From assembly GCF_001436695.1 (NCBI RefSeq), contig NZ_AYZG01000001.1, positions 186,001 through 250,000 of the forward strand: DNA of 64,000 nucleotides, given 5' to 3'. A model generated the notes under the pieces. The model was not told the origin of the DNA. It saw nothing but the letters and a program-made list of their open reading frames with translations, and made no database searches. The stretch is from Lactobacillus taiwanensis DSM 21401. Its GTDB lineage: Bacteria; Bacillota; Bacilli; Lactobacillales; Lactobacillaceae. Positions 1 through 64,000 of the stretch are shown here, in pieces; the stretch's first letter is position 1, and each line of letters begins with the position of its first letter. Position numbers and translations under genes: made by a program.

Positions 1-757
1 TAATCACAACTATTAAGCCAATAATTGATAAAACAAACGATCCTGTACCAATCCAAACAGCTAAGTTAAGTGGAGCTTGTGAAAAGTCTGCAATCCCATC
101 CATTGCATATTTAAATAACTTCCAAGTATTCCAATCACTTTCACCAGCTACACGTTCAACATTGTGGTAATCTAAATACTTGGTCTTAAAACCAACCCAA
201 GAGAAAATTCCTTTTGAAAATCGGTTGTATTCAGGCATATCTAAAACAGCATTTACCATTTGACGAGTCATCATCCGATAGTCACGAGCGCCAGGAACGA
301 TTTCTGTATCGGAGATCTTATTAACTACCTTATAGAACATATCACTCAGGAACGACTTAAATTTAGCTTCTCCTGTACGATCTACACGACGTGTTCCGAT
401 ACAGTCATATTCGCCTGTCTTAATCAAATCATACATTTGTGGTAAAAACTTAGGTGGATCTTGTAAATCAACATCCATTACAACTATGTAATCTCCAGTA
501 GCTGCTTGAAGACCAGCATAAAGAGCAGATTCCTTACCAAAATTTCTTGAAAAAGAAACAAAGTGAACATGCTCCGGATCCTTCTTGCGTAGTTCTTTAA
601 TTTCTTTTAGAGTATTATCCTTTGATCCATCGTTAATGAACCAATATTCTGGTTCCAAGTCTGGAATTGTATCCATTACTTTATTCACTGCTGGATAAAA
701 AAGTGGTACAGATTCCTCTTCGTTATAACAAGGAACTATAATTGATAATTTTTTCAT
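1..757 (-). CDS. GT2 family glycosyltransferase (GtrB/dolichol-phosphate sugar transferase type), 3' end outside window
   Basis: The reading frame starts at 755-757 (MKKLSIIVPCYNEEES) and runs off the window edge after about 252 codons. The GT-A fold is clear: IIVPCYNEE at the N-terminus, INDGSKDNT, and the nucleotide-sugar/metal site MDVDLQDPP. A C-terminal membrane segment (AVWIGTGSFVLSIIGLIVVI) begins at the edge. Members transfer a sugar from a nucleotide donor to undecaprenyl phosphate at the inner membrane face. The GtrA-type gene lies directly upstream on the same strand, 19 bases away. A GtrA-GtrB pair supplies a lipid-linked sugar for decorating envelope polymers. The sugar cannot be told from sequence. 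Confidence 0.9.
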   Translation of the reverse strand, partial: MKKLSIIVPCYNEEESVPLFYPAVNKVMDTIPDLEPEYWFINDGSKDNTLKEIKELRKKDPEHVHFVSFSRNFGKESALYAGLQAATGDYIVVMDVDLQDPPKFLPQMYDLIKTGEYDCIGTRRVDRTGEAKFKSFLSDMFYKVVNKISDTEIVPGARDYRMMTRQMVNAVLDMPEYNRFSKGIFSWVGFKTKYLDYHNVERVAGESDWNTWKLFKYAMDGIADFSQAPLNLAVWIGTGSFVLSIIGLIVVI

Positions 758-776
758 ACTTTAACAGGCTTTCTTC

Positions 777-1214
777 TTACTTTCTAACGTCTACTTTTGA
801 TTTAGTAGTTTTTATTTTTCTAAATGTTAGTAATTTATTAATTACAAATTGAATCAAGGTAGCGATAAATGTAGAGACTGCCTTTACAATCAATTGATTA
901 TAACCAAGTTTAGTTACAAAAATAAATAGGCAGACTGTTGTAAATAAAGTTGTAATCTGTCCAACTAAATAGTAAGAAATAAATCTTACAAGCAATTTAT
1001 CGTGAACCTTAAAGTTAAGAAAACTATTCCAGAAAAAGTTGTTGATTAACCCACAAGATGATGAAATAAAATTAGCTACTTCGACTTGCATCTTAAAGTG
1101 AGTCAGAATGGCAAAAATTCCAAAATCAACCCCTAATCCTAATACACCAATTAATACATAAATTATTAGCTGTCGCAAGTCTTCATTATGAAGTATTCTT
1201 TTAAAAATACCCAC
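777..1214 (-). CDS. GtrA-like family membrane protein (putative lipid-linked sugar flippase)
   Basis: The product has 145 residues and four hydrophobic segments (about residues 15-35, 45-65, 78-100 and 108-128), the usual size and topology of GtrA/DPMS-type proteins. The start is GTG, preceded by AAGGGAAAAG at a good distance. It is the first gene of a two-gene unit with the GT2 enzyme downstream. The family is thought to flip undecaprenyl-phosphate sugars to the outer face. The role is family-based; the pairing is seen directly. Confidence 0.85.
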   Translation of the reverse strand: MGIFKRILHNEDLRQLIIYVLIGVLGLGVDFGIFAILTHFKMQVEVANFISSSCGLINNFFWNSFLNFKVHDKLLVRFISYYLVGQITTLFTTVCLFIFVTKLGYNQLIVKAVSTFIATLIQFVINKLLTFRKIKTTKSKVDVRK

Positions 1215-1282
1215 GGCTTCTTTTCCCTTCTTTAATCAATCATCACTTATTTTAAACTAATTTTTTTAAAAATACTTTCTTT

Positions 1283-1311
1283 TTGACAAATTATTAATAA
1301 TTTAATACAAT
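1283..1311 (+). promoter_or_regulatory. Strong sigma-A promoter of rpsN
   Basis: A perfect -35 TTGACA (1283-1288), a 17-base spacer and TACAAT (1306-1311) lie about 85 bases before the S14 start. No clear Zur-type palindrome is visible between promoter and gene. Confidence 0.85.
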
Positions 1312-1395
1312 ATACTTACTTTAAGTTAGCTCAAATTCGTTAATACTTATTTTTATATTTTAATTGTCTTATTTTATATTCGAAAGGAAAGATAT

Positions 1396-1653
1396 ATGGC
1401 AAAAAAATCAAAAATTGTTAAGGCTGCTAAGCAGCGTGAATTAATCAAAAAATACTATGAATTAAAAGAAGCTGGCAACGTAGAAGCATTAGCTAAATTA
1501 CCGCTTGATGCTCATCCGACCCATTACCACAACCGTGATTTACATGATGGTAGACCACATGGTTATATGCGTAAGTTCGGAATGTCACGCTTACGCTTCA
1601 AAGAATTAGCACACAAGGGGCAACTTCCTGGAGTGCGCAAGGCTAGTTGGTAA
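1396..1653 (+). CDS. rpsN: 30S ribosomal protein S14, zinc-independent (C-minus) form
   Basis: The 85-residue product has the conserved C-terminus of S14 ([20 protein letters not shown] and LPGVRKASW). It has no CxxC zinc ribbon, so it is the long, zinc-free paralogue that often stands alone, away from the S10 operon. It has a ribosome site (AAAGGAAAG), its own strong promoter and its own terminator, so it is monocistronic. In Bacillus the equivalent gene is induced on zinc starvation through Zur. That control is not evident here. Confidence 0.97.
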
Positions 1654-1716
1654 AATTATAAAACTAGACCTTAGTTAAATCAAAACTTAAATATACAAAC
1701 ATAATTAGTCACACTT

Positions 1717-1746
1717 AAAGACCTTCCCCTTGGAAGGTCTTTTTTG
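1717..1746 (+). terminator. Rho-independent terminator of rpsN
   Basis: An 11-bp stem (AAAGACCTTCC / GGAAGGTCTTT) with loop CCTT is followed by a T run. Confidence 0.9.
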
Positions 1747-1750
1747 ATTT

Positions 1751-1782
1751 ACAAAAAAAGCTCTGACTTTCGTCAGAGCTTT
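1751..1782 (-). terminator. Terminator of gpmA
   Basis: The stem AAAGCTCTGAC / GTCAGAGCTTT has a four-base loop and, on the minus strand, is followed by seven T. It lies just after the gpmA stop. Confidence 0.85.
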
Positions 1783-1801
1783 AATACTTAATAACTAGAA
1801 A

Positions 1802-2494
1802 TTAGTCGTCAAGCTTTTCTTTGTTAACAACATCTAACTTATCGTCAAATGTGTAAACAACTGGTTCACCAGTCTTCATTTCTAAGTCCATGATGTCATC
1901 ATCAGAGATGTTTTCAATGTACTTAGTTAAAGCACGTAGTGAATTACCGTGAGCAGCAATAATAACGTTCTTGCCGTCAAGTAAATCTGGAGCAATGTGA
2001 TCTTCCCAGAATGGCATTACACGGTCTAAAGTAACGTGTAAGTTTTCTGCCTTAGGAACGATATGTGGATCCAAGTTTGCGTAACGACGGTCATGTGCTT
2101 GACTAAATTCGTTATCATCATCAATAGCTGGTGGTAAAACATCGTATGAACGACGCCAAATGTGAACTTGTTCGTCACCGTATTTTTCAGCAGTGGCCTT
2201 CTTGTTTAAACCTTGAAGAGCACCGTAATGACGTTCGTTTAATCTCCAAGTCTTAGTTTCTGGAATCCAAAGTTGGTCACTTTCTTCAAGTGCGTAGTGC
2301 AAAGTCTTGATAGCACGAGTTAATAATGAAGTGTAAGCTTGATCAAATTCAAGACCGTGTTCCTTGATTAAACGACCAGCTTTTTTAGCTTCTTCAACAC
2401 CTTTTTCTGAAAGGTTTACATCAACCCAACCAGTAAATTGGTTGGAAAGGTTCCATTCACTTTGACCGTGACGAATTAAAACTAATTTCGACAT
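1802..2494 (-). CDS. gpmA: 2,3-bisphosphoglycerate-dependent phosphoglycerate mutase
   Basis: This 230-residue protein interconverts 3- and 2-phosphoglycerate in glycolysis in the cytoplasm. It opens with [12 protein letters not shown], whose RHG holds the phosphohistidine. It also has [12 protein letters not shown], the conserved [11 protein letters not shown] and the second catalytic histidine in [10 protein letters not shown]. Length matches the bacterial dPGM family. The ribosome site AAAGGAGAT precedes the ATG. It has its own terminator and stands alone. Confidence 0.97.
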
Positions 2495-2587
2495 GAACTG
2501 TATCTCCTTTAAAATTCAATGTTTCATTAACTATTTTACACGCTTATTCAGAATTTTCATAGGAAATCCCACAAATTTCCCTTATTC

Positions 2588-3058
2588 TTAGCGAATTTGT
2601 TCAAAGGTAGTCGCTTTCTTATCAACGTCTTGTCCAGCATTAGCAATTTGATAAGTAAAGCTTCTTGAGTGCATCTTTTTACCCTAGACTAACATATCAT
2701 TATATTGCCATAATGAGACTTTATTATCTTGAAGCTTAGAGATCGTTAACTTGTTTCCTTGAGCTTTATAATTCCACTTACCAGATTTAGCATTTTCTTT
2801 ATAAATTTTTTGGAAATCACTTGCACTATTGCTTGTTTTAAGAGTTGTGTCTTTATCTGGAGTAACAATTACTTGATCTCCATTATCAGCAAAAGTCATG
2901 TAGGCATTTTGATTACCAGAAACTGAAGTATATTCATAGACGTGACCAGGCAAATGTTTAGCGATTGAATGACTAGCATAGTAATAGCCGCCACCTACAA
3001 TAACCACTAATACAGCTGTCATAAACGTAGCAGTCATTTGTTTTTTACTTAATTTCAT
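2588..3058 (-). pseudogene. Membrane-anchored beta-rich extracellular protein, interrupted by an in-frame TAG
   Basis: The intact part (2684-3058) codes 124 residues: a short basic N-terminus, one membrane anchor (FMTAVLVVIVGGGYYYA) and an outside domain with GHVYEYTSVSG, YMTFADNGDQ and GKWNYKAQGNKLTISKL. It stops at TAG (2684-2686). The same frame then stays open for a further 31 codons to a TAA at 2588-2590, with protein-like composition (SFTYQIANAGQDVDKKATTF). A single base change probably truncated a protein of about 155 residues. Architecture matches the small anchored proteins at 54973, 55393 and 56829. No known function. Read-through or a natural short form cannot be excluded. Confidence 0.6.
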
Positions 3059-3215
3059 AAGATATCCTCCATATCTACCTTAAAGCTATGAATACCGCTT
3101 TCATTTTGCTACTACAAAAATATATACGCAATTTCCAAACACCAAAGTAATAATTATTTATTAATGTTAAAATAACATTGAATATATTAAGATTTAAAGA
3201 ATTGGAAGTACACAT

Positions 3216-3638
3216 ATGAAAGACATCAAATTACAAGGTGGTCACTTATCCTTAGATCAATTAAACGCTATCTTTAGAACAATTCCGCAAGAAATGGATG
3301 TTTTAGATGAAAATGATCGCGTTGTTTGGTCGTCAATGAATAAGCATCGGCTTTTCAAACGAACTGAAAAAGATATTGGTAAAACTGTTTTTGAAGTGCA
3401 TCCCGGTCACAGTCAAAAGCATGTTAAGGAAGTTCTAAATCAAATGCATACTGGGAGTCGTAGCACAATTTCAATCATGATTACCAAAGACAATCAACCA
3501 GTTAATATTTCTTTTTATAGTCTTCATAATGAAGCTGGAAAATACATAGGCTGTATTGAAGTGACGCAGCCAGTAAGTAATCTACAGATCAGAGGAAGTA
3601 AATTACGTAATATTTTAAATGTCCTTAAAAAGCACTAA
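3216..3638 (+). CDS. Orphan PAS-domain protein
   Basis: The 140-residue protein is almost entirely one PAS fold: LSLDQLNAIFRTIP, then DVLDENDRVVW, the helix GKTVFEVHPGHSQKHV and the closing strands YIGCIEVTQPV. It matches the C-terminal PAS half of the DUF438 protein at 34181 closely in order of motifs (LNLEQLSAIL, FIDENDKVAYF, YLGCLEVAQDV). It probably arose as, or acts as, a stand-alone sensor of the same signal. In DUF438 proteins the conserved histidine of this PAS (here EVHPG) is a candidate heme or metal ligand. No output domain is present. Confidence 0.75.
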   Translation: MKDIKLQGGHLSLDQLNAIFRTIPQEMDVLDENDRVVWSSMNKHRLFKRTEKDIGKTVFEVHPGHSQKHVKEVLNQMHTGSRSTISIMITKDNQPVNISFYSLHNEAGKYIGCIEVTQPVSNLQIRGSKLRNILNVLKKH

Positions 3639-3719
3639 AGTTAAGTTCTTAGAATACTTTTTTGCACTTAAAATAGAGTAAAATAAACATTGTATACTTT
3701 TATTGGGGGAATAAATTTT

Positions 3720-4553
3720 ATGAAGAAAAAATTTAGCTTTTTATTGCTACTAGGAATAGTGCTTATTTCTTTAACTACAGCTTGTTCAAAAAAGAATTCC
3801 AAGCCAAAAACCAATCCAGAACCTTCTGCAAGCTCACTTATTAATGCTAACTTCAAAACTAGTTTCGCAAACGGTCACTTCACACAATCTCTTAATTCGG
3901 ATGAAATGAATCAAAAATCAAAATCAGAAGGTCTTTTTAAGGATAAGGGCGACGTAACTAACCTTACTTATACTTTAACTCAAAAGAAAAAGTCTCAAAC
4001 TGAACAAATGTGGCTTACGAAAAAAGATATGTATCTTCTATTAGAACAAAATAAAGGTCACTGGATTAAAAATTCAATCAATGCTGACACCTTTGATTCT
4101 GACCAAGTAAAAGAAAGATTTGATCCAGCAACCTTTAAGTCTATCAATAAGGCTTTTGCTAATAAAGCAACTGTTCAAAAAAAGAACGGCAACTATGTAG
4201 TTAGCTTTGATGGTACTGATACTAAACTTTGGAATGCTGTTAACCCACTAGTTATTGATGCTATGAACACACCTGGCTCTCAAAACATGCAAGTAGCTCG
4301 TCTTGTAAAATTAGCTCAACTGCAAAATCTTAATGTTACTTATCTTATCGATCCAACTACTAAGAAAGTTGAATCAATGACTTTTAAAGCACGATATACT
4401 GCTGGTGGAAAATATAACTTCACTTGGAACCTAACTTATGATCAACTAGGTCAGCACAGTGACTTGGCAGTTCCAGATAACATTCAAAAAGATGCAATTA
4501 GTGCTGAAGATATTAAGAAAGCCCAAGAAGAACAACAGCAAAATCAAAAATAA
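3720..4553 (+). CDS. Lipoprotein of unknown function
   Basis: I start at 3720 because a GGGGGA ribosome site lies about 10 bases before it and the product then opens with a lipoprotein signal (MKKKFSF...SLTTAC, lipobox LTTAC). The mature part of about 250 residues is hydrophilic, beta-rich and ends in a Gln-rich tail. It resembles extracellular lactobacillar lipoproteins of the LppX/LolA-like or DUF6612 type. The next gene has a similar plan (NINTY of short beta strands, a closing segment about VPxxVxK), so the two are probably a divergent pair in one unit. Function unknown. Confidence 0.8.
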   Translation: MKKKFSFLLLLGIVLISLTTACSKKNSKPKTNPEPSASSLINANFKTSFANGHFTQSLNSDEMNQKSKSEGLFKDKGDVTNLTYTLTQKKKSQTEQMWLTKKDMYLLLEQNKGHWIKNSINADTFDSDQVKERFDPATFKSINKAFANKATVQKKNGNYVVSFDGTDTKLWNAVNPLVIDAMNTPGSQNMQVARLVKLAQLQNLNVTYLIDPTTKKVESMTFKARYTAGGKYNFTWNLTYDQLGQHSDLAVPDNIQKDAISAEDIKKAQEEQQQNQK

Positions 4554-4573
4554 TTATTTTAGAAAGATAAACT

Positions 4574-5356
4574 ATGGCGAAAAATAAAACAAAAAACAAA
4601 AGAATTATTTTTCCTAACAACCAAGGCGGCAAAATTGCCGCTTTAATTTTAGGCATTATTATTTTAATAATCGTAATTTGGGGTTCAGTTATCGCATTTA
4701 AGAAACCTAGCACCAAAGATGCCTTAACTGATGCAGCTAATACAAAAATTGAAACTGCACGCGTTGACGTTAAAACTACTAACTCAAAAGCAAAGCTGTA
4801 CTCAAATTATGTTGTTGGTCCTAATAATACTATCCATATTACAATGAAAAGCATTCCTAAATCTGATACTAATTCTGAATTATGGGCCAACAATAAATAT
4901 GTATATCATCGTGACGGCACCAAACAATGGAATTACATTAAGCAAAATGCAATCTTCAGCAAGGTTTATTCAGGCTATAAAAAATTATACACCGCTCATG
5001 ATTTTAGCCAATTTTCTGATGATGCCTTCAAAGCAATGACGATTAAAGCTAACGGTTTTAACGGATATCTCATTTCTTATAATGGCGATAATCGCGATGT
5101 TATTAGAGGCATGCAAAATACTACTACAGTTGCCCCAACAAGCAACCCTCAATTAACTAATGTTAAAAGTATCAAATTGCGTATCAATGTTAACCGTAAA
5201 AAAGAGTTAACTGAAATGTACTATAAAGTTACTTATCATAGCAAAAAAGAGGGTACACTCACACTTCATCTTTACGATATCAATCAAGTTAATAAATTAA
5301 AGGTTCCATCTTCTGTTACTAAAAATGCTAAAAAATTAGATTTTAAGCTTAAATAA
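4574..5356 (+). CDS. Membrane-anchored extracellular protein, relative of the upstream lipoprotein
   Basis: The 260-residue product starts 20 bases after the upstream stop. A basic N-terminus and a single membrane segment (IAALILGIIILIIVIWGSVIAF, residues about 20-41) are followed by an outside domain. Its shape parallels the upstream lipoprotein (LWANNKYVYHRDGTKQWNYI beside MWLTKKDMYLLLEQNKGHWI), and both end with a KVPSSV/AVPDNI segment. One is tethered by lipid, the other by a helix. They are probably paralogues working together at the outer membrane face. No known function. Confidence 0.75.
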   Translation: MAKNKTKNKRIIFPNNQGGKIAALILGIIILIIVIWGSVIAFKKPSTKDALTDAANTKIETARVDVKTTNSKAKLYSNYVVGPNNTIHITMKSIPKSDTNSELWANNKYVYHRDGTKQWNYIKQNAIFSKVYSGYKKLYTAHDFSQFSDDAFKAMTIKANGFNGYLISYNGDNRDVIRGMQNTTTVAPTSNPQLTNVKSIKLRINVNRKKELTEMYYKVTYHSKKEGTLTLHLYDINQVNKLKVPSSVTKNAKKLDFKLK

Positions 5357-5370
5357 AGGAGTTTTTTATT

Positions 5371-6333
5371 GTGAAATTAGGTATTATTGGCTCAGGAAAA
5401 ATTGTTCACGATTTTTTATCAATAGCTAATCAAATCCCTCATCTTGATCTTACTGCTCTTTCAACTACTAAAAGAAGCCATCAAATCGGGCTTGAATTAC
5501 AAAAGCAATATCATATTTCAAATTTATATGATGACAACAACAATTTATTTAATGACTCTAATGTCGATACAGTGTATGTTGCCGTTCCAAACAGTTTACA
5601 TTTTTCTATTGCTAAAGCAGCGCTTGAAGCTGGTAAAAATGTTATTTGTGAAAAGCCCTTTGTAGCCACAATTGATGAAGCACGTGAACTAAAGAAAATT
5701 GCTGATAAAAATCAACTCATTATTGTTGAAGCAATAACTAACATTTATCTTGAAAATTTTAAATTTATTGAAGATAACTTAACTAAGATTGCACCAATTC
5801 ATATTGTTAACTTAAACTATACTCAGTATTCAAGTCGCTACGACGCATTCTTAGAGGGTGATATTCAGCCTGCCTTTGATCCTAAAAAAGACGGCGGTGC
5901 ATTAATGGATTTGGGCATCTATAACCTTCATATCATCGTTAAACTTTTTGGAAAACCAAATTCAGTTAAATACTTCCCTACCATTCAGAAAAATATCGAT
6001 ACTTCCGGCATCTTACACTTAAGCTACTCTGATAAACAAGCAAACTCAATTGCGGCCAAAGACAGTTTTTCACCTAACGTCAGCACAATAGAAGGTGAAA
6101 AAGGCGCACTTATCATTTATGGTCATCCTAACGAAATGCCTAAGGTTGGAATCCAGTTGCGAGGAAAAGATCTTGAAGTTATTAATCATAATAAGTATTC
6201 TCATCGAATGATCGCGGAATTTATTGAATTTACCAAGATTATTGATCAGCATAATTTTATGGCAGTAGATAAAGCTTTTACTCATAGTCTTAATACTTTA
6301 GCTGTTTTACAGGAGGCTAAAAGTCAACGCTAA
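5371..6333 (+). CDS. Gfo/Idh/MocA family NAD(P)-dependent oxidoreductase
   Basis: The 320-residue protein starts at GTG behind AAGGAG. It has an N-terminal Rossmann site (LGIIGSGKIVHDF), the family hallmark CEKPF about residue 92-96, and the middle motif DGGALMDLGIYNLH that carries the catalytic His region. Members oxidise or reduce sugar derivatives or act as biliverdin/dihydrodiol-like dehydrogenases. The substrate cannot be inferred. It lies 14 bases after the preceding gene and ends at a strong terminator, so it may be the last gene of a three-gene unit. Confidence 0.9.
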   Translation: MKLGIIGSGKIVHDFLSIANQIPHLDLTALSTTKRSHQIGLELQKQYHISNLYDDNNNLFNDSNVDTVYVAVPNSLHFSIAKAALEAGKNVICEKPFVATIDEARELKKIADKNQLIIVEAITNIYLENFKFIEDNLTKIAPIHIVNLNYTQYSSRYDAFLEGDIQPAFDPKKDGGALMDLGIYNLHIIVKLFGKPNSVKYFPTIQKNIDTSGILHLSYSDKQANSIAAKDSFSPNVSTIEGEKGALIIYGHPNEMPKVGIQLRGKDLEVINHNKYSHRMIAEFIEFTKIIDQHNFMAVDKAFTHSLNTLAVLQEAKSQR

Positions 6334-6334
6334 C

Positions 6335-6372
6335 AAAAATGGGACAGGAAAAATTCCTGCCCCATTTTTTAA
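6335..6372. terminator. Bidirectional terminator between convergent genes
   Basis: An inverted repeat (AAAAATGGGACAGGAA / TTCCTGCCCCATTTTTT) with a short loop lies between the oxidoreductase and the antiporter gene. Both strands end in T runs. Confidence 0.85.
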
Positions 6373-6375
6373 TAT

Positions 6376-8202
6376 CTAATTTCTTCTACCCAATTCTTCA
6401 CGAATTCGTTCAGCATCTTCACCTTTAGCGGTGAAAATTAAATGGTCACCTACTTCAATAATTGTATTTCCATGCGGCACTAACCATTTACTGTTTCTCC
6501 AAATTCGGCTAACCGTCATTTGCTCAATAAAGTCAAGGTTCATTAATTTCTGCCCAGCGTATTTATGATTTCTAACCGTTACTTCGAACAATCCATTCTT
6601 AGTATCAGTCAGAATTCTTAAAATCGAAGGTGATTCAATTAATGCACGCAAAACCGAAGTTTGAACATTGAAGACATTATATATTTCAATATTTTCACTC
6701 TTTAAGTTCTTAATTATTTCAGGCTTTGGTTTCTCTTGGCTAGCGATTACACGTTGAACACCATGTTCTTTGGCCAATTGGGCAATCTTACGATTTAAAT
6801 TATCTTCAATAAATCCAGCAACCAAAATATCACAATTAAAGATTCCAGCCTTATCCAAAGCTTCTTCACTTAGTCCATTAATCAACTTTAAGTTTTCCAC
6901 CTTGCTCTTATAGGTATCATAATTTTCTTTTTTATGAGTTACTAATAAAACATCATACCAATTATCATGCAGTTCTTGAGCAACTGGAACTGTCATAACA
7001 TTTGTTCCCATCATAACAACTCGCTGTTTAATTTTATCCTCCTTAGTCAATTTGAAGATTGAATTAAACAAGATAGGTCCTAAAATACACGCTACAACTG
7101 CTGCCAAAATAAAGGCATCTGATTGCGTTTCAGTAATTGCATTTAGTTTACGAGCAACTTCCAACGTAGGAAGTACAATCGTAATTGTAGTCATAATTAA
7201 AAAGGTACCTGCAATACTATTACGCTTGTTGAAATTTCGTACATAAACTAAAAAAATCGGCAATTTTGCTAAAAGTAAAAATAATACTAAAACAGGAATC
7301 AGCATTAAGGCATTTGGATTGGTCAATAATGTTTTAAGATCTAGCTTCACCCCAGTTGTAATGAAAAATATTGGAATGAAAAAGCCATATCCAATAGATG
7401 TTAACTTATCCATTGTAGCTTCACTTGGTTCTAACAATTTCATTACCATTCCTGCTAGAAAGGCACCTAAAATGTTTTCTGCTCCTACTCTTTCTGCAAC
7501 TGTTACCAGAGTAAAAATCAAGAAAAATGCCAATCTAATATCAAGTTGCGTAGTTGATTTAGAAATTTTATTAAACCAATGATATGGCTGCTTAAATCGT
7601 TTCAGTAAAATAATAGCAACTAAAAATAGCAAGATAATCAGCCATAAACGTCCTGCATTCCCACCATTAATAGATGCATAGATTGTTAATAGTAATAAGG
7701 GAATAACTTCTCCTAGCACGGCTGTAAGTAAAATAGTCTGTCCAATTGGACGCGATAAGATTTCTTTTTCTTTTAACGTAGCAATAACTACTCCTAAAGC
7801 CACTGTCATAAAGATAATCATTGCTAGCATCCCATCACTAAATAATCCCATAAATTTAAGAATTTCAGCTAAGGCAAATGCTGTAATCGTTATAGTAACA
7901 AAAGATATTATAGCTATTCGTGCTGGATTTACTTTACTTTGTTTTGAATCAGGCAAGTCTTTCTTTTTAAATAGGTCAAAATTTATTTCCATTCCTGACA
8001 AGAACATCAATAAAATCACACCTAGATTAGACAAGAGCGAGACGCTACTAGTAATCTTAATGGTATTTAAAAGACTTTTTCCTAAGATTATTCCAGTCAC
8101 AATTTCAGCAACAGCAGTCGGAATAGCATTAATTTTAAACCTAGCCATTAAGATTGGAATGACCAGTGCAGCTAAACTGACAATCAAAAGAGACAAATCC
8201 AC
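6376..8202 (-). CDS. CPA2-family monovalent cation:proton antiporter with TrkA/RCK domain
   Basis: The 608-residue protein has about 12 membrane helices (residues 1-385) of the Na+/H+ exchanger fold, including GVILLMFLSGMEI and the ENILGAFLAGM segment typical of KefB/CPA2 members. A cytoplasmic TrkA-N-like nucleotide-binding part follows (about 395-520), then a TrkA-C-like tail (about 520-608). It probably exchanges K+ or Na+ for protons under nucleotide control. The start is GTG at 8200-8202 behind GAGGAG. Two kup genes lie about 8 kb away. Confidence 0.9.
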   Translation of the reverse strand: MDLSLLIVSLAALVIPILMARFKINAIPTAVAEIVTGIILGKSLLNTIKITSSVSLLSNLGVILLMFLSGMEINFDLFKKKDLPDSKQSKVNPARIAIISFVTITITAFALAEILKFMGLFSDGMLAMIIFMTVALGVVIATLKEKEILSRPIGQTILLTAVLGEVIPLLLLTIYASINGGNAGRLWLIILLFLVAIILLKRFKQPYHWFNKISKSTTQLDIRLAFFLIFTLVTVAERVGAENILGAFLAGMVMKLLEPSEATMDKLTSIGYGFFIPIFFITTGVKLDLKTLLTNPNALMLIPVLVLFLLLAKLPIFLVYVRNFNKRNSIAGTFLIMTTITIVLPTLEVARKLNAITETQSDAFILAAVVACILGPILFNSIFKLTKEDKIKQRVVMMGTNVMTVPVAQELHDNWYDVLLVTHKKENYDTYKSKVENLKLINGLSEEALDKAGIFNCDILVAGFIEDNLNRKIAQLAKEHGVQRVIASQEKPKPEIIKNLKSENIEIYNVFNVQTSVLRALIESPSILRILTDTKNGLFEVTVRNHKYAGQKLMNLDFIEQMTVSRIWRNSKWLVPHGNTIIEVGDHLIFTAKGEDAERIREELGRRN

Positions 8203-8242
8203 TTTTCTTTTCTCCTCACAGTAAAATTACTGTAATTATACT

Positions 8243-8277
8243 AAAATAAGTCGGTCTTTGTGAACCGACTTATTTTT
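8243..8277. terminator. Terminator between kinase gene and antiporter gene
   Basis: The inverted repeat AAATAAGTCGGT / ACCGACTTATTT overlaps the start of the stop codon of the upstream kinase gene. It can serve the kinase transcript on the minus strand. Confidence 0.7.
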
Positions 8278-9089
8278 TACTCTGCTTCTTCAAAAGTAAT
8301 TCTTCTTGCAATAACCTGTTTTTGAAGTGCTGGTGTTGTTGTAAAGTCAGTTAACCATTTACTTTGGGCTGTATCACTACCAGCAGCAATTGCATCTGCT
8401 AAATTTCTAACAGGTGTATAACCTTTAAGCATTCCAGCAAGGAAAGTACCAAGCAGTGCATCCCCACTACCTGTACTATCAACTTCTTCAATTTCAGGTG
8501 CATGCGCCATTAAAGCATCCATCATGTTAACAATTGCAGCGCCATTGGCACCTAAAGATATGAGAACATGTTGAGCACCCTTTACAACTAAGTTGTGTGC
8601 CATATCAATTAATTCTTTTGTAGTTACTTTTTCATTATCTTTTTCAAACCAATGCTTCAATTCAGTTTCATTTGGTTTAATTAACAATGGATTCATTGGT
8701 AAGATATCAAGTACATTTTCGTAAGGAACATCAACAACTAAACCTGCTGCTCGCTTATCAGCAACTCTAGCTAAATCAGTTAAATAAACTGGATCAATTC
8801 CCTTGGCAAAACTTCCCGCAATGACTAAGATATCACCAGCTTTTAATATCTTTAAATAATCTAATAATTTTTGCTGATTCTTAGCGGTAATTTTAATTCC
8901 ACGTTTTTGCTCAATAAATTGATTCTCAATCTCAGCTTTATCAAGTTCTTCTGCAACTTGTTCTACATTTTTATGATTTACGATGCCAGTTGCAATTGAT
9001 TCAATACCTAATTTTTTTAAAATAAGTGAAATATTGATTCCTTTACCTACTACACTTTCACTAGGATCTAAAGTTACTGTATAAATCAA
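8277..9089 (-). CDS. PfkB-family sugar kinase (1-phosphofructokinase/tagatose-6-phosphate kinase type), N-terminal lid missing
   Basis: The likely start is TTG at 9087-9089: GGAGGAG sits 7 bases before it and it yields the canonical family opening IYTVTLDPS. The C-terminal signature VDSTGSGDALLGTFLAGML with the catalytic Asp is intact. In FruK/LacC enzymes about 25-30 residues normally separate the TLNPS motif from the GGKGIN motif. Here TLDPSESVVGKGIN runs straight on, so the strand that forms the substrate lid and carries a substrate-contact Asp is gone, in frame. The 270-residue product may be inactive or altered. A decayed lacD gene at 31746 fits loss of the tagatose route. Confidence 0.75.
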   Translation of the reverse strand: MIYTVTLDPSESVVGKGINISLILKKLGIESIATGIVNHKNVEQVAEELDKAEIENQFIEQKRGIKITAKNQQKLLDYLKILKAGDILVIAGSFAKGIDPVYLTDLARVADKRAAGLVVDVPYENVLDILPMNPLLIKPNETELKHWFEKDNEKVTTKELIDMAHNLVVKGAQHVLISLGANGAAIVNMMDALMAHAPEIEEVDSTGSGDALLGTFLAGMLKGYTPVRNLADAIAAGSDTAQSKWLTDFTTTPALQKQVIARRITFEEAE

Positions 9090-9132
9090 AATTATACTCC
9101 TCCATGCTTTTTTCATAGATTATTATAAGACA

Positions 9133-9170
9133 AAAAAGACATGATTCCTAATTCAGAAATCATGTCTTTT
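9133..9170 (-). terminator. Terminator of the GH25 lysozyme gene
   Basis: The inverted repeat AAAAGACATGATTxC / xAATCATGTCTTTT, followed on the minus strand by a T run, lies 25 bases after the lysozyme stop. Confidence 0.85.
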
Positions 9171-9195
9171 CATTTAGTCAAAATATTTTAAGAGA

Positions 9196-11349
9196 CTATC
9201 TGTAAGTTCCCCATACTTGGTTATTTAAACGACCTACTAAATAGCCGTATTGACCATTTGCTCTTGGTTGTCTTAACCATACATAGTTACCAGAACGGTA
9301 GTACGCATCGTACTTAATTACAGTATTAATTGGTAAAGTCTCAATAATTGGGCTCTTAGTGCTTGCACCAGTTCTTAGGTTAATTGCTCCACCAGTAATG
9401 AAAGTGCCATTTTGTTTAGTCCAAGTAACGTTATTATTAGTTGCTACTTGCTTTTGAGTATTTTGTTGAACAGGTTTATTAACGTTAGTATTTGCAGGTT
9501 TACTTGCTTCTGCAGAACCTTCTTTGAATGTTCCCCAAGCATTACCGTTATTACGTCCTACTAAGTAACCATATTGACCGTTTGCTCTTGGTTGTCTTAA
9601 CCATGTGTATTGGCCTTCTGTACGGTATGCATCATATTTAACTTCAGTATTTGCTGGAAGTTGAGCAATAACACTACTATTAGTGCTTGCACCAGTTCTT
9701 AGGTTAATTTCACCGCCAGTAACGAACACACCATTTTGCTTAGTCCAGTCACTATTTACATTAGTGTTTGTATTGTTGTGTACTGGTTGACTTGGCTTGT
9801 TATTGTTTTGAGCTGGTTTGTTGTTAGTTGCAGGTTTACTTGCTTCTGCGGAACCTTCTTTGAATGTTCCCCAAGCACTGCCGTTATTACGTCCTACTAA
9901 GTAACCATATTGACCGTTTGCTCTTGGTTGTCTTAACCATGTGTATTGGCCTTCTGTACGGTATGCATCGTATTTAACTTCGGTGTTTGTTGGAAGTTGA
10001 GCAATAACACTACTATTAGTGCTGGCACCAGTTCTTAGGTTAATTTCACCGCCAGTAACGAATACACCATTTTGCTTAGTCCAGTCACTATTTACATTAG
10101 TGTTTGTATTGTTATGTACTAGTTGACTTGGCTTAGCTGTGTTTTGAGCTGGTTTGTTAGTATTTTCAGCTGGTTTATCAACGTTATTATTGTTAGTTGC
10201 TGGCTTAGTTACTTCATTAGCAACTGAGTTTGTCTTGAAAGTACCCCAATCTTGACCGTTTGCACGACCTACTAAATAGCCATATTGATTATTTGCACGT
10301 GGTTGTCTTAACCATGTGTAATTACCTTTGGTGCTATATGCATCATACTTAACTTCAGTATTTGCTGGAAGTTGAGCAATAACGCTACTATTAGTACTTG
10401 CACCGGTTCTTAAATTGATCGCTCCACCAGTAGTAAAAGTACCTTCTTGCTTAACCCAGCTAGTATCAACCGTTTTGTTGTCATTAATAAATGGATTTGC
10501 AGGTGCTTGACTACTACTTTGAGAACTAGTATTAACGTTTGACGTATTAGTACTTGTACTTGCATTAGAGCTACTGTTTTGACTTGCACCATTACCTTTA
10601 TTTGAAAGGGGAACTACGTTAACATTTCCATCAACATTTTGACCACGCCAATTTTGTGTATATTGCCAAATAGCTACATTATCCATTGACGGGAAGTAAT
10701 TGTAGTCAGGATTATCTTCACGACCATTAGTTTTGTACTTAGCTACCCATAATGAATTTGGATATTTTTCAGTGATCTTATTAGTATCTACCTTATTCTT
10801 TAATAGCGACTCACTAGAATATAGCATTGGATTATATCCACCATTGTGAACAGTATCCATAAAACTAGTAATTGCATTAGTATTATCTTCGATACTACCA
10901 GTAGTCTTGTTATTAGGATCTTGTTCCCAATCAGCTGCTAAATACGATCCTTGTTGTAATCCAGCAGATTTTGCAGAATTAACTGCATAATTTCCTTCTT
11001 GAACGGCTTGATTACTGTTATCACCAAAGTGAGTATAGTGATACCCCAAAGTCATCATATTATTTTGCTCAGCACTAGAAATTTGTCCTTGAGCTCTAGG
11101 GTTTTGATAATTTGTACCTTCAGATACCTTCACTACAGCAAATTGAGCCCCTGACTTAGCTTGTTGAGTTAAGTCCTTGCCTTGCCAACTCGAAACATCT
11201 ACACCAGCAGATTTTGCAGGTACAGTATCAGTTGCGGCTTGTGCTACTTGATGAGTTTTAGTAACTCCCACAGGATCAATAATTGCTAAAGCTGTCATAG
11301 CACTAGCACAAGCTAATGCACTAATAAATTTCTTATTTGTTGAACGCAT
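9196..11349 (-). CDS. Secreted GH25 muramidase (lysozyme) with four SH3-like C-terminal repeats
   Basis: The 717-residue precursor has a signal peptide (cleavage about AQA-AT, residue 38). A GH25 domain follows (about 48-250) with catalytic residues in GVDVSSWQG (Asp51) and LAADWEQD (Asp140, Glu142). After a Ser/Thr/Asn linker come four bacterial SH3-type repeats (about 297-372, 422-497, 533-609, 641-717), each with GGxINLRTGAS, the WLRQPRA block and YGYLVGR. It cleaves the MurNAc-GlcNAc bond, and the repeats bind the wall. It lies 53 bases after the GH73 gene with no terminator between, so the two may be co-transcribed. Confidence 0.95.
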   Translation of the reverse strand: MRSTNKKFISALACASAMTALAIIDPVGVTKTHQVAQAATDTVPAKSAGVDVSSWQGKDLTQQAKSGAQFAVVKVSEGTNYQNPRAQGQISSAEQNNMMTLGYHYTHFGDNSNQAVQEGNYAVNSAKSAGLQQGSYLAADWEQDPNNKTTGSIEDNTNAITSFMDTVHNGGYNPMLYSSESLLKNKVDTNKITEKYPNSLWVAKYKTNGREDNPDYNYFPSMDNVAIWQYTQNWRGQNVDGNVNVVPLSNKGNGASQNSSSNASTSTNTSNVNTSSQSSSQAPANPFINDNKTVDTSWVKQEGTFTTGGAINLRTGASTNSSVIAQLPANTEVKYDAYSTKGNYTWLRQPRANNQYGYLVGRANGQDWGTFKTNSVANEVTKPATNNNNVDKPAENTNKPAQNTAKPSQLVHNNTNTNVNSDWTKQNGVFVTGGEINLRTGASTNSSVIAQLPTNTEVKYDAYRTEGQYTWLRQPRANGQYGYLVGRNNGSAWGTFKEGSAEASKPATNNKPAQNNNKPSQPVHNNTNTNVNSDWTKQNGVFVTGGEINLRTGASTNSSVIAQLPANTEVKYDAYRTEGQYTWLRQPRANGQYGYLVGRNNGNAWGTFKEGSAEASKPANTNVNKPVQQNTQKQVATNNNVTWTKQNGTFITGGAINLRTGASTKSPIIETLPINTVIKYDAYYRSGNYVWLRQPRANGQYGYLVGRLNNQVWGTYR
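9492..10162 (-). repeat. Two tandem near-identical direct repeats of 336-base period inside the GH25 gene
   Basis: The segments 9492-9823 and 9828-10162, encoding the second and third SH3-like repeats with linkers, differ at only a few bases over about 300. The outer two repeats are more diverged. Such tandem identity allows gain or loss of one repeat by recombination. Confidence 0.85.
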
Positions 11350-11402
11350 TAAAAAAATTTCTCCTCCAAAAAATCTTAATGAATAAATTCTATCTTTTTA
11401 AA

Positions 11403-13346
11403 TTAACGAACCAATACGGATTTAGCAGATACCCATTGGTTACCGCCAAGGTCATACCAAGTTTGTCCTTGAACATTTGCTACACGGAAGTATCTCCAAC
11501 TTGAGCCATCTTTCAAGAATTTACCTGAAATCTGATCTTGTCCAGGAACACGCCATACTGCTACACCGTAGTCTGGCTTGGAATTAATAGTTAACACACC
11601 AGATTTAGCAGTAATTTGTGCTTCTTGAGTAGTATATTGTGCCATAATCCATTTTCCGTTACTAATTTCGTAATATAAGTTACCGTTGTAGTATTTTGAA
11701 GATAAAACAACGAACTCACTACCAGCGTCAACTTGTTGGTTTAACTTTTGACCACCTGGTGCTGATAAAACGTCAACAGTCTTAGTAACTTTAACTAAAA
11801 CAGTAGATGCAGCCTTAGGAGCAGTATTGGTGCTGATCCATTGAGTACCATAGTTGCTAGTAGCAGGATTAGTTGCTACGCTTTGATAACTTTGAACTGG
11901 CTTAACTGCAGCAATTGGCTTCACAACAGTCTTAGCGCTAGTAGTAACTGGAGTCGTCTTAACTTCTTTAACTTCAACTTTCTTAGGTTTAACTACTGGA
12001 GCTTCAGTAGTCTTAGTGTCTTCTTTAGTTGCAGCTACTGGAGTTATCTTAACAACTGAAGTTGTTTCTTTCTTAACAGATTCAACTGGTTTAACTGCTG
12101 GAGTTTCAACCTTCTTAACAGTTTCAGTTTTCTTAGTTTCAGTAGTTTTAACTACTGGAGCAGCAGGCTTAACTTCCTTGTTTTCAGTTTTAGCAGCTTC
12201 AGTCTTCACAGGAGTTACCTTAGCTGGTTCAGCTTTAACAACATCCTTCTTAACTTCTTCTTTCTTAGGTGCAACTGCTAATGAAGTAGCTAATCGTTTT
12301 ACAGGTTGTGCTGCCTTAGTCTCAGTTTTAACATTTAAGGTTGTTGTTTGGACTGGAGTTTTAACTTCAGCTGCCTTCTTTGCCTCTACAGTTGCGGTTT
12401 TAACTGGAGCAGCAGGAGCTTGACTCTTAGCTTGTTGAGTTTGAGCTACTGGAGTCTTAACCGGTTGGCTGGCTTGGTTGGTAGTAGTTGTAGTTTGCTT
12501 ATTACTATTATTAGTATTAGCCGTGGCATTGTTAGCAGTAGCGTTATTAGTAATTGGACTAAATGCAAGTGCATTAATCCAGCCGTTACCAATAAATGCA
12601 CGCTTTACGCCGTTGTTATAAGTAATATATTTAGTAACATTTACGTTTTGACCAACTCTTGCAGTATCTACTTGTGTACCAACACTAGGATCAACTGGTG
12701 CACTCGTAATTGGCGTTGTTTGTGCAACTGTACGGTTTTCGTTAACAACTTGGGTAACGGGATCGTATTTGTCAAAACCATTAGTTGCAATCACACTATT
12801 AAGCGTCTTAGCATAATTTGGATCAGTAGCGTATTTACCTTGTAAACCATTTTGAGTTGCTTGAGCATAGTTATTTGAGTTTTCTACCCAAGTACCAGAG
12901 TAATAGTTACCCATTTGGTTACGTAATAAAGCACCATTATCTTCAAATGATTCAGTATACGATGGATACTTTCTGAATCCGGCATTAGTAGTGTAGTAAC
13001 CACCGTTGCCGTATTCGCCAGTATTCATGTTTACAGATTGGCCATTGTAAGAACCCTTAATACCAAATAAGTTATTATTAGGTTCTTGTGACAGACCTGA
13101 TTGGCCCCAAGCTGATTCAACTGTTGCTTGAGCAAGCATAACTGAAGTATAAGTACCATACTTAGATGATGCAGTCGTAGCAGCTGGAATAGCTTTATTT
13201 AAAAATTCTTGTTTATAGGTTGCAGCTTGAACAGTACCTTCACCAGTTTTTAAAGGATTATCTGGTTTAAGGTTGTTGGTAACTGATATACCGGCAGTTG
13301 TGATAAGTGCCGCGGTAGCAATACCAGTGAATGTTCGTTTTTTCAT
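11403..13346 (-). CDS. Secreted GH73 endo-beta-N-acetylglucosaminidase with low-complexity linker and SLAP-type C-terminus
   Basis: The 647-residue precursor has a signal peptide (cleavage about VQA-AT, residue 42). A GH73 domain follows (about 45-198): AQATVESAWGQSGLS carries the catalytic Glu, with NNLFGIKGSYNG and YPSYTESFEDNG. A short SLAP-like segment (about 225-260) and a long Lys/Ala/Val/Thr/Pro-rich linker (about 265-490) come next. Two C-terminal repeats of S-layer type (about 490-647: VDVLSAPGGQKLNQQVDAGS, YFRVANVQGQTWYDLGG) anchor it to the wall. It acts as an autolysin, probably in cell separation. Confidence 0.93.
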   Translation of the reverse strand: MKKRTFTGIATAALITTAGISVTNNLKPDNPLKTGEGTVQAATYKQEFLNKAIPAATTASSKYGTYTSVMLAQATVESAWGQSGLSQEPNNNLFGIKGSYNGQSVNMNTGEYGNGGYYTTNAGFRKYPSYTESFEDNGALLRNQMGNYYSGTWVENSNNYAQATQNGLQGKYATDPNYAKTLNSVIATNGFDKYDPVTQVVNENRTVAQTTPITSAPVDPSVGTQVDTARVGQNVNVTKYITYNNGVKRAFIGNGWINALAFSPITNNATANNATANTNNSNKQTTTTTNQASQPVKTPVAQTQQAKSQAPAAPVKTATVEAKKAAEVKTPVQTTTLNVKTETKAAQPVKRLATSLAVAPKKEEVKKDVVKAEPAKVTPVKTEAAKTENKEVKPAAPVVKTTETKKTETVKKVETPAVKPVESVKKETTSVVKITPVAATKEDTKTTEAPVVKPKKVEVKEVKTTPVTTSAKTVVKPIAAVKPVQSYQSVATNPATSNYGTQWISTNTAPKAASTVLVKVTKTVDVLSAPGGQKLNQQVDAGSEFVVLSSKYYNGNLYYEISNGKWIMAQYTTQEAQITAKSGVLTINSKPDYGVAVWRVPGQDQISGKFLKDGSSWRYFRVANVQGQTWYDLGGNQWVSAKSVLVR

Positions 13347-13467
13347 TGCTTAAACTCCCTCCAATTTACATACACCCTTTATTGTAGTTTGGCAAGTTGT
13401 CAGATACAACCGAACGTATATTCTGAAACAAAAAAGTAACATAAATTACATACTTTTATCTTAAAAT

Positions 13468-13498
13468 AAAAAGAGTAATGCCGAAGCATTACCTTTTC
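13468..13498 (-). terminator. Terminator of the DUF2922 gene
   Basis: The minus-strand stem GTAATGC / GCATTAC with a TTCG tetraloop is followed by a T-rich tract. Confidence 0.75.
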
Positions 13499-13549
13499 AA
13501 GAGCTTATTTAATAACTTAATTAGGTTCCTTACCTCTCTTACCAATGTT

Positions 13550-13789
13550 TTAATTTTGCTTACTATCATCAAACACAGAAGTAGTTGTACGTTCAACGTA
13601 TTGAGCAGATAAAGGAACCTGATATTGATCAACTTCTTCCTTTGCAAAAATGTTTGCTTCACACATTTCATTCATTGCATTCTTTACTTCTTCTGCAGTT
13701 AAATCTTCAGCTGCTTCTGCTAAAGATAAATTCACTTTCTTGTCTTTAGCATTTTTGAATGTAAGTCTTAAAGTTTTAGTAGTAGCCAT
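13550..13789 (-). CDS. DUF2922 domain-containing small protein
   Basis: The 79-residue product (ATTKTLRLTFKNAKDKKVNLSL, NAMNEMCEANIF, YVERTTTSVFD) has the plan of DUF2922 proteins of about 70 residues. It is translated from a GAAAGGAAA ribosome site. It follows the DUF1659-type gene on the same strand and shares its terminator. This pair is widespread in Firmicutes and its role is unknown. Confidence 0.8.
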   Translation of the reverse strand: MATTKTLRLTFKNAKDKKVNLSLAEAAEDLTAEEVKNAMNEMCEANIFAKEEVDQYQVPLSAQYVERTTTSVFDDSKQN

Positions 13790-13836
13790 TTTTTATTTTC
13801 CTTTCAAACTATTGAGATTTATAAAATAGATAATTT

Positions 13837-14046
13837 CTAGTTTTGAATATCTGAATATGAAATTAATCTAGCTTTTTGAATTCCTGCATCTTTTTGAAGG
13901 CTAGATAAAGCTTTGCCCACCTTCATAATGTCTTCAGCTTTAACTTGCTTTTTAACATTTTTCAGAATTTTATTTTTCTTACCATTGTTGTACTTCTCAC
14001 CTATAAAAGTAAATTGAACTGATTGATCTTTTAAAATAAATTCCAT
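13837..14046 (-). CDS. DUF1659-like small protein, partner of DUF2922
   Basis: The 69-residue product has VQFTFIGEKYNNGKKNKILKNVKKQV, a helix (AEDIMKVGKALSSLQ) and a short C-terminal strand. That is the size and layout of DUF1659 proteins, which occur next to DUF2922 genes. It is the first gene of the pair and lies divergent to the lipoprotein at 14220. Function unknown. A 10-base perfect palindrome (TCACCGGTGA, 14085-14094) lies in the divergent region. Confidence 0.65.
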   Translation of the reverse strand: MEFILKDQSVQFTFIGEKYNNGKKNKILKNVKKQVKAEDIMKVGKALSSLQKDAGIQKARLISYSDIQN

Positions 14047-14175
14047 TTTTATGCTCCTAATTTATAAATATTTTTTGTAAGTCATCACCGGTGAATTGCC
14101 TTACACTATTACTAACGATTTATCTCAGTAATTTGTGCCAACTTTTTCTAAAAAATTGTTATACATGAAATTTGG

Positions 14176-14181
14176 TATAAT
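14176..14181 (+). promoter_or_regulatory. Extended -10 promoter box before the lipoprotein gene
   Basis: TTTGGTATAAT gives an extended -10 (TGG then TATAAT). The nearest -35-like TTGTTA is only 14 bases upstream, so the extended -10 probably drives it. Confidence 0.6.
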
Positions 14182-14219
14182 TTAAGTAGGATAAATTCAT
14201 TTTTAATAGGAGGAAAAAA

Positions 14220-15284
14220 ATGATGAAACGATCAAAACTCGGAGTGGCCATTACGGCATTCTTCATTACCTTTTTAGCAGTTGGATGTTCAAATACATCA
14301 TCAAATAATTCATCTAATAGTGGTTCAGATAAGTACACTACTTACATGAACCAAGGAAAAGATGCTGCTTCTAGTCAACAATATGAAGCAGCTGAAGAAA
14401 AGTTTGAAGATGCACATGATGTAAAGGCTACTTCTGAATCAAAGACCTATGCAGATCAAGCTGGCAATATGAAAGATGCTAAAGAAAAAATTCGAGAATA
14501 CGAATTTAAAGATTCTCTTGGTGAGTTAGACAAAGTTGCCAATAAGACTAATGGCTACTCTGTAATGACTAAGCAAGCTGCAAAGCTCTACAAGACCATT
14601 AATAAGGTGCAAGATCATATCAAAAATGATATTAATCCTTTATATAAGCAGGCAAAGATTAGCTATCGCGATGGGAACTACCAATCAACCATTGATTCTT
14701 GCGACCAAATCTTAGATCTGCCCTACATTAATAGCAAATATTATAAGAAAGTAAAGAAGAACGTAAAGCATTTGCGTAAAGTTGCTAATGCTAGATTGAA
14801 CGGTGAAGATGTTAATGAGGATATCGATACCGATAACTTAGATGCTAATGATGAAGATGAGGCTACTTCTTCAAATAAACAAGCTAGCTCAAACTCTAAC
14901 TCATCTACAAAATCTAACTCTACAAGTACTAACAGCAATAACAGTTCTAACCAAACTAATTCAAGTAATACTAATACTCAAAACAATAGTGCTTCAAATA
15001 AACAATCATCTCACTCAAATGCTTCAAGCAGTAATCAATCTGCTAATAATAACAATACCAGCAGTAACTCCTCATCTAATTCAAATAACGATAGCATGAT
15101 GGTTGGCGGACAAACAGTTACTGGTCGTGTAATTTCTCAAACTCGTAACCAGTTAAGTTCAATTGGTGTTGATACTAGTTCTTGGTCCGATCAAAAAGTT
15201 GTCGACTTCATGAGATCAGCTGCCAACAACGGTCATACCACAATTGACTCATATACTAAGCAAGATGTAGAGAACTTTAAATAA
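14220..15284 (+). CDS. Lipoprotein with Ser/Asn-rich linker and C-terminal domain
   Basis: An AGGAGG site precedes a pair of ATG codons. The signal peptide ends in lipobox LAVGC. Residues about 35-200 form an alpha-helical TPR-like domain (repeats of YMNQGKDAASSQQYEAAEEKF and YKQAKISYRDGNYQSTIDSC type). A Ser/Asn linker of about 80 residues follows. The end (GRVISQTRNQLSSIGVDTSS, WSDQKVVDFMRSAANNGH) is a compact helical module. It is anchored outside the membrane and could hold a wall or protein ligand. No enzyme motif is seen. Confidence 0.8.
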   Translation: MMKRSKLGVAITAFFITFLAVGCSNTSSNNSSNSGSDKYTTYMNQGKDAASSQQYEAAEEKFEDAHDVKATSESKTYADQAGNMKDAKEKIREYEFKDSLGELDKVANKTNGYSVMTKQAAKLYKTINKVQDHIKNDINPLYKQAKISYRDGNYQSTIDSCDQILDLPYINSKYYKKVKKNVKHLRKVANARLNGEDVNEDIDTDNLDANDEDEATSSNKQASSNSNSSTKSNSTSTNSNNSSNQTNSSNTNTQNNSASNKQSSHSNASSSNQSANNNNTSSNSSSNSNNDSMMVGGQTVTGRVISQTRNQLSSIGVDTSSWSDQKVVDFMRSAANNGHTTIDSYTKQDVENFK

Positions 15285-15370
15285 GCCCGATAAAATTTGC
15301 TTTTGATTGCAATTCAATGTAAGATTATATTGAATTTTTGTACAGCTAAACAGTAAAGGAGCTCTTAACT

Positions 15371-15790
15371 TTGACTGAAGACAAGAAGAACACCGAAGAA
15401 ACTCAAGAAAAAGAAGAATTTGAAGTAGTTATGCCAGAAGCAAATCGTGTAGAAATGCCTGCTACTGAATTTAAAGAACAACCGGATTACTTAAAGACAT
15501 TTGCTAACTTCTACATTTCAAAATTTGACGAAAGTGATCTTGAAATCATGGACGTTTACGATGGTAATCATGACGTTATCGAAATCAATACTTACTTAAC
15601 TAATAATATGGCCTTCAGCCGTCAAAATTTAGTTAAGCACGTATTAAACATTCATGCAGAACGTTTTATAGATATGCTTAACAATATCCAAAAACAAACT
15701 GGCGTAGATCCACAAAACATGAAGACTTACGAAGATTGGGACAAATGGTACACTGATCGTCGTAACGAAATTAAACAAACTCTTTCATAA
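15371..15790 (+). CDS. Conserved hypothetical acidic protein
   Basis: The 139-residue product begins at TTG behind AAAGGAGCT. No earlier ATG in frame fits. It is acidic, with a charged N-terminal tail (about 30 residues) and a helical core (DYLKTFANFYISKFDESDLE, VLNIHAERFIDMLNNIQKQT). There is no signal peptide, membrane segment or catalytic motif. It stands alone before the kup genes and ends before a terminator-like hairpin. I do not recognise a named family. Confidence 0.7.
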   Translation: MTEDKKNTEETQEKEEFEVVMPEANRVEMPATEFKEQPDYLKTFANFYISKFDESDLEIMDVYDGNHDVIEINTYLTNNMAFSRQNLVKHVLNIHAERFIDMLNNIQKQTGVDPQNMKTYEDWDKWYTDRRNEIKQTLS

Positions 15791-15846
15791 AAAATCACAA
15801 TTTATTATTTGCATATTGGTTTTTAATGGGCCAAAATAGTGCTAAC

Positions 15847-15880
15847 AAAAAAGAATGTATCGTATGATACATTCTTTTTT
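15847..15880 (+). terminator. Terminator/leader hairpin before kup copy 1
   Basis: The stem AAAAAAGAATGTATC / GATACATTCTTTTTT with loop GTAT and a T run lies between the preceding gene and kup. It may end the upstream transcript or attenuate kup. A similar GAATG...CATTC hairpin lies before the second kup gene. Confidence 0.75.
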
Positions 15881-15928
15881 TGTTTATTCAGAAATATTAT
15901 TAACAATTTATTTCAGAGGAAAGCTAAT

Positions 15929-17926
15929 ATGAATAATAATCTACGTAAAAAAGTTACCTTAGCAGGACTTTTAGTTTCAATTGGAATTGTTTACGGTGAT
16001 ATTGGTACAAGTCCACTATATGTTATGAAAGCAATCGTAAACGAAAATGGTGGTATTGCCAATGTTAACCGTGAATATATTGTTGGCTCCATTTCACTTA
16101 TTCTTTGGACGATAACGCTTTTAACAACAGTTAAATATGTCTTAATCGCTCTCAAAGCAACTAACCATGGTGAGGGCGGGATCTTTTCACTCTATGCTTT
16201 AGTTAGAAAAAAAGCAAAATGGCTAGTTATCCCCGCCTTAGTCGGAGGAGCTGCATTACTTGCTGATGGAACCTTAACACCAGCAGTTACTGTAACAACA
16301 GCCATTGAAGGTCTTAAAAACATGAAATTCGGCGACGACATTCCTCTTCCTAATCAAAATAGCGTTATTATGATTACAATTATTATTTTGCTGTTTTTAT
16401 TTTCTATTCAAAGAATGGGAACTAGTATTATCGGCAAGACTTTCGGCCCTATCATGCTACTCTGGTTTACCTTCTTAGGAGTAACTGGAATCATGAACTT
16501 AAGTCATGACTGGTCACTACTTGAAGCACTTAATCCACTTTTAGCTGTCAAAGTTTTATTTAGCCCAGCAAACAAAGTTGGTATCTTAATTCTAGGAGCA
16601 GTCTTTTTAGCTACTACAGGGGCTGAGGCACTCTATTCCGACGTTGGACATGTAGGTAAAGGCAATATTATGGGATCATGGCCTTTTGTGTTTGTTTGCT
16701 TAGCCTTAAATTATCTTGGGCAAGGTGTTTGGATCTTAGAAAATCCAAACTATCATGCTGGAGCAACTGACTTTAATCCCTTTTTTGAAGCCCTACCAAG
16801 CCAATGGAAATTTTTTGCTATAATCTTGGCCACCTTAGCCGCAATTATCGCCTCGCAAGCTTTAATTACGGGGTCATTTACTTTAGTTTCTGAAGCTAGC
16901 AACTTAAAGTTTTTACCAAGAATGAAAATCATTTATCCTTCTACTCAACAGGGACAATTATTTATTCCTTCAATCAATAAAATGCTTTGTGTTGCCACAA
17001 TTGGAATTGTCTTTTTATTTAGAACATCTGAACACATGGAAGCTGCTTATGGTCTTGCAATTACCGTAACAATGCTTATGACAACAATTCTTCTCTTTGA
17101 ATATCTATCACTGAGAAAAATTAATTTGAGTTTGCGCTTAATATTTCTGTTACTTTTTGGTGCAATTGAAATTATGTTTTTAATTTCTAGCTTAGCCAAA
17201 TTTTTACATGGCGGTTACGTTACAGTTATCATCGCTGCCTTCATTGGTGCAATTATGTACGTTTGGTACTTTGGTAATAAAGTACGTGATAAGCGGGAAG
17301 CTGAAAATGCTTATGTCCGTTTAGATGAATACACTAATATGTTAAGTAGTTTAAGTCATGATGATAGCGTCCCGCTATATGCTACTAATTTAGTTTATAT
17401 GGCAAAAGTTAAATACAATAAATTTATCAAACGCGACATGCTTTATTCAATCTTAGATAAACGACCTAAACGAGCTCATGCTTATTGGTTCGTAACTGTA
17501 AATGTTACTAACGAGCCATTTACTGCTGAATACGCGGTTAATACTTACGGCACAAAAAATGTCATTAATGTTCAGCTTTATTTAGGATTTAAACAGCAAC
17601 AAAAAGTTAATGTTTATCTACGCCAAATTGTTCATGATTTAATCAAAGACGGCACTATTGAATCTCAGCCACAAGAATATACAACCACTCCTGGGAGAGA
17701 TGTTGGTGACTTTAAGTTCGTAATTGTTAACGACGTAATTAGTCCACAAACTCAACTTAACACCTATGAAAAATGGTTAGTTGAAAGTCGCGTTTGGCTT
17801 CAAAATCTATCCTCTAATCCAGCCATCTGGTTTGGCTTAGAATATGCTGATACTGTAGTTGAACGAGTTCCTTTAATTTTAGGATCTCAAGATATTAAAT
17901 CTATTCATAGAACTAAACTAAGATAA
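15929..17926 (+). CDS. kup: Kup/HAK family potassium uptake permease, copy 1
   Basis: The start at 15929 follows AGAGGAAAG. A longer frame to 15839 would run through the hairpin and is unlikely. The 665-residue protein opens with the family signature GLLVSIGIVYGDIGTSPLYVMK, has about 12 membrane helices (residues 10-430; GTLTPAVTVTTAIEGL, GQGVWIL) and a cytoplasmic C-terminal domain (about 450-665). It imports K+ with protons. The next gene is a close paralogue throughout. Confidence 0.95.
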   Translation: MNNNLRKKVTLAGLLVSIGIVYGDIGTSPLYVMKAIVNENGGIANVNREYIVGSISLILWTITLLTTVKYVLIALKATNHGEGGIFSLYALVRKKAKWLVIPALVGGAALLADGTLTPAVTVTTAIEGLKNMKFGDDIPLPNQNSVIMITIIILLFLFSIQRMGTSIIGKTFGPIMLLWFTFLGVTGIMNLSHDWSLLEALNPLLAVKVLFSPANKVGILILGAVFLATTGAEALYSDVGHVGKGNIMGSWPFVFVCLALNYLGQGVWILENPNYHAGATDFNPFFEALPSQWKFFAIILATLAAIIASQALITGSFTLVSEASNLKFLPRMKIIYPSTQQGQLFIPSINKMLCVATIGIVFLFRTSEHMEAAYGLAITVTMLMTTILLFEYLSLRKINLSLRLIFLLLFGAIEIMFLISSLAKFLHGGYVTVIIAAFIGAIMYVWYFGNKVRDKREAENAYVRLDEYTNMLSSLSHDDSVPLYATNLVYMAKVKYNKFIKRDMLYSILDKRPKRAHAYWFVTVNVTNEPFTAEYAVNTYGTKNVINVQLYLGFKQQQKVNVYLRQIVHDLIKDGTIESQPQEYTTTPGRDVGDFKFVIVNDVISPQTQLNTYEKWLVESRVWLQNLSSNPAIWFGLEYADTVVERVPLILGSQDIKSIHRTKLR

Positions 17927-17992
17927 TTATTTTTAATTATTCTCTTGCAGATACTTGCAACTCTTGCATAAATAGATGAAAATAGATATGTT

Positions 17993-18028
17993 TAAAGAAG
18001 AATGTCCCTTTTTTGGCATTCTTTTTTA
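17993..18028 (+). terminator. Terminator/leader hairpin between the two kup genes
   Basis: The stem AAAGAAGAATG / CATTCTTTTTT with a T-rich loop and tail separates the two permease genes, which suggests each has its own transcript or an attenuator. Confidence 0.65.
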
Positions 18029-18076
18029 CGTTATTTAGATATTTAGTCATTTTGGCTATCTATTGGGAGAATAAAA

Positions 18077-20128
18077 ATGAATGAAAAAACACGGAAAAAT
18101 ATATCGGCCGCGGGCTTACTAATTGCTATCGGCATTGTCTACGGTGATATCGGAACAAGTCCGTTATACGTTATGAAGTCAATTGTTGCCGGAAACGGCG
18201 GAATTGCAAATGTAAATCGTGACTTTATCGTTGGTTCTATTTCTTTAGTGCTTTGGACAGTTACATTATTAACGACACTGCAAACTGTTTTTATTGCATT
18301 AAAAGCAACCAACCACGGTGAAGGTGGTATCTTTGCTCTTTATACTTTAATACGTAAACGAGCAAAATGGTTAGTGCTTCCTGCTTTAATCGGTGGGGCG
18401 GCGATCTTAGCCGATGGTACTTTAACTCCTGCAGTTACTGTTACAACTGCTATTGAAGGATTAAAGGGAATTGAATTTGGTCATGGCAATGTTCCAGTTT
18501 CAACTCAAGGCGCTGTTATTGCAATTACTGTAGTAATTTTGTTAATCCTATTTTCGATTCAAAGAATGGGAACAAGTATTATTGGTAAAGCATTTGGTCC
18601 AATCATGTTTATCTGGTTTACCTTCCTAGGTGTTATCGGTTTAATGAACATGATGGGCGATCTTTCTATCTTACAAGCTCTTAACCCATACTATGCAATC
18701 AAGCTTTTATTTAGTCCATATAACAAGGCTGGGATCTTTATTTTAGGATCTATCTTCCTTGCTACTACTGGTGCTGAAGCTTTGTACTCTGACGTAGGAC
18801 ACGTTGGTAAAGGTAATATTATCGGTTCTTGGCCATATGTTTTCGTCTGTTTGTCACTTAACTACTTTGGTCAAGGTGTTTGGATTTTAAACAATCCTAA
18901 CTACAATGCTGGAAATGGTGATTTCAACCCATTCTTTGAAATCATTCCACAAAATATTCGTTTAGCTGCTATTGTTTTAGCAACTATTGCAGCCGTTATT
19001 GCTTCACAAGCCTTAATTACTGGTTCATTTACTTTAGTGGCTGAAGCCAGTGGATTGAAATTTTTACCAAGAATGAATATTATGTATCCCTCAACTAAGA
19101 AAGGGCAAATTTATATTCCCTCTGTTAATAAGATGATTTGTGCTGCAACAATTGCGATTGTTTTGTTCTTCCAAACTTCTGCTCACATGGAAGCAGCATA
19201 TGGTTTGTCAATTACCATCTCAATGTTAATGACAACAATTCTGCTCTATGAATGGTTAGCAATGAAAGGCGTCCATACAATTTGGAACTGGATTTTCTTA
19301 ATTTTCTTTGGCTTCTTGGATGTAATGTTTATGTTAGCCAGCTTGAGCAAGTTCATGCATGGTGGTTACGTTTCATTAGTAATTGCCGGCTTCATCGGCG
19401 TTATTATGTACGTTTGGTTCTATGGTAATAAAATTAGAGACAAGCGTGAATCACGCAATGCTTACGTAAGACTTGATGAATACGTTGATATGCTAACAAA
19501 CTTAAGTCATGACGAGGATTATCCTACTTTCGCTACTAACTTAGTTTATATGGCAAAAGTTAAATATAATAAGTTCATTAAACGTGAAATTCTTTATTCT
19601 ATTTTGGATAAACGTCCAAAGCGTGCACGTGCATATTGGTTTGTAACGGTAAACGTTACTAATGAACCATTTACTGCTGAATATGCTGTTAACACTTATG
19701 GTACTAAGAACGTAATTAACGTTCAACTTTTCCTTGGTTTCAAGCAACAAACCAGTGTGAATGTTTACTTGCGTCAAATTGTTCATGATTTAATCGCCGA
19801 TGGAACAATTGAATCTCAACCACAAGAATACACCACCACTCCTGGTAGAGATGTTGGTGACTTCTCATTTGTTATTGTTAACGATGTAATTAGTCCTCAA
19901 ACTCAACTACGTAGTTATGAAAAATTCCTAGTAGAAGCACGTGTATGGTTACAGAACCTTTCATCTAACCCAGCTTCATGGTTTGGTTTAGATTACGCTG
20001 ACACAGTCATCGAACGTGTTCCATTAATTTTAGGAAATCAAAGAAGACAACACATTACTCGAATTGCTCCAAAGAAATTTGAAGTTATTAAAAAGAAACT
20101 TCAAGCTGAAGGCGAACTTAAAGAGTAA
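18077..20128 (+). CDS. kup: Kup/HAK family potassium uptake permease, copy 2
   Basis: The 683-residue protein is collinear with copy 1. It has the same signature (GLLIAIGIVYGDIGTSPLYVMK), the same helices and a nearly identical C-terminal block (MAKVKYNKFIKR; EYTTTPGRDVGDF), plus a short extra basic tail (RIAPKKFEVIKKKLQAEGEL). A GGGAGA ribosome site precedes it. Its codon use is closer to highly expressed genes than that of copy 1, which is AT-richer. The two probably differ in expression conditions. A convergent terminator follows. Confidence 0.95.
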   Translation: MNEKTRKNISAAGLLIAIGIVYGDIGTSPLYVMKSIVAGNGGIANVNRDFIVGSISLVLWTVTLLTTLQTVFIALKATNHGEGGIFALYTLIRKRAKWLVLPALIGGAAILADGTLTPAVTVTTAIEGLKGIEFGHGNVPVSTQGAVIAITVVILLILFSIQRMGTSIIGKAFGPIMFIWFTFLGVIGLMNMMGDLSILQALNPYYAIKLLFSPYNKAGIFILGSIFLATTGAEALYSDVGHVGKGNIIGSWPYVFVCLSLNYFGQGVWILNNPNYNAGNGDFNPFFEIIPQNIRLAAIVLATIAAVIASQALITGSFTLVAEASGLKFLPRMNIMYPSTKKGQIYIPSVNKMICAATIAIVLFFQTSAHMEAAYGLSITISMLMTTILLYEWLAMKGVHTIWNWIFLIFFGFLDVMFMLASLSKFMHGGYVSLVIAGFIGVIMYVWFYGNKIRDKRESRNAYVRLDEYVDMLTNLSHDEDYPTFATNLVYMAKVKYNKFIKREILYSILDKRPKRARAYWFVTVNVTNEPFTAEYAVNTYGTKNVINVQLFLGFKQQTSVNVYLRQIVHDLIADGTIESQPQEYTTTPGRDVGDFSFVIVNDVISPQTQLRSYEKFLVEARVWLQNLSSNPASWFGLDYADTVIERVPLILGNQRRQHITRIAPKKFEVIKKKLQAEGELKE

Positions 20129-20140
20129 TAAATAGATACG

Positions 20141-20171
20141 AAAAAGACATCCCAATCGGGATGTCTTTTTT
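20141..20171. terminator. Bidirectional terminator between kup and pckA
   Basis: The 13-bp stem AAAAAGACATCCC / GGGATGTCTTTTT has loop AATC, with T runs on both strands. Confidence 0.9.
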
Positions 20172-20211
20172 AGTGTTCAAATATAAAAATTATAGAGGAA
20201 TATTTAAATTA

Positions 20212-21870
20212 TTAACTTAATTCTTTAATAATGCCTTCTAAAGTTTCCTTAGCTTCAGCTTGGATTGGTTGAGTAGGATGTTCTTCATCATACTTGTTAA
20301 GCCAATCTAAACGATCTTGCATTCTCTTAGCTAAAGTCTTTTGATATTCTGGATCATCCAAGTGAACTTCATAGTCTTCGATTGGTAAGTATGATACACC
20401 CTTGAAGTTACCAAATGGTTTCCAGTCGCTATCCTTAATGCTGCCATTAGCAAGATCTTCCACTAACTTCTTAGTTACTTCCTTTGGAATATCCTTACCC
20501 ATGAATGCATCTGTGTTTAAGATATAACAAGATGCTCCTCGCTTAGTAAATAATTCCTTAAAGTCGGAGTAGTCACCAGATACTGGGTAAGCGCGGAATG
20601 GATCTGCAAATGGCTCAATTACTAAGGTATTCATATCAAAGCCCTTAGGCAAGTTTTCAGCACTAGTTCTCTTAGTTGCTAAAGTAAGTCCCATGGTTGT
20701 AGCTAAAACTGGATCGTCAACCTTTAAGATTGGTGGTAATGAACCATCCTTCATAATCCAGAATAAAGCTGTAATTGGTGCACTTTCATAGTCAACTCTA
20801 TGTGGTGAAGTATAACGTGTCTTAATAACACGACCATTATTGTTACGTAAGTCTTCAGTAACAATAACTTTCTTGCCATCTTCATCTTGAGTAACAGCAC
20901 AGTTCATAATTGTAGTGTAGTACTTAGTCTCGTGGTGACCTGCTGGATAGTCATGCGTCTTATCAAAGTATGAAGGTTCTAATGCTACTGAAGAACCATC
21001 TTCACGAGAAATAATAAATGCATCGTCGTGCAAAACAGTAATATCATATTTACCATCATACATTTCATGAGTCAAAGTAGATTTACCTGAACCAGATAAG
21101 CCGTAGAAAGCAAATACTTTATCATCCTTATCCTTAAAGTGGAATGACTTTTCACCACCGTGACAAGCAGTATAACCGTTTCTATGAGCCATAGCCCAAG
21201 CAAGAGTCAAAGTACCCTTCTTTAATTCACCGAAGTAGCGTAAGCCACAGACTGCAGCACAGTTATGTGGAGCATCAAAGACACCAAAGCCCTTTGGATA
21301 GTCTTCATCTTGTGTATTTGGATCAAAGTAGAAGTAAATATCTCCTTCATCATATAATTTCGACTTCTTATAGATCTTTTCTGCTTCTTCATCAAAGAAG
21401 TGGAAGTTCAAGATATATGAGAGCAAGTTAAAGGCTTGGTCTTCTGGCATCATAATATGTGCTTTAACAGTAAAGCTTGGATCTAGTCCTACTAAAACTG
21501 TTGCTTTTAAGAATTTTTGATCATGGCCCTTATAAATATCTTCACGTAAATTGCCTGCTAATGCCTCAGGATCCTCTTTTGGATCGTCAACAAAGTGACG
21601 TGCACTTGCTGTTCTACCCAAAATTTTACCATGGTTATAAACCAATTGCTTTGCACCTTGTGGCAAGCCTAATTCCTTAGTATGCAAAATTGGTAGGTCA
21701 GTTTCAATAACACCAGATTGTTTTTTAGCTAAATTATAAGCTTCAGCAACACTAGTTACTTCGTGTACATTGTTGCCATAAAAGGCAGATTCAATAGTAG
21801 AACGAACCCGACTAAATTTCTTGTTAGCTTTTCTTAACTCATCATGAGAATAACGTTCTTGTGTACTCAA
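20212..21870 (-). CDS. pckA: Phosphoenolpyruvate carboxykinase (ATP)
   Basis: It catalyses ATP-dependent conversion of oxaloacetate to PEP, or the reverse in fermenters. The P-loop FYGLSGSGKSTLTHE, the metal site VLHDDAFII and the RYTSPHR substrate block are present. I place the start at TTG 21868-21870 because GGAGGAGG lies just upstream. A promoter -10 (TAATAA, 21910-21915) puts the transcript start near 21903, downstream of the ATG at 21907-21909 that a longer frame would need. The product is then 552 residues. It is monocistronic. Confidence 0.93.
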   Translation of the reverse strand: MSTQERYSHDELRKANKKFSRVRSTIESAFYGNNVHEVTSVAEAYNLAKKQSGVIETDLPILHTKELGLPQGAKQLVYNHGKILGRTASARHFVDDPKEDPEALAGNLREDIYKGHDQKFLKATVLVGLDPSFTVKAHIMMPEDQAFNLLSYILNFHFFDEEAEKIYKKSKLYDEGDIYFYFDPNTQDEDYPKGFGVFDAPHNCAAVCGLRYFGELKKGTLTLAWAMAHRNGYTACHGGEKSFHFKDKDDKVFAFYGLSGSGKSTLTHEMYDGKYDITVLHDDAFIISREDGSSVALEPSYFDKTHDYPAGHHETKYYTTIMNCAVTQDEDGKKVIVTEDLRNNNGRVIKTRYTSPHRVDYESAPITALFWIMKDGSLPPILKVDDPVLATTMGLTLATKRTSAENLPKGFDMNTLVIEPFADPFRAYPVSGDYSDFKELFTKRGASCYILNTDAFMGKDIPKEVTKKLVEDLANGSIKDSDWKPFGNFKGVSYLPIEDYEVHLDDPEYQKTLAKRMQDRLDWLNKYDEEHPTQPIQAEAKETLEGIIKELS

Positions 21871-21909
21871 CTTATTTTCCTCCTCCGAAACCATAGAAAG
21901 CGGTTCCAA

Positions 21910-21937
21910 TTATTACAGTTAAATCATAACATAACAA
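21910..21937 (-). promoter_or_regulatory. Promoter of pckA
   Basis: The minus strand has TTGTTA (21932-21937), a 16-base spacer and TAATAA (21910-21915). The implied transcript start supports the TTG start of pckA. Confidence 0.6.
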
Positions 21938-22003
21938 GTTAGCTATCGCTATGTAAGACTTGAAAAATAAATTGATATTAATAGTAAGTAAACCAGTACA
22001 AAC

Positions 22004-22050
22004 AAAAAGCAGAATCCTGATGAGTTTATCCCATCAAGATTCTGCTTTTA
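22004..22050 (-). terminator. Terminator of the polytopic membrane protein gene
   Basis: A long inverted repeat (AAAAGCAGAATC ... GATTCTGCTTTT, with an inner TGATG/CATCA) lies after the stop, with T runs on both sides. Confidence 0.85.
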
Positions 22051-22073
22051 TATATGATTAAAAATTACTCTAA

Positions 22074-23780
22074 TTAATTATTTTTACCATTTATAAAATT
22101 TTTCCATATTAAAAAGACGACAGCTGCAAGCCACGACATCATTGAAATTGCACTCACTATATAGAACCAAGTCGGTACTATAAAACGTAAAGTAGCATGG
22201 TTTAATCCCCGTTTTTGATAAATAATTGGGTTACCAATTACATTTTTAGCTCCTGAGAATTTTTTATTATTCACAGTTAACTCACTCTGTTTGTATAAAA
22301 CAACGGGTAAGACAATATCACGAGATTCTTTTCCCTTCCAAGATAAAATCAAGTCACCATTTTTAGTTACATAGTGACGATATTTTTGCCACTGATTAAC
22401 AACATTAATTTTGTATAGATAAGCTGCATTTTGATCAATCGACTTATCTTTAGTCGGTAAATAATCAGGCAAGTAATGCCACTTAAGCATATTTAACATC
22501 TCACTGTCATTCGATTTATCTGCTACTTGTTGAACAGTAGTATCTTTTGTACAAGCAACTGTGAAAATGTGATTAGTTATTAGGTTTGGTATTGCAGCTT
22601 CCAAAAGAAGAATGGTCACTAAGCTAATTCCAACTACTCTTGGCTTAACTCCTTGCTTCAGTAAATAATTAACAGTTAGTCCCATCCCTAAAAGAATTAA
22701 TGGATAAGCTACTACCGTTAATCTAAATGGAAATTGGAAGTAGGATTTCAAACTTGGAAATACTCTTTGTACTAATCCCCAGGGAAAAACAAATGAAGAT
22801 AACCCTAATAAAATTGTTCCCCAAACTGTTACAAAGGCATTCAACTTATCTCGCTTATAATGCATTACTGCATAAACAAATTGTGCAATAATCAATAAGA
22901 CAAAGATTGGCAAAATATAAGCAAAGGCTGTTCCATATTCATTATGCCAAAGCATATGCGGCCGCAAACCGCCACGGGATAAGTCAAACTCAGTATTAGC
23001 AGCTAAATGATTATTAGGCATTAAGACTAAAAAAGCACCGATTATATTTGCAGATAAAACAACTGTACCAACAACAGCCTTAATAAAAGGTATCCAAACT
23101 TTTTTTGAATTGTTATTGATAATTAATGAACAAACAAAGAATGGAATTAATAGCAATGCTGCCATTAATGTACTTAAAACATGAACTTGTACTAGTAAGC
23201 TCATTACTAACATCAGCTGAATCCAGTTAATTGGCTGCCTTTTATCTTGAATCATGCGTACGCCGCACAAAACAACTAATGGCATTAAAGCTTGACCCCA
23301 ACCGTTAAACGAACTGCGGTTAATAAATGCTGGAATCATCCCAATATTAATATAAATAATTCCAATGACAGTTGCTAAAAGCTTATTAATACCTACTTTT
23401 TTAAGTAAGTAATACATACTCCCAGCACCTAACAACGAAATTAGATACGTTAAAATAATCTGATAGTTAAACCAATTACCAGCAATAAGCACTAGAATTC
23501 CATTAAAGTAAGCAAATAATGGTCCATAAATAGCATTAATTATTCTTCCACTCTGCTGAAAAGTAAAGTTCGTCTGAAAAATACTGAAAATTCCAGTTTT
23601 AATTTGCATCCCTGCATCATAAAAACGACTATAGTGAAATAAAGTATCAGCAGTGTCATCGCTAGCTAAAATAGTGTGCGAGATTAATTGCGGTGAAATA
23701 ACTATTGTAGTAGCTAAGACAATTAAAAGATACGGCCAGATGAATTGGCAGAATTTGTTATTCCTTATTTTTTCTAACAT
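22074..23780 (-). CDS. Polytopic membrane protein, GT-C/YfhO-like
   Basis: The 568-residue protein has about 11-12 membrane helices. An early outside loop reads ASDDTADTLFHYSRFYD, where the acidic pair sits as in the first loop of GT-C glycosyltransferases. A C-terminal extracellular domain (about 415-530) precedes a last helix and a short KNFINGK tail. This suits a lipid-linked sugar transferase or a related membrane protein acting on wall polymers (6-pyruvoyl-tetrahydropterin-synthase-related membrane family). Monocistronic. Substrate unknown. Confidence 0.7.
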   Translation of the reverse strand: MLEKIRNNKFCQFIWPYLLIVLATTIVISPQLISHTILASDDTADTLFHYSRFYDAGMQIKTGIFSIFQTNFTFQQSGRIINAIYGPLFAYFNGILVLIAGNWFNYQIILTYLISLLGAGSMYYLLKKVGINKLLATVIGIIYINIGMIPAFINRSSFNGWGQALMPLVVLCGVRMIQDKRQPINWIQLMLVMSLLVQVHVLSTLMAALLLIPFFVCSLIINNNSKKVWIPFIKAVVGTVVLSANIIGAFLVLMPNNHLAANTEFDLSRGGLRPHMLWHNEYGTAFAYILPIFVLLIIAQFVYAVMHYKRDKLNAFVTVWGTILLGLSSFVFPWGLVQRVFPSLKSYFQFPFRLTVVAYPLILLGMGLTVNYLLKQGVKPRVVGISLVTILLLEAAIPNLITNHIFTVACTKDTTVQQVADKSNDSEMLNMLKWHYLPDYLPTKDKSIDQNAAYLYKINVVNQWQKYRHYVTKNGDLILSWKGKESRDIVLPVVLYKQSELTVNNKKFSGAKNVIGNPIIYQKRGLNHATLRFIVPTWFYIVSAISMMSWLAAVVFLIWKNFINGKNN

Positions 23781-23868
23781 TGTCTAACCTTTTCTAATTT
23801 TAGAAATATTTCTTTATTTTAAGAATACCAATTCATAATATTATTAACGAATTTTTTTTGCAAACCAT

Positions 23869-23908
23869 GAAAAAAGAATCAAATAGCTTCGTACCATTTG
23901 ATTCTTAA
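23869..23908 (-). terminator. Terminator of pepO
   Basis: The minus-strand stem AAGAATCAAATGG / CTATTTGATTCTT is followed by six T. Confidence 0.8.
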
Positions 23909-23925
23909 TAATCCTTATTTAATTC

Positions 23926-25875
23926 CTACCAAATTACAACACGTTTTTCTGGATCAAGCCACATACCATCTTCTGGCTTTACATCAAATGCTTTATAGAA
24001 TTCTTCTTGGCATTGCGATTGAACATTAGCTCTTTCAGGACCAGGAGCGTGAACGTCAACTGAGACTTGTGTCTTAATTGATTCAGGAAGTTGCTTGTTT
24101 GCCCAAACACGAGCGAAGTTTTCAAATACTTCCTTCATGTTGCCATTTTCGCCCTTATTTGCTTCAACAGCTGCAGTTAAACCACCTTGGTCTGCAATAT
24201 TTTCAGAAACAATTTGCTTACCATTTAAGGTAACTGGGCCATATTCAATTCCATTAAATAAGTCAATTTCGTCTTGCGTACGTTTCTTGAATTCTGCAAA
24301 GTCTTCGTCAGTCCACCAATTCTTCAAATTACCGAATTCGTCGAACTTAGCACCGTTGTTATCAAATGCGTGTGAAATTTCGTGCGCAATAACGACACCA
24401 ATACCACCATAATTCAAGCTACGTGATTGCTTCAGGTCGTAGAATGGCTTTTGTAAAATTGCTGCTGGGAAAGTAATGTCATTTCTTTGTGGATCGTAGC
24501 AAGCATTTACTAAGTTACCTGGCATTAACCAAACAGTTCTATCAACTGGTTCGTTTAATTTTTCAAGGTTGTACTTAACTGATTCAACAGCAGCGGCACT
24601 TTCATTTGAGTAAAGACTGCCACCTTCTGATTCAGAAGTAACTTGAAGACGATCGTAAATTTTTTCGATCTTTTCTGGGTAACCAATCTTCAAAATTAAG
24701 GCGCGCAACTTAACAATTGCTTTTTTCTTAGTATCTTCAGATAACCATTCATTTTCAGAAATACGTTTTTCATAAACGTCAATCATCTTATGAATCATAT
24801 CTTCGACATCAGCTTTTGCTTCAGCACCAAAGTAAGTTTGACCGTAGTAAACACCAACTACTTCACTAAACATGCCGTTAGCTAAGCGATAAGCTTGCTT
24901 AGTACCAGAAGATAATTCAGGTTGACCTGATAAAGCTTGACTAAACGGAAATGCAGCTTCACGGAAATCTTGAGAAAGATATGCAGCTACACCATTAATG
25001 AATTTAACAACCATCCAGCCTTTAATTTCATCAAAGTTATCTTCATTAAGTAATTCTTCAACATGGTCTAAGAATCTAGGTTCAGTTACGATCACCTTAT
25101 CTGGCTTTTGAGCAAATAAGTTACTTAAGAAGTTATCAACTTTAAAGCTATCAAATTTAGATTCGAATTCATCTAAGGACATCGGATTATACATTGCAGG
25201 ATAATCTGCCCATTCTTCAGATGACTTAACAACTTTAGAAAGTTTCTTATCAAACTTCAAAGCATCTTCTACATATTTCTTGGCATCTGCTTCACTTACA
25301 CCAGCCATCTTCAATAGGCTTTCAGATTGATCTTGTAATACCTTCAATAGGTCAGCTGCCGCAGGATTATCGTAAGTAGTAGTATCAGGTAAGAATAAGC
25401 CAGGTCCACCAACATAAACTACATGAACCTTTGTATCTTTCATGTCAGCATCAACCGATACACTAATTGGTAAATCAAACGCATTCTTGTAAAAATCAGC
25501 CGCTCTTAAGTTAAGATCAGCTAAATTGCGTAAACTAGTAATTTCTTCAAGGTCAGCCTTAATTGGTTTTGCACCATCTGCATTTCTCTTGTCAAAATTA
25601 TTAGCGATCTTATAAAGTTCTACTGCTTTTTCAAAATTAGGAACCTCTGGCAACTTCTTTTTACCATCTGCAAAATCAGCAAAATCTTGCATTAAATTCT
25701 TTTCAATATTTAAGTCAATACCATCAAATGAGCTGATTCTTGAACGATCTGAAGGAATTTTTGCTTTTTCCATCCATTCAGAATTCACTGCTAAATAAAG
25801 ATTATCTTGTGGTTTTGCATTAAGATCTGGCTTAGTGATATCACCAGCACCACCGCGTACATTGAATAATGCCAT
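23926..25875 (-). CDS. pepO: M13 family zinc endopeptidase (PepO)
   Basis: The 649-residue protein is a neprilysin-type metallopeptidase. The zinc site VIAHEISHAFDNNG (HExxH), the second site SENIADQGGLTAA (third ligand Glu) and the closing VNAxxPxR-type block DVHAPGPERANVQ are present. It has no signal peptide, as in lactic acid bacteria, where PepO cleaves casein-derived oligopeptides in the cytoplasm. AAGGAGGAA precedes the ATG. It is monocistronic with its own terminator. Confidence 0.96.
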   Translation of the reverse strand: MALFNVRGGAGDITKPDLNAKPQDNLYLAVNSEWMEKAKIPSDRSRISSFDGIDLNIEKNLMQDFADFADGKKKLPEVPNFEKAVELYKIANNFDKRNADGAKPIKADLEEITSLRNLADLNLRAADFYKNAFDLPISVSVDADMKDTKVHVVYVGGPGLFLPDTTTYDNPAAADLLKVLQDQSESLLKMAGVSEADAKKYVEDALKFDKKLSKVVKSSEEWADYPAMYNPMSLDEFESKFDSFKVDNFLSNLFAQKPDKVIVTEPRFLDHVEELLNEDNFDEIKGWMVVKFINGVAAYLSQDFREAAFPFSQALSGQPELSSGTKQAYRLANGMFSEVVGVYYGQTYFGAEAKADVEDMIHKMIDVYEKRISENEWLSEDTKKKAIVKLRALILKIGYPEKIEKIYDRLQVTSESEGGSLYSNESAAAVESVKYNLEKLNEPVDRTVWLMPGNLVNACYDPQRNDITFPAAILQKPFYDLKQSRSLNYGGIGVVIAHEISHAFDNNGAKFDEFGNLKNWWTDEDFAEFKKRTQDEIDLFNGIEYGPVTLNGKQIVSENIADQGGLTAAVEANKGENGNMKEVFENFARVWANKQLPESIKTQVSVDVHAPGPERANVQSQCQEEFYKAFDVKPEDGMWLDPEKRVVIW

Positions 25876-25969
25876 TAATAAAATTCCTCCTTATAAATCA
25901 TAAGTAATTAACTAAATGATATCATTATTAAAATTTTTAGTCTATTATTAAAAACATAATTTTTTATCT

Positions 25970-27340
25970 TTATTTTTTCTTTGGTACAAAGACAATTGTC
26001 AGAAGCAAATTAATAATTATCAGAACTAGCAAGATCATAAAAGCCCATTTGGATCCAATTGCTGTACTATTTTTATAGTTTTGATTTTGTGCCAAGGCAA
26101 TCATTGTACCAGCTAGTGCCGTTCCCAGTGCCCCAGAAAACTGTTGCAGCGTATTAAAAATAGCATTACCTTGAGCATGATTATCTTTACCTAAACTAAG
26201 TAAGCCACTAGTCAATAAACTGCCAAAGCACATCCCATAGCCACCATAATAAAGAATATACAAGAAAACAATTTCTAAATTGCTAAGTGGCGCTAAGAAA
26301 TTCATCAAAATCAAACTAATCAAACTGGCGCACACACCAATAATAATTGGTAGTCTTGCTCCTTTTTTATCAAGTAGTTTGCCAGCTAAAGCTGCCATTA
26401 GCGCATTAATTATTGCTCCGGGAAAGGTTATCCAGCCAGCAAGAGATACTGATCCATGATTAACAGTTTGCACATAAATAGGAAAAATAAACCCTAACGC
26501 TAACGTAGCAATTTTGGCAAAACAATAGGCAATTAATTGCATACTAAAATTGAAATTTTCGAATAGTTGCGGGCTAATAAGCGCATTTTTATCCGACCAA
26601 GATATCTTTATCCAAATTAACAAACTAATAATACCTAATGCTAAAAATCCAGCAACTTGAATTGACAAAAACTGATACTTTGCTATTTGAGTAAAGCCTA
26701 ACATGAGACAGACTAAAGCTAGAGCTAGTGAAAACCACTGCCCATACTTAATCTTTACATTTTGCAATGAATTAATTTGTTCAATTGAATACGTTCCCGT
26801 TAGTAAACTAATTAAAATTAAAACTAATGAGATAATAAAGATCCAACGCCAATTTAAAATATCAGTTATAGTTCCGCCAAAAACCGGTCCAAAGGCAACT
26901 GCACACGCAGTAATCATTGTTCCGATTCCCATCATAAAGCCAATTTTTTCTTTAGGCACTTCCGTTAAAATAATATTGTACATTAGCGGTAATCCAATTC
27001 CAGTCCCAACACCTTGGAACGCACGTCCTAGCAGTAATAAATCAAAGGACGGCGTAATAATATCAATTATCAATCCTAAAGCAAACAATAAAACACCTAA
27101 GATAAAAATATGTTTAGTTGATATCCTTAATCTAATCTGGGAACTAATTGGTACAATTGTTGCAATTACTAATAATACAAGGGTATTTACCCATTGCACT
27201 TGATCAGTTGTAACTGCAAATTCTCTAGTTAGGATAGGAAAAGTAACCGTTGTAGCTGTTTCATCTAAAATTTCTAAAAATGATAGCATCCCTGCGGATA
27301 AGATAGCCAATACTATGCGTGGTGAAACCTTTTTAGCCAT
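25970..27340 (-). CDS. MFS multidrug-type transporter, DHA2 (EmrB/QacA) family
   Basis: The 456-residue protein has 13-14 predicted membrane helices. Helix 1 carries FLEILDETATTVTFPIL, the counterpart of the LDxTIVNVALP motif, and RAFQGVGTGIGLPL the family motif of helix 4. It probably exports toxic compounds by proton antiport. It lies divergent to the surface protein at 27461, and no regulator gene is adjacent. Substrate unknown. Confidence 0.88.
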   Translation of the reverse strand: MAKKVSPRIVLAILSAGMLSFLEILDETATTVTFPILTREFAVTTDQVQWVNTLVLLVIATIVPISSQIRLRISTKHIFILGVLLFALGLIIDIITPSFDLLLLGRAFQGVGTGIGLPLMYNIILTEVPKEKIGFMMGIGTMITACAVAFGPVFGGTITDILNWRWIFIISLVLILISLLTGTYSIEQINSLQNVKIKYGQWFSLALALVCLMLGFTQIAKYQFLSIQVAGFLALGIISLLIWIKISWSDKNALISPQLFENFNFSMQLIAYCFAKIATLALGFIFPIYVQTVNHGSVSLAGWITFPGAIINALMAALAGKLLDKKGARLPIIIGVCASLISLILMNFLAPLSNLEIVFLYILYYGGYGMCFGSLLTSGLLSLGKDNHAQGNAIFNTLQQFSGALGTALAGTMIALAQNQNYKNSTAIGSKWAFMILLVLIIINLLLTIVFVPKKK

Positions 27341-27460
27341 TTTTAATCTTCCTTTTTCTCATAAATAGGCTGTATCTCTCATATTTCATTCTAGTCTTTT
27401 TTTACTCATTCTTGGATAATAGAGTTATGAATTACATCACAAATAAATGGAGAAAAGATT

Positions 27461-28372
27461 ATGAAAAAATTTATTTCACCACCCAAAATCCACATAGATA
27501 AAATATTTTATTCAATCATACTTTTGATAGCTTCTTTAAGTATATTTTCTGGTGTAACTGTATATGCTGAAGATACAAATTCAGCTCAAGAAACTCAAAC
27601 ATCTTCAACACACGAACGTAGCGTACAGAAGCTTTATGCAAAAGTATACGATCAAGATACCAATGAATATCTAGGAAGATTTTTATTATCTACTCAAGTC
27701 GGTTATACTGATAGTCCCCATAGAATGTTTGATGAGGGTGGTATTAATCCAATTCATATTGATGGTTATACTTTTGTTGGTAATCCATCGGCTATGCTTC
27801 CAGTAGATTGGAAAAATAAAAGTGGAGTAACTGAAATTAAATGCACTATGGTTAAAACCACCTCTGAAACTTATAAAAAAAGACAAGAAGCAACAAACCA
27901 TTCCAAAAATACACATACAGAAAAAGATACTTCCAATCCCAAATTTAATGAAGATGGTTTACGCATAGATGATCATGGAAATCCCGATCTTCATGATCTG
28001 TATCATACCTATATGGCTTTTCTAGGTCATCCTCTTTCTTCCGATAAAGCAATCAATTATAGACCGGATTATCACACTCTTTATCTATTTAAAAAATACT
28101 TTGGCTATGATCCCAATAAAATAAAAGAAGAAAATTATAATCACTCAGTTGATAAGCTTTCCTCCACAAATTCTTCTTACGTAAATGAATCAAATTATCA
28201 ATCACATTCAAAAAAAGTTCACCAAAATAATATAAAACATACTTCTAAAAAAAATAATAAAAAACCTAAATCCAATCCTAATATAAAATTATCTTTAATA
28301 GGATTGAGTTTAGTTTTAATTAGTCTGTTAGTTTACTTAATAGTTAAACGTCTAAGACTCAGATACGAATAA
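27461..28372 (+). CDS. Putative surface protein with N-terminal signal and C-terminal membrane anchor
   Basis: The 303-residue product has a long hydrophobic signal segment (IFYSIILLIASLSIFSGVTVYA, cleavage about YA-ED). A MucBP-like beta segment follows (LYAKVYDQDTNEYLGRFLLS, PIHIDGYTFVGN). A hydrophilic Asn/Ser/Lys linker and a C-terminal helix (LIGLSLVLISLLVYLIV) with basic tail close it. No LPXTG motif is present, so the C-terminal helix should hold it in the membrane. The MucBP resemblance is weak. Function unknown. Confidence 0.7.
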   Translation: MKKFISPPKIHIDKIFYSIILLIASLSIFSGVTVYAEDTNSAQETQTSSTHERSVQKLYAKVYDQDTNEYLGRFLLSTQVGYTDSPHRMFDEGGINPIHIDGYTFVGNPSAMLPVDWKNKSGVTEIKCTMVKTTSETYKKRQEATNHSKNTHTEKDTSNPKFNEDGLRIDDHGNPDLHDLYHTYMAFLGHPLSSDKAINYRPDYHTLYLFKKYFGYDPNKIKEENYNHSVDKLSSTNSSYVNESNYQSHSKKVHQNNIKHTSKKNNKKPKSNPNIKLSLIGLSLVLISLLVYLIVKRLRLRYE

Positions 28373-28537
28373 TGCCTTAATCTCTTTTGGTATCTTAGCT
28401 TGTTTCAATTTTTCAATAAAATCTTGGTGAGTAAGTAATTTAACCGTATTAGACAAATATTGTAAATGAATTTTACTATCCTTTACTACTAATCCTAATG
28501 GACAGCTTGCTTCTCTTTCGACATTAACTTTTATGGG
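28352..28537 (-). pseudogene. Open fragment without start, possible gene remnant
   Basis: The minus strand stays open for 61 codons after an upstream TAG, with protein-like content (CPLGLVVKDSKIHLQYLSNT, DFIEKLKQAKIPKEIKALF), and ends inside the last codons of the opposing gene. No ATG, GTG or TTG with a ribosome site is present. The plus strand across 28500-28658 also has a short open stretch (YMSKTNYFPDYEVRSRLPLQ) that I cannot assign. Both are probably debris of a lost gene. Weak call. Confidence 0.3.
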
Positions 28538-28655
28538 CTACATGTCAAAAACCAACTATTTTCCTGATTATGAAGTGCGCTCTCGATTACCTTTACAAAT
28601 CATGACCCGCATTTTTTTGGATGCATATTCAGTTAGAATTGGTTTTGCTAGACAA

Positions 28656-28709
28656 TAAAAAAGAGTTGATAATCTCGTTTTTCAACGTTGATCTATCGAC
28701 TCTTTTTTA
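28656..28709 (-). terminator. Terminator of the LPQTG protein gene
   Basis: The minus-strand AAAAAAGAGTCGATA pairs with TATCAACTCTTTTTT (one G-T pair), ahead of a T run. The rest of the 28373-28729 gap shows only the fragments noted separately. Confidence 0.8.
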
Positions 28710-28729
28710 TCAGTACATGATTTTATAAA

Positions 28730-31612
28730 TTAATCATTCTTTTTCTTACGGTTAATACCAAGGTTGCTAACTAAACTAGTTCCTGCAACTGCTAATCCAG
28801 AAAGAGCTGCAACTAGCTCATTCTTTGCACCAGTTTGTGGCAATTTATTAGTAGTTACATTACCAGTTACAGCAACTACATGAGCTTTATCAGCTTTAAC
28901 CCAGCGGTTTGCACTAACTTTGTAGTAAGTAGTACCGTTAACTGTCTTTTCTCCAAAGGTCTTAACTGGAGTATTTGAATCGTTTAAGACAACAGATACG
29001 GCTGAACTATCACTATTATCAACAATCTTAACAGTAGATAATTTTTCTTCAGACTTATTGTTAGTCTTAAGATCTGCCTTAGCATTTTCTTTTACAGTAT
29101 CAGTATTCTTTACCTCTGCATCAGTATCAGCTGGGGTAGTTTCAGATGAATTAGTTGTTGATGCTTCACTATTTGAATCCGGCTTATCTATTGGCTTTAC
29201 AGTACTATTTGCAGCAGTTTTATCTGAAGGTTTTACAACATGACTAGTGTCAGGTTTGTTGGTTGGGTTTACTGGTTTTTCAGTATTGGAAGTTTCTTTA
29301 TGGCTGTTTTCTGTTTCTTTCTTATTAAATGCGTCTAATCTTGCCTTAACATCTTCAAGCTTACTTTGTTCAGCAGCTAATTCTGCTTCCGCTTTCCTAA
29401 GTTCTTCTGATGCATTTGTAACTTGGGCGTCAGCTTTATCTTTTGCTTCTTTTAAAGTATCTAAAATTAATTGTTGAGCTTTAACTGCCTTGTTAGCAGC
29501 AGTTACGTCATCATTTGCCTTATTCAAAGCTGTTTGAGCAGCAGAGAGATTTGATTGAGCATTTTCTAAATTGTTCAAAGTTTGATTCAATGAATCGAAA
29601 GCAGCTTGGGCACTCTTTAAATTATTATCTTTAACTTGAACGTCATTTTGTGCTGCATCTACCTTGGCTTGACTTGCCTTAACAGCAGCAGTAGCTTCAG
29701 ATAAAACATTTTGTGCTTGAGCTACAGCTTCTGCTGCCTTAGCTTGTGCAGCTTTAGCATCATCTAAGGCCTTTGCTTTTGTACCAACTTTAGCTTGAAC
29801 ATCTGCTAAGGTTTGATTGGCTTGATCTAGTTGTTTTTGCTCAAATTCAAGATTTTCTTGGCCTTTAGCAAGAGCAGCTTGCGTATCAGAAATCGCTTTA
29901 TTGATCTTAGCAGAACCATTGTTTAATTCTGCTAGGTTAGCTTGTAAACTCTGAACATTATTTTGTGCTGATTTAAGTGCATTTTGTGCTGCAACTAGGT
30001 TTTGATTTGCAGTAGCTACGTTAGCTTTAAGGGTGTTTAACTGATCTTCTTTTAATACATCTTTAGAATACTTATTAAATAAATCAGTATAGGCTTCAAC
30101 ACTTAGTGGATTTGAAACATCAAGAACATCATTTACATCCCAAGAAACAGCAGAGTCATCTAAGCGGCCCATTCCAAAATGAGTAAGAGACGGATCCATT
30201 AAATTCAAAAAGTGACCTACTTGTAAATATTCATCATAATGGTTGGTAAAGAAAGCATAAATATTGTAAGAGCTATTTAACACATCAGCATATTCTGGAT
30301 GCTCTTTTACCATTTCATTCCAGGTTTCTTCTTCTTGCATCCACGATTGAACTGGTTCCTGCATATAAGTAGTAAGATTTTCTGATTGATATAAACTGTC
30401 TGGATGGTCTAACCAGCCTGTTTGATAGTCTGCATCAATCATAGCTACAGCCATATCTGTTAATGATATTCCCAAAACAGATCTATTATGACTTGTGCGG
30501 GCTTCATTTACCTTAGGTAAATATGGAAGAACATTTTTCATTTCTTCAATACTGGTAGCATCATTTTTAGCACCTAAATGTACACGTTTTGCATACCAGG
30601 TTGGCTCTTTTCCATATTCACCCTTATATGTTCCCGCTACAATTTCATATGCAGTTTGAGCATCTTCTCTCAAACTTTCAGAATTATCTTTATTGTCAGC
30701 AATTGCCTTAAAGAAACCAGCTGCACCGCTTGCTTGATCTTGAGCAACTTGATCTTGTAAGTCCTTCAAAGCTTGTTTAGCATCAGCCAGCGCCTTTTGT
30801 TTAGCATTAACATTGTTTTGAGCATCTACTACAGCTTTGTTTGCCACTGCAAGATTATTATTAACAGTTGCTATCTTTTGATTATTTTCAGCTAAAGCAG
30901 CTTGATTCTTAGACAAAACTGATTCGTTATCCGCATTTGTCTTCTTAATATCATTTAATGCGTTTTGAACTTTTTGAACATTTTGTTTTGCTTCATCTAG
31001 TCCACTATTCTTAAGAGCAGCTTCAGCGTTAGCAACATTATTATCAGCGGTTTTCTTTGCAGCTTCTTTACTGTTAACTAAATTTTGAGCATCAGCCTGT
31101 TTTTGTTTAGCAGTCGCCAATTGACTTTGTGCTGTATTTAAATCTGCATTTGCATCACTGACATTTTGCTTAGCAGCTTTAATTGCATCTTGCTGTGCAG
31201 CAATATTCTTTTGGGTCTTTTGAATATTTTCTGAAGTTGCTTGCTTTGCTACTTCAATTGCACTAGTTAACTTATCTTGTGCTTGTTTTGCAACAGCTTG
31301 CTTATCAGCTAAATTCTTTTGGCTATCATTTACCTTAGCTTGTTGAGCATCACAGGCATCATTTGGTGCTTTTGCCTGTGCTTGTGCGTTAGTTAATGCG
31401 CTCTTTTTACTATATACGCTTGCTTGAGCATTATTAACTGAATTTTGTGCTTGATTAACAGCATCTTGTAATTTTTCTTTATCTGATTTTGCTACAACGA
31501 CAGTGTTATTTTTATCAGTTGTAGCAGCTTGAACCTTACTATTATTAGTACTTGCTAAAAGAGTAGCTGTTAATGCCGCAACAGCCAAACTTGTATATTT
31601 CAATTCTTTCAT
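28730..31612 (-). CDS. LPXTG-anchored SEC10/PgrA-type surface protein
   Basis: The start is ATG 31612, 6 bases after GGAGG. The 960-residue precursor has a signal peptide (cleavage about VQA-AT). A heptad-rich coiled coil (about 45-290) is followed by a globular SEC10/PgrA surface-exclusion domain (about 295-520: WYAKRVHLGAKNDATSIEEM, LTHFGMGRLDD). A second coiled coil (about 530-760), a Ser/Thr/Pro-rich linker and a single SH3-like/SLAP-like segment (about 870-915) come next. The sorting signal LPQTG with hydrophobic helix and KKKND tail ends it. Family members reduce conjugation or mediate adhesion. Confidence 0.9.
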   Translation of the reverse strand: MKELKYTSLAVAALTATLLASTNNSKVQAATTDKNNTVVVAKSDKEKLQDAVNQAQNSVNNAQASVYSKKSALTNAQAQAKAPNDACDAQQAKVNDSQKNLADKQAVAKQAQDKLTSAIEVAKQATSENIQKTQKNIAAQQDAIKAAKQNVSDANADLNTAQSQLATAKQKQADAQNLVNSKEAAKKTADNNVANAEAALKNSGLDEAKQNVQKVQNALNDIKKTNADNESVLSKNQAALAENNQKIATVNNNLAVANKAVVDAQNNVNAKQKALADAKQALKDLQDQVAQDQASGAAGFFKAIADNKDNSESLREDAQTAYEIVAGTYKGEYGKEPTWYAKRVHLGAKNDATSIEEMKNVLPYLPKVNEARTSHNRSVLGISLTDMAVAMIDADYQTGWLDHPDSLYQSENLTTYMQEPVQSWMQEEETWNEMVKEHPEYADVLNSSYNIYAFFTNHYDEYLQVGHFLNLMDPSLTHFGMGRLDDSAVSWDVNDVLDVSNPLSVEAYTDLFNKYSKDVLKEDQLNTLKANVATANQNLVAAQNALKSAQNNVQSLQANLAELNNGSAKINKAISDTQAALAKGQENLEFEQKQLDQANQTLADVQAKVGTKAKALDDAKAAQAKAAEAVAQAQNVLSEATAAVKASQAKVDAAQNDVQVKDNNLKSAQAAFDSLNQTLNNLENAQSNLSAAQTALNKANDDVTAANKAVKAQQLILDTLKEAKDKADAQVTNASEELRKAEAELAAEQSKLEDVKARLDAFNKKETENSHKETSNTEKPVNPTNKPDTSHVVKPSDKTAANSTVKPIDKPDSNSEASTTNSSETTPADTDAEVKNTDTVKENAKADLKTNNKSEEKLSTVKIVDNSDSSAVSVVLNDSNTPVKTFGEKTVNGTTYYKVSANRWVKADKAHVVAVTGNVTTNKLPQTGAKNELVAALSGLAVAGTSLVSNLGINRKKKND

Positions 31613-31698
31613 TGTTTTCCTCCAAATTAACAATTCCTTTTTTATTTTATTGCGCTAAGTATGTTTTTTCAAGGTTGGACCTAGGTTCATCCATACAA

Positions 31699-31735
31699 AA
31701 AACAAGGCCACTTCTGACCTTGTTTTCAATTAAAT
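31699..31735 (-). terminator. Terminator of the lacD pseudogene transcript
   Basis: The minus-strand stem AAAACAAGGTCA / TGGCCTTGTTTT with loop GAAG is followed by T residues. Confidence 0.75.
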
Positions 31736-31745
31736 AATTCAGCTA

Positions 31746-32741
31746 TTATTCTTTGATTTCTAATTTATCTTTCCATGATTTTGCACCTTTAAGTGCATCA
31801 TTTAAGTTCTCGATATTTTTCTTTCCTTCAGTTGAAAGCCATTCTCTACGTTGCTTTTCTCCTTCAGCAGCAAATGGCTTAATTGTTGACTTTCACGTTG
31901 CACGCCCGCAAAGCACACCATTAAAGTCTGCATCAGCTTTTTCAGCCATTTCAATCTCTGCAATAAATTCTTCTGAAGTTACACCAGCCGATAAAAAGAT
32001 ATATGGTAAATTAGTTAAATCTGACTGTTTCTTCAATAATTTCTTTGCTTCTTCTTGAGTATAAACAACATTGTTGTCGCCATTATAGCCTTCTACAAAC
32101 TTAATATTAAATGGCATCTCAACTTTAAGAACTGTTACATCATATTGAGACTTAGAGAATTCTTGCATAGTTTTGAAAACTTTTTCAGGTTTTACCTTTG
32201 CGTATTCTTCACCTTTAGCATCATTAATTTTCCCATCATAAATTAATAATTCACGGAAAAATGGTAATCCATTTGCTTTAGTTCCAGCTCCTACTCTTTC
32301 GACAAAAGCCTTCTTCTTATCGTTAATTTTATCACTTTCGTCTGGATCGTAGTAAAGTAAGAACTTAACTGCATCGGCACTATCATTTTTAATTCTTAAT
32401 GCTGATTGATCGGCAATTAAATCACACATTCTACCTGGCTCAGTAGTATCATAGCCCGTCTTTTCATAAGATAATAATAAACCACACTTCTTATCTCTAC
32501 CCTTAGTTGCTGGAAGACCATATTCCGGATCTGTCAAAATGGCAGAAGCATATGGAGTCAACTCACTAGAAACAGCCTCCTTAAAATCAACAATTATTGT
32601 TTCATCAGCAGGCTAATTTTCTGCCTCAGCTAACATTCGTTTTAATGATCCTCTTTGGTCAATTGTTAATGCACTGATTACGCCAGTCTCATTAGATAAA
32701 TTATCCATATGTTTTGCAACTTCAGGTGAAATCTTTCTCAT
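31746..32741 (-). pseudogene. lacD: Tagatose 1,6-diphosphate aldolase (LacD), two nonsense mutations
   Basis: From ATG 32739-32741 (behind AAAAGGAGAT) the frame reads a full LacD of about 331 residues: ALTIDQRGSLKRML, CGLLLSYEKTGYD, the active-site region VTVLKVEMPFN and PYIFLSAGVTSEEF. It is broken by TAG at 32613-32615 (after AEAEN) and by TGA at 31893-31895, where the family has Trp (GRATW). Everything else stays in frame, so the decay is recent. The enzyme would split tagatose 1,6-bisphosphate to triose phosphates. The only long intact piece is 31896-32561. Confidence 0.9.
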
Positions 32742-32774
32742 CGTGTATCTCCTTTTCATTTACCGCACATTTAT

Positions 32775-32816
32775 ATTATAAGACGGCGTTTTCATAAAAA
32801 GCGGAGATCGCTTTCA
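32775..32816 (-). promoter_or_regulatory. lacD promoter with two cre-like sites
   Basis: The -10 TATAAT (32775-32780) abuts TGAAAACGCCGTCT (32781-32794), which fits the CcpA cre consensus at 12 of 14 positions. A second half-match TGAAAGCGATCTCCGC (32801-32816) lies upstream and contains a perfect AAAGCG/CGCTTT inverted repeat together with its flank. Catabolite repression is likely. Confidence 0.55.
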
Positions 32817-32859
32817 TACTGTAAAGCTTTTCACTTAATAAGAAAAATCATGTAAAAGT

Positions 32860-34077
32860 TTACCTAAATATTTTCAGCTTTCCTTTTAATCTTGTATGAA
32901 GGGGAACAATAATTGCCAGCATCATAAAAATTCCAACCGCAGCAACAATAAAGAAATTGATATAACCAAACTTATCAATAACCAAGCCCCCAAATAATGG
33001 TCCAAATGCTCTCCCAACAGCCGACGTTGAAATTATTAAACCTTGGTATTTCCCTTTACTATCGACAGGTGACAAGTCATTTACATAGGCGGGCATTGCG
33101 GGCATTGCTGTTGATTCACCAAGCGTTAAAGTAACCATTGAAAATACAAAGTGAGCATAGTCTTTTGCAAAAATTAGAGTTACAAAAGAAATAGCAAACA
33201 TAGTAACTCCAAATACTACTTGATGAAATAAGTTCTTAAATGTGTTAGGAAAACGACTTAGAAATGCTTGAACAATCACAATAATGCTGGCGTTAATTGT
33301 CCACAATAAACTATATAAATGAAAAGGAATTCCCAAAGAAACCATATAAACTGAAAGATTAGATTCCCAGTTCATATACATCAACCAAATTACAGCTAAG
33401 GTCGTAAAAAAGCCGATAGTCAGCTTTAGATTAGCAACCGGCATCGGAGTTACCTTATTTTTACTATCTTTATTTTGCTGAGCTTTTCTTTTCGAATGAA
33501 ACTTAATAATTGGTCGATAATTAATGATTGCGTTTATACTTACAATCACAAAAAGACTAGCCGCAATTACAAATAAAATTGTAACTGAATAATCATAGAT
33601 ATAACCTACAATTAATGTTCCTAGTACCACACCAAGATTTTGTGCAAAATAAATTGTATTAAAGATATACCGCCCTGGCTTAGACTTGATACTAGTCGCA
33701 ATTGAATTAATTAATGCACCATTCCAGCCGCCCAGTAGACCAGTCAAAGTCATCCAAACCCAATAAATTGGCCAGGTATGATTAGCGGCCATTCCAAATA
33801 GTACTAAGGCATCTAAGCCAGCGCCGGCAATAATTAAATAGTATGGATTGAAATGATCATATGCCCCGCCAGCAATAAATGAACCAAGCATATTAGCCAA
33901 ACAATTAAATAGAAGTACTACTCCAATCATAGCCAAAGAAACATGGAGTCTTTTATTCAAATAAACTGAAGTTAATGGCCAAATAAAACTGGCTCCAATC
34001 CAGGTAAATAACTCACTCAAAAGAAGCCAATGTAACTTTATCTCATCATCCGGTTGGACATTTCCCTTACTATGCAA
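32860..34077 (-). CDS. MFS transporter (12-helix, sugar/drug exporter type)
   Basis: I start at TTG 34075-34077, behind AAAGGGTGAG. A longer frame to 34230 would overlap the upstream gene and its terminator and is unlikely. The 405-residue protein has 12 membrane helices, with MFS motif A-like DRxGRK positions (SKPGRYIFNT; FGPLFGGLVIDKFGY). The second-half loop is basic (SKRKAQQNKDSKNK). The upstream gene ends in its own terminator, so this gene needs a separate promoter. Substrate unknown. Confidence 0.85.
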   Translation of the reverse strand: MHSKGNVQPDDEIKLHWLLLSELFTWIGASFIWPLTSVYLNKRLHVSLAMIGVVLLFNCLANMLGSFIAGGAYDHFNPYYLIIAGAGLDALVLFGMAANHTWPIYWVWMTLTGLLGGWNGALINSIATSIKSKPGRYIFNTIYFAQNLGVVLGTLIVGYIYDYSVTILFVIAASLFVIVSINAIINYRPIIKFHSKRKAQQNKDSKNKVTPMPVANLKLTIGFFTTLAVIWLMYMNWESNLSVYMVSLGIPFHLYSLLWTINASIIVIVQAFLSRFPNTFKNLFHQVVFGVTMFAISFVTLIFAKDYAHFVFSMVTLTLGESTAMPAMPAYVNDLSPVDSKGKYQGLIISTSAVGRAFGPLFGGLVIDKFGYINFFIVAAVGIFMMLAIIVPLHTRLKGKLKIFR

Positions 34078-34138
34078 CTTTCTCACCCTTTTCTTCCATA
34101 TTCTTACATTCAGTCTAGCAATTAATGAACATTTTTGC

Positions 34139-34178
34139 ACGAGCGTAAAAAAGACTCTGCCTACAGGTAGAGTCTTCT
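34139..34178 (-). terminator. Terminator of the DUF438 gene
   Basis: The minus-strand stem GAAGACTCTACC / GGCAGAGTCTTT with loop TGTA is followed by six T, directly after the stop. Confidence 0.85.
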
Positions 34179-34180
34179 CG

Positions 34181-35377
34181 TTATCGCTTTTCATTCTTCC
34201 AACTTCTAATATCAGTAACATCCTGAGCAACTTCTAAACAGCCCAAATATTTATTATCTTTTCTCACAGCAAAATACTGTAAGTATAGGTACCGCCCCAT
34301 ATGTCTTGGCTCAAACCAAAACTCATACTTATCTTTTTTCCCTTGGTGAAAATCGTCAAAAATCTTTTTAACTCGTGGTATGCTCTCAGGTAAATGACAA
34401 GAATAAACACTATTGCCAATCGCATTTTTAGAATGAGGGAAAATATTGGCGCCTCCACCAAAATAAGCTACTTTATCATTTTCATCAATAAAAGTTAATG
34501 CAAAAGGCAATAAGTCCAAAATTGCAGATAATTGCTCCAAATTTAAGCTTCCTTCTGCAAAATTTAGTGCTAAGCTACTTAATTTATCAACAGAAAATGG
34601 CCCATCATTTTTAGTCTTTTCCTTAGGTTTCCAATTCATTGGTTTTTGAATCAAGGTATAGCCAATCTGTTCTTCCTCATTTTTGACATTGCCCCAGTCT
34701 TCTTCACTGGCAACTTCATCAATCATTGGCAACATGATTTCTTCTTCTTTAAAAATCATTTCAAGCACTTCACGTGCCGTCTCTTTTATTGCCTTAGACA
34801 CTTCAACTTGATCAATATCTTTTTGATTAACAAGTAAATTAGCCTGACCAATGAGTTTTCGAATTTTATCATCAACGCCCCACATAACTTTCGGTGGTGC
34901 AGTAATTCCATATTTAGTCATAATGGGAAACATTGAGGTTTCCTTACGAGCATAATGATAGTGAATTTTAGCTAGGTCTTTTAACTCCTGTCTTAACTTT
35001 GAGAGTGCACCCTTATCTCCCTTTTCCCACTTAGCTAAGTCTGGCAATAAAGCGTCATTTACCAAGGACTTAAGAACAATATTCTCTAACTTGAATGTAT
35101 GAACTGGATGACCTGGTTTTTCAAACTCAGAATTTTTCTTATTTTCTTTAATATTACCCTTAAAAACATCGGCGTGAATATTGCACAAATATTGGATTTC
35201 TCTTGGATCAAGGCCTTGAGCAATTAATTCTCTTTCTGCTGCAGTGATTTCAGCCACATCAACTTGATCAAAGGCAGCTTGAAACATTTTCTTTGCTTCT
35301 TCAAGCTCCCCACCATCTTGAATAAAATTTAAAATTTTTAAAATAGCTTTTTGTCGTTCTTTATCTAGTTCTTTCAT
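34181..35377 (-). CDS. DUF438 / hemerythrin-like / PAS protein
   Basis: The 398-residue protein has three parts: DUF438 (about 1-75), a hemerythrin-like four-helix domain (about 88-225) with candidate iron ligands HPVHTF, HYHYARKETSMFP and FKEEEIMLPMI, and a C-terminal PAS (about 275-395) with SCHLPES. The start overlaps the stop of the DUF59 gene by one base (TAATG), so translation is coupled. Proteins of this type are linked to iron, oxygen or NO handling. Placement beside the anaerobic ribonucleotide reductase suggests it protects Fe-S or glycyl-radical enzymes. That role is an inference. Confidence 0.85.
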   Translation of the reverse strand: MKELDKERQKAILKILNFIQDGGELEEAKKMFQAAFDQVDVAEITAAERELIAQGLDPREIQYLCNIHADVFKGNIKENKKNSEFEKPGHPVHTFKLENIVLKSLVNDALLPDLAKWEKGDKGALSKLRQELKDLAKIHYHYARKETSMFPIMTKYGITAPPKVMWGVDDKIRKLIGQANLLVNQKDIDQVEVSKAIKETAREVLEMIFKEEEIMLPMIDEVASEEDWGNVKNEEEQIGYTLIQKPMNWKPKEKTKNDGPFSVDKLSSLALNFAEGSLNLEQLSAILDLLPFALTFIDENDKVAYFGGGANIFPHSKNAIGNSVYSCHLPESIPRVKKIFDDFHQGKKDKYEFWFEPRHMGRYLYLQYFAVRKDNKYLGCLEVAQDVTDIRSWKNEKR

Positions 35378-35958
35378 TAATCAATCACCTTGTAGCCTTT
35401 ATCTTCGAACGCCTGCCTTATTTTGTCTAAATCAATTTTCATAGCTTGGGCACCAAGCGGAATCGTCATTACTCTTCCTACGGTAGACAACAGGCCCGGA
35501 ATTTTAATTCTTGTAAAGCCGCAGTCATACATAATTTGAATAAAATCTGGATATTCTTCTGCCAGCTTCTTTATTGGAACAGAAAAATCAATTATCTTTT
35601 CTGTCTCTTCAATTTTATTTTCTTGATCAAGGACTTGTTCATTATCCAGCATCCCTAATTGTTTCTTAGCCGCTATCGTCATTCTTTCTGGACTCCAAAC
35701 TGGATACCAAACCAACTTCACATCACAAGTCTTAATTTTGGGAACAGACAAGACTGCCTTTTCAATTGCATTTTGCAAATATGTGGACAAGGGACAGCCA
35801 ACGATTGTTAAAGTCATCTTAACTGTGGCATGATCCCCTTCAATATCAATTCCATAAATTAACCCTAAATTAACTACATCAACTAGTAATTCTGGATCTT
35901 CTACACCTTGCAAGGCGGTCATAATTTTATCGACTAATTTCAAATTCTTTTCTTGCAT
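35377..35958 (-). CDS. DUF59 (SufT/PaaD-like) and DUF1858 fusion protein
   Basis: The start is ATG 35958 (AGGTGA six bases ahead); a GTG nine bases earlier would overlap that site. The 193-residue protein has an N-terminal DUF59 domain (about 5-95: VEDPELLVDVVNLGLIYGID, LTIVGCPLSTYLQNAI with the conserved Cys). The C-terminal DUF1858-type module (about 130-160: LAEEYPDFIQIMYDCGFTRI) has a Cys also typical of that family. DUF59 proteins help assemble or repair Fe-S clusters. It is translationally coupled to the hemerythrin-like protein. Confidence 0.85.
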   Translation of the reverse strand: MQEKNLKLVDKIMTALQGVEDPELLVDVVNLGLIYGIDIEGDHATVKMTLTIVGCPLSTYLQNAIEKAVLSVPKIKTCDVKLVWYPVWSPERMTIAAKKQLGMLDNEQVLDQENKIEETEKIIDFSVPIKKLAEEYPDFIQIMYDCGFTRIKIPGLLSTVGRVMTIPLGAQAMKIDLDKIRQAFEDKGYKVID

Positions 35959-35968
35959 CTTTTTCACC

Positions 35969-36004
35969 TAAAAAAATAAGAGAAACATTATCGTTTCCCT
36001 TATT
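35969..36004 (-). terminator. Terminator of nrdG
   Basis: The minus-strand stem AATAAGGGAAAC / GTTTCTCTTATT is followed by seven T, just upstream of the DUF59 gene. It separates the two units or allows partial read-through. Confidence 0.8.
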
Positions 36005-36013
36005 CTATCAAAC

Positions 36014-36727
36014 TTATCTAACTAGCTTATCCCAAATAATAACCTTATTAGCCTTAATTGATTTTTGAACATCAATAATTCGCTGGTTACTTGACCCACG
36101 AAATTGTAGTGTCAAATCTTTTAAATCATCCATGAAACGTCCATCAACTAAAATATCAATCTTTGAAAGCATTTCTTTCTTATCGGGAGTTTCTTTTTGA
36201 AGCTCATCCCAAGTATAGCCTGACCAAGACCAAATATCTTTACTATGTCCAAATTCTTTACGTACCCGGTTAATTAATTTCAAGCATACCCAAGTATTTA
36301 AAAATGGTTCTCCACCTAATAAAGTTAACCCCTGCACATAAGATTGAGACATATCTTCAATAATTTTATCTTCCAATTCTTGAGTATAAGGACGTCCATA
36401 ATTAAAATTCTGGGCTGCTAAATTATAACAACCAGGACAGTTAAACAAACATCCACTTACATATAAGCTGCATCTAACTCCTTCACCATCAACAAAATTA
36501 AATGGCTTATAATCAGCTATTTTATGTTTAGAATATTCTTCAGATTTCCATTCCTGTGGTTTTGGATTTTTTGGAAGACGGTGTTTTCTTTTCAATTCCT
36601 TTGCATGTTCAACTTGAGGTTTATATTGATTAGAATCAACAAAAATTGTGTCTCCCCCAACATTAACCTTAATCAAGTTACCTCGAACATCTGGACCTTC
36701 TTGACTATTTTTGTCTTTTTCTGGCAT
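36014..36727 (-). CDS. nrdG: Anaerobic ribonucleotide reductase activating protein (radical SAM)
   Basis: The 237-residue protein has FVDGEGVRCSLYVSGCLFNC with the CxxxCxxC cluster (GCLFNCPGCYN) that binds the 4Fe-4S and S-adenosylmethionine. LLGGEPFLNTWVCL follows. It generates the glycyl radical in NrdD. The ATG overlaps the nrdD stop (TAATG). Compared with usual NrdG proteins, which begin near the PKNPKPQEW segment, it has about 50 additional N-terminal residues, with internal VGGDTIFVDSNQYK. The coupled start makes the extension credible. Confidence 0.93.
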   Translation of the reverse strand: MPEKDKNSQEGPDVRGNLIKVNVGGDTIFVDSNQYKPQVEHAKELKRKHRLPKNPKPQEWKSEEYSKHKIADYKPFNFVDGEGVRCSLYVSGCLFNCPGCYNLAAQNFNYGRPYTQELEDKIIEDMSQSYVQGLTLLGGEPFLNTWVCLKLINRVRKEFGHSKDIWSWSGYTWDELQKETPDKKEMLSKIDILVDGRFMDDLKDLTLQFRGSSNQRIIDVQKSIKANKVIIWDKLVR

Positions 36728-38937
36728 TAGTATTCGTCATTCTTTCTAACTTCATCCTTTGCCATCTTTTCTTCCATTCCTAAGTTCAAGTGCTTTACAC
36801 GGTGAACAATTTCTTCGTGACGGCCGTGAACCATTGGACGCTTCAAAGGATTACCAAGATAACCACAAGTACGTTTTACACAATCACAAGTTTCTGGATC
36901 ATGATTGCCACATTGTGGACATTCAAAGCCTTTAGCGGTTGCCTCAAATTCACCCTTAAAACCACACTCGTAGCATTGGTCAATTGGAGTGTTGGTTCCT
37001 AAGTATCCCACTTTATCATAAGCCCAGTCCCAGACAGCCTCTAGTGCCTTAGGATTTTGCTTAAGGTTTGGATATTCACAATAATGAATGAATCCACCTG
37101 CAGCATAGAATGGGTATGGAGCTTCAAAAGCTAATTTTTCAAATGGAGTTGGGTGCTTTCTAACATCATAGTGAAAAGAATTAGTGTAGTATTCCTTATC
37201 AGTAATATCTTTAACCTTACCAAACTTCTTAGTATCTAAACGACAAAATCTATCAGTTAAACTTTCACTTGGAGTTGAATAAACACTGTAGTGATAGTGA
37301 TTTGGATCTTCTTTTTCCCATTTAGCGCAGTAATCGTGAAGTTCTTTAACAATATTAATAGTAAATTGGTGCGCTTCTTCATTATGTTCCCAATTAGGAC
37401 CATAAAAGACTGTACCTACTTCATAAAGTCCAATATAACCTAAGGAAACCGTACAGCGGCCATTTTTGAAAAGATCATTTACATTATCTTCTGCATTTAG
37501 TCTTTTACCAAAAGCACCATATTCATAAAGAATTGGAGCATTATCAGGTATAGCATCAGTACAACGTTTAGCCTTAATTTGCAAAGCTTCATGTGCTGTT
37601 TGGACCTTTTCTCTAAAGATTTGCCAGAATAAGTCTTTATCTCCTTTTGATTCCATAGCAATTCTAGGTAGGTTTAAAGTAACAACGCCTAAGTTCATAC
37701 GACCGGAATTTACTTCTTTACCAGTTTCTGGATCTTTCCAACCTTGTAAGAAGGAACGACAACCCATTGGAGCTTTAAATGATCCAGTAATTTTCTTAAT
37801 CATGTCATAACTAACAATATCTGGATACATACGCTTAGTAGAACATTCCAAAGCTAATTCTTTAATATCATAGTTTGGATCTCCAGGATGTAAGTTAAGT
37901 CCCTTCTTTAGCGTAAAGACTAACTTAGGAAAGATGGCTGTTCTTTTGTCTTTTCCTAAACCTTCAATTCTAATCTTTAAGATTGCTTTTTGGATTTCAC
38001 GTTCAATCCAGGATGTTCCTAATCCAAATCCTAAAGTAGTAAACGGAGTTTGTCCTTGGCTTGAAAATAGGGTATTAATTTCATATTCAAGAGCTTGCAT
38101 AGCATCATAAATATCTTTTTTTGTTCGCTTAACTGCAAAAGCCTTGATCTTTTCTTCATCGTCAAAGAATTCGCTAGCTTCCTTAATATTCTTGTGATAA
38201 TTCTTTTCAGCATATGGAGCTAAAACTTCATCTACTCTGTCAGCAGAACATCCCCCATATTGACTAGAAGCAACATTAGCAATAATTTGAGACATTTGAG
38301 CAGTTGCTGTTTCGATTGAATGAGGAGATTCAATATTTGCATTTCCTATTGTAAAGCCATGACCTAGCATTTCTTTAAAGTCAATCAAACAACAGTTAGT
38401 TAGAGGACTGAGCGGTGTGTAATCTAAGTCATGCCAGTGAATGTCACCGCGTAAGTGAGCCTTCGCAATATGTTCTGGCATCATCGTTAAACCAATTGTT
38501 TTACCAACTACACCAGCTGTTAAATCACGCTGAGTTGAAAAAACACGTGAGTCTTTATTAGCATTTTCATTAACAATTGTTGGATCATGATGAACTAAGC
38601 GATTCAGACGGTTAGTAGTCTCAGTTTGCTTCTTAAAATTAGCTTCGTCTTCTCTACGATAATCAACATAAGCATTTGCTTCATCACTAAAGCCGAATTC
38701 GATTAATGTTTGAACAAATGCATCTGCTATTTTCTCAGTAGAAGTCTGCTTTGCACCATTTAGTTTTTGAAGGATAGCAGGTAGAATATCTGCTTCATGT
38801 TCAGTCAGATGCAAGCTATCTAAAACCATTTCAATTTTGTAAAGAGCAAAAGGATAGATGCTACCGTCTCTTTTAATGGCTGTTTCTGGCAGCGTCATTT
38901 GAGTAATTGATTTAATTTGAGCATCTTGTTGTAACAT
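36727..38937 (-). CDS. nrdD: Anaerobic ribonucleoside-triphosphate reductase (class III)
   Basis: The 736-residue enzyme reduces NTPs to dNTPs anaerobically. An N-terminal ATP-cone (about 15-105) is followed by the catalytic barrel, the C-terminal zinc site (CYECGFKGEF, CPQCGNHDPETC) and the glycyl radical site RTCGYLG. It is the first gene of the nrdDG unit. Two putative NrdR boxes lie upstream. Confidence 0.97.
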   Translation of the reverse strand: MLQQDAQIKSITQMTLPETAIKRDGSIYPFALYKIEMVLDSLHLTEHEADILPAILQKLNGAKQTSTEKIADAFVQTLIEFGFSDEANAYVDYRREDEANFKKQTETTNRLNRLVHHDPTIVNENANKDSRVFSTQRDLTAGVVGKTIGLTMMPEHIAKAHLRGDIHWHDLDYTPLSPLTNCCLIDFKEMLGHGFTIGNANIESPHSIETATAQMSQIIANVASSQYGGCSADRVDEVLAPYAEKNYHKNIKEASEFFDDEEKIKAFAVKRTKKDIYDAMQALEYEINTLFSSQGQTPFTTLGFGLGTSWIEREIQKAILKIRIEGLGKDKRTAIFPKLVFTLKKGLNLHPGDPNYDIKELALECSTKRMYPDIVSYDMIKKITGSFKAPMGCRSFLQGWKDPETGKEVNSGRMNLGVVTLNLPRIAMESKGDKDLFWQIFREKVQTAHEALQIKAKRCTDAIPDNAPILYEYGAFGKRLNAEDNVNDLFKNGRCTVSLGYIGLYEVGTVFYGPNWEHNEEAHQFTINIVKELHDYCAKWEKEDPNHYHYSVYSTPSESLTDRFCRLDTKKFGKVKDITDKEYYTNSFHYDVRKHPTPFEKLAFEAPYPFYAAGGFIHYCEYPNLKQNPKALEAVWDWAYDKVGYLGTNTPIDQCYECGFKGEFEATAKGFECPQCGNHDPETCDCVKRTCGYLGNPLKRPMVHGRHEEIVHRVKHLNLGMEEKMAKDEVRKNDEY

Positions 38938-38983
38938 GGTTATTCTCTTCTTTCACAATATCTATGGTTCTATTTTATCAGAA

Positions 38984-39030
38984 ACTACATGATATTGTAG
39001 GTATTGACATTTTGGATCATATATATTGTA
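38984..39030 (-). promoter_or_regulatory. Putative tandem NrdR boxes upstream of nrdD
   Basis: Two 16-base elements (ACTACATGATATTGTA at 38984-38999 and GATCATATATATTGTA at 39015-39030, plus strand) share the half ATATTGTA and lie exactly 31 bases apart. That is about three helical turns, as seen in NrdR-controlled nrd promoters. The left halves are diverged. Confidence 0.45.
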
Positions 39031-39102
39031 TTAAGCAAAAGTTACGTCTAGCAAGAGAGAGGCTCATTTTCAAAATTTTCTATAATTAGTAAAGTAGTCA
39101 AA

Positions 39103-39141
39103 AAAATACTGCTGAGAGTAAAAAATTCTCAGCAGTATTTT
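39103..39141 (-). terminator. Terminator of the D-aspartate ligase gene
   Basis: The stem AAAAATACTGCTGAGA / TCTCAGCAGTATTTTT lies after the ligase stop, with a T run on the minus strand. Confidence 0.9.
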
Positions 39142-39146
39142 TCTAA

Positions 39147-40478
39147 TTAAATTTCATTTTCATGGTTTTCTTGTTGACCATCACGAAGAGCTTGTTTTTC
39201 TAATTTTTTAGCTTCTTCTTCAAAATATTGTCCCTTATTTACTTGGTAGTACTTCTTATATCTAGCATAGTAATTATGGAACATGTAGTGCATCAATAAC
39301 CAACGTTTTAAGCTACGATCTTTATCATAGAAGACAGTTGTACCGTAATGCCCCTCATCAATTAACTTTTCAGCTAAGCGTTTTGAACCGTTGTCGTAAG
39401 CATATTCCTTAAAGATTTTCTTAGGAACACCAAGCCAAAGCATATAGTCAGCACCATCTTTATTGCCGTACACAGTTGGCTTATCTTTCAAATTATCTTC
39501 TACATAATCATCTACATACCACTTAGCTAAGTTGTAGCCATTTAAAGTTACATAGAAACTTGAACGACCTTGACGCAAGTTAATTTCAAAGAACTTGTAC
39601 TCTCCATCTCTTGGATCATACTTAATGTCAAAGTTAGCCATTCCAGTGTAATTCAACTTTTCAAGGAATGATTGAACTGTGTCATAAAGCTTTTGACTAA
39701 ATGCTGGTAAAATCGCCATATAGTTACCAATTGATTGTGGAGTAGGATCTTCAAGAAGTGGATGACCTAAACACATCATCTTAACCTTGTGGTTTTTGTC
39801 AACATATGCATTAAGTACACGCATATTAGAGTCATCACCTGGGATAAAGTCTTGTAAGATTAAGTCTTCAGTATATCCATGAGTGTAGATTTTACCTACA
39901 ATATCAACTAATTCAGCCTCATCGTGAATAGTAAATGCCTTTTTACGCCCCTCAAATTGGCAATTTAACCAAGAAACTGGATCTTCTGGCTTCAATTCCA
40001 CTGGATAATCAAATGGTAAATTCAAGTAATTATCAGCCTTATAATCATCCATTGTCACAATTTTAGTATGTGGGTATGGAAGACCATACTTTTCAGCGAT
40101 TTCGTAGAAACCTTCCTTAGAAATTAGTTTCTCCAGCAAATCATAATCAATATAAGGAACTACGAAAGTATCCTTTAATTCATCTTTATGCTTAGCAAGT
40201 AATTCCGCATATCCATCCCCACAAGCAATTAAAATAACTGGTTCTGGATGATTCTTGTATTCTTCAATCTTTTGCTTCATTACGTTCATAAAGCCTGGAT
40301 CTTCTTCAAAGTCTTCATGAACTTCCACGTCAACAATCTTAGAGTAACGTGTTGCTGCTAACTGACTAGCTGCCCAAGCTTGAACCTTAATTCCATAAGC
40401 TTCATTGAATGAACGCGCCATTCCGTAAACATTGATATCGCTACCTAGTAAAATAGGAGTAAATTTTGCTTGTACCAT
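39147..40478 (-). CDS. D-aspartate ligase-like ATP-grasp enzyme (peptidoglycan cross-bridge)
   Basis: The 443-residue ATP-grasp protein has DLILQDFIPGDDSNMRVLNA and the metal-binding FFEINLRQGRSSFYVTLNGY characteristic of Aslfm-type D-aspartate ligases of Enterococcus and Lactococcus. That enzyme adds D-Asp to the epsilon-amine of Lys3 of the peptidoglycan stem. The AsnB-type amidotransferase gene 31 bases upstream would amidate that D-Asp to D-Asn, as shown for Lactococcus AsnH. The family is clear; substrate specificity is inferred. Cytoplasmic. Confidence 0.82.
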   Translation of the reverse strand: MVQAKFTPILLGSDINVYGMARSFNEAYGIKVQAWAASQLAATRYSKIVDVEVHEDFEEDPGFMNVMKQKIEEYKNHPEPVILIACGDGYAELLAKHKDELKDTFVVPYIDYDLLEKLISKEGFYEIAEKYGLPYPHTKIVTMDDYKADNYLNLPFDYPVELKPEDPVSWLNCQFEGRKKAFTIHDEAELVDIVGKIYTHGYTEDLILQDFIPGDDSNMRVLNAYVDKNHKVKMMCLGHPLLEDPTPQSIGNYMAILPAFSQKLYDTVQSFLEKLNYTGMANFDIKYDPRDGEYKFFEINLRQGRSSFYVTLNGYNLAKWYVDDYVEDNLKDKPTVYGNKDGADYMLWLGVPKKIFKEYAYDNGSKRLAEKLIDEGHYGTTVFYDKDRSLKRWLLMHYMFHNYYARYKKYYQVNKGQYFEEEAKKLEKQALRDGQQENHENEI

Positions 40479-40509
40479 TTTGTAATCCGTACTTCTCTCT
40501 AACTTTTAA

Positions 40510-42459
40510 TTAAACAAGTCTTCCACTTTCGATTAATTCTGCCACTTCTGGTTGAACGTGTTGATACTTCTTAACAGTTTCATCATAGTCAACAAAGAAT
40601 AACTTGTACCAAACCAAGAAAGTGTAAATAGCCCAGATTTGGCGACGAGCTGAACCATCGCCCTTGTAATTATCATCAAGCAATTTAACAATCTTCTTTT
40701 GGTCAAAAATATCATTTACAAAGTCTTCAGTAAACAATTCTCTAACTTGCTTATAAAATCTTGGTTCCTTAAGCCATTGCTTAATTGGAGTTGGGAAACC
40801 AAGCTTTGGCCTTTGAGCCCATTCTTCTGGCAAGACTTTTTCGGATGCCTTACGAAGAGCATATTTAGTATCGTGGCGGTTAACTAAATATTTAGTTGGG
40901 ATTGAGTTAGCAAGTTCTGCAATCTTCTTATCAAGATATGGCACACGTAATTCTAGAGAATGAGCCATTGAGATCTTATCTGCTTTTTGCTCAATATCAT
41001 TAAGCATAAAGTGGTGAAGATCAATATATTGCATTTGCTTAACTTCATCGATATTCTTAACTTTCTTAAAGTCTTCTTGATAAATGCCATTAACTGTCAA
41101 ATCATTCTTGTATTTATCACGCAAGATAGCATTAGCATCTTTAGAAGTAAAGATAGTTGGATAGTCCATATCATAAATGACAGATTGTCCAACATAAAAT
41201 TCACTTGGCTCTGCTAAGTTAGTGTACATATGTACTTTACCTGGGAAGTTAGGCATCTTCTTAATCTTATGAGCTAAACGAACACGACTCTTCTTAGGTA
41301 ATTTCTTAAGGCCAGCAGTAAAGACCTTAATTACATCATTATGGGTATGCATGCCGTAGTTAACGTAGCCTGCAAATAATTCATCGGCACCTTCACCAGA
41401 AAGGGCAACAGTAACATGCTTTCTAGCTAATTTACACAAGTACCATAATGGAATAATAGATGGGTTGGCATCTGGTTCGTCCATGTGATATTGCATTTCT
41501 GGGAAGTCACGCATTGCTTCATCTGCATCAACTTTATCTGCAAAGAATTTCCAGCCGTGTAAGTCAGAAAGTGCCTTAGCCTTTGATGCTTCATTATATG
41601 TAGAATCATCAAAAGAAACTGAGAACACATCTTCAGGATCAAGTAAACTAGTTAAGTAGGAAGAATCAATACCTTCAGATAAGAATGCACCAACTGGTAC
41701 GTCCGCATTTCTGTATAAATCAACAGTTTCTTTTAAGTCCTCATTGATTTTATCTAAGGTTTCTTCAAAACTTAGACTATTTTCAACATACTTAGCATCC
41801 CAGTACTGATGAGTTTTCATTTTGCCATCTTTATATTCAAACCAGTGACCTGCTGGAAAGCGGTAAACACCCTTAAAGAAAGTTTCCTTTAAGTCATTAT
41901 ATTGGTTCATTAAGTATGGCTTAACTGCTTCAGTATTTAATTCCTTTTTAAAGCCTGGATAAGCTAAGAAGCTCTTCAATTCACTACCAACAATTAACTT
42001 ACCATTTTGGTCTGAGTAGTACATTGGCTTAATTCCGAAGAAGTCACGAGCACCATATAAAGTCTTGGTATTGTCATCCCAAATTACAAAGGCAAACATA
42101 CCGCGAACTTTCTTCAATAAGCCATCCATTCCCCATTCTTCATAGCCGTGAAGCAAAACTTCAGTATCAGCCTTAGTAGTAAAGGTATGACCTGCATCAA
42201 TTAATTCTTTTCTTAATGGTTTAAAATTATAAATTTCCCCATTAAAAATAATTGCTCTACTTTTATCTTCATTAAAAATTGGTTGACTTCCACCACGAAG
42301 GTCAATAATTGACAAACGTCTAAAACCTAAAGCCACCTGATCATTAGTATATTTTCCATCAGAAGACGGACCACGGTGTTTAATTGTATCCATCATTCCT
42401 TGAATAGCACAGTCTTTATCCTTTAATTCAGGATCAAAAAACGCACAAATTCCACACAT
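40510..42459 (-). CDS. asnB: Glutamine-dependent asparagine synthetase-type amidotransferase (AsnB/AsnH)
   Basis: The 649-residue protein has an N-terminal Ntn glutaminase domain (Cys2 in MCGICAFF, RLSIIDLRGGSQP, FNGEIYNF) and a C-terminal synthetase domain (about 230-649). Its PP-loop reads SEGIDSS (261-267) where SGGxDSS is usual. ALSGEGADELFAGY and LGFPTPIKQW are intact. It transfers amide nitrogen from Gln to a carboxylate. In a unit with D-Asp ligase its likely target is the cross-bridge D-Asp rather than free aspartate. TATAAT at 42494-42499 marks a promoter. Confidence 0.88.
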   Translation of the reverse strand: MCGICAFFDPELKDKDCAIQGMMDTIKHRGPSSDGKYTNDQVALGFRRLSIIDLRGGSQPIFNEDKSRAIIFNGEIYNFKPLRKELIDAGHTFTTKADTEVLLHGYEEWGMDGLLKKVRGMFAFVIWDDNTKTLYGARDFFGIKPMYYSDQNGKLIVGSELKSFLAYPGFKKELNTEAVKPYLMNQYNDLKETFFKGVYRFPAGHWFEYKDGKMKTHQYWDAKYVENSLSFEETLDKINEDLKETVDLYRNADVPVGAFLSEGIDSSYLTSLLDPEDVFSVSFDDSTYNEASKAKALSDLHGWKFFADKVDADEAMRDFPEMQYHMDEPDANPSIIPLWYLCKLARKHVTVALSGEGADELFAGYVNYGMHTHNDVIKVFTAGLKKLPKKSRVRLAHKIKKMPNFPGKVHMYTNLAEPSEFYVGQSVIYDMDYPTIFTSKDANAILRDKYKNDLTVNGIYQEDFKKVKNIDEVKQMQYIDLHHFMLNDIEQKADKISMAHSLELRVPYLDKKIAELANSIPTKYLVNRHDTKYALRKASEKVLPEEWAQRPKLGFPTPIKQWLKEPRFYKQVRELFTEDFVNDIFDQKKIVKLLDDNYKGDGSARRQIWAIYTFLVWYKLFFVDYDETVKKYQHVQPEVAELIESGRLV

Positions 42460-42519
42460 AAGTAACTTTCACCTCAAAATAAACAGTAGTCTTATTATAA
42501 GCTATTTACATTTCAAAAA

Positions 42520-43914
42520 TTAAATTCGATAGAATCGTCTCTTAGAAGCAGCTCCATATCCAAATACTTGTAATAAATGTCGGTGAACATCAACATTTAC
42601 TATATATCCAGCTGCTTCATTAGCATGATCCATCTGTCTATTCCAGCGCTTATTATATTGCGTAGTAAGCGCATGGTTAGGCCCCATTAGAGCCGAGCAA
42701 TTAAAAAATATATACTGTATACCATTAATGCGATATTGGTCTTCAGTATGACGGTGTCCACATAAATATGCAACTATTTTTGCATTCTTTATCTTCGTAA
42801 AATCAAAGCTATTAGCTAGGGTAAATTCAGGAGGAACATCCCTTGAATTAAGGTATCCTTTTTCACGTTGATTAAAGGCAACCATTAATTCATGTAGAGA
42901 ACGCCCATTAAATTTCAAGGCATTTGTTCCCTTGCGAGTAATAGGGTTTGCATGACTCATGAAAATAATTGTTTTACCATTTGAATTTTCAAGAATTTCG
43001 ATAATTTCTTGCATCTGATCTTCACGAATCGCTAAAGCAAGTTTAGTATCGTATTTTTTCTTTCCTTGATCATCAAGCTCATAAGGTAAATCAGATGTAT
43101 TGACTGTAATAATTCTGACGTCATCTTTATCAAAATATGCAACCCCGTGCTTGCGCGTGATATAGTGAATACCATCTTGCGCATACATACTTGGCCACAT
43201 TATATCCTCAAATTCATTTTCTGGAAAACTAGCTCTCAGATCATGATGCTCATCAAATTTATCATTTTCATCGTGATTACCCTTGATGACAGCAAAGTTA
43301 GTTTTTTTAGATCTAAACGTTCTAGACAAAGATATCAACTCTGCTTCGCCAACTAATCCTGGATCGGATCCATCCATCCAATCACCTAAATGAGCTTTTA
43401 AATCTAAAACATCTTTATCTTCAAGATAATTAAACTCTTTAACATGACGAAGTCCGTTATGTCCATAAAAATCAATACTATCAGCATCTTTATAGTGTGT
43501 ATCGGTTAAAACACCGATATTAATTGAGTTATAGCCATCTCGGCTATGCTTTTTCACATAATCTACTAACTGATCTAGTTGATCTTCAACAATATAACGT
43601 CGACCTGTTTGCTTGTTAACAAAAGCAGTAAAACGATTTAAGCGTTTATCAAATTTCCTTACGTACGCTGGTGCTAAATCAGAAGCATCAACAGAACGTA
43701 AAGCTTGATGCAAAACATTGTCAGTATCCTTGTAAACAATGAGCTTATATTCTTCACCGTGAGGCGTTCCCTCTGAAGCTCCAACGTTATATTCACCGAC
43801 AGTCATATATTTTTGCATTCCATCAAATGGAATATTACTTTTATTTCGCATCATCTTCCGAGTCATCCCGGAAAACTTATCAATCATACCTTTGGTTTTA
43901 TTGATAATTTTCAT
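42520..43914 (-). CDS. Calcineurin-like metallophosphoesterase
   Basis: I start at ATG 43914 because GGGGAAGAG lies 8 bases before it; a GTG at 43929 is also possible. The 464-residue protein has all family motifs: TDTHYKD, HLGDWMDG, GNHDEND, MSHAN and CGHRHTED. It has no signal peptide or membrane helix, so it is cytosolic, with a phosphomono- or diesterase role. It follows the small protein at 43966 after a terminator, and precedes asnB. Substrate unknown. Confidence 0.85.
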   Translation of the reverse strand: MKIINKTKGMIDKFSGMTRKMMRNKSNIPFDGMQKYMTVGEYNVGASEGTPHGEEYKLIVYKDTDNVLHQALRSVDASDLAPAYVRKFDKRLNRFTAFVNKQTGRRYIVEDQLDQLVDYVKKHSRDGYNSINIGVLTDTHYKDADSIDFYGHNGLRHVKEFNYLEDKDVLDLKAHLGDWMDGSDPGLVGEAELISLSRTFRSKKTNFAVIKGNHDENDKFDEHHDLRASFPENEFEDIMWPSMYAQDGIHYITRKHGVAYFDKDDVRIITVNTSDLPYELDDQGKKKYDTKLALAIREDQMQEIIEILENSNGKTIIFMSHANPITRKGTNALKFNGRSLHELMVAFNQREKGYLNSRDVPPEFTLANSFDFTKIKNAKIVAYLCGHRHTEDQYRINGIQYIFFNCSALMGPNHALTTQYNKRWNRQMDHANEAAGYIVNVDVHRHLLQVFGYGAASKRRFYRI

Positions 43915-43938
43915 GATACTCTTCCCCACTCATCACAC

Positions 43939-43962
43939 AAAAAAAGGCCGTTAATGGCCTTG
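43939..43962 (-). terminator. Terminator after the 160-residue protein gene
   Basis: The minus-strand stem AAGGCC / GGCCTT (loop ATTAAC) is followed by seven T. Confidence 0.75.
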
Positions 43963-43965
43963 GGG

Positions 43966-44448
43966 TTAATTATTTGCCAAAGCGTTTGCGGCAAGACCTA
44001 ATGATAGAACCGCATCTTTAGACAAAACCTTCTTTAAATCATTTGGAACAATTGCTCTAACAGCTCCAATAACTTTCAAGCTGTAAAGTAGAACATGTAA
44101 GTCAGTAGCGCGGTCATAGCTACCATCTTGCATTGGATCTTCATGATTATAGGTTAAATTAATCTCATCTTGATCAACATATCCATCCACATGATTAGTT
44201 AAAATTCGATCATTTAATTCACGTAATGATTGATCTAAATGAAGTAAAGTTAACTTCCCATCAGATTCGCTATTGTAGTATTCATCTTGAGTCATATCAA
44301 AGTATTCTTCGATTGGCTTATCAAGAATGCTTAAACTATTGATTTCGTTGTAAATTCTTTTGGTATTCAGGTCTTGTTGGCCATTGATAATTTTTTCTTG
44401 TGATAATGCAATATCATCAGCCAATGTCATGGTAGTTAAATTATCCAT
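43966..44448 (-). CDS. Hypothetical protein, 160 residues
   Basis: I place the start at ATG 44446-44448, six bases after AAGGAGG. An adjacent ATG three bases earlier is too close. The product is acidic and helical in its first part (LADDIALSQEKIINGQQDLN), then DEINLTYNHEDPMQDGSYDR and a hydrophobic helical end (LLYSLKVIGAVRAIVPNDLK, LSLGLAANALANN). It has no signal peptide. I recognise no family. It sits between the metallophosphoesterase and the phn unit. Confidence 0.7.
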   Translation of the reverse strand: MDNLTTMTLADDIALSQEKIINGQQDLNTKRIYNEINSLSILDKPIEEYFDMTQDEYYNSESDGKLTLLHLDQSLRELNDRILTNHVDGYVDQDEINLTYNHEDPMQDGSYDRATDLHVLLYSLKVIGAVRAIVPNDLKKVLSKDAVLSLGLAANALANN

Positions 44449-44555
44449 CATTGTCCTCCTTGAAATACAACTTCCATTATAACAAAAAAGTTCACTTTTT
44501 CCCGTACTTATCATTATTATAGATAGATATTACAAAAAAATTTAGAATTTGACAA

Positions 44556-44592
44556 AAGAAAAACGAGCAGATTTGATAAATCTTACTCGTTT
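44556..44592 (-). terminator. Terminator of the phn unit
   Basis: The minus-strand stem AAACGAGTAAGATTT / AAATCTGCTCGTTTT with a T-rich tail closes the phnDCEE unit. Confidence 0.85.
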
Positions 44593-44599
44593 CAGTTGA

Positions 44600-45412
44600 T
44601 TAAACTAATTTCTTTCTAATCCAACCGGAAATCCAGTCAATGATTACCACCATGACGATGATTCCTACTAAGATGACACCTACTCGGTTCCATTGACGGT
44701 ATTGCAAGGCAATGATTAATGGATAACCAACACCACCAGCACCAACTAAACCTAGAATAGATGCTGAACGGATTGAAACATCAAATCGATACAAAGTATT
44801 AGAGATTAAGGCTGGCATTAAGTTAGGCATTGTAGCAAACATAATAATGTTAAACTTAGATCCACCAGCTGCAGTAACAGCTTCATTTGCGCCTTCTTCA
44901 AGGTTTTCAATTGCTTCTGAGAACAATTTAGCAAGCATACCAACTGAGTGGAAACCTAAAGCTAGTACACCGGCTGCGGAACCTGGTCCTACTGCCTTAA
45001 TAAACATCAAGGCTAAAACAATTTCTGGAAATGAACGAATAACGGCTAATACAACTTTTCCTGAACGGGATGTATACCATTTCTTATGACGAGTATTAGC
45101 TGCCCAAAAGGCGAACGGTAAAGAAATAATTGCAGAAATAAAGGTACCCAAGAAAGCAATACAAATTGTTTCCCATAATTGAGAGATTAAATCTTCACCG
45201 CTTCCGTTATACACATATGACCAGTCTGGATGAAAAATTCCGGCAACAATAGCTCCTGCAATTTGACCTGCACTTGCTTTTATTCCGCCAAAATCCATTC
45301 CTACAAATGACCAAATAATTAAAACAACAGTGACAATAGCGATTGTCCAGTGTTGAATCTTTTTCTTAGTGTCCACTGGTTTAGGAGGTAATTTTTTCAT
45401 TGTAGTACCCAT
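44600..45412 (-). CDS. phnE: Phosphonate-type ABC transporter permease 2
   Basis: The 270-residue integral membrane protein has about six helices and the permease EAA-like loop (EAIENLEEGANEAVTAAGGS) ahead of the GPGSAAGVLALGFHS and SILGLVGAGGVGYPL blocks typical of PhnE. It overlaps the stop of the other permease (TAATGG), so the two are co-translated and probably form a heterodimer. Confidence 0.93.
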   Translation of the reverse strand: MGTTMKKLPPKPVDTKKKIQHWTIAIVTVVLIIWSFVGMDFGGIKASAGQIAGAIVAGIFHPDWSYVYNGSGEDLISQLWETICIAFLGTFISAIISLPFAFWAANTRHKKWYTSRSGKVVLAVIRSFPEIVLALMFIKAVGPGSAAGVLALGFHSVGMLAKLFSEAIENLEEGANEAVTAAGGSKFNIIMFATMPNLMPALISNTLYRFDVSIRSASILGLVGAGGVGYPLIIALQYRQWNRVGVILVGIIVMVVIIDWISGWIRKKLV

Positions 45413-46215
45413 TATTTCATCAACGCCTCCCTAGATTTAGTAGAAATGTAGTCAATAATAACTACGACAACGATAATAACTAAGATAATCATACCGGTCT
45501 TAGCATAGTCAAAGACTTGAAGAGTTTGTTGTAAGTACAAACCAATACCACCGGCACCAATATATCCAAGAACTGTTGAAGCTCTGACATTAATTTCAAA
45601 TGCATATAAAACATAAGAAATAAAGTAAGTAATTATTTGTGGCATCACAGCAAAATGAATAATTTGTAGTTTATTTGCGCCAACGGCTGTTAAAGCTTCG
45701 ATTGGACCTGGATCAATTGTTTCAATTGCTTCATAGAACAATTTAACAACCACACCAAATGTAAATACAGTCAAAGCTAAAACACCGGCAACTGGGCCGA
45801 TACCTACAACAGCAACAAAGATTGCACCTAAAAGCAAGTCTGGGATAGTTCTAACAATATTCATGATTATTCTTAAAATTCCAGTAACTGCTTTATTTTT
45901 AACAATATTTCTCGCAATTAGAAGAGAATAAACAAAAGCAATTGCTGATCCCATGACAGTTCCTAAAATTGCCATTTTAATTGTTTCAATTAAAAGTGGA
46001 ATTGCTGTAGCTGCATATCCCCAATCAGGATGACACATTTGAACAAAAATATCAGTAAATTGGCTAAAGTTATTAAACAAAACACTAATGTGTGTATTTG
46101 TTACATCTACTGAAAGAAAGAGACCTAAAATCATAATTACGACCCATACAAAGTTCATAATTTTGAATTTCTTTTTAGGCAACTCAGCTAAATGCTGTTC
46201 CTTAGATTTAGGCAT
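45412..46215 (-). CDS. phnE: Phosphonate-type ABC transporter permease 1
   Basis: The start is ATG 46215, inside the last codons of phnC (GAAGATGCC), behind AAGGGGAAG. The upstream longer frame is not needed. The 267-residue permease shares [36 protein letters not shown] and [15 protein letters not shown] with its partner. It forms the membrane channel for the substrate of PhnD. Confidence 0.92.
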
Positions 46216-46993
46216 CTTCTTCCCCTTTCTTGCCATTTCCACCATTGTAAATATCATCAAAGACAGCTTGAGAAGTTTCACTCATCTTGCCATCGTAAAC
46301 AATTTGACCTGCACGAACACCGATTACTCGATCTCCAAATTCTTTAGCAAGTTCTACGCTGTGAAGGTTAGCAACTACAGTCATCCCATATTCTTCATTA
46401 AGCATCTTCAAATCATGCATAACTCGACGTGAAGTTTGAGGATCAAGTGAAGCTGTTGGTTCATCAGCTAAAATAATCTTAGGATTTTGAGTAAGTACAC
46501 GGGCAATAGCAACACGTTGTTGTTGTCCACCGGAAAGTTGATCCGCACGAGTATAAACTTTATCTGCTAAGTCAACACGTTGCAATGCTTCATATGCTTT
46601 TTGCTTATCTTCCTTAGCAAATAGGTTAAAAGTTGTTTTCCAAGTTGGATAGTAACCTACTCGGCCAGTTAAAACATTGCGCAAAACACTTGAACGTTTA
46701 ACTAGGTTAAAGCTTTGGAAAATCATTCCAATATCACGACGAATTTCGCGTAAATCTTTACCTTTAGCAGATGTAATTGATTTACCATCAATTCTAATAT
46801 CTCCCTCAGAGACATCTTGCAGACGGTTAATTGAACGAAGTAGAGTAGATTTACCTGCACCAGATAGACCTACTACTACGACAAATTCTCCTTTATCAAT
46901 ATTTAAGTTAATATCCTTTAAACCAACTGTTCCGTTATTATAAATTTTGCTAACGTTTTTTAGTTGAATCATTGGCTGATTAGTAGCTGCCAT
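46208..46993 (-). CDS. phnC: Phosphonate-type ABC transporter ATP-binding protein
   Basis: The 261-residue ATPase has Walker [15 protein letters not shown]-loop MIFQSFNLV, signature [15 protein letters not shown] and Walker [15 protein letters not shown], as in PhnC. The nearest AGGAG lies about 13 bases before the ATG, which is long. It is separated from phnD by a hairpin that may reduce expression relative to the binding protein. Confidence 0.95.
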
Positions 46994-47040
46994 TTAATTT
47001 AAAAATCTCCTTAACATTATTTAAATTGACTACAGTGCAT

Positions 47041-47076
47041 AAAAAGATAATTGTCTTTTAGGGACAATTATCTTTT
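47041..47076 (-). terminator. Intercistronic hairpin between phnD and phnC
   Basis: The inverted repeat AAAAGATAATTGTC / GACAATTATCTTTT with a T tract on the minus strand lies after phnD. It probably reduces transcription of the ATPase and permeases relative to the binding protein. Confidence 0.8.
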
Positions 47077-47100
47077 ACTAACTAAGCTTTATTTAATTGA

Positions 47101-48030
47101 CTATTTCTTGTCCTTGGCAATAATCTTGTCATATTTACGAACAATATCGAAGTTGCTGTCCTTAGACTTAGTGTAGCCTTCGTGACTGTAAATTGATTCG
47201 ATAATCTTCTTACCTTCTTTAGATTCACCAACTTCAATAAATGCCTTTGCAAGTTTCTTTTGGAAGGACTTAGACATATCACTTCTAACAGAAATAGTAT
47301 CGTTAGGAATTGGCTTAGTGAAGTAAATTGGAACAACTTGGTCCATAATCTTAGGATTGTCTTTTTTAACCGTGTTACGAGCATCTTCAAACACAAATGC
47401 TGCGTCAGTATCACCATTTAATACATTCAAAACTGCTTGGTCTTGGCCAGTAACGGTAACTAACTTACAATCCTTTGGCACATCCAAACCTTTTTCTCCA
47501 AGTTCAGCAATTGGGAAAACATAACCTGCTGAAGAAGTTGGGTTTTGAACTGAAATACTCTTGCCCTTTAGGTCCTTCCAAGATTTAATTTTAGAACCTT
47601 TTTTAACAAGAATTTCTGCTCTATAGTAATCAACTAATTTATTAGTTGCTTTACCACCAGGTTGCTTAACGCCGTAACGTTGAGATTGAAGTAAAACATC
47701 AGCAGCTCCTTGTTTATGAGCTAATACATAACCATCAGGTGGTAAGAAACCAACATCAACTTTTTTAGATTTCATAGCTTCAACAACTGTGTTGTAATCA
47801 GTTGACATTGAAACATGAACTGGAATTCCAAGCTTTTTAGAAAGCATTTTTTCTAAAGGCTTAGCACGAGCTTCAAGCTTATTAGCAGCTTGACTAGGTA
47901 CAAATTGGATAGTTAATGATTTTGGTGTATAACCATCCTTTGAACTGTTTGATTTGTTAGAACAAGCAGTTGCAACAACAGCAAGTAAAATTGCAAAAAG
48001 GCCTACTAAGACTTTTTTGAACTTTTTCAT
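47101..48030 (-). CDS. phnD: Phosphonate-type ABC transporter substrate-binding lipoprotein
   Basis: The start is the second ATG (48028-48030), five bases after AGGAGG. The lipoprotein signal ends at VATAC. The mature 285-residue part has PhnD features: SLTIQFVPSQAANKLEARAK, VDVGFLPPDGYVLAH, GKSISVQNPTSSAGYVFP and the TGQDQAVLNVLNGDTDAAFV core. The true substrate (phosphonate, phosphite, or another compound) is not fixed by sequence. Its leader carries an attenuator-like arrangement. Confidence 0.92.
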   Translation of the reverse strand: MKKFKKVLVGLFAILLAVVATACSNKSNSSKDGYTPKSLTIQFVPSQAANKLEARAKPLEKMLSKKLGIPVHVSMSTDYNTVVEAMKSKKVDVGFLPPDGYVLAHKQGAADVLLQSQRYGVKQPGGKATNKLVDYYRAEILVKKGSKIKSWKDLKGKSISVQNPTSSAGYVFPIAELGEKGLDVPKDCKLVTVTGQDQAVLNVLNGDTDAAFVFEDARNTVKKDNPKIMDQVVPIYFTKPIPNDTISVRSDMSKSFQKKLAKAFIEVGESKEGKKIIESIYSHEGYTKSKDSNFDIVRKYDKIIAKDKK

Positions 48031-48067
48031 CATTTCCTCCTAATGAAAAACATTAAATGACAAATAC

Positions 48068-48118
48068 AAAAAAAGACCCAATATGATGAGCTGACAAAAA
48101 GAGCTAATCACATTGAGC
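48068..48118 (-). terminator. Terminator/attenuator in the phnD leader
   Basis: On the minus strand GCTCAATGTGAT (48107-48118) pairs base for base, with wobble pairs, with ATCATATTGGGT (48076-48087). An inner AGCT/AGCT pair and a run of seven T (48068-48074) follow. It ends 38 bases before the phnD start, and the leader frame stops inside it. Confidence 0.75.
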
Positions 48119-48247
48119 CAGAAAAGTCGCTAAAAAAACAACGAAAGCGTCAACACCAATGAAGACTGATTCCCCGAAGGAATCAGCCCAAGAACGAGCC
48201 ACTGAATCTTGGTTACAGTTTATAATGTTGTAATCGAAATTCATCAT
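48104..48247 (-). CDS. Leader peptide ORF upstream of phnD (47 codons)
   Basis: The frame starts at ATG 48245-48247 behind AAAGGAAG and ends at TAG 48104-48106, inside the loop-side of the terminator hairpin. The peptide (MMNFDYNIINCNQDSVARSW, then DSFGESVFIG and a hydrophobic FVVFLATFLAQCD end) has six Phe and two Cys. No run of identical codons points to one amino acid. Ribosomes reaching its end would cover the left arm of the terminator. It could also be a small membrane peptide. Coding is inferred from the ribosome site, frame and position. Confidence 0.55.
   Translation of the reverse strand: MMNFDYNIINCNQDSVARSWADSFGESVFIGVDAFVVFLATFLAQCD
48166..48186 (-). ncRNA. UUCG-capped hairpin within the phnD leader
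   Basis: In RNA sense CTGATTCC-TTCG-GGGAATCAG forms an 8-bp stem (plus terminal pair) with a UUCG tetraloop. It lies inside the leader reading frame and could act as a pause or translation signal. Confidence 0.6.
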
Positions 48248-48290
48248 TATCGTTCTTCCTTTCCCCTAGTACTAACGTTCGTTCTTAAGT

Positions 48291-48320
48291 ATCATACCAA
48301 AAATATTCGTACTTGAATAC
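48291..48320 (-). promoter_or_regulatory. Promoter of the phn unit (extended -10)
   Basis: The minus strand has TTGGTATGAT, a TATGAT box at 48291-48296 with a TGG extension. The -35 region is weak. It contains an imperfect repeat GTATTC-AAGTAC-GAATAT (arms differ at one base) that could be an operator. Confidence 0.5.
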
Positions 48321-48382
48321 TATTATTTTAATGTAAGCGCTAGTAATTATTAATTAGTTGAATTGGATCGATCCACTTTATA

Positions 48383-48418
48383 AAAAAACACTCTATCATT
48401 ACTGATAGAGTGTTTTTT
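48383..48418 (-). terminator. Terminator of the UspA gene
   Basis: The stem AAAAAACACTCTATCA / TGATAGAGTGTTTTTT has a four-base loop, with a T run on each strand. Confidence 0.9.
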
Positions 48419-48432
48419 ATAATGTTCGTTTT

Positions 48433-48927
48433 TTAAAAATACTTTTTCTTAGGTTTTGCAATCTTGTTGTTGTCAAGATCAGTTTTAATAATTAACACAT
48501 CTGATAAAGCATGTTGGTTAACATAAGCAGTAACGCTACCCATTAACATTCTTTCAACTGCATTCATACCAGTTGCACCCATAATAATCAAATCGTTGTG
48601 GTGATCCCTAATAAAATCAACCGCAATAATTCTCTTCGGTGAGCCATAACGAATATGGTAAGAAACATCAGTAAAGTTAAAATGTTCCTTAGCCCATTCT
48701 TTTAGACTCTTTAAATACTCTTCGGAATCTTGCGTCATTTGATAAATGGTGTCCCCAGAAATCAAAGTATCCTGCATTTCTCCCATAAATTGACGAGTAT
48801 CAATAACATTCAATACATCAAGATGAGCATTGTTATCAAGCGCAATCTTTACTGCTTTATCAAACGCACGCTCTGCTGTTTCAGAACCATCAACAGGAAC
48901 TAAAATGTTGTCGTAATCTTCTACCAT
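48433..48927 (-). CDS. Universal stress protein, UspA family
   Basis: The 164-residue cytosolic protein has the UspA fold: NILVPVDGSETAERAFDKAV, then the ATP-binding G-2x-G-9x-G-type loop LIIMGATGMNAVERMLMGSV. A GGAG site precedes ATG 48927. It is monocistronic, between the phn unit and the divergent phosphatase gene. Confidence 0.92.
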   Translation of the reverse strand: MVEDYDNILVPVDGSETAERAFDKAVKIALDNNAHLDVLNVIDTRQFMGEMQDTLISGDTIYQMTQDSEEYLKSLKEWAKEHFNFTDVSYHIRYGSPKRIIAVDFIRDHHNDLIIMGATGMNAVERMLMGSVTAYVNQHALSDVLIIKTDLDNNKIAKPKKKYF

Positions 48928-49038
48928 AAGTAATCATCTCCGCATGGAATTTGCATCTTTACATTGTAATTTTACCATTAATTATAACAATTAATAAGTC
49001 TGTTTTCTTTTTATAAATCCGAGAAAAAGAAAATATCT

Positions 49039-49066
49039 GTGACAAAATATGTTAAAGTAATAATAC
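49039..49066 (+). promoter_or_regulatory. Promoter of the tyrosine phosphatase gene
   Basis: GTGACA (49039-49044), a 16-base spacer and TAATAC (49061-49066) lie 34 bases before the ATG. Confidence 0.55.
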
Positions 49067-49100
49067 TGTATTTAAATAACTATAGTGAGGAAAAATACTA

Positions 49101-49904
49101 ATGAGCGAAAATTATGAGACGAAATTAATTGGCATCCAAAATGGTCGCAATTTCCGCGAACTTGGAGGCTATAAAACTATGTCCGGTCAGACAATCAAAT
49201 ATAACAAATTGCTTAGAACTGGTAATTTAGCTGATCTTTCTTCATCAGACTTAGAATTATTACAGAAGCATGGCGTTAAGTATGACGTTGACTTTAGAAC
49301 AGAAAAAGAAAAAAATGATCATCCCGATCGTGTTCCAGAAGGCGCTAAATATGTTTTTGATCCAGTTTTTAGTGATGATCTAACTAATGCATCTAAGGGA
49401 ATCTTTGCTTTAGAAGAGAATGCCGAAAAAGATCCTGAATTTGGTTTCAAGCATATGTTCTTTGCTTATGAAGATATGATCAATGGACAAACTGCTCAAA
49501 AGGCTTACCGTAAATTCTTTGACCTTTTACTTACAAATGATAAAGACAAGAATGCTCTTCTTTTCCACTGTACTGCAGGAAAAGATAGGACAGGGTTTGG
49601 AGCTTTGTTGATTTTATCAGCATTAGGTGTACCTTTTACTACTATCAAATATGACTATACTCTAACAAATATCACAACAAAAAGTTTTGTTGATGCAATG
49701 CTTAAGCAAGCAGCCGCTGACGGCTCTAGCAAGCGTGTATTGCAGTCTATTAAGGATATTCAGTCAGTATATCCAGAATACTTAGACCATGCTGTACATG
49801 TCCTAAACCAGCAATACGGAGGAATCAATGAATATCTTCGTTCTACCATGAAGCTCTCAAGCAGTGATATCATGGATCTTAGGAGAATCTATCTTGAGGA
49901 TTGA
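49101..49904 (+). CDS. Protein tyrosine/serine phosphatase
   Basis: The 267-residue protein has the active-site loop LLFHCTAGKDRTGFG (CX5R with Cys and Arg) and NFRELGGYKTMSGQ at the front, as in the Lactobacillus/Listeria LipA-like tyrosine-serine phosphatase family. No signal peptide, so cytoplasmic. The GntR regulator gene starts eight bases after its stop, so the pair is one unit. The target, protein or phospholipid, cannot be read from sequence. Confidence 0.9.
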   Translation: MSENYETKLIGIQNGRNFRELGGYKTMSGQTIKYNKLLRTGNLADLSSSDLELLQKHGVKYDVDFRTEKEKNDHPDRVPEGAKYVFDPVFSDDLTNASKGIFALEENAEKDPEFGFKHMFFAYEDMINGQTAQKAYRKFFDLLLTNDKDKNALLFHCTAGKDRTGFGALLILSALGVPFTTIKYDYTLTNITTKSFVDAMLKQAAADGSSKRVLQSIKDIQSVYPEYLDHAVHVLNQQYGGINEYLRSTMKLSSSDIMDLRRIYLED

Positions 49905-49912
49905 TATAGATT

Positions 49913-50638
49913 ATGGACATTCCAAAATATTTGCAAATTGAAAATGAGCTGAAGCAAGAAATTATCTCTGGCAAATTTAAATATGGAGATAAATTTTATA
50001 GCGAAGCTCAATTAAAAGATAAATTTAACGTTTCTTCAATTACTGTTATCAGATCTGTCAAAGACCTAGTTAAGGCAGGCTACTTAGTTCGTCATCAAGG
50101 AAAAGGTACGTTCATTTCACGTTCAAGGAAGGACAAGCTGGTTCGTCTAAGCGATAATGAAGTTTTCTCTGATAACCAACAAGAAGATAGAGTTGAAGTA
50201 TTAAAACTTCAAGAAAATAATAAAGCTGACATACTTGAAAAGCTTGGCCTACCAAAATACAATAGTTATTACTATATTGAACGTTTACGTTTAATTGACG
50301 ATAAGCCTTTCATGTTACACCGTTCATTTATTCCAGCCAAATTTATCAATAGAAGTTTGGCTAAAGATCCAAATAACTATCACAGTATATATGAGACTCT
50401 ACAAAAAGATAAGCAATTATATCTATTTGATGAGCCATTTACAGAAACGGATACAATCGTACAAGCAGACGATGAAATCAGTCAAAAACTAAAGATTGCC
50501 AAAGACTATCCAGTTGTACGTCAAGTTAAGAAAACTATTTTAAGTGCAACACATGAAGTTGCTGAATTAGTAATCGGATATAAACGTTGCGATTACTTTT
50601 CACTTTCGTTTTCAAGTACTGATTATCCGGAAGTTTAG
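49913..50638 (+). CDS. GntR-family transcriptional regulator with UTRA domain
   Basis: The 241-residue protein has an N-terminal winged helix (IPKYLQIENELKQEIISGKF, YSEAQLKDKFNVSSITVIRS, LVRHQGKGTFISRS) and a C-terminal UTRA sensor domain (about 85-235: YYYIERLRLIDDKPFMLHRS). Members are mostly repressors released by a small phosphorylated or amino sugar. Its coupling to the phosphatase suggests regulation of that gene or a nearby PTS/nag function, which is an inference. Confidence 0.92.
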   Translation: MDIPKYLQIENELKQEIISGKFKYGDKFYSEAQLKDKFNVSSITVIRSVKDLVKAGYLVRHQGKGTFISRSRKDKLVRLSDNEVFSDNQQEDRVEVLKLQENNKADILEKLGLPKYNSYYYIERLRLIDDKPFMLHRSFIPAKFINRSLAKDPNNYHSIYETLQKDKQLYLFDEPFTETDTIVQADDEISQKLKIAKDYPVVRQVKKTILSATHEVAELVIGYKRCDYFSLSFSSTDYPEV

Positions 50639-50652
50639 TAATTTAATCTGGA

Positions 50653-50686
50653 GAAAAAAAGAAGCTGCAATGCAGCTTCTTTTTTC
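50653..50686. terminator. Bidirectional terminator between GntR and PTS IIA genes
   Basis: GAAGCTGCA / TGCAGCTTC with T runs on both sides lies between convergent genes. Confidence 0.9.
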
Positions 50687-50690
50687 TACT

Positions 50691-51179
50691 TTAATTTTCA
50701 AAATTATTTTCTAAGAAATCATAAATTTCTTCATTAGAATCAGAATTGAATAATTCATTTAATTCATCTACTGGCGTTCCAGCAAAGAAATCCATAATTT
50801 TAGCTAAAATAGTTGAATGCATATCTGGATCATTATTCAAAATCAAAAATAAAAATTTAACCTTTAATTCTTCACTAGGGTTAACCATATTATTAAAAGT
50901 CGAGTAGTTTCTAAGCGCAATTGGAACAATTAATTGAGTACTTACATAGTCTCCCTCAGTATGCGGTACAGCAACATCAGGTAAGTCACGAGATAATGGT
51001 CTCATCGAAATTCCTGTTGGGTACTTATCTTCTCGTTCAATAATATCGCCTAAAAAGTCTTCCTTAACATAGCCTAAGTCATATAATTTTTGAGAAACGG
51101 TCTTGAAGATTGCATTTCGATCAGTTAAATCTGTTACAAAAACAGCTTCTGGATCGAAAAGATTTTTTTTAGTATTCGT
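50691..51179 (-). CDS. PTS sugar transporter subunit IIA (fructose/mannitol/galactitol type), start codon position reads ACG
   Basis: The protein has the EIIA-type 2 fold with the phosphorylated His in DVAVPHTEGDYVS. A promoter (TTGTGT, 17-base spacer, TATAAT 51219-51224) and ribosome site AGGAAAGGCGG (51188-51198) place initiation about 51179, where the codon is ACG. Typical relatives begin a few residues before FDPEAVFVTD, which fits. A GTG at 51245 lies inside the -35 box and is not usable. No in-frame ATG, GTG or TTG occurs for many codons. Either ACG is used poorly or the start was mutated. No EIIB or EIIC gene is adjacent. Confidence 0.75.
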   Translation of the reverse strand, partial: TNTKKNLFDPEAVFVTDLTDRNAIFKTVSQKLYDLGYVKEDFLGDIIEREDKYPTGISMRPLSRDLPDVAVPHTEGDYVSTQLIVPIALRNYSTFNNMVNPSEELKVKFLFLILNNDPDMHSTILAKIMDFFAGTPVDELNELFNSDSNEEIYDFLENNFEN

Positions 51180-51218
51180 AGTAGATTCCGCCTTTCCTAA
51201 GCAAAAATTTCTATTTTT

Positions 51219-51247
51219 ATTATATAAAACCGATTTCAAAAACACAA
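51219..51247 (-). promoter_or_regulatory. Promoter of the PTS IIA gene
   Basis: TTGTGT (51242-51247), 17-base spacer and TATAAT (51219-51224) on the minus strand. Together with the ribosome site this sets the start. Confidence 0.6.
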
Positions 51248-51330
51248 AAGTGGGTGTTACTTTTACCTAAATTTTGTTAAAGTTAGTTAATGTAAAAAAT
51301 ATTCCACCGATAAGAAAGAAAGGTTTTTCC

Positions 51331-51807
51331 ATGACAAAACAAAAGACAGTTTATTTTGGTGCCGGTTGGTTTACTGAAACCCAAAACAAAGCGTACAAAG
51401 ACGCTATGAGCGCTTTAAACGCCAACCCAACTATTGATTTAGAAAACAGCTATGTGCCTCTTCAAAACCAATATAAAGGCATTCGCGTTGATGAACATCC
51501 TGAATATTTACATGACAAAGAATGGGCCCAAGCTACTTACAATGGAGATTTAGTCGGAATCAAGACTAGCGACATCATGCTTGGCGTTTACGTTCCTAAA
51601 GAAGAAGATGTTGGTTTAGGGATGGAATTAGGTTATGCAATGTCTCAAGGCAAGTATGTTTTACTTGTAATTCCCGATGAATTATTTGGTGAATCAATCA
51701 ACTTAATGAGCTGGGGTGTAGCTGACAACGTAATCAAGATGAGCGAGTTAGCTACATTTGATTTTAACCGTCCTAAATATAACTTCTACGATGGTGCTGT
51801 ATATTAA
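51331..51807 (+). CDS. ntd: Nucleoside 2-deoxyribosyltransferase (class II)
   Basis: The start is ATG 51331, behind AAGAAAGGTTT. The 158-residue protein closely follows the L. leichmannii enzyme over its length: VYFGAGWFTETQNKAY, YKGIRVDEHPEYLHD, and EEDVGLGMELGYA with catalytic Glu99. The C-terminal YDGAVY also fits. It swaps the purine or pyrimidine base between deoxynucleosides in the cytoplasm for salvage. Monocistronic. Confidence 0.96.
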   Translation: MTKQKTVYFGAGWFTETQNKAYKDAMSALNANPTIDLENSYVPLQNQYKGIRVDEHPEYLHDKEWAQATYNGDLVGIKTSDIMLGVYVPKEEDVGLGMELGYAMSQGKYVLLVIPDELFGESINLMSWGVADNVIKMSELATFDFNRPKYNFYDGAVY

Positions 51808-51815
51808 TTTAAATA

Positions 51816-51935
51816 AAAATAAACTGGTAGAAATTAAAATCTACCGTTTTTTTAATAGCATCTTGTTCACGTTCTAACATTCTTGTTTCGTAGAGCATAA
51901 TCTTTTCCCTCATTTCTGGATCTTCATTAATTTAT
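51816..51935 (-). pseudogene. C-terminal fragment, possibly of an Rpn-type recombination-promoting nuclease
   Basis: The minus strand encodes EDPEMREKIMLYETRMLERE and QDAIKKTVDFNFYQFIFI followed by a stop, with an upstream stop and no start. The Met/Glu-rich helix resembles the tail of Rpn/PD-(D/E)XK transposase-like proteins. Only about 38 codons remain. The family name is a weak guess. Confidence 0.35.
51824..51853 (+). terminator. Terminator of ntd
   Basis: GGTAGA / TCTACC with an eight-base loop is followed by seven T. Confidence 0.75.
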
Positions 51936-51943
51936 TACGTAAA

Positions 51944-51986
51944 GAAAAAATGTTGTTACTGCTCTATTGCAATAACAACGTTTTTT
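51944..51986. terminator. Terminator-like hairpin after the lipoprotein pseudogene
   Basis: AAAAAATGTTGTTA pairs with TAACAACGTTTTTT (one mismatch) and lies just after the 51994 stop. On the minus strand a T run follows. Confidence 0.65.
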
Positions 51987-51993
51987 CTTCTAT

Positions 51994-52533
51994 TTAGTCA
52001 TCATTATCATCTGTATCGGAATTATAATGTAAATTACTGAATTTTTCATTAGCATATTTTTCAGCGTCTGATTTACTTCGCCAGCCTACTTCACTTACCC
52101 ATTTTCCAGTTTCAGAAGAAACGTTTTTTGATGCCTCACCTCAGTTTTTCGTTCATAGCCTAGGTGATGTCGTCCATACTCATACGCATCAAAGCCATCT
52201 TTCTTCTTGTATAGTTCAGTTGTATCTAGATCTTCATAAGTAATCCAACTTTCGCCAAATACAATTGTTGTAATTTTTCCAGTCTCTGCATTGGCGAGAT
52301 ACCATCTTCCTCGCATTTCATTTGGAATAGTTACTGCTCCTTTATCTCCTCCAATTAAAGATTCTTTCTTGGTTAGCACTAGGTCCTTTTGATTGTGAGA
52401 CTGAAGAAGAACTTTTACTTAAATTGACAAATTCGACTGAACTACTTTGTTCTTTATTGACAGAACTATGACTAGATTTTCTAGATTGTGTTGACTTAAT
52501 GTTATCATTATGAGATTCAGATACTTCTTTTTT
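51994..52533 (-). pseudogene. Lipoprotein-type extracellular protein, frameshifted and 5'-truncated
   Basis: Three frames together read one protein: a Ser-rich linker (KKEVSESHNDNIKSTQSRKS, to about 52385), then VTIPNEMRGRWYLANAETGK and ITYEDLDTTELYKK (52095-52379 frame), then SETGKWVSEVGWRSKSDAEK to TAA at 51994. Frameshifts fall near 52370 and near 52140. No signal peptide is found upstream. The RGRWY...YEDL...TGKWVxxxGWRSKxxAEKYAN layout is that of lactobacillar extracellular lipoproteins. Confidence 0.6.
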
Positions 52534-52579
52534 ATTTTACTTTCCCATCTAACTATCTATTAATATTATTTAAATTACC

Positions 52580-52615
52580 AAAAACGGCTTTGCGAACTAT
52601 TGCAAAGCCATTTTT
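52580..52615 (-). terminator. Terminator of oatA
   Basis: The minus-strand stem AATGGCTTTGC / GCAAAGCCGTTTT is followed by T residues, just after the stop. Confidence 0.85.
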
Positions 52616-52619
52616 CATC

Positions 52620-54434
52620 CTACTTTTTTACTGGCGTCTTCTCCGCACGAGTCAAGGCATCCTTAATGCAGTCTAGATACAATTTACTAATATCGTCTCG
52701 ACCTCCAAAGTGTGTTCCATCAGTACCTGCAAATAAATTCTGATGTGCCCGAGCCACCTTGTCCCAATCACCAATTGTAATGAACTTGTACTTCTTAGGA
52801 AGAGTTCGTTCCCAAACGGCTAACTTATAAGAATTATATGATGAATCGGCATGACCATCATGCGGAGTAATAAAGATTAAATGATGACCTGGTTTTAGAT
52901 CTTTAATAACCTTCTCAGTCTGCTGTTGATAATCATCTAAAGAATTGGTCCCAATACAAATTACAACATTGCGTTTTAATCGACCTGAATTTTGCGCGTT
53001 CATCAGCACATTGTAGGCCTTATCCATAGTACGATTACCTTCTGCATCAATATCAACATTTTTCATATGGTCTAAGAGATATTTTCTACTTCCTAAAGTC
53101 ACACTATCACCAATAATAGTTGCTCCATCATCTTGTGCACTATTTTGCGCATTTTCTTTCTTAGGAGGCTTAGGTGCTGCTTGAACATAGGTAGTACTTA
53201 ATTGATCTGCGTCCTGCTGAATTCCGCCAAGCAGTAGATTTTTTTCTAAAGAAGAAATTGAAGGTGCCTGCAGGCATAAATACACCCCAAGACCGATAGC
53301 AAGTGTTAAGCCTAGTCCTAATGGAGCCACAATATGCTTGAAAGTAATTTTATGTTTTCCAATTGAAACAGCTTTTCCTCTGATTAAAGGTTCTAAGAAA
53401 TAAAACGATACACTTGCAAAAAGAACTGAAAGAATTGTCGTAATTAAAGCTGCTAGCCAAGTTGGATAAATTTTTGAAAAAATTACAAACAAAGGCCAGT
53501 GGAATAAGTAGACACTGTAACTAATGTCTGCAATATAAGTAAAAATCAATGGTTCCTTAGTGTTAGGTGTTTTACGGTGTAAAATATTAGCTCCTAAGAT
53601 TGCACAAGCCGCAAATAAACTTGCTAACAAAAAGCCAAACATATAAGTCTTACGTTGATCAAAGCGCAAAACATAAGCTAAAGCAAATAAACACGCTAAA
53701 TTTAGCACCATAAAAGTAACGGCACCAGCTTTATTCCAATGTTTTGCTACACTATTACTAAACGCAGGCAATAAATCTTGAATTCCCGCAATCGAACCGA
53801 GCATACTTCCAATAAAGAATGGGAAAATATGCGCAATACTTGAGAAATAAATTGGTGAAAATTCGCTTAAACTTTGTGCACGTAAATACATTACCGTTGC
53901 ACTTACAGCCGCTAAAACTGCAGATGCAAAAAATACACGTATTCTGAACTTTTTAACATTAGGTGTAATCTTGGTTAAAAGATATAAAATAAAGCCCCAA
54001 ACTAAGTAAAATTGGACTTCAATAGCTAATGACCACGTATGCACAAATAGATGTGGTATAAAGCGCGATTCATAAGTTCCACCAGTATTAATTTCAAAAA
54101 TATTAGTTGAAAAACCAACTGCGGCTGCCAATTGTTTAGGAAGATCAGTAATATAGTCTTTACTTACCAAAAGCGTAAAAGGTAAGACAAAGGCTATCAT
54201 TAACAATAAAGGCGGCAAGATCCTCATTATTCGACGATAATAAAAATCTCCTAACCTAAATTTATTAGACCGGCTAAACTCATCTAAGGCTAAAGCAGTA
54301 ATCAAATATCCAGAAAATGTGAAAAAGATATCTACACCAATAAAGCCACCAGTGTAGCGCATCTGGAAGAAGTGATAAAGAAGCACACAAATTAAACCCG
54401 TGATTCGGATTAAACTAAACCATTTAATTCTCAT
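52620..54434 (-). CDS. oatA: Peptidoglycan O-acetyltransferase (OatA-type: acyltransferase 3 plus SGNH domain)
   Basis: The 604-residue protein has 10-11 membrane helices of the acyltransferase-3 fold (about 1-400; GGFIGVDIFFTFSGYLITAL, HTWSLAIEVQFY). An outside SGNH esterase-like domain follows (about 440-595) with GDSVTLGSRKYL (Ser), CIGTNSLDD and the catalytic pair in DGTHFGG. It moves acetyl groups across the membrane onto C6-OH of MurNAc and gives lysozyme resistance. The start overlaps the MORN gene stop by four bases. Confidence 0.92.
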   Translation of the reverse strand: MRIKWFSLIRITGLICVLLYHFFQMRYTGGFIGVDIFFTFSGYLITALALDEFSRSNKFRLGDFYYRRIMRILPPLLLMIAFVLPFTLLVSKDYITDLPKQLAAAVGFSTNIFEINTGGTYESRFIPHLFVHTWSLAIEVQFYLVWGFILYLLTKITPNVKKFRIRVFFASAVLAAVSATVMYLRAQSLSEFSPIYFSSIAHIFPFFIGSMLGSIAGIQDLLPAFSNSVAKHWNKAGAVTFMVLNLACLFALAYVLRFDQRKTYMFGFLLASLFAACAILGANILHRKTPNTKEPLIFTYIADISYSVYLFHWPLFVIFSKIYPTWLAALITTILSVLFASVSFYFLEPLIRGKAVSIGKHKITFKHIVAPLGLGLTLAIGLGVYLCLQAPSISSLEKNLLLGGIQQDADQLSTTYVQAAPKPPKKENAQNSAQDDGATIIGDSVTLGSRKYLLDHMKNVDIDAEGNRTMDKAYNVLMNAQNSGRLKRNVVICIGTNSLDDYQQQTEKVIKDLKPGHHLIFITPHDGHADSSYNSYKLAVWERTLPKKYKFITIGDWDKVARAHQNLFAGTDGTHFGGRDDISKLYLDCIKDALTRAEKTPVKK

Positions 54435-54802
54435 TGTTTAACATATACTCCCCTCTCATACTTCCCAGACTGAATTACTTTTCCTTTCTTCATTAATTGT
54501 CCATTTCCTTGGGCAACTCCGTGATGAAATTGTCCTTTAAACGTCCAACCTTCATGCGATTTATAAGTACCTAAGCCTTCAAAATGGCCGTTTTTAAACG
54601 CACCAGTATAAGTATCGCCATTGTTAAAATGCATTACGCCAGAACGAAGTTTTCCATTTTCAGTTGTGCCTTGATAGACTGTACCATCTTGGAATTTAAC
54701 AGTATCCTTTTGTAGACCATTAGCATAATAAAATGTAAACCAAATACATCCCAGAATTAAAATAACAGATACGATTAAAGTCCATATCTTACGTTTAGTC
54801 AT
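54431..54802 (-). CDS. Membrane-anchored MORN-repeat protein
   Basis: I use ATG 54802, six bases after AAGGAG. The 123-residue product has one N-terminal membrane helix (IWTLIVSVILILGCIWFTFYY). Three or four MORN repeats follow (DGTVYQGTTENGKLRSG, NGDTYTGAFKNGHFEGLGTY, HEGWTFKGQFHHGVAQGNGQ), outside the membrane. It overlaps oatA (ATGA), so the two are translationally coupled. A scaffold or regulator of O-acetylation is an inference. Confidence 0.88.
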   Translation of the reverse strand: MTKRKIWTLIVSVILILGCIWFTFYYANGLQKDTVKFQDGTVYQGTTENGKLRSGVMHFNNGDTYTGAFKNGHFEGLGTYKSHEGWTFKGQFHHGVAQGNGQLMKKGKVIQSGKYERGVYVKQ

Positions 54803-54905
54803 TGTCATCTCCTTGTTTTATAACACATTAACGTCTTATGATACCACACTTATCTTATTTAAATATTTCAGTCTGCAATAATACTCTTTTACCTATTTTT
54901 TCTAC

Positions 54906-54941
54906 AAAAAAATGCATATCCAATAAAAATATGCATTTTAT
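54906..54941 (-). terminator. Terminator after the 54973 gene
   Basis: The stem AAAATGCATAT / ATATGCATTTT with an AT loop and, on the minus strand, a T run ends the envelope unit upstream of the MORN/oatA unit. Confidence 0.8.
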
Positions 54942-54972
54942 GGTTTATTTAAAACTAAGAATAAATCCTAGT

Positions 54973-55377
54973 TCAGTCATCTTTTTTCAGCGTTACTCCT
55001 TTCAACAGTAAGTTTTCTGCCTTTTCATCGCCAGAAGTAAAGGTGATCTTTTTTCGGTTATCTTCTAATTTGCCGTATAAAGAATCCTTTCCCTTAAAGT
55101 TTAGAGTTAACTTATCACCGGAAATTTCATAAGTTCCTCTTTCTTTAGACTTTCTTCCATCTTCCAATGTAGTAGTAGAAGTAAAAGTCTTATCCCTTGA
55201 AAACTTCATATCTACTTTTTCTTTCCAAAATAAGAAAGTTATCGTACCTTTATAACTTCCATTGAGTCGATGGGCATTATAATTATTCCATGCAAACAAC
55301 GAAACAATTGCTATTAAAAGAATAAGTCCACCAGTAATCCAGCCTTTTTTATGTTTCTTTAAATTTTCGTAATCCAT
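54973..55377 (-). CDS. Small membrane-anchored beta-rich protein (type A)
   Basis: The 134-residue product has a cytoplasmic basic tail, one helix (GWITGGLILLIAIVSLFAW), then an outside domain: LNGSYKGTITFLFWKEKVDM, SRDKTFTSTTTLEDGR, RGTYEISGDKLTLNFKGKDS. The pattern LNGxY ... KTF ... GTYxIxGDKLTLxxK is repeated in the next gene and in 56829 and resembles lipocalin-like/DUF5640-type domains. The start is at a stretch of three tandem relatives. Function unknown. Confidence 0.75.
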   Translation of the reverse strand: MDYENLKKHKKGWITGGLILLIAIVSLFAWNNYNAHRLNGSYKGTITFLFWKEKVDMKFSRDKTFTSTTTLEDGRKSKERGTYEISGDKLTLNFKGKDSLYGKLEDNRKKITFTSGDEKAENLLLKGVTLKKDD

Positions 55378-55392
55378 CTCTTATCCTTTTTC

Positions 55393-55842
55393 TTATTCAT
55401 CAATCTTAAAAGTTAATCCAGTTCTTAAAAATCTGGGGAATTGGGTAGAAGAATGAGCATTCTTTACTTTTTTCAAAGTAAAGCTCTTTTTATCTTCCGA
55501 AAGTTTTCCTTCAGCATTTATTTGCTTACCTTTAAGTTTTAAATTACCTTTTGAAAGTTGATATGTTCCTGTTTCTTTAGAAACATTCGAATCCCAATAA
55601 TCCTCATACTTATTCATAAATTTAGCAGTATATACGAAAGTTTTATTATTTTTAAATTTAATACTCCACTTTTCCGTCTGGCCATGGCTTGTTACTTCAC
55701 AAATATACCTTCCATTTAAATCATGGTCATTCAAATAGTTATGCTGATGGACTACCCCATAAATACACCCCACTAAGGCAATTACTATAATTACTACAAT
55801 GGTAATTACATTTGGTTTATTACTCTTTATTTTTTCTTTCAT
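55393..55842 (-). CDS. Small membrane-anchored beta-rich protein (type B)
   Basis: The 149-residue product has a helix (VITIVVIIVIALVGCIYGVV) and the outside domain DLNGRYICEVTSHGQTEKWS, FKNNKTFVYTAKFMN, KETGTYQLSKGNLKLKGKQI, with the same scheme as its neighbour at 54973. The stop lies 15 bases before the next gene. These genes run as one minus-strand unit from 56573 down. Function unknown. Confidence 0.75.
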   Translation of the reverse strand: MKEKIKSNKPNVITIVVIIVIALVGCIYGVVHQHNYLNDHDLNGRYICEVTSHGQTEKWSIKFKNNKTFVYTAKFMNKYEDYWDSNVSKETGTYQLSKGNLKLKGKQINAEGKLSEDKKSFTLKKVKNAHSSTQFPRFLRTGLTFKIDE

Positions 55843-55865
55843 TTGATTTTCTTACCTTTCTTATC

Positions 55866-56573
55866 TTATTCTTCTTCAAAAACTTCAGTGTAGTTGTCGC
55901 TACTTACCCAAATAGCTATTAGATTTTTAGAAATAGGTGCCTGTTTTTCACCGTCAATAATTACATTCTGTGAATTTGCTGGATAAAATGTTACGCCCCA
56001 GTTATATTGAGAAAATCCATTTGTTTTCGGATCACCTTCAGAATTAATAATGTTCAACGCATCGCCAACTTTTTTAACTTCAATCGGATGCGTATCATTA
56101 CTATCTGTTAAACCATCTTTTGATAATTCCATATCGTGCGTTTTTAAAAGTGACGGAGTAATAGTTAAAGTAGAATCTGTCCGATCAGTTACATCTTTAT
56201 GCCGACCAACAGCTTTAATCAATTTCCAATTACCAACTAAACTACTGTAGTCACCATTCTGAATTTGATCAAAATTCATTTTCTTAGTAGCCACTTTATC
56301 AGTACTACTTTGACTAGATTTTGAAATTTTACTTGAACTAATAGTTTCACTGTGTGAGCTAAAAGATGTAGATTTTTCTGTAGAACCTGATTTACTTTCT
56401 ACGTCATTATCCATTTTATCTGCATCAGTCTCTTTACTACTTTGTTTCTTACTTGAAATCGTACTCTTACTACTTTCTTGAGAAGCATTAGAATTAGATT
56501 TATTTTTATTGCTACAACCCACTATTAGTAATAAACTTAATAGTCCTGTTGCTATACTTATACTTTTTTTCAT
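55866..56573 (-). CDS. Lipoprotein with Ser-rich linker
   Basis: The 235-residue precursor has a lipoprotein signal (lipobox LLIVGC), a long Ser/Lys/Thr linker (about 22-95), then a globular part: DQIQNGDYSSLVGNWKLIKA, TPSLLKTHDMELSKDGL, NWGVTFYPANSQNVIIDGE. The DYSSLVGNW opening occurs in many lactobacillar lipoproteins of unknown role. It lies 23 bases upstream of the type B gene. Confidence 0.75.
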   Translation of the reverse strand: MKKSISIATGLLSLLLIVGCSNKNKSNSNASQESSKSTISSKKQSSKETDADKMDNDVESKSGSTEKSTSFSSHSETISSSKISKSSQSSTDKVATKKMNFDQIQNGDYSSLVGNWKLIKAVGRHKDVTDRTDSTLTITPSLLKTHDMELSKDGLTDSNDTHPIEVKKVGDALNIINSEGDPKTNGFSQYNWGVTFYPANSQNVIIDGEKQAPISKNLIAIWVSSDNYTEVFEEE

Positions 56574-56583
56574 TCTATTTCTT

Positions 56584-56804
56584 TTACCATCTATTATCTT
56601 TTTTATATATAATACGTGTTTCTCTGATTACTTTTGGTTTTGGTTCAGATTTAAATTCTTTGGGTGAACTTAAGGCGCCAACAATAAAGTAATAGAGCAT
56701 AATAACAACTGCCTTCGTAATATAAAATGCAGCTAAAAATAGATATTTTAAGATTACAAAGGTATGTTCCTAAATCCCTCAGCTTTTTTAAATTCTTGAA
56801 TCAT
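56584..56804 (-). pseudogene. Small membrane protein (about 73 residues) with a one-base frameshift
   Basis: AAAAGGAGG precedes ATG 56802-56804. The frame MIQEFKKAEGFRNIPL stops at once. One base added in the T run after CCT would join it to FVILKYLFLAAFYITKAVVI, MLYYFIVGALSSPKE and a Lys-rich end (KVIRETRIIYKKDNRW) finishing at TAA 56584-56586. The total of 221 bases is one short of a whole number of codons. It had two membrane helices or one long one. A sequencing error is possible. Confidence 0.6.
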
Positions 56805-56828
56805 TTCTACCTCCTTTTCAAACTTTAA

Positions 56829-57341
56829 CTAATCTCTGGTAACATATTCTGCTGCTTCAGGGAAACCACTATCAAATAGATCGCTTCTTTCAAACCTTGT
56901 TTTGCGTCCAATTACATTCTTCAGACCATTTGCAGAAGTTACAAAAAAACTTTCTTTATCTTTATCATCGTTACTATATTCTATTTCTGCTTTAACTTTC
57001 GCACCATTATTAAAATCAAGCGTAACAGTATCATCCTTTACTTTATATTTACCAGACAATTCAGCTTTATCATATTTTGAGACTGCTTTATTCTTTTGGT
57101 TATCCCAAACTTTAAATTGTTGAGCTTTAAAAGTATTTCCTGACGAAAAATCTACCTCATATAGTTCATTACCGATACCATTATTAGTGTAAGAATAATA
57201 TTTTCCTGTCATATGCGCTTTATTGTATTGCTCAACAGATTTGTTATAGTTATTTATTCCTTGTTCAACGATAAGTAATCCAAAGAATATTGCCCAAATT
57301 ATTATTACTACTTTGTATTCTTTTATTATAAATTTCATCAT
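56829..57341 (-). CDS. Small membrane-anchored beta-rich protein (type C)
   Basis: The 170-residue product has an N-terminal helix (VVIIIWAIFFGLLIVEQGI) and the outside domain HMTGKYYSYTNNGIGNELYE, FSSGNTFKAQQFKVW, ELSGKYKVKDDTVTLDFNNG, then a Glu/Asp end. It shares the xxGKY ... NTF ... GKYxVxDDTVTLxF plan with 54973 and 55393. A start at the second ATG of MMKF is equally possible. Function unknown. Confidence 0.75.
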   Translation of the reverse strand: MMKFIIKEYKVVIIIWAIFFGLLIVEQGINNYNKSVEQYNKAHMTGKYYSYTNNGIGNELYEVDFSSGNTFKAQQFKVWDNQKNKAVSKYDKAELSGKYKVKDDTVTLDFNNGAKVKAEIEYSNDDKDKESFFVTSANGLKNVIGRKTRFERSDLFDSGFPEAAEYVTRD

Positions 57342-57363
57342 TTTGTTGCTTTTATTTTATAGA

Positions 57364-58488
57364 TTAGATTATTTGCTTATGACCATTTTGAGAAACTGCT
57401 ATCATCTGTTGAGATTTCCTAGCATATTCAACATTATTTTGTTCAATTACTCTCAAGGTATCTGAAATTTCTTTATCGGTATTATTGCTTGCAATAATTG
57501 CTGCTTCAATATTTTGTGCAGATCCTATTACATTATTGCTAAGTTCATTGATATTATCATTAACTCGCATTAACTGATTATTTGTCTGCTTTAAGCCTCT
57601 TCCAATTTCACGAGTTGACTTCTTTACTGTTATTCCTAAGTCAGCTAAGTTATTATTAACCTCATTTAGGCCCTGACCAATGGTCTTTTGCAGTTCTTTT
57701 TGACTTTCAGCAATCTGCATTTTCAGTTGTTGATTCAATTCTGCTCTTTCAAAACGATCCTCAACAACTTTTATTGCTTCACCTAAAGTACTTACTTGAT
57801 TTGTATCAATTACTTCATATAAAGATAAAATATAACCAGGATTCAATTGACGTCGTGCGGGCAATTTTATAAGATCTGCCGGCTTCTTTCTTTTCACATT
57901 CTCTACTTCTTTTTTCGCACTTGTTACCAAATTATGATCCACATTATTTTTTATAGTCTGTAATTTAGGAATACTGTCATTTAATTTATTTATTTCAGTA
58001 GACATATTTTGTGTATTGGATTTTATAGCCTCATTTAGATTGGCAATTCTGGCAATGTGGGGAGCATTTATTTTGTTATATTCTTCCTCATATCTTTTCT
58101 TTTTATCAAAGTTATACCATCCCCATATCCCAAGCGCAGATAATATAATCAATATGAATGTAGCCCATCCATTAAAATGAAGGGCACCTTTTAAATTGAA
58201 GATAATCAATAATATTCCAATTCCACCAGCGACATATCTTCCTTGCGGCACATCCACATTAGTTGGCTTTTCTAAATTAGGAGAATAGCTCACATTAGTA
58301 GTTTTATATAATTCATTTAAATCGTTAATTCTATTTTGCGTCTGAACAATCTGGTCATTAAGTAATTTAGATTTGTTTTCCGCATCTTTTAAAGAATTAT
58401 TTGCCTGTTGAACATTTAGGGCGTAAAAGTATGCTTGTTTAATTCCTTGCAGTAACTCTGTCTTTTTCATGTTTTTACTTTGCTCCAT
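57364..58488 (-). CDS. Coiled-coil membrane protein
   Basis: I start at the ATG at 58488 (MEQSKNMKKTELL); the ATG at 58470 with GGAG upstream is an alternative. The longer frame crosses the preceding terminator. The 374-residue product has a helical N-terminus, a coiled coil (about 20-65), two close membrane helices (YVAGGIGILLIIFNLKGAL; FILIILSALGIWGWYNF) and a long helical cytoplasmic C-terminal part with Asn/Gln/Glu heptads (NEVNNNLADLGITVKKSTRE, RVNDNINELSNNVIGSAQNI). It looks like a scaffold or sensor in the membrane, not an enzyme. No family recognised. Confidence 0.7.
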   Translation of the reverse strand: MEQSKNMKKTELLQGIKQAYFYALNVQQANNSLKDAENKSKLLNDQIVQTQNRINDLNELYKTTNVSYSPNLEKPTNVDVPQGRYVAGGIGILLIIFNLKGALHFNGWATFILIILSALGIWGWYNFDKKKRYEEEYNKINAPHIARIANLNEAIKSNTQNMSTEINKLNDSIPKLQTIKNNVDHNLVTSAKKEVENVKRKKPADLIKLPARRQLNPGYILSLYEVIDTNQVSTLGEAIKVVEDRFERAELNQQLKMQIAESQKELQKTIGQGLNEVNNNLADLGITVKKSTREIGRGLKQTNNQLMRVNDNINELSNNVIGSAQNIEAAIIASNNTDKEISDTLRVIEQNNVEYARKSQQMIAVSQNGHKQII

Positions 58489-58507
58489 GCCACTTTTTGT
58501 TCTACAA

Positions 58508-58542
58508 AAAAAGTATATTCGGTTGGGAATATACTTTTTAAT
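58508..58542 (-). terminator. Terminator of the LPQAG protein gene
   Basis: The minus-strand stem AAAAAGTATATTC / GAATATACTTTTT with loop CCAACC is followed by T residues, just after the stop of the surface protein gene. Confidence 0.85.
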
Positions 58543-58572
58543 CATCCAATCAGTAGTTATCTCTAAATACAA

Positions 58573-60072
58573 CTAATTATTCTTTCGCTTGCGATCTACG
58601 CCTAGAGCACCTAAACCAAGAGATGCGATTGACAAACCAGCTAAACTTGCGAATAAGCTAATCTTTTCATCAGTACCTGCTTGAGGCAACCTCTTTTCGT
58701 TAGAAGTAGCTACTTTTCCATTATTCACTGTGGAAGCATGATTTGCGGTAGCTTTGTTAGTGTTTACCTTGTTGCTTAATGCGACAGTTTGAACAGCATT
58801 AGACTTAGTAGCTACATTACCTGATTGAGCTACAGACTTGTTTGAAGTTAAACTATTTACAACGACTTGAGGATTAGCTGAATTCTTTACACTGTCACTA
58901 GTCTGCGCATTTTTAACTTCAACACCTGATTGAGTAGCAGTAGTTGAAGTTTCAGATTTAGAATTAGAAGTCTTCTTATCTGTTGGAACAGTTACAGTAG
59001 TACTATCATTCTTCTTAATATCAGTAGCTTCATTGTTCTTTGAAGAGTTAGTCTTTGTAGAAACTTGTGAGTTTGAATTCTTGTTGCTATCAGTTGTAGC
59101 TTGATCCTTGCCAGTATCTGAACTATTTTCGTTAGATTTGATTCCGTGAACTCTGTTGTAGGCATCTTTATCTACCTTGATAAGTTCCTTATTGTAAACA
59201 AACCATGGGATAACAGTTTTATTTTCAGTATTATTTGTGCTATCACTATCTGTCTCTCCCTCGCCTCTACCGTGTTCGTCTTTATTATCAGGACTAAAAG
59301 TAAATTCACCAAACTCAATAGTATTTGGATCTGTGTTAGCTAAAACCCAATTTTTATCTTTTCTAACATTTCTTGCTACCAATTCAGCTAGCTTATCGCT
59401 ATAGCTATTTTCTTCATTCTTATAATCTGAGTTACTAATAGAATGACGTGCACCTAGTAAAGTAGCCAAATATGGATTTTCGATTGTATTCCAAATATTA
59501 TCTACAGCATTCACATTAGAGTCATATTTACTCCAATTTTTATCTTTCTCCTGCCTGTCCAGATTATCCAAAATATTACCTGTAGTTGGAAGAGGTACCT
59601 TTTTTAAACTATCTGTCGCATTTTTTCTAGTATTAGCAAGTGTAGACTTATTCTGAACCGCATCATTTAAATACGCATCTACTTCATTTTTAGCATTATT
59701 AAGTTTACTATTCATTTTTGACCAGTTAAGATCAGTTGTATCTACGTGAGCCAACCATTTTCCATCAGCAGAGTGTATTCCAGTTCCCGTTGCATCTGGA
59801 TCGGTAACTGCTGTTTGATATTCTTCTTCACCCATATGCCCTATCGCAGCATGATATTGCTTCATAGCAATATCTTTCAATTCTTCTTTACTTGGGGTTT
59901 TAGTAGCAACTTGATTAGCACTAGCATTTGTATTATTTTGCTTTACTTCAGTACTATTCACATTATTGCTATTATTTGCTTGCACAGCATCAGCTTTAGC
60001 AACATTTCCACTGACTGCAAAAGCACCAGCTACAAACAATGCTGACATTAACATCGTTGTTCTTCTCTTCAT
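58573..60072 (-). CDS. LPXTG-type (LPQAG) cell-wall surface protein
   Basis: The start is ATG 60072 (MKRRTTMLMS), eight bases after GGAGG; an in-frame TTG earlier is not needed. The 499-residue precursor has a signal peptide (cleavage about AKA-DA), a globular helical domain (about 55-290; AMKQYHAAIGHMGEEEYQTA, YSDKLAELVARNVRKDKNWV) and a long Ser/Thr/Asn/Val-rich stalk. The sorting signal LPQAG follows, with hydrophobic helix and KRKNN tail. LPQAG departs from LPXTG at the fourth position (Ala for Thr). Probably sortase-anchored. Its promoter carries a G8 tract. Confidence 0.85.
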   Translation of the reverse strand: MKRRTTMLMSALFVAGAFAVSGNVAKADAVQANNSNNVNSTEVKQNNTNASANQVATKTPSKEELKDIAMKQYHAAIGHMGEEEYQTAVTDPDATGTGIHSADGKWLAHVDTTDLNWSKMNSKLNNAKNEVDAYLNDAVQNKSTLANTRKNATDSLKKVPLPTTGNILDNLDRQEKDKNWSKYDSNVNAVDNIWNTIENPYLATLLGARHSISNSDYKNEENSYSDKLAELVARNVRKDKNWVLANTDPNTIEFGEFTFSPDNKDEHGRGEGETDSDSTNNTENKTVIPWFVYNKELIKVDKDAYNRVHGIKSNENSSDTGKDQATTDSNKNSNSQVSTKTNSSKNNEATDIKKNDSTTVTVPTDKKTSNSKSETSTTATQSGVEVKNAQTSDSVKNSANPQVVVNSLTSNKSVAQSGNVATKSNAVQTVALSNKVNTNKATANHASTVNNGKVATSNEKRLPQAGTDEKISLFASLAGLSIASLGLGALGVDRKRKNN

Positions 60073-60116
60073 TCTTACATCCTCCAAATATAATAAATAA
60101 CGGTTGATACAAGGCT

Positions 60117-60147
60117 AGTTTACCCCCCCCATTTTTATTTTCGTCAA
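60117..60147 (-). promoter_or_regulatory. Promoter with G8 tract in the spacer (candidate phase-variable switch)
   Basis: On the minus strand TTGACG (60142-60147) is followed by an 11-base A/T run, then eight G (60123-60130), then TAAACT (60117-60122). The spacer is 19 bases, two above optimal. Loss of two G would restore 17. Transcript start would fall about 60110, giving a leader of about 38 bases and a good ribosome site. No other run of eight or more G or C was seen in this window. Confidence 0.75.
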
Positions 60148-60304
60148 GAGTTTTCACACAATTAATTGAAAAAATTATAACGTTGTCGTTTTAAACCACT
60201 GTGTCACAGCATTCTAATTCGTCCTCTAAAAAACAAAAAAGACTTAACTTCCACTTACTAAAATAGAAACTAAGTCTTCTTTTCCCTATATAAAATCAAT
60301 TTAT

Positions 60305-61474
60305 TTAACTATTTGCAATTTCTTTAAAATGAGAAGCTAAATCTTGGTTAGCAGTTGGATGAACTACCACATAACCTCCATTTGTCGTCTGATCAACCAA
60401 GGCAACTGGTTCTCCATGATAAAAACAGAACAGATACGTTATATGATCTTCTGCACTTTTACCATTATGATTAAAAATAGCAACTACATTGTATGTATCA
60501 CTGCCATTATCTTTATTAATTACTTGCGGATTCCATTTCAACTTAATAGTTTCCATATCTTTAGGATCCCTACTATCATGATCTCTAGAGCTCAATTTAA
60601 ATGGGTAAGTATCTTCACTAATATCGCGTGGGAAATGCTCTCCAGCTAATGTTACCAGATCATCTTCTCCTTCATTATAATGCTCATAAGATTGATGCAT
60701 CTTCTTGCCGAATTCATCCATATAACTAATTAATTCATCATTTTGGTTATTTGACCATAGCCAGTCTTTAGATGCAGTCTTCTTAGATTTTGTGTTAGTT
60801 TTTGAACTCCGATCATTAGCTTTTTCATCCGACTTACCAGTAACAATCGATAGATTATCATTCCAAATATTTACATTTTTCTCCGTGTTTTCAGATTTAA
60901 TTTCTGGATAAATCTGAGTTAAAACACTTCTATTACTGTAGCTAGACTTATTTCCAACATAAGTTATCTCTTTATTATCCTTAGAAACTAAATAGCCAAC
61001 CTGATCATTTATAACATACAATCTACTTCCGTCAGTAGCACTGATCTCATAATCTCCAAAACGATATTTTGAATAACTTTCTATTGTTAAGTGACCGCTT
61101 CTTAAATCATCAGCTGCTTCTCCCCATTTTTTGCCATATTTTTTATCAGCATAAAGGATTGCCCAAGCAGCTAGTTGCTTACTTGGAATCTTTTTAATCT
61201 CAGCACTAGTTAATTTTCCATTACCACCAATCACAGTGCTATTAGACGAATTTCGACTATGTTGATACAAGCCCCAGCCACCAAAAATAAGGATAAATAC
61301 GGCGATAATTGATCCAATAATAATATTTCTTTTTTGGGATTTTAATCTATTGCTGTGAATTTCACTTCTTTTAGGCATCTCAGAATTGGAAGATATAACT
61401 AACCTTCCGCAATGTGGACAGAATCGATCCGTAGGCTTAATTGATTTCCCACAATGGGGACAAAATTTATTCAT
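60305..61474 (-). CDS. Zinc-ribbon, membrane-anchored DUF4767-type protein
   Basis: The 389-residue protein opens with two CxxC zinc knuckles (FCPHCGKSIKPTDRFCPHCG, residues 4-23). One membrane helix follows (IIIGSIIAVFILIFGGWGLY). A first outside region (about 85-200; IPSKQLAAWAILYADKKYG), a Ser/Lys linker and a DUF4767-like domain (about 240-389; DWLWSNNQNDELISYMDEFG, TYLFCFYHGEPVALVDQTTN) complete it. It faces the outside with the zinc ribbon inside. DUF4767 proteins are common in lactobacilli and of unknown role. Monocistronic; a hairpin of plain AT sequence lies after it. Confidence 0.85.
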   Translation of the reverse strand: MNKFCPHCGKSIKPTDRFCPHCGRLVISSNSEMPKRSEIHSNRLKSQKRNIIIGSIIAVFILIFGGWGLYQHSRNSSNSTVIGGNGKLTSAEIKKIPSKQLAAWAILYADKKYGKKWGEAADDLRSGHLTIESYSKYRFGDYEISATDGSRLYVINDQVGYLVSKDNKEITYVGNKSSYSNRSVLTQIYPEIKSENTEKNVNIWNDNLSIVTGKSDEKANDRSSKTNTKSKKTASKDWLWSNNQNDELISYMDEFGKKMHQSYEHYNEGEDDLVTLAGEHFPRDISEDTYPFKLSSRDHDSRDPKDMETIKLKWNPQVINKDNGSDTYNVVAIFNHNGKSAEDHITYLFCFYHGEPVALVDQTTNGGYVVVHPTANQDLASHFKEIANS

Positions 61475-61571
61475 ACTTTGACCTTTCTAAAAGGGTAAAT
61501 TATAGCACTGTCATTAAATTCTTTATATTGTAACAAATTAATCAACAAAAAAAGCTGATAGAAACGAAATG

Positions 61572-61620
61572 AAGTGCCTCATAATTGTTAGACATAAATC
61601 TAATGATTGTGAGGCACTTT
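61572..61620 (+). repeat. Long imperfect inverted repeat before the IS remnant
   Basis: AAGTGCCTCATAATTGTTAGA pairs with TCTAATGATTGTGAGGCACTT at most positions, around a six-base loop, with a T tail. It lies immediately before the ATG of an IS3-type OrfA fragment and could be the element's leader or terminator-like end. Confidence 0.6.
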
Positions 61621-61623
61621 TTT

Positions 61624-61827
61624 ATGACCAAATATTCAACTGAATTAAAAATTAAAGTTATTTCTAAATATTTAAATCATGTTAATTCACTATTAGGATT
61701 AGAAAAAGGAATATTTGAAGAGATGTCCAATAGTTTATTACGCAGAAATTTATACATTTTTCATTATAAAAAACGACCCACGTATGGTTTTACCAACGCA
61801 AGTCGTTTTCGACATCTATATAAATAA
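61624..61827 (+). pseudogene. Remnant of an IS3-family (IS150 group) OrfA
   Basis: The first codons read MTKYSTELKIKVISKYLNHV, the typical opening of IS3-family OrfA helix-turn-helix proteins in lactobacilli. After about 30 residues the similarity is lost (LYIFHYKKRPTYGF) and OrfB is absent. The rest of the element is gone. It is 67 codons at most. Confidence 0.6.
61767..61813 (-). terminator. Terminator of the PTS EIIA gene
   Basis: On the minus strand AAAACGACTTGCGTTGGT pairs with ACCATACGTGGGTCGTTTT, with wobble pairs, followed by T. Confidence 0.75.
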
Positions 61828-61828
61828 G

Positions 61829-62227
61829 CTATTTTTTCATGCTAGCAAGCATTTGATTGATATCTACAATTCCTGCCTTGCCAGCATTAACAGCATCTGA
61901 ATCATTGCCAATCATTTGACTGTTAAGCCAATCAATTACCATTACTAGGTTCATCCCAGCAACCAAATGAATATTTTGACCACCCATAATCAAACGACTA
62001 ACTGTATTAGCGGGAGTTCCTCCCATTAAATCCGAAAATACTGTTAAATCTTCTTCAGGAATACCGTTAATGGTATCTTGAAACTTTTTTTCAAAATCTT
62101 CTGGTCCTTCTTCCTGAAGTAAGCATACTACATGAATATGTTCTTGAGGACCCATAATTAACTCTGCACTTTTTTTAACTTCTTCAGCCATCTTACCATG
62201 ACCAATTAACACTAATTCTTTTGTCAT
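61829..62227 (-). CDS. PTS EIIA component, mannose/N-acetylgalactosamine (Man) family
   Basis: The 132-residue protein has the EIIA-Man fold with the phosphorylated His in ELVLIGHGKMAEEV (His9), FSDLMGGTPANTVSRL and LVAGMNLVMVIDWL. It passes phosphate from HPr to an EIIB. The gene upstream on the same strand is a decayed EIIC. A ribosome site AAAGGAAAAA precedes the ATG. Without EIIB, EIIC and EIID here it may be orphaned. Confidence 0.88.
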   Translation of the reverse strand: MTKELVLIGHGKMAEEVKKSAELIMGPQEHIHVVCLLQEEGPEDFEKKFQDTINGIPEEDLTVFSDLMGGTPANTVSRLIMGGQNIHLVAGMNLVMVIDWLNSQMIGNDSDAVNAGKAGIVDINQMLASMKK

Positions 62228-62239
62228 AACATTTTTCCT

Positions 62240-62569
62240 TTAATTTGCTGCTTGAATACCAGTACCCAAAGTTTGAATGCTTGTGAACAAAACTGAGAAT
62301 AAAGTAGTAAATGTGAATCCCATAATTAGATAAGCAATGTGCTTCCTAACTGGTAAGTAACGAAGCAAAATAGCAAAACCAACTGCAGGAAGAACAGCAC
62401 CAGCTACTGTCAAACCAGTACCTAACTACTTCAAGTTTTCGTTTAATGAGTTAGCAATAGTTTGAACTAAACCGCGTCCAAATGCTAAGACAATAAATAC
62501 AGGGATTGCATGCGATAAAGTCCATGGAATTGCACCATATAGGAAGTTTCTTTCAATTCCCTTGTGGGC
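62240..62569 (-). pseudogene. PTS EIIC component (Man family), 3' half only, with an in-frame TAG
   Basis: The frame encodes HKGIERNFLYGAIPWTLSHA, IPVFIVLAFGRGLVQTIANS, then a TAG at 62426-62428 where relatives have Trp (NLK-stop-LGTGL), and continues AGAVLPAVGFAILLRYLPVR to TAA at 62240-62242. A TGA at 62570-62572 ends it upstream, and no N-terminal half is found. Its stop lies 12 bases before the EIIA start, as in a normal operon. The stretch 62580-62737 holds only broken frames (short pieces such as WSQPVDWQNLTY) that I cannot assign. Confidence 0.75.
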
Positions 62570-62737
62570 TCATCCCTTTAATACTTACTGAAAATGCTGT
62601 TGCGAGAACTGTACTTCTGTAAAATATTTTGTAAGCGATTTCTACGGTTTTAGTCTTAGTATGTTAAGTTTTGCCAGTCAACTGGTTGTGACCACTTTTT
62701 AAAGATTTTCTAAAGTTCCTTATAAAGGTATATTCTT

Positions 62738-63895
62738 TTAAGCTTTGTAACGTGATTCACCATTTAGATAAGTTTCACTTACCGTCATATCATGGTTTAA
62801 TACAACAAAATCAGCTGAGTGATCTGGCTTGATCACTCCACACTTATCAAGTAAATTACAGCTCTTAGCTGGCACATAACTTGCCATCATAACTGCATCT
62901 TCAGGTGTTGCGACATTCCAATCAACTACATTCTTAACAGCATCCTTTAAGAGCAAAATACTACCTGCCAAATTATTAGTTTCTTTTAGGCGTGCCATTC
63001 CGTCTTTAACATAAACTGGTAATTCCCCTAAAACATAGTCACCATCTGGCATTAATCCAGCTTGCATACAATCTGTAATCAAAGCAATATGCTCTGGTCC
63101 ACGTGCATTTACCAAAGCACGAACAGCTGGTTCTTCAACATGATGACCATCGCAAATTAATTCATCTGTTGTTAAACGTGAAGAAAAAGCAGCACCAATA
63201 ATATTAGGTGAGTGTTGTGACAAACTATTCATCCCATTAAATGTATGGGTAAATACGCTAGCACCAGCTTCAACACAACCAATAGCATCTTCAAAATCAG
63301 AATCTGAGTGGCCTAAAGCAACAACTAGTCCCATTTTTACTGCTTCACGTACAAACTGACGAGCATTTTTCCTTTCAGGTGCCATTGAAATCTTAATTAG
63401 CAGGTTATCTGAAGCCTTACGCCATTTTTTCAAAAGCATAATTGATGGATCAGTCATGTACTTTGGATTTTCTGCTCCACCATGCTTTGGAGTAAAGAAA
63501 GGTCCTTCAAAGTGCAAACCTTGAATTTTAGCACCAGTTTCTTCACCCTTATGTGCAGCAAACTTTTCACAAGTTTCTGTTAATTCTTTGTCACTAGCAG
63601 TAATAGTAGTTGGTAGCCAGCTAGTTACACCAGCGTGAAGCAATCCTTCAGAAATCTTGTTAACACCTTCCCAGTCGCTTTTCATTGTATCTTCATCAAG
63701 CAAACCGTGAATGTGTGTATCAACATAACCAGGTGCAATCCATTGATCGCCATATTCTTTAATCAAACCATGGCTAGGCTTTTCATCTTCTCGATAATAT
63801 AAACCAAAGTTTCCGTCATCTTGAATTTCAAGATAACCACCATTTTCCGTTCTATTTTCTAAAAAAAATTTTCCTGCATGAATGTAATATGACAT
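62738..63895 (-). CDS. nagA: N-acetylglucosamine-6-phosphate deacetylase
   Basis: The 385-residue amidohydrolase has the metal motif APGYVDTHIHGLLDED, then HFEGPFFTP, VVALGHSDSDFEDAI, FTHTFNGMNSL and the active-site ALITDCMQAGLM. It removes the acetyl group from GlcNAc-6-P in amino-sugar use and wall recycling. AAGGAG precedes the ATG. The neighbouring PTS of the Man family, now decayed, may once have supplied its substrate. Confidence 0.95.
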   Translation of the reverse strand: MSYYIHAGKFFLENRTENGGYLEIQDDGNFGLYYREDEKPSHGLIKEYGDQWIAPGYVDTHIHGLLDEDTMKSDWEGVNKISEGLLHAGVTSWLPTTITASDKELTETCEKFAAHKGEETGAKIQGLHFEGPFFTPKHGGAENPKYMTDPSIMLLKKWRKASDNLLIKISMAPERKNARQFVREAVKMGLVVALGHSDSDFEDAIGCVEAGASVFTHTFNGMNSLSQHSPNIIGAAFSSRLTTDELICDGHHVEEPAVRALVNARGPEHIALITDCMQAGLMPDGDYVLGELPVYVKDGMARLKETNNLAGSILLLKDAVKNVVDWNVATPEDAVMMASYVPAKSCNLLDKCGVIKPDHSADFVVLNHDMTVSETYLNGESRYKA

Positions 63896-63917
63896 AGTAT
63901 TTAACTCCTTAAATTAA

Positions 63918-63994
63918 TTTTTATTTTAAAATAAAAATGTTTTCAAAATTTGAATATTATTTGACGAATTTGTGAATTGTTATGCCCTTAACAA
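63918..63994 (-). promoter_or_regulatory. Palindromes and cre-like site upstream of nagA
   Basis: A perfect 20-base A/T palindrome (63918-63937), a cre-like TGAAAACATTTTTA on the minus strand next to it (12 of 14 positions) and an inverted repeat TTGTTA-TGCCCT-TAACAA (63977-63994) precede nagA. They suggest CcpA and a second regulator. The last lies near the window end. Confidence 0.4.
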
Positions 63995-64000
63995 CACGAT

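Follow-up and report, generated by a model that had tools for sequence, protein, structure and literature searches.

In Neisseria meningitidis, the surface-protein genes porA, fetA and opc carry unstable homopolymers between the -10 and -35 hexamers of their promoters (PMC2791445, in excerpt). In the gut commensal Bifidobacterium breve UCC2003, sortase-dependent pili are switched by slippage of G-tracts that lie in their coding frame, as measured by deep sequencing; in its excerpted parts, that paper mentions promoter-spacer G-tracts without data, as outside its scope (PMC9187656). The sabA gene of Helicobacter pylori has repeat tracts both in its promoter region and in a further place of the same adhesin gene (PMC2715451, in excerpt).

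The locus described here lies in a stretch of 64,000 nucleotides from Lactobacillus taiwanensis DSM 21401 (the window), where a run of eight G separates the hexamers of a candidate promoter upstream of a gene for an LPQAG-anchored surface protein. As in porA, fetA and opc, a homopolymer occupies the spacer of a surface-protein promoter (PMC2791445), and as in the B. breve pili, a G-tract is associated with surface structures of a gut commensal, except that the pilus tracts lie in the coding frame and not in a promoter as in Lactobacillus (PMC9187656). The two tract places of sabA find a parallel in a YSIRK adhesin gene of genome G021 and a SEC10/PgrA-type gene of genome G014, each of which has a promoter tract together with a coding tract (PMC2715451). 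However, the sabA product is unrelated to the LPQAG protein, and unlike the promoters of the Gram-negative N. meningitidis, the Lactobacillus cassette is common to several genes, has its G nearly always on the coding strand and has tracts of 7-9. Neisserial tracts run longer than this, the repeats of sabA are of other types and positions, and Bifidobacterium belongs to a different phylum from Lactobacillus.

The earlier note on this DNA knew of no described case in Lactobacillus. This agrees with the open-access literature, where, by title and start of abstract, no homopolymer promoter switch in Lactobacillus was found among the matches listed. A 2025 review (PMC11868660) has no occurrence of "lactobacill", and in PMC4667430, PMC2246268 and PMC6607858 phase variation or contingency is matched in the reference lists only. 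The kind of promoter is known; its use as a shared cassette in this genus appears to be undescribed in openly licensed literature.

The candidate promoter and its gene

Every element that the earlier note had placed in line (TTGACG, an 11-base A/T run, eight G, TAAACT, a ribosome site and a start 45 bases downstream) is present on the minus strand (Table 1), with the ATG at 60072 starting 44 nt past the -10 hexamer. The spacer, AAAATAAAAATGGGGGGGG, is 19 bp long with G8, the length given in the earlier note. This promoter is absent from a standard promoter scan, which allows spacers of 16-18 only. With a homopolymer between its putative -35 and -10 hexamers, the promoter would resemble those of the porA/opc/fetA type. 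A perfect odd palindrome, CTGTGACACAG, at window positions 60199-60209, some 50 nt before the -35 hexamer, is a possible operator.

Table 1. Coordinates of the candidate promoter, its gene and the related promoter-like region before the EPS-type cluster (window positions unless a contig is given)
Feature	Position	Strand	Basis or remark
-35 hexamer TTGACG	60142..60147	-	sequence
A/T-rich spacer part, 11 A/T, AAAATAAAAAT	60131..60141	-	sequence
G8 tract, candidate slippage switch	60123..60130	-	sequence; related copies have 7-9 G or GGGAGGGG
-10 hexamer TAAACT	60117..60122	-	TAAACT, TAAAAT or TAGACT in relatives
AGCCTTGTATC, conserved start of presumed transcript	60106..60116	-	consensus AggcTtGTATc in 11-copy profile
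Ribosome-binding site GGAGG	60081..60085	-	8 nt before ATG 60072
Gene for 499-aa LPQAG-anchored surface protein	58573..60072	-	signal-peptide-like start MKRRTTMLMSALFVAGAFAVSGNVAKA (by eye)
LPQAG sortase motif	58675..58689	-	translation; position counted from ORF end
Terminator-like hairpin 3' of upstream gene (60305-61474)	60235..60282	-	consensus match
G9 in promoter-like spacer (L099, L117)	own genome, C27:349845-349875		about 160 nt before LytR-CpsA-Psr (LCP) gene, PF03816

The product is probably surface-exposed, given its apparent signal peptide, its LPQAG motif and a match to the PF00746 anchor, which is its sole Pfam match. A two-sequence fold model was uninformative (mean pLDDT 31.7), a PDB sequence search returned only matches at E 0.23 or more, and a genome-contig search with the protein gave 27 candidate stretches, none of which was confirmed. 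Because a terminator-like hairpin stands behind the upstream gene, the LPQAG gene probably needs its own promoter, which suggests a transcription unit of its own. A 402-aa ORF without a Pfam match (57364-58572, mechanical TTG start) follows directly on the same strand and may be co-transcribed. An origin of the locus in a plasmid or phage was considered and dropped, there being no match in plasmids or phages.

It might seem that a run of eight G is remarkable in itself, and the earlier note had called it rare. This holds within the 64 kb of the window, where G8 occurs once on either strand against a mean of 0.07 in 100 shuffles, but not genome-wide. The genome has 11 G tracts of at least 7, five of them of at least 8 (17 overlapping matches), and simulations built from the window's composition (6 Mb each) gave 1 tract of at least 8 at order 2 and 9 at order 3, i.e., about 0.3 to 3 at this genome size. 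We therefore reject the idea that rarity alone makes G8 remarkable: the run on its own is near chance, at most mildly unusual for such a genome. Its position, in contrast, is not near chance. A promoter-like layout with G7 occurred 0 times in the two 6-Mb simulations, both strands included, and the layout recurs in relatives.

Recurrence of the layout in related genomes

The stricter pattern, TTGACN7AAAATGGGNGGN{0,9}TANANT, has 13 matches, spread over 8 of the 75 genomes of the genus, and none in the reversed control. A looser one, TTGACN{3,14}G7N{0,9}TANANT, has 19 matches in 12 of the 75 (reversed control, 1), and its poly-C version a single match. With five G and freer gaps, at least 22 matches are found, in 14 genomes, against 5 for the reversed pattern, and the additional ones mostly look like chance. 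In 397 genomes of the family, the G7 pattern finds 24 matches in 19 genomes, of which 12 are in the genus, and 3 matches in the reversed control. Five of the 12 matches outside the genus precede a secreted-looking N-terminus (by eye), two are upstream of what we take to be an rplM-like gene and one is upstream of a presumably hrcA-like gene. Given these contexts and the control matches, part of the family set may be chance.

The downstream genes were surveyed at 21 genus loci: the 19 looser-pattern matches, the second copy in the L. taiwanensis genome and a copy with GGGAGGGG in G023. Sixteen are followed by a secreted or surface protein, two by a membrane protein, one by the EPS-type cluster and two by no ORF of at least 100 aa; secretion was judged by eye, and the ORFs in G014, in G023 (twice) and at the G021 YSIRK gene are shortened. 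The SEC10/PgrA surface-exclusion domain is present in 6 of 9 downstream proteins scanned for domains, a set in which the LPQAG protein of the window had no match, and one of the targets is a levansucrase-type GH68 protein. The second copy in the L. taiwanensis genome (C27:24151 onward) stands before a SEC10/PgrA surface protein; its G8 is immediately followed by a string of N. The two intact-looking promoters without an ORF of at least 100 aa behind them are at C1:68473-68503 in G060 and C12:25546-25576 in G071.

A pattern search of genome contigs returned nine stretches. Four are from Lactobacillus, namely L. johnsonii and two metagenome bins. In a fifth, from a Ligilactobacillus bin, the same layout precedes an LPQTG-type protein, with G7 and a spacer of 18 bp. 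The remaining four, from unrelated bacteria, look like chance. The viral contigs of IMG/VR have 4 pattern matches.

In interpreting the conservation among copies, it is important to separate what was observed from what the patterns impose. TTGAC is present in 13 of 13 readable copies but is part of the search pattern, and the stricter pattern also fixes AAAAT and how far the tract lies from TTGAC. Among the five-G matches listed, no johnsonii-group copy with at least 7 G has another TTGAC-to-tract spacing. The conservation profile comprises 11 copies, omitting two near copies (G059 and G071b) as well as the second L. taiwanensis copy (N gap). The flanks upstream are poorly conserved in these copies, and the hexamers, the tract (both partly pattern-fixed) and the presumed transcript start are kept.

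G tracts are not confined to this cassette. In what we call the johnsonii group, meaning the ten genomes that match the EPS promoter region strongly (about 18 Mb), there are 42 tracts of at least 8 G against about 28 expected under an order-3 model. Promoter spacers account for 19 of these, 13 of the cassette/YSIRK type (two without an ORF) and 6 of the EPS type; a further 7 lie inside secreted or surface ORFs (by eye), 6 are upstream of murC and 10 are elsewhere. The LytR-CpsA-Psr gene behind the G9 listed in Table 1 heads the EPS-type cluster. The corresponding promoter in ten sequences has tracts of 7, 7, 8, 8, 8, 9, 9 and 9 G and two that are interrupted; the spacer is 18 in six of them, 16 in two, and 15 and 19 in one each. 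A second -10-like hexamer, TATAAT, is found further downstream, so the G-tract promoter may not be the cluster's only one.

Several tracts are noted in their own right. The frame of a YSIRK adhesin breaks at a coding G tract in the L. taiwanensis genome (G7; C33:5359-5628, L102) and in G021, where the gene (C1:1498063-1498618, L183) has a promoter G9 besides. About 300 nt upstream of a gene that we take to be murC, six genomes of the group have a G8-G10 tract (C14:14790-14797 in L. taiwanensis, L101; elsewhere L180, L186, L189, L191 and L194), with no clear ORF seen around it in those six. In the L. taiwanensis genome, a gene resembling phosphatidylserine decarboxylase (PF02666) is preceded by a TTGACC hexamer with a C8 run behind it (C4:150040-150047, L100).

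Tract length and the competing explanations

Taken together with the layout, the recurrence with 7 to 9 G suggests that surface proteins may be switched by gain or loss of single bases. The best reading of the locus would be a phase-variable promoter like those of porA and opc, operated by slipped-strand mispairing, within a wider set of G tracts in the species group. More specifically, we consider it probable that G8 is a simple-sequence contingency element in a sigma-A promoter that belongs to a family of such promoters, slippage altering both the spacing and transcription of the LPQAG-protein gene. Slipped-strand mispairing would add or remove a single G, the G count would set the -35/-10 spacing (19 with G8, 18 with G7, 17 with G6), and the change in spacing would alter the level of transcription in subpopulations of cells. 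Because its spacer is 19, the sequenced G8 allele is probably a weak state, and a tract one or two G shorter should give higher output; that shorter is stronger accords with general knowledge of sigma-A promoters, for which 17 is the usual optimum. Other members of the family would drive further surface proteins, many of them with SEC10/PgrA domains, in L. johnsonii and related species, beside the similar tract of the EPS-type cluster and the tracts inside adhesin reading frames.

The comparison of tract lengths in related genomes that the earlier note had proposed does reveal variation. Among the 13 readable surface-promoter copies, tracts run from 7 to 9 G or read GGGAGGGG; nine copies have a spacer of 19 and four one of 20, and lengths differ between lineages. 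G023 (L. johnsonii ATCC 33200) and G024 share the hexamers and the A/T part, TTGACTTAGTTGAAAAT...TTAAACT, and have 8 and 7 G, respectively. These differences among close relatives concern other members of the cassette family, the window locus itself being represented by one genome.

The closest comparison is between G059 and G060, with G9 and G8 in the promoter tract. Upstream of this promoter, 300 of 300 positions are identical; in the 400 nt from the promoter there are 0 mismatches and the tract is the sole internal indel (the other gap is the end of the aligned piece), and the next 1,000 nt have 1 mismatch. The whole alignment of 52.8 kb has 932 mismatches and 39 indels, with 37 of the indels in the first 9.4 kb, where much of the sequence is repetitive. 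The remaining 45 kb (beyond position 9,400, a cut chosen after the alignment had been seen) has 316 mismatches and two indels, namely this tract and one A run. There are 8 mismatches in its final 21.8 kb, the part containing the promoter. Only 1 of the 122 other homopolymer runs of at least 6 in the 45 kb differs. A separate piece of 4.5 kb has 45 mismatches and an indel in one A run, and the other G tracts of the pair are equal (EPS, G9/G9; upstream of murC, G9/G9). However, the G059 sequence comes from a metagenome bin and that of G060 from an assembly in one contig, so either could be in error at the homopolymer.

The proposal of a phase-variable promoter is thus supported in part, by the layout, by its recurrence before surface proteins and by variation in length between lineages, but it lacks an allele with the 17-bp spacer: none occurs among the 13 surface and 10 EPS promoters of the johnsonii group. 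As a background for spacer length, exact TTGACA-TATAAT pairs in 5 genomes (45 matches, 68 in the reversed control) gave no usable peak, nor did a search with mismatches on about 126 kb.

The narrow range of lengths (19-20 in all 13 readable copies) leads to the most serious alternative, which we nevertheless consider unlikely: that the run is a fixed part of a specialised promoter, G-rich non-template DNA by the -10 hexamer setting a weak or regulated state through sigma contacts or a bound regulator, and that length variation is incidental. The strong strand bias (19 G matches against 1 C match) would fit such a role, though poly-C would slip too, as would the fact that the G run abuts or nearly abuts the -10 hexamer in surface-gene promoters of other lineages. 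A fixed element does not sit well with lengths that differ among copies sharing the same hexamers and A/T part, and between the two members of a nearly identical pair, or with spacers of 15 (G036, C5) and 16 (G058); nor would it explain the G tracts in the reading frames of adhesins, which are unlikely to serve a promoter. That poly-C is almost missing and the lengths vary so little suggests that the G run may in addition act directly beside the -10 hexamer.

It is improbable that the run is a product of chance or decay, neutral in effect, lying in a weak promoter and spread by surface-gene duplication and gene conversion. Most matches in the genus are indeed one homologous cassette, two copies have no substantial ORF behind them, several downstream ORFs are shortened (G014 and both G023 copies) and the genome-wide count of G8 is near chance. 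However, the reversed controls gave 0 and 1 matches and the poly-C control 1, a similar layout is found in promoters that otherwise differ in sequence (G036, the G021 YSIRK gene and the EPS cluster), and the hexamers, tract and presumed transcript start, although partly fixed by the pattern, are kept where upstream flanks are not. Finally, a MerR-type promoter, whose long 19-bp spacer is twisted into register by an activator, is very improbable despite the uniformly long spacers of the surface-gene copies, as spacer length varies across copies and AAAATAAAAATGGGGGGGG has no inverted repeat that could serve as the dyad operator of such promoters.

Implications for the surface of gut lactobacilli

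The slippage reading can be extended, tentatively and at a little short of even chances, to a G-tract phasome in L. johnsonii and its close relatives and, less so, in other Lactobacillaceae, e.g., Ligilactobacillus. A shared, strand-fixed G(7-9) cassette abutting the -10 hexamer would independently tune several adhesins, a similar promoter would tune the EPS cluster and some adhesins would be under a double lock, with one tract in the promoter and another in the coding frame; a single clone could thereby give rise to many surface types in the gut. The strand bias poses a mechanistic question, because slippage would be expected of poly-C too. Members of this group of lactobacilli are known as gut commensals and as probiotics. 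If true, a heritable and reversible switch in adhesin and EPS promoters could explain variation in adhesion and exopolysaccharide between cultures, and one sequenced colony would not define a strain's surface.
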